Shown here: positions 1 to 6,545 of the stretch, piece after piece
Layout of the letters: each line of letters starts with the position of its first letter
How positions within the stretch are numbered: the stretch's first letter is position 1
From: JBFLXN01 sp040755715 [NCBI: Candidatus Edwardsbacteria bacterium]
GTDB lineage: Bacteria; Edwardsbacteria; AC1; JBFLXN01
Length of the DNA: 6,545 nt
NCBI GenBank assembly: GCA_040755715.1
Contig: JBFLXN010000155.1
Span: 1 to 6,545 of the forward strand
Reading direction: 5' to 3'
Notes under the pieces: model-generated
Seen by the model: the letters and a program-made list of their open reading frames with translations, nothing else
Database searches by the model: none
Told to the model about the DNA's origin: nothing
Translations under genes and position numbers: made by a program

Positions 1-30
1 GGGACAGAAGGGGGTGAGGGTTTTAGTTTT

Positions 31-54
31 CCCCGACATAAATGTCGGGGCTAC
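31..54 (-). repeat. REP-like hairpin with GTAG foot
   Basis: A perfect 9-bp stem (CCCCGACAT at 31-39 with ATGTCGGGG at 42-50, two-base loop) is followed on the plus strand by CTAC (51-54). Read on the minus strand it is GTAG followed at once by the hairpin, which is the architecture of REP elements. No T run follows on either strand, so it is not a typical intrinsic terminator. The TAG of the GTAG foot is the stop codon of the lipoprotein fragment at 51-266. The hairpin is seen directly; membership of the REP class is inferred from the foot-plus-hairpin layout, shared with the elements at 5907-5963 and 6152-6176. Confidence 0.7.
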
Positions 55-266
55 TCATATTTCGACCTTAGGTCTTTTTTTCTTGACACCCTGATTGTCA
101 AATATTTATGCGACAGACCACTAGCAGAAACCCCAGTAGCTCCATTGTCAGGTGAAACTAATGTAACAGCAGATGGCGGAGTGGTAGCGGTAGGTTTCTT
201 ACGGCAGCTACTCAATATGACTCCCACTGTGAAGATAGTTATGACGAGGAGAGATTTCTTTAGCAT
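51..266 (-). pseudogene. Truncated lipoprotein, N-terminal remnant of a probable fibronectin III-type surface protein
   Basis: The 71-residue frame starts with a clear lipoprotein signal: MLKK, a hydrophobic stretch (residues 5-18) and a lipobox LSSC, with Cys21 as the predicted acylated residue. A Thr/Pro-rich linker follows, then SAVTLVSPDNGATGVSAS (about 32-49), which resembles the opening strand of FN3-type domains in exported bacterial proteins. After GVSAS the similarity to that pattern stops: the remaining ~22 residues are Lys/Arg-rich and end at a TAG that belongs to the GTAG foot of the hairpin at 31-54. Intact proteins with this kind of beginning are usually hundreds of residues long, so I read this as a 5' remnant left by repeat insertion or deletion. 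A good promoter lies just upstream, but the leader shows no clear Shine-Dalgarno. It could instead be a short expressed lipoprotein. The FN3 assignment rests on one short motif. Confidence 0.6.
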
Positions 267-286
267 AGGGTTTGTTCAATACTATC

Positions 287-316
287 ATTTTATTACAGAG
301 TATTTATTATTGTCAA
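287..316 (-). promoter_or_regulatory. Sigma70-type promoter of the lipoprotein remnant
   Basis: On the minus strand, TTGACA (311-316, perfect -35) is followed by an 18-bp spacer and TAAAAT (287-292, 5 of 6 to the -10 consensus). The predicted RNA start is near 280, giving a leader of about 14 nt before the ATG at 264-266. A promoter this good in front of a truncated gene suggests the gene was functional recently or is still transcribed. Confidence 0.6.
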
Positions 317-406
317 TAAAAAAGAAAGATAAAAAAGAAAGGACGATAGAGCACTATACTTCAAAAAAATGCAAAGAGAAAATCCAGACAGGGAGTATTT
401 TTTCTC

Positions 407-435
407 TTGCAACTTTATCAAGAATAGAGTATACT
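407..435 (+). promoter_or_regulatory. Putative promoter of the DUF58 gene, with a dyad over the -10
   Basis: TTGCAA (407-412) and TATACT (430-435) are separated by exactly 17 bp. This would start the RNA near 442, only about 10 nt before the ATG at 452. The -10 overlaps a perfect inverted repeat: AGAATAG (421-427) and CTATTCT (434-440), separated by 6 bp. Such a dyad could be an operator, but short A/T-rich palindromes also occur by chance. The -35 is only 4 of 6 to consensus. Confidence 0.4.
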
Positions 436-451
436 ATTCTAGGTGAGGGGT

Positions 452-1345
452 ATGGACTCTTATCGCCGTTTTCTTAAACCAGAAATTGTCGCCCGATTAT
501 CCGGGATAGATATTAAAGCCCGGTTAGTAGTTGAGGGATTTCTCGCCGGATTGCATCGTAGTCCTTATCACGGTTTCTCTGTAGAATTCGCCGAATACCG
601 CCAATATATGCCAGGCGATGAAGTGAGACGAATTGACTGGAAGGTATATGGACGAACAGACCGCTATTATGTAAAAGAGTTTGAAGAAGAGACAAACCTG
701 AAAGCTTATATCTTACTTGATGCCTCTGGTTCAATGGGCTATCACTCAAATGGAATAAGTAAAACTGAGTATGCCTCATATTTAGCCGCCTCTCTGATTT
801 ATCTTCTCATTAAACAACAAGACGCCGCAGGTTTACTTGTTTTTGACGAAAAAATCCGCACGTTTGTTCCACCTCGCTCTATAAAGATTCATCTCAATAC
901 GCTCCTAAGAGAACTTGATCTCATCAAACCGGGGGGGGAAACTAATCTCTCGGTGGTGTTTCACGAACTGGCAGAAAGAATAAAAAGAAGAGGATTGATT
1001 ATTGTTATCTCTGACCTTTTTGATGAGCCACAAAAAATCCTTTTAGGATTGAAGCATTTTCGCCATAAGAAACATGAGGTTATTGTCTTTCATCTCTTAG
1101 ATGAAGCGGAAACAAAATTTCCCTTCACAGAAGAAGTCACCTTCAGGGATATGGAAACAGGTGAAGAACTCACGGTTCAAGGCGCCGAGATTCGTGATGA
1201 ATATCAAAAGAAATTGCAAGAAAGAATGAAATATTATAAATCCGAATGCCGGGAACATTTAATTGATTATTTTCCTCTGACTACTTCTACTCCATTTGAT
1301 AAAGCCCTTCTGGCTTATTTAGGGAAGCGAAGCCGAATAGGATAG
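452..1345 (+). CDS. DUF58 / von Willebrand factor A-like domain protein
   Basis: A 297-residue cytosolic protein of the DUF58 family (MoxR-associated vWA-like proteins). The family signature is clear: EYRQYMPGDEVRRIDWKVYG at about 48-67, then KEFEEE (75-80). A metal-ion-dependent adhesion site follows: DASGSM (90-95), GETN (162-165, the Thr position) and ISDLFD (186-191). All three MIDAS segments are present, so metal binding is likely. No signal peptide or membrane segment is seen. I chose the ATG at 452 rather than the GTG at 443 because AGGTG (441-445) sits 6 nt before it and DUF58 proteins usually begin close to this point. Members are usually encoded beside a MoxR AAA ATPase and act with it in complex assembly or envelope functions; no MoxR is in view, so its role stays open. 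Codons for Pro160-Gly162 contain a run of eight G (931-938) just before the MIDAS Thr164. Confidence 0.92.
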   Translation: MDSYRRFLKPEIVARLSGIDIKARLVVEGFLAGLHRSPYHGFSVEFAEYRQYMPGDEVRRIDWKVYGRTDRYYVKEFEEETNLKAYILLDASGSMGYHSNGISKTEYASYLAASLIYLLIKQQDAAGLLVFDEKIRTFVPPRSIKIHLNTLLRELDLIKPGGETNLSVVFHELAERIKRRGLIIVISDLFDEPQKILLGLKHFRHKKHEVIVFHLLDEAETKFPFTEEVTFRDMETGEELTVQGAEIRDEYQKKLQERMKYYKSECREHLIDYFPLTTSTPFDKALLAYLGKRSRIG

Positions 1346-1381
1346 ACATAAAATATCAAAATGCAAAAATCAAAATGCCCG

Positions 1382-1413
1382 CCTGCCATAGAACAGAATG
1401 TTCAGCGGACAGG
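1382..1413. repeat. Degenerate palindrome inserted in the 7-mer array
   Basis: CCTG (1382-1385) pairs with CAGG (1410-1413), and inside it GAAC (1391-1394) pairs with GTTC (1400-1403). The segment is GC-richer than its surroundings and interrupts the A-rich 7-mer units, which resume at 1428. It looks like a decayed mobile palindrome that landed inside the older array; the order of events is inferred from nesting only. Confidence 0.4.
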
Positions 1414-1450
1414 TAAAATGACATACCAAAATTCAAAAATTAGAAATAAC

Positions 1451-1499
1451 CAATCACTAAATCAAATCTTGTTGGATATTGTAATTTATTTGGTGATTG
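1451..1499. repeat. Inner inverted repeat of the convergent spacer
   Basis: CAATCACTAAATCAAAT (1451-1467) is complementary, with a few mismatches, to ATTTATTTGGTGATTG (1484-1499), leaving a loop of 16 bases. It is the second nested level of the 1351-1651 element. Confidence 0.55.
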
Positions 1500-1505
1500 A
1501 TGCTT

Positions 1506-1590
1506 GCCCCGTTAGAAATCTTTTGGAGGCTTCAGGAAATGTCTGCCGAAGAAGGTGGCAGTGTTATAGTTTGAAAATTTCTAACGGGGC
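1506..1590. repeat. Perfect 14-bp inverted repeat with a 57-base loop
   Basis: GCCCCGTTAGAAAT (1506-1519) is exactly complementary to ATTTCTAACGGGGC (1577-1590). The 57-base interior contains GCTTCAG, GTCTGCCGAAG and GGTGGCAG but shows no coding signal. No T run follows the stem on either strand, so it is not an obvious terminator. It is the GC-richest part of the spacer and probably a separate insertion inside the 7-mer array. Confidence 0.7.
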
Positions 1591-1662
1591 TTGGTTGTTG
1601 GTATTTTTACCATTTTGGTTTGTAATTTTGATTTTTGATATTTGATATTTGATTTTGTAATG

Positions 1663-2865
1663 CTATCTTCTCCTCAACCATTTTAGAGGGTCAACGGGTT
1701 TTCCATTCTGCCTGATTTCAAAATGGAGATAGACTCCTTCGCCCTGTAGGGATGTTTCATAAAACGCCCCTCCTAAACTGCCAATGGGCTGTTCCATTCT
1801 TATTTCGTCTCCCGGGTAAACAAAAATCTCCCCGAGCTGACTGTAGAGTGTATAGAACCCACCGTTGTGATCAAGGAGGACCATTTTTCCATACCCTAAG
1901 AAGCGGTCAGCATAAACGACTTTGGCAGAACCGATAGCACAGACTTTTGTTTGAGGTGGAGCCTCCAGGTCAATTCCGTTATTCATAATAGCAGTGCCAT
2001 ATTTTTGATGCTGTTTCTTGCCAAAGAAAGAAATGACTCTTCCCTCAAGTGGCCAGGGTAGACTTCCCTGATGAATTTCAAAATAGTGGGTTCCCTTTCT
2101 TGGGGGGGGTAAACCCTTCTTAGCCAAAGCCTCTTTGCGTTGTCGCTCTAATTCCTCAATCAATCTCTGAAGTTTCTTGGCCGCCTGTTCCAATTCTTTC
2201 ACCATTTTTTCTTTTTCGGCGCGCTCGCTTCTTATTCTAACTAATAATTTGTCTTTTTCTTTTTTCTCCTGCTGGATATTTTCTTCCTCTCTTTCTTTTT
2301 CTGAGCGGACTTCCGAAAGGGCTTGGAGTTTTCTCTCCAAATCTTGCTTTTGAGTCTGAATTCTTTCTCTCTCACTTTTAATTTCTTCGTATAATAAGCG
2401 GTCAGCAGTAGCAATAAGTTTCAAGTATTTGTATCGCCGGGCAAAATCAGTAAAAGAACGAGCAATCAGAAGAATCTCAAAATCGTGTAATGAGCCGTGT
2501 TTGTAAATTTCTCTAAGTCTTTTTTCCATTATTTTTTCTCTTCTCCCCATCCGCTCGGTGGCTAAGGACAATTCATATTCCAAAAGATTTACCTCTGAGG
2601 TAAGTCTTTCTTCCTTGCCTTTAAGAAGTGAAACCATGCGGTGAGTTAGTTCAAGTTCCTTTTCAATTTCCTCAAGATTCTCCAAGAGACTGACTTCTTT
2701 ACCTTTTAGTTCTCTCACTTCAGCTCGGGTAGCCTTTAATTGGTTTCTAATCTCCGCCAGTTCTTTTTCTTCTTTCTCAATCTGCGTGCTTATTTGTGCC
2801 TGGGCAAAAACAAAACTCACGCTATGAAACAAGACAATGAACACAAATTTTATCAAATTTTGCAT
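1663..2865 (-). CDS. envC: EnvC-like murein hydrolase activator (coiled coil plus degenerate LytM domain)
   Basis: A 400-residue exported protein. It has a signal peptide (residues 1-21, probable cleavage after VFA), a long Glu/Lys/Arg-rich coiled coil (about 24-248), a Pro linker (PPPR, 253-256) and a C-terminal LytM/M23 domain (about 268-400). The fold motifs are recognisable: WPLEG (271-275), NNGIDL (295-300), TLYSQL (339-344) and YLHFEIR (379-385). The active site is not intact. The first His of HxGxD is Asn295 (Asp299 is kept), the middle His is Gln343 and the first His of HxH is Tyr379 (His381 is kept). It should therefore activate an amidase rather than cut peptidoglycan, like EnvC of E. 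coli, and work in the periplasm under FtsEX. It is the last gene of the operon, 64 nt after ftsX, with a weak AAGG before the ATG. A run of eight C in the coding strand lies exactly in the linker. Confidence 0.9.
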   Translation of the reverse strand: MQNLIKFVFIVLFHSVSFVFAQAQISTQIEKEEKELAEIRNQLKATRAEVRELKGKEVSLLENLEEIEKELELTHRMVSLLKGKEERLTSEVNLLEYELSLATERMGRREKIMEKRLREIYKHGSLHDFEILLIARSFTDFARRYKYLKLIATADRLLYEEIKSERERIQTQKQDLERKLQALSEVRSEKEREEENIQQEKKEKDKLLVRIRSERAEKEKMVKELEQAAKKLQRLIEELERQRKEALAKKGLPPPRKGTHYFEIHQGSLPWPLEGRVISFFGKKQHQKYGTAIMNNGIDLEAPPQTKVCAIGSAKVVYADRFLGYGKMVLLDHNGGFYTLYSQLGEIFVYPGDEIRMEQPIGSLGGAFYETSLQGEGVYLHFEIRQNGKPVDPLKWLRRR

Positions 2866-2929
2866 AATACCTTGCAGTATTGAAATTTCAACAAATTTCT
2901 ATGTATTTTTATTTCGTGGTCTTGTCTTC

Positions 2930-3796
2930 CTATAATCTTAGGAATCTCTTTAGAGAAATGTAGCTACCTAAAATTCCCACTAAAACTCCAAATCCTACTA
3001 AAAAGAGAATTTCCCGTTGACCTAAAAAGACCACCCCCCCCCATTTTTCCGAAAGAAAGTGATAACCCAGATAAAGAGAGCCTAAAGACATTCCGGCACC
3101 AATCACTCCTTGAATTATTCCCTCCAGCAAAAATGGACGGCGAATGAAATTATCAGTAGCCCCAACTAACTTCATAATCTCAATTGCTTCCCGGCGAGCA
3201 AAAATCGTCAGACGAATGGTATTGGAAACCACAAACAAAGAGGCAAAAACAAAAATAATTAAAAGTAGTCCATCTACAGAGAGAAGCACCACAATTACCT
3301 GATATAATTTTTCCACCCAGTCTTTACCATATTCTACTTCTTCCACTCCAGATAAAGAGGCAATCTGGGAAGACAGATAAGCCAAGTACTTAGGGTCTTT
3401 ACAGTCTCTCAAAACTTTAACTTGAAATGAGGGGGGCAAAGGATTGGTTTCTAAGGCATCAAGCAAATCACCTTTTTCGGAGAGTTCTTGCCGAAAGCGT
3501 TTTAACGCCTCTTCTTTAGAAATATAATGCACTTCTTTGACGCCACCCATTTCCCGGATTTTTCCCTTCAATGTTTGCACGCTGTTAGAAGAAAGTTCGT
3601 CTTTGAGAAAAACAGTGATTTCCACTTTTTCTTGGGCTTGTTTAATCAGGCGGTGCAGGTTTACAGTGGCTATTAGAAAAATTCCTAAAATAAATAGAGA
3701 AATAGTGATGATAAAGATTGAAACCAAAGTCATAAGTCTTGCGCGTTTGAAACTTAAAAGCGCTTCCTTGAAACTATAAGAAATATTTAAGGCCAT
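2930..3796 (-). CDS. ftsX: Cell division protein FtsX, membrane subunit of FtsEX
   Basis: A 288-residue inner-membrane protein with the FtsX plan: a cytoplasmic N-terminus, TM1 (about 22-45), a periplasmic domain (about 46-165) that in this family contacts EnvC-type partners, TM2 (about 166-192), a cytoplasmic loop with the conserved RREAIEIMKLVGAT (201-214) that couples to the ATPase, TM3 (about 222-246) and TM4 (about 262-282). The length is normal for the family. The ATG is supported by AGGAGA five bases upstream (3802-3807). It lies between ftsE and envC; the 151-base gap to ftsE is unusually wide for a pair that normally overlaps or abuts, and is filled by an inverted 9-base-period array. 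Codons for Trp252-Val255, between TM3 and TM4, contain nine G in a row, and codons for Pro121-Pro122 contain six C on the coding strand. A one-base slip at the G9 run would remove TM4. Confidence 0.95.
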   Translation of the reverse strand: MALNISYSFKEALLSFKRARLMTLVSIFIITISLFILGIFLIATVNLHRLIKQAQEKVEITVFLKDELSSNSVQTLKGKIREMGGVKEVHYISKEEALKRFRQELSEKGDLLDALETNPLPPSFQVKVLRDCKDPKYLAYLSSQIASLSGVEEVEYGKDWVEKLYQVIVVLLSVDGLLLIIFVFASLFVVSNTIRLTIFARREAIEIMKLVGATDNFIRRPFLLEGIIQGVIGAGMSLGSLYLGYHFLSEKWGGVVFLGQREILFLVGFGVLVGILGSYISLKRFLRL

Positions 3797-3823
3797 CTCT
3801 TTCTCCTAAAAGTGGCGAGTAGC

Positions 3824-3949
3824 AAGTAGAGAGTATCCGGTTAATTGGGTTTGTTAGGTTTATTGAGCTCATTGGGTTTTAGTAACCCGATAAACTCAAC
3901 AAACTGTGTAAAACCAGTAAACTTATCCATTTCTCACTACTCTCTACTT
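3824..3949. repeat. Inverted 9-base-period array between ftsE and ftsX
   Basis: The core is nine consecutive 9-mers. Four read as ATTGGGTTT-type units (ATTGGGTTT, GTTAGGTTT, ATTGAGCTC, ATTGGGTTT; 3844-3879). Five follow in the opposite orientation (TAGTAACCC, GATAAACTC, AACAAACTG, TGTAAAACC, AGTAAACTT; 3880-3924). The core is enclosed by perfect 12-bp inverted arms, AAGTAGAGAGTA (3824-3835) and TACTCTCTACTT (3938-3949). The ftsE stop codon (3948-3950) lies in the outer arm. In RNA it could form a long imperfect hairpin between the two cistrons. Confidence 0.8.
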
Positions 3950-4625
3950 ACTTCTTCTCTCTCAGGCTGGTATCGCTTTTTATTTCGCCTTTTTCGATCT
4001 GCAGCCGGCGATAGGGGAGACGTTTGACCAATTCTAAGTCATGAGTAGCCATCAAGATAGCTGTGCCCTTGGTATTAATTTCACGCAGAAGTTGTAAGAT
4101 TTCCGCAGCACCTTCGGGGTCAATGTTACCGGTGGGCTCGTCAGCCAGAAGGACAAAGGGCTCGTGAACTAAAGCTCTAGCGATAGAAATTTTTTGCTGT
4201 TCCCCACCAGAAAGTTGATAGGGATAGGCATCTCGTCGGTGGCTTAGGCGGACATCGGTTAAGGCTTTTAAAACCTTTTTTTGAGTCTCTGAACGACGAG
4301 TGCCTGTGACTTGTAAGGCAAAGGCAATATTGTCATAAGCATTTCGGTCAGGCAGGAGTTTAAAATCCTGAAAGACCACGCCAATTTTTCGCCGCAAGAG
4401 AGGAATTTCTCTTCTTCTTATTTTTGAAGCACGAAATCCTGCTACGATTACTTCACCACGGGTAGGGAACTCATCCATATAAATGAGTTTCATCAGAGTT
4501 GTTTTGCCTGAACCTGACGGTCCGACCAAAAAGACGAATTCACCTTTATTAATCTTGAGATTGATATTTTTTAGGGTAAACCAATCTTTTTCATATAATT
4601 TGTCAACATGGCGAAGCTCAATCAT
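3948..4625 (-). CDS. ftsE: Cell division ATP-binding protein FtsE
   Basis: A 225-residue ABC ATPase, cytosolic and bound to FtsX. The nucleotide-binding set is complete: Walker A GPSGSGKTT (35-43), Q-loop Gln86 in VVFQDFKLLPDRNAYDNIAF, signature LSGGEQQ (138-144), Walker B VLLADEPTG (158-166) with catalytic Glu163, and H-loop His195 in MATHD. The FKLLPDRN and YDNIAF segments and the short length separate FtsE from LolD-type transporter ATPases, and the ftsX gene downstream settles the assignment. ATP hydrolysis is expected to drive FtsX and, through it, EnvC at the septum. AGAGGA precedes the ATG by a few bases; an overlapping ATG four bases upstream is out of frame. The last codons and the stop fall in the flank of the 9-base-period repeat, so the Ser/Leu/Arg/Glu/Lys/Lys tail may be repeat-derived. 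Confidence 0.96.
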   Translation of the reverse strand: MIELRHVDKLYEKDWFTLKNINLKINKGEFVFLVGPSGSGKTTLMKLIYMDEFPTRGEVIVAGFRASKIRRREIPLLRRKIGVVFQDFKLLPDRNAYDNIAFALQVTGTRRSETQKKVLKALTDVRLSHRRDAYPYQLSGGEQQKISIARALVHEPFVLLADEPTGNIDPEGAAEILQLLREINTKGTAILMATHDLELVKRLPYRRLQIEKGEIKSDTSLREKK

Positions 4626-4650
4626 TCATTCCTCTACTTATTTAACGAAT

Positions 4651-4800
4651 AGATACCAATAGAAACTGATAGAAATTTATTGAAATTCATTGAAATTTAT
4701 GGAAACTCATTGGAATTCATCTTTTCACTTAATTTCTATCAGTTTCAATCTATTTCTATGAATTTCTTCTTATATTTCTACGAATTTCTATTAATTTCTG
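4651..4800. repeat. Inverted 10-base-period array between pdxA and ftsE
   Basis: Fifteen consecutive 10-base blocks. Seven are of the AGAAATTCAT type (AGATACCAAT, AGAAACTGAT, AGAAATTTAT, TGAAATTCAT, TGAAATTTAT, GGAAACTCAT, TGGAATTCAT; 4651-4720). Then comes a spacer block CTTTTCACTT (4721-4730) and seven blocks in the opposite orientation (4731-4800). Each block carries a GAAA or TTTC core in the same phase. The pdxA stop codon (4791-4793) and its last two sense codons lie in the final block. A-tracts repeated every 10 bases match the helical pitch and should bend the DNA; the RNA could form a long imperfect hairpin between the cistrons. Confidence 0.85.
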
Positions 4801-5741
4801 ACTCTTAGATTTTCTCCATTTATGGTTTCATTCCGTGTGCATATCTTCACCGCTAATTTGATAGCGCTCATCATACCTTGTGGATTGGCTATTCCTTTAC
4901 CAGCGATGTCTATTGCTGTGCCGTGAGCGGGTGAAGTGCGAATGAAGGGCAATCCTAAGGTTATATTTACCGCTTTTTGAAAATCTAAAAGTTTCACCGG
5001 AATCAATCCTTGGTCATGATACATCGCAATAACAGCATCATATTTTCCCTTTAAAGCTTGATAAAATAAACTGTCAGCTGGCAGAGGTCCAACTACTCTG
5101 AATCCCTGTCTCTGTGCCTCTTTGACCGCTGGGACTATTTTTTCTCTTTCTTCACTGCCCAAAAGTCCATTTTCTCCGGCGTGAGGATTAAAGGGGCAAA
5201 TGGCCAAATGAGGGTTTTCGATGCCAAAATATTTTTTTAGTGCAATATCAGTAAGTTTAATCTTGGTAAGAATATTTTTTTTTGTAATTCTTTGAGAAAT
5301 ATTTTTTAAAGGAAGATGAGTAGTGAGTAAAGTTACTTTAAGTTTTGGACTGACAAACATCATGGCAAATTCTTGAGTGTTGGTGAGGGCGGCTAAAAAT
5401 TCAGTATGTCCGGGGTACTTATATCCGGCTTTATTCAACGCAGATTTACTGATTGGAGCGGTAACTATTGCTTTGATTTCTCCTTGAAGGGCTAACTTTA
5501 CCGCAGTCTTGATTGACTCAGCAGATATTTTTTCAGTCTCTTTAGTGATATTAAAAATTTCTATTTCTGAAAGTGGATAGGGATAAAGTATAGCTGCCTT
5601 AGCAAAAACATTAGCGGAGCCAATAAGGAGTGGGTGGCAGATTCTTTGTATTTTTGGATTGTTTACGGCTTGCACAACCACTTCTGGTCCGATACCAGCC
5701 GGGTCACCCATAGTAATCCCAATCCTTGGTTTGTTAGACAC
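4791..5741 (-). CDS. pdxA: 4-hydroxythreonine-4-phosphate dehydrogenase
   Basis: A 316-residue cytosolic enzyme of the DXP-dependent vitamin B6 pathway. It oxidises 4-phosphohydroxy-L-threonine with NAD; the product is condensed by PdxJ to pyridoxine 5'-phosphate. Family motifs are all present: ITMGDPAGIGPE (9-20), APISKSALNKAG (95-106), GHTEFLA (111-117), NPHAGENG (185-192), MYHDQGLIPVK (240-250) and TSPAHGTAIDIAGKG (269-283). The three metal-binding His are at His142, His187 and His242. Length is normal for the family (about 310-335). The start is a GTG at 5739-5741; the next in-frame ATG (Met11) would cut into the GDPAGIGPE motif. No Shine-Dalgarno precedes the GTG, and the -10 box ends only six bases upstream, so translation is probably leaderless. 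It heads the operon with ftsE, ftsX and envC; pdxJ is not in the window. Confidence 0.97.
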   Translation of the reverse strand: MSNKPRIGITMGDPAGIGPEVVVQAVNNPKIQRICHPLLIGSANVFAKAAILYPYPLSEIEIFNITKETEKISAESIKTAVKLALQGEIKAIVTAPISKSALNKAGYKYPGHTEFLAALTNTQEFAMMFVSPKLKVTLLTTHLPLKNISQRITKKNILTKIKLTDIALKKYFGIENPHLAICPFNPHAGENGLLGSEEREKIVPAVKEAQRQGFRVVGPLPADSLFYQALKGKYDAVIAMYHDQGLIPVKLLDFQKAVNITLGLPFIRTSPAHGTAIDIAGKGIANPQGMMSAIKLAVKICTRNETINGENLRVRN

Positions 5742-5747
5742 AAGTTA

Positions 5748-5776
5748 ATTTTATCTCAAATTTTCTCTGGTGTCAA
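5748..5776 (-). promoter_or_regulatory. Promoter of the pdxA-ftsE-ftsX-envC operon, leaderless type
   Basis: On the minus strand a perfect TTGACA (5771-5776) is followed by exactly 17 bp and TAAAAT (5748-5753). The predicted RNA start, about 7 bases after the -10, coincides with the G of the pdxA GTG at 5741. No ribosome binding site would be present in such an mRNA. No other strong promoter was noticed before ftsE, ftsX or envC, so this is likely the main promoter for all four. Confidence 0.75.
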
Positions 5777-5851
5777 GAAAATTGTTAGGGGTGATTAAAA
5801 GTTTTTTATTGATTTCTGTATCTGAAATGCAGTATGATTACATCACTATCG

Positions 5852-5903
5852 CTCGCGGGAGACGCAGGATCGTTACACTCGCAGGAAACGCAGGAGCCGG
5901 ATA
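5852..5903. repeat. Two 26-base direct repeats
   Basis: CTCGCGGGAGACGCAGGA (5852-5869) recurs as CTCGCAGGAAACGCAGGA (5878-5895), 16 of 18 identical, with a period of 26 bases; the 8-base tails differ. The block is much richer in GC than the surrounding DNA. Only two copies are here and no protein is encoded, so it is not a CRISPR array. It may be the edge of a longer minisatellite or part of the repeat cluster that follows. Confidence 0.6.
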
Positions 5904-5906
5904 AAT

Positions 5907-5963
5907 GTAGACGGTGATTTTCAATCACCGATTGATTTGCCTGGCTTAAAAAGCCATGGCTAC
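5907..5963. repeat. Inverted pair of REP-like hairpins (REPIN/BIME-like)
   Basis: GTAG (5907-5910) precedes a perfect 8-bp hairpin, CGGTGATT (5912-5919) with AATCACCG (5923-5930). After 11 bases comes a second perfect hairpin, TGGCTT (5942-5947) with AAGCCA (5951-5956), followed by CTAC (5960-5963), which is GTAG on the other strand. Two GTAG-footed hairpins facing each other are the layout of REPIN or BIME units. The two stems are unrelated in sequence, which is unlike a classical REPIN made from one REP type. Confidence 0.65.
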
Positions 5964-6011
5964 TTTTGCTTCAGGCGAGAGTCATGGTAGAACAGGTATC
6001 CTTGCCTGACA

Positions 6012-6040
6012 CACCCCTGACCCCTCTTAATAAAGGGGAA
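6012..6040. repeat. Palindromic repeat inside the TPR frame
   Basis: CCCCT (6021-6025) pairs with AGGGG (6034-6038) around an AT-rich loop, preceded by another CCCCTGA at 6014-6020. It is translated in frame as TPLTPLNKGE, a peptide out of character with the helical TPR sequence that follows. I believe similar CCCCT-TTAATAA-AGGGG palindromes are scattered in many bacterial genomes, but I cannot search for copies here. Confidence 0.45.
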
Positions 6041-6151
6041 TTTAAAGAGGCAGGCGATAAATTCAAATCCGCTATCTCAATATTTGAGGAATTAAAACAG
6101 CCGTTTGAAATCGCCAAGGCGTATTATTATTATGCCCAATCAATTAAAACT

Positions 6152-6176
6152 GTAGGGACAGGGCTTGTCCCTGTCC
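6152..6176 (+). repeat. GTAG-footed REP-like hairpin inserted in frame
   Basis: GTAG (6152-6155) is followed directly by a perfect 8-bp stem, GGACAGGG (6156-6163) with CCCTGTCC (6169-6176), loop CTTGT. A competing register pairs GGGACA with TGTCCC. It lies in the middle of the TPR remnant and is translated as VGTGLVPVQ without breaking the frame, so an insertion of a multiple of three is implied. The first seven bases of the window, GGGACAG, may be the end of another copy. Confidence 0.65.
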
Positions 6177-6276
6177 AATTTGATGACACAGCAAATGAAT
6201 ACTTACAAAAGGCGAAGGAGATTTTTGAAAAGGTCGGAGCGAAAGCATGGCTAGCAAAAATACGAAAGATGTAATG

Positions 6277-6422
6277 GAGATTGCTGAAAAAGTTTTTTTC
6301 TGTCACCCTGAACTTGTTTCAGGGTCTCATAATCCTGAATCAAGTTCAGGATCGGTTTTTCAAGATGCTGAAATAAATTCAGCATGACAACTTACGCTGA
6401 TTTAAGTTTTTTCAGCAACCTC
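6277..6422. mobile_element. MITE-like element with 15-bp terminal inverted repeats and three internal hairpins
   Basis: The ends GAGATTGCTGAAAAA (6277-6291) and its complement (6408-6422) match at 14 of 15 positions. Inside, TGTCA (6301-6305) and TGACA (6385-6389) bound three hairpins of one design, each with a CTGAA, 5-base loop, TTCAG core: CCCTGAA/TTCAGGG (6306-6312, 6318-6324), ATCCTGAA/TTCAGGAT (6332-6339, 6345-6352) and ATGCTGAA/TTCAGCAT (6365-6372, 6378-6385). No coding capacity is present. It begins two bases after the TPR stop. The structure is seen; mobility is inferred, and no target-site duplication is clear. Confidence 0.55.
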
Positions 6423-6444
6423 TAGTGCTTTATGACATAAGTTC

Positions 6445-6473
6445 TTGACAAATTAAATTATTTATGATATACT
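6445..6473 (+). promoter_or_regulatory. Strong sigma70-type promoter of the gene leaving the window
   Basis: A perfect TTGACA (6445-6450), a 17-bp spacer and TATACT (6468-6473, 5 of 6) predict an RNA start near 6480, just before the ribosome binding site. Confidence 0.75.
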
Positions 6474-6495
6474 ACCTCCAAAAGGAGGTGGTATA
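6468..6495. promoter_or_regulatory. 28-base dyad covering the -10 and the ribosome binding site
   Basis: TATACTACCTCC (6468-6479) and GGAGGTGGTATA (6484-6495) are complementary at 11 of 12 positions around an AAAA centre. The left arm is the -10 region and the right arm holds the Shine-Dalgarno. It could be an operator for a self-repressing protein. If RNA starts a little upstream, it could also be a hairpin hiding the ribosome binding site. Confidence 0.5.
6481..6490 (+). promoter_or_regulatory. Near-perfect ribosome binding site that fixes a TTG start
   Basis: AAAGGAGGTG is almost the full complement of the usual 16S rRNA 3' end. It lies six bases before the TTG at 6497, which decides that this rare codon is the start. 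Confidence 0.75.
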
Positions 6496-6496
6496 C

Positions 6497-6545
6497 TTGA
6501 AAATAAAAAATCAAGTTAAATTAAAACCAAATGAGCGAAAATTAT
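6497..6545 (+). CDS. 5' end of an unidentified gene, cut by the window edge
   Basis: Sixteen codons from a TTG start to the window end encode MKIKNQVKLKPNERKL, a basic, Lys/Asn-rich N-terminus with no stop. The strong promoter, near-consensus Shine-Dalgarno and correct spacing make it a real gene start. Sixteen residues are too few to name a family. A small DNA-binding protein or a transposase would suit the basic N-terminus and the operator-like dyad, but nothing in the residues proves it. It probably belongs to a different transcription unit from everything else in the window. Confidence 0.6.
   Translation, partial: MKIKNQVKLKPNERKL

What the first reader, a model, noticed from the sequence alone, without database searches (positions are those of the whole stretch)
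1351..4800. Three spacers hold inverted arrays of short units with different periods: 7, 9 and 10 bases
The spacers at 1351-1651, 3824-3949 and 4651-4800 share one plan: several tandem degenerate units, then similar units in opposite orientation, so the whole folds back on itself. The unit differs each time: about AAAATNC (7), ATTGGGTTT (9) and AGAAATTCAT (10). Random decay of one element would not give three exact, different periods. This points to a process that builds inverted tandem arrays from a seed (slippage plus fold-back copying) or to a repeat class defined by architecture rather than sequence. I do not recognise a described family with this rule.
Basis: partly seen in the sequence, partly recalled or inferred. 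Interest (0 to 1): 0.75.

Follow-up and report, generated by a model that had tools for sequence, protein, structure and literature searches.

The report
Palindromic spacer repeats with fixed unit lengths
Three gaps between genes hold fold-back stretches of short repeated words of 7, 9 and 10 letters; other bacteria carry similar elements, at least one of which spreads as a whole piece and stretches by whole words, so this looks like an overlooked variety of small repeated DNA.

Summary
Spacers 1346-1662, 3797-3947 and 4626-4790 hold degenerate inverted tandem arrays of period 7, 9 and 10 that beat dinucleotide shuffles. S3 is overwhelming, S2 good, S1 modest. The architecture occurs elsewhere: 85 of 543 spacers sampled in eleven genomes of several phyla, against 1 of 62 in E. 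coli and almost none in shuffles. Most samples were chosen after a hit; blindly chosen contigs give 7 of 75. Families differ in unit length (6 to 10 nt). The proposed origin, building each array in place by slippage plus fold-back copying, is not supported as the general rule. The one family examined closely, an 8-mer outer/6-mer inner palindrome, occurs in 10 copies at 8 unrelated sites with conserved non-repetitive linkers, and its core length varies only in steps of 6 nt (10 of 10). Orthologous spacers of one genus usually carry different arrays: 5 of 34 comparisons are conserved. Best reading: small non-coding dispersed palindromes, MITE/REPIN-like in behaviour, with unit slippage in the arms. 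What moves them is unknown.

The parts
1347..1377 (+). S1 outer left arm, 7-mer units (AAAATNC type)
   Evidence: arms 1348-1376 / 1625-1653 86% complementary; lag-7 autocorrelation of the whole spacer z 6.1
1378..1412 (.). inner hairpin of S1 (GCCCGCCTGCC...GCGGACAGG), similar by eye to the CCTGCC mini-palindrome seen inserted in another array
   Evidence: DNA fold; insert in an 8-mer arm of G395
1413..1450 (+). S1 second block of left-arm 7-mers
   Evidence: arms 1415-1453 / 1591-1629 77% complementary
1451..1499 (.). inner hairpin of S1 (CAATCACTAAATCAA / TTTATTTGGTGATTG)
   Evidence: pair I15, 87% complementary
1506..1590 (.). inner hairpin of S1 (GCCCCGTTAGAAATCTT / AAAATTTCTAACGGGGC)
   Evidence: pair I9, 94% over 17 nt; RNA fold z -4.4
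1591..1662 (-). S1 outer right arm, 7-mer units (TTTTGAT type)
   Evidence: TRF period 7, 4.4 copies at 1626-1656; lag 7 z 4.0
3810..3835 (+). S2 outer left arm, 7-mer units (GTAGCGA/GTAGAGA type)
   Evidence: pairs I1 and I3; 3815-3835 matches exactly in Omnitrophota genomes G013 and G016
3841..3930 (.). S2 inner palindrome of 9-mer units (TTGGGTTTR)
   Evidence: lag 9 z 5.4, lag 18 z 4.8; fold z -5.4; clusters with 9 other distinct period-9 arrays
3938..3955 (-). S2 outer right arm, 7-mer units; runs into the last codons of ftsE
   Evidence: pair I1, 89% complementary
4646..4720 (+). S3 left arm, 10-mer units (GAAATTCATT)
   Evidence: TRF period 10; lag 10 z 7.9
4723..4799 (-). S3 right arm, 10-mer units in opposite orientation; runs into the 3' end of pdxA
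   Evidence: lag 10 z 4.9; fold z -5.5; clusters with 6 other distinct period-10 arrays

Best explanation
Each array is a copy, or the remains, of a small non-coding dispersed palindrome (about 60-200 nt) whose two arms are made of short tandem units. Unit length (6-10 nt) is characteristic of a family and differs between families. New copies reach spacers as whole elements, arms plus central linker (shown for one composite), through an unidentified activity (inferred). Arms then grow and shrink by whole units through strand slippage (unit steps shown in one family and at one orthologous site; slippage inferred). Other families come to lie next to or inside existing ones, which gives concentric arrays of different period such as S2 (pattern shown, insertion inferred). 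Old copies are lost quickly, so related species rarely share them (shown in one genus). The window's three arrays would be one such element or composite from each of three families with periods 7, 9 and 10 (inferred; its genome is not held).
For: Composite 8-mer/6-mer element: 10 copies with the left linker plus one partial copy (L310) were aligned. Two pairs have similar flanks, so the 10 mark 8 sites. Variants of the linkers GGGTTGAACACTTTGAGG and CTATTTTTCC align in the 10 while flanks do not. Core length is 50, 50, 56, 56 and six times 62 nt in 10 of 10, all steps of 6 (a stricter anchor measured 8). One exact 7-nt unit difference between orthologous spacers (L160_12753). In one genus 5 of 34 orthologous comparisons keep 80% or more of the spacer. 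At etfA-etfB, G001 and G392 share 8-mer outer arms but hold a 7-mer and a 6-mer core, G393 keeps one arm, and G395 has a different 7-mer. Apex motifs recur: 6 of 8 in the AAATTTC family, 8 of 12 in the 8-mer family, 3 of 4 copies of the 9-mer family in G022. Several clusters have a single period: 9 (10 distinct arrays), 10 (7 distinct), 7 (10 arrays).
Against: No target-site duplication, fixed terminus or mobilising gene was found. Whole-element dispersal with linkers is shown for one composite only; other families share units and apex. 0 of 19 Y1 transposase genes examined (of 90 matches) are flanked by such arrays. Constant period within clusters is partly built in: arrays cluster by alignment, and the Omnitrophota members were fetched by similarity to S2 or S3. 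Three clusters mix periods (6 with 8; 7, 8 and 9; 6 and 7), and the largest has 2 of 19 off its period; only the 6/8 mixture was checked and is the composite. Mild arm mirroring fits the fold-back rival. Flank unrelatedness was judged by nucleotide BLAST at 1e-10, so very divergent orthologous sites could be missed.
Confidence: 0.6

Rival explanations
1. Local construction: each array arises in place from a short quasi-palindromic seed by replication slippage and fold-back (template-switch) copying, so unit length records the seed.
For: Units change number in whole steps; the same spacer carries unrelated units in sister species; 15 of 76 arrays show unit-specific arm matching at p<0.05 against about 4 expected, median p 0.18.
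Against: The composite family shares non-repetitive linkers at 8 unrelated sites. Unit families recur in many spacers and several phyla. S2 and S3 show no unit-specific mirroring (p 0.44 and 0.14).
Confidence: 0.2
2. Selected RNA structures: the arrays are kept as transcription terminators or mRNA 3'-end stabilisers.
For: Strong folds; under-represented between divergent genes (6 of 88, against 67 of 388 co-directional and 12 of 67 convergent, Fisher p 0.010).
Against: No terminator-like site in S2 or S3 and one in S1 (1543-1561); 3 in the scanned region against 3.6 in shuffles. Arrays lie inside gene pairs expected to be co-transcribed (etfB-etfA, ftsE-ftsX; established knowledge). Absent or replaced in sister species, e.g. 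a 95-nt array spacer against a 5-nt spacer. Hairpin function does not need a fixed 6-10 nt period. Divergent depletion is also expected if arrays merely damage promoters.
Confidence: 0.12
3. Chance or AT-rich composition: periodicity and folding are no more than low-complexity spacers give.
For: S1 alone is modest (21 of 1000 shuffles as periodic, 11 of 1000 as folded, and single control spacers exceed it on one measure each). On blindly chosen contigs the rate is 7 of 75 spacers (1 of 19, 4 of 32, 2 of 24) against 1 of 62 in E. coli, not a large contrast.
Against: 85 of 543 spacers meet both criteria against 0.2 in a full set of shuffles. Coding windows 2 of 1762. Sequence families recur.
Confidence: 0.03
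4. REP/REPIN elements moved by RAYT (Y1) transposases.
For: Y1_Tnp genes are present in 10 of 10 genomes tested; both kinds are dispersed intergenic palindromes.
Against: 0 of 19 Y1 genes examined have an array in the 170 nt on either side (none reached z 5); several have other shared ends such as GGGGACGT. G022 and G194 have arrays but 1 Y1 match each. Five of 14 control genomes also have the family.
Confidence: 0.05

Closest known systems
GGGAATC heptamer repeats of Xanthomonas and GGGGA(C/T)T of Nostoc (PMC4692102; passages and discussion read)
   Same: Intergenic tandem heptamers; 70 and 75 cases of two repeat sites in opposite orientation in Xcc and Xac; under-represented between divergent genes; length and sequence variation between close relatives.
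   Different: G-rich units of one length; only a few inverted pairs in Nostoc; no nested families of different period and no dispersal of linker-bearing elements in what I read.
TAACTGA heptamer repeats of Beggiatoaceae, Cyanobacteria and Bacteroidetes (PMC4679880, passages read)
   Same: Mostly intergenic heptamers shared between distant phyla.
   Different: Almost all direct (169 direct sets, one inverted in the Maribeggiatoa genome), mostly upstream of a start codon.
STRR/LTRR heptads and SDR elements of Nostoc (recalled; not read)
   Same: Tandem heptads in spacers, very small mobile hairpins, nested insertions (from memory).
   Different: Inverted arrays with family-specific 6-10 nt period are not something I recall for them.
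REPIN/REP-RAYT (PMC3116915, passages read)
   Same: Non-autonomous dispersed intergenic palindromes, some inserted into or next to each other.
   Different: Not built of 6-10-mer tandem units in what I read; no RAYT association found here in 19 of 90 genes.
MITEs (general knowledge)
   Same: Short non-coding inverted-repeat elements dispersed as whole units.
   Different: No terminal repeat of a known IS and no target-site duplication shown; arm length varies by whole units.

Membership tests
MITE | non-coding copies with alignable body at unrelated sites | tested here: met
   for the 8-mer/6-mer composite: 10 copies, 8 sites; not testable for the window's own copies
MITE | target-site duplication at both ends | tested here: inconclusive
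   looked for by eye; no clean empty site with both flanks was found
MITE | terminal repeats matching an autonomous transposon | not tested
   only Y1 transposase flanks were examined
REPIN/REP-RAYT | element flanks its RAYT gene | tested here: not met
   0 of 19 Y1 genes examined, of 90 matches, have an array in 170 nt on either side
REPIN/REP-RAYT | GTAG or CGTC tag on a 20-40 nt palindrome | not tested
   definition from the title and start of the abstract of PMC3733652 (listing); the outer 7-mers of S2 contain GTAG but as a repeated unit
intergenic heptamer tandem repeats (SSR/STRR type) | head-to-tail 7-nt units in spacers | tested here: met
   S1 and the outer arms of S2; 7 is the commonest period elsewhere, 54 of 85
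intergenic heptamer tandem repeats (SSR/STRR type) | unit length 7 | tested here: not met
   S2 core is 9, S3 is 10; elsewhere 6 (9), 8 (14), 9 (6), 10 (1), 12 (1) of 85
intrinsic terminator | GC-containing hairpin followed by a T-rich tail | tested here: not met
   no terminator-like site in S2 or S3; one in S1 at 1543-1561, and the region has no excess over shuffles (3 against 3.6)
CRISPR or other Rfam RNA | match above the family's gathering score | tested here: not met
   none of the 6 matches with E up to 5 in the window reached its gathering score

The most novel reading that the evidence does not exclude
A previously unnamed class of small mobile palindromes, spread over several phyla, in which unit length (6-10 nt) is a heritable family trait, arms evolve by whole-unit slippage, and existing palindromes act as landing sites for other families, so that spacers are continually rewritten from the inside. 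An unknown enzyme would recognise the fold-back architecture rather than one sequence.
Probability: 0.3. Interest if true: 0.78.

Novelty: new variant of a known kind. Interest (0 to 1): 0.52.

Why it matters
In the genus studied, sister species seldom share these palindromes at the same spacer, so they would be a fast and apparently little described force on intergenic DNA in uncultured bacteria. How abundant they are is uncertain: 7 of 75 spacers on blindly chosen contigs, more where I followed hits. The unit-step variation and concentric nesting make two questions testable: what moves very small palindromes, and why tandem units of about seven bases are so common in bacterial spacers.

Tried and rejected
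Placing the host: among 384 Omnitrophota genomes the FtsX matches seen were partial (191 genomes, best 30% over about 100 residues), so I saw no orthologue there. The best full-length match is 42% in a genome labelled Latescibacterota (29 and 64 genomes), so the lineage stays open.

Rfam gave nothing above gathering. Arm mirroring was tested by permuting units: mild overall; S1's p 0.009 is not informative, because permuting also breaks its inner hairpins. RAYT association was tested on 19 of 90 Y1 matches and not found. Nesting: 9 nested, 10 side by side, 3 crossing among 22 relations in 17 of 79 array spacers (spacers over 450 nt left out; shuffles gave no relations), so insertion at the palindrome centre is not shown to be preferred. 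Nine paper searches listed nothing that I recognised as describing this class; I judged from listings, and most subscription journals are not in that library.
Full report
WHAT IS IN THE WINDOW. The window carries DUF58 (+), an EnvC-like M23 peptidase, FtsX, FtsE and PdxA (all -). Three spacers between them hold the reported arrays. Autocorrelation is highest at lag 7 (S1, z 6.1), lag 9 (S2 core, z 5.4) and lag 10 (S3, z 9.6), with 0 of 500 dinucleotide shuffles reaching the maximum in each. Fold-back structures form over each: z -7.0 for S1, -5.4 for S2, -5.5 for S3. In a stricter sliding-window test S3 is overwhelming (0 of 1000), S2 good (1 of 1000) and S1 modest (21 of 1000); S1 and S2 would miss the z 5 cut-off used in the survey below, and one control spacer is more periodic than S1 (14 of 1000, lag 13) while another folds back more (4 of 1000 against 11). 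S1 and S2 are composites: S2 is a 9-mer palindrome inside a pair of 7-mer arms, and S1 is a pair of 7-mer arms holding several hairpins.

HOW COMMON IT IS. Spacers were called by a simple ORF rule and scored for periodicity (lags 5-13) and fold-back. Spacers meeting both criteria: G001 (locus L048, Deltaproteobacteria RBG_16_49_23) 37 of 203; its genus mates G392 9 of 42, G395 9 of 56, G393 8 of 76; another genome labelled Deltaproteobacteria, G002, 4 of 32; Planctomycetota G003 4 of 36 and G005 5 of 35; Omnitrophota G127/G183/G194 7 of 39 and G022 2 of 24; E. coli K-12 1 of 62. Together 85 of 543 without E. coli; shuffles gave at most 0.2 per sample. Selection matters. Most stretches were chosen because a search had hit them or as orthologues of such stretches, and the genomes because a first scan of 80 loci (19 stretches found) or a similarity search pointed to them. 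On contigs taken blindly the counts are 1 of 19 in G001 (28 of 142 and 8 of 42 in its other stretches), 4 of 32 in G002 and 2 of 24 in G022. Coding windows of G001 give 2 of 1762. Periods of the 85: 7 (54), 8 (14), 6 (9), 9 (6), 10 (1), 12 (1).

PERIOD GOES WITH FAMILY. All-against-all comparison of 103 entries gives mostly single-period clusters. S2's cluster has 11 entries, all period 9, of which two are the same array, so 10 distinct: window, 7 Omnitrophota loci, and one each in G002 and G393. S3's has 8 entries, all period 10, 7 distinct: window and 6 Omnitrophota loci. A CAATGGT cluster has 10, all period 7; the largest, 19, has 17 at period 7. Three clusters mix periods (6 with 8; 7, 8 and 9; 6 and 7); only the first was looked into and is the composite below. 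Twenty entries are singletons. The Omnitrophota members were fetched by similarity, and arrays align best when periods agree, so the constancy is partly built in. In some searches and 7 of 193 Omnitrophota genomes matched S2 and S3 (at most 4 candidates scored per genome, so lower bounds); two of the 8 match only the outer 7-mer arm of S2.

THEY TURN OVER FAST. For 82 G001 spacers, 38 had an orthologue in at least one of three genus mates; 17 of these 38 carry an array in at least one species. In 34 pair comparisons with an array on either side, 5 keep 80% or more of the G001 spacer, 2 keep 50-70%, and 27 less than 40%. In 10 of the 34 both species have an array; 2 of these 10 are conserved. 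At etfA-etfB, G001 and G392 share 8-mer outer arms but hold a 7-mer and a 6-mer core; G393 keeps one 8-mer arm; G395 has a different 7-mer array. At L165_835 four species show three different 7-mer families. A 95-nt array spacer in G001 (94 nt in G395) corresponds to 5 nt in G393. Some 'absent' calls are arrays under the threshold.

ONE FAMILY MOVES AS A WHOLE AND CHANGES BY WHOLE UNITS. The 8-mer/6-mer composite of the G392 etf spacer was found over most of its length in G001, G390, G391 and G395; 8 of 10 genus genomes have some match (at most 40 candidates per genome scored). I aligned 11 loci; one (L310) lacks the left linker and arm. Two pairs of the other 10 share flanks, so they mark 8 sites. 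Arms, two non-repetitive linkers and the 6-mer core align; flanks do not. Core length between the linkers is 50 (2), 56 (2) or 62 (6) nt, i.e. steps of exactly 6 in 10 of 10; in the orthologous pair L302/L308 it differs by 12. At another spacer G395 has exactly one more 7-mer than G001. Apex motifs recur in other families (6 of 8; 8 of 12), which suggests but does not show the same for them.

WHAT MOVES THEM. Unknown. Y1 (RAYT-type) transposase genes are present in 10 of 10 genomes, with 90 matches, but 0 of 19 genes examined are flanked by an array (one of the 20 stretches fetched showed no usable ORF). No target-site duplication could be read, because no clean empty site was found.

FOLD-BACK COPYING. 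If one arm were a mirror copy of the other, permuting units of one arm should lower the match. It does so at p<0.05 in 15 of 76 arrays (about 4 expected; 9 of the 85 had arms too short), with a median p of 0.18, but not for S2 or S3. So some mirroring exists, and fold-back copying may take part; it does not explain shared linkers at unrelated sites.

COMPARISON WITH WHAT IS KNOWN. Inverted heptamer pairs are on record in Xanthomonas (PMC4692102; 70 and 75 cases), with the same scarcity between divergent genes that I see (6 of 88 against 79 of 455, p 0.010). TAACTGA heptamers in several phyla are nearly all direct (PMC4679880). REPINs are dispersed palindromes (PMC3116915). Nine searches of the paper library listed nothing I recognised as inverted arrays with family-specific periods of 6-10, nested and dispersed. 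I therefore file it as a new variant of a known kind: small dispersed intergenic palindromes with tandem-unit arms.

SHOWN AND INFERRED. Shown: the arrays, their periods and folds; recurrence in other genomes; turnover in one genus; unit-step variation and linker conservation in one composite; no terminator-like site in S2 or S3. Inferred: that the window's three arrays behave as that composite does, that the movement is transposition-like, that concentric arrays arise by insertion, and that sharing between phyla reflects transfer and not convergence.

Noticed in passing
931-938, 2102-2109, 3034-3042: Runs of 8 G, 8 G and 9 C inside the DUF58, EnvC and FtsX reading frames; such tracts can be phase-variable or sequencing-prone.
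   Followed up: no
6300-6392: CCTGAACTTGTTTCAGG / CCTGAATCAAGTTCAGG palindromes in the spacer after the last listed ORF; fold-back reached by 4 of 1000 shuffles but no tandem period. A different, REP-like repeat.
   Followed up: partly
24-52: Short hairpin CCCCGACATAAATGTCGGGG near the window start (seen).
   Followed up: no
L225:5090-5270 and its G395 orthologue: A 21-nt CCTGCCTG...CAGGG palindrome sits inside an 8-mer arm in G395 but not in G001; a similar palindrome lies inside S1 of the window (by eye).
   Followed up: partly
   Followed up: no
L276, L282, L283, L285 (Y1 transposase genes): Four Y1 genes share the 5' flank GGGGACGTAGGTTCTAAAACAACTTGACA and a 3' flank that begins AACC(A/T)ACGTCCCC, probably their own recognition ends.
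   Followed up: no
G001 AAATTTC-type arrays, e.g. L162:6454-6527: The two arms differ systematically (GCAGATT on one side, TCAGATT read on the other), so the stem carries about one mismatch per unit (seen by eye).
   Followed up: partly
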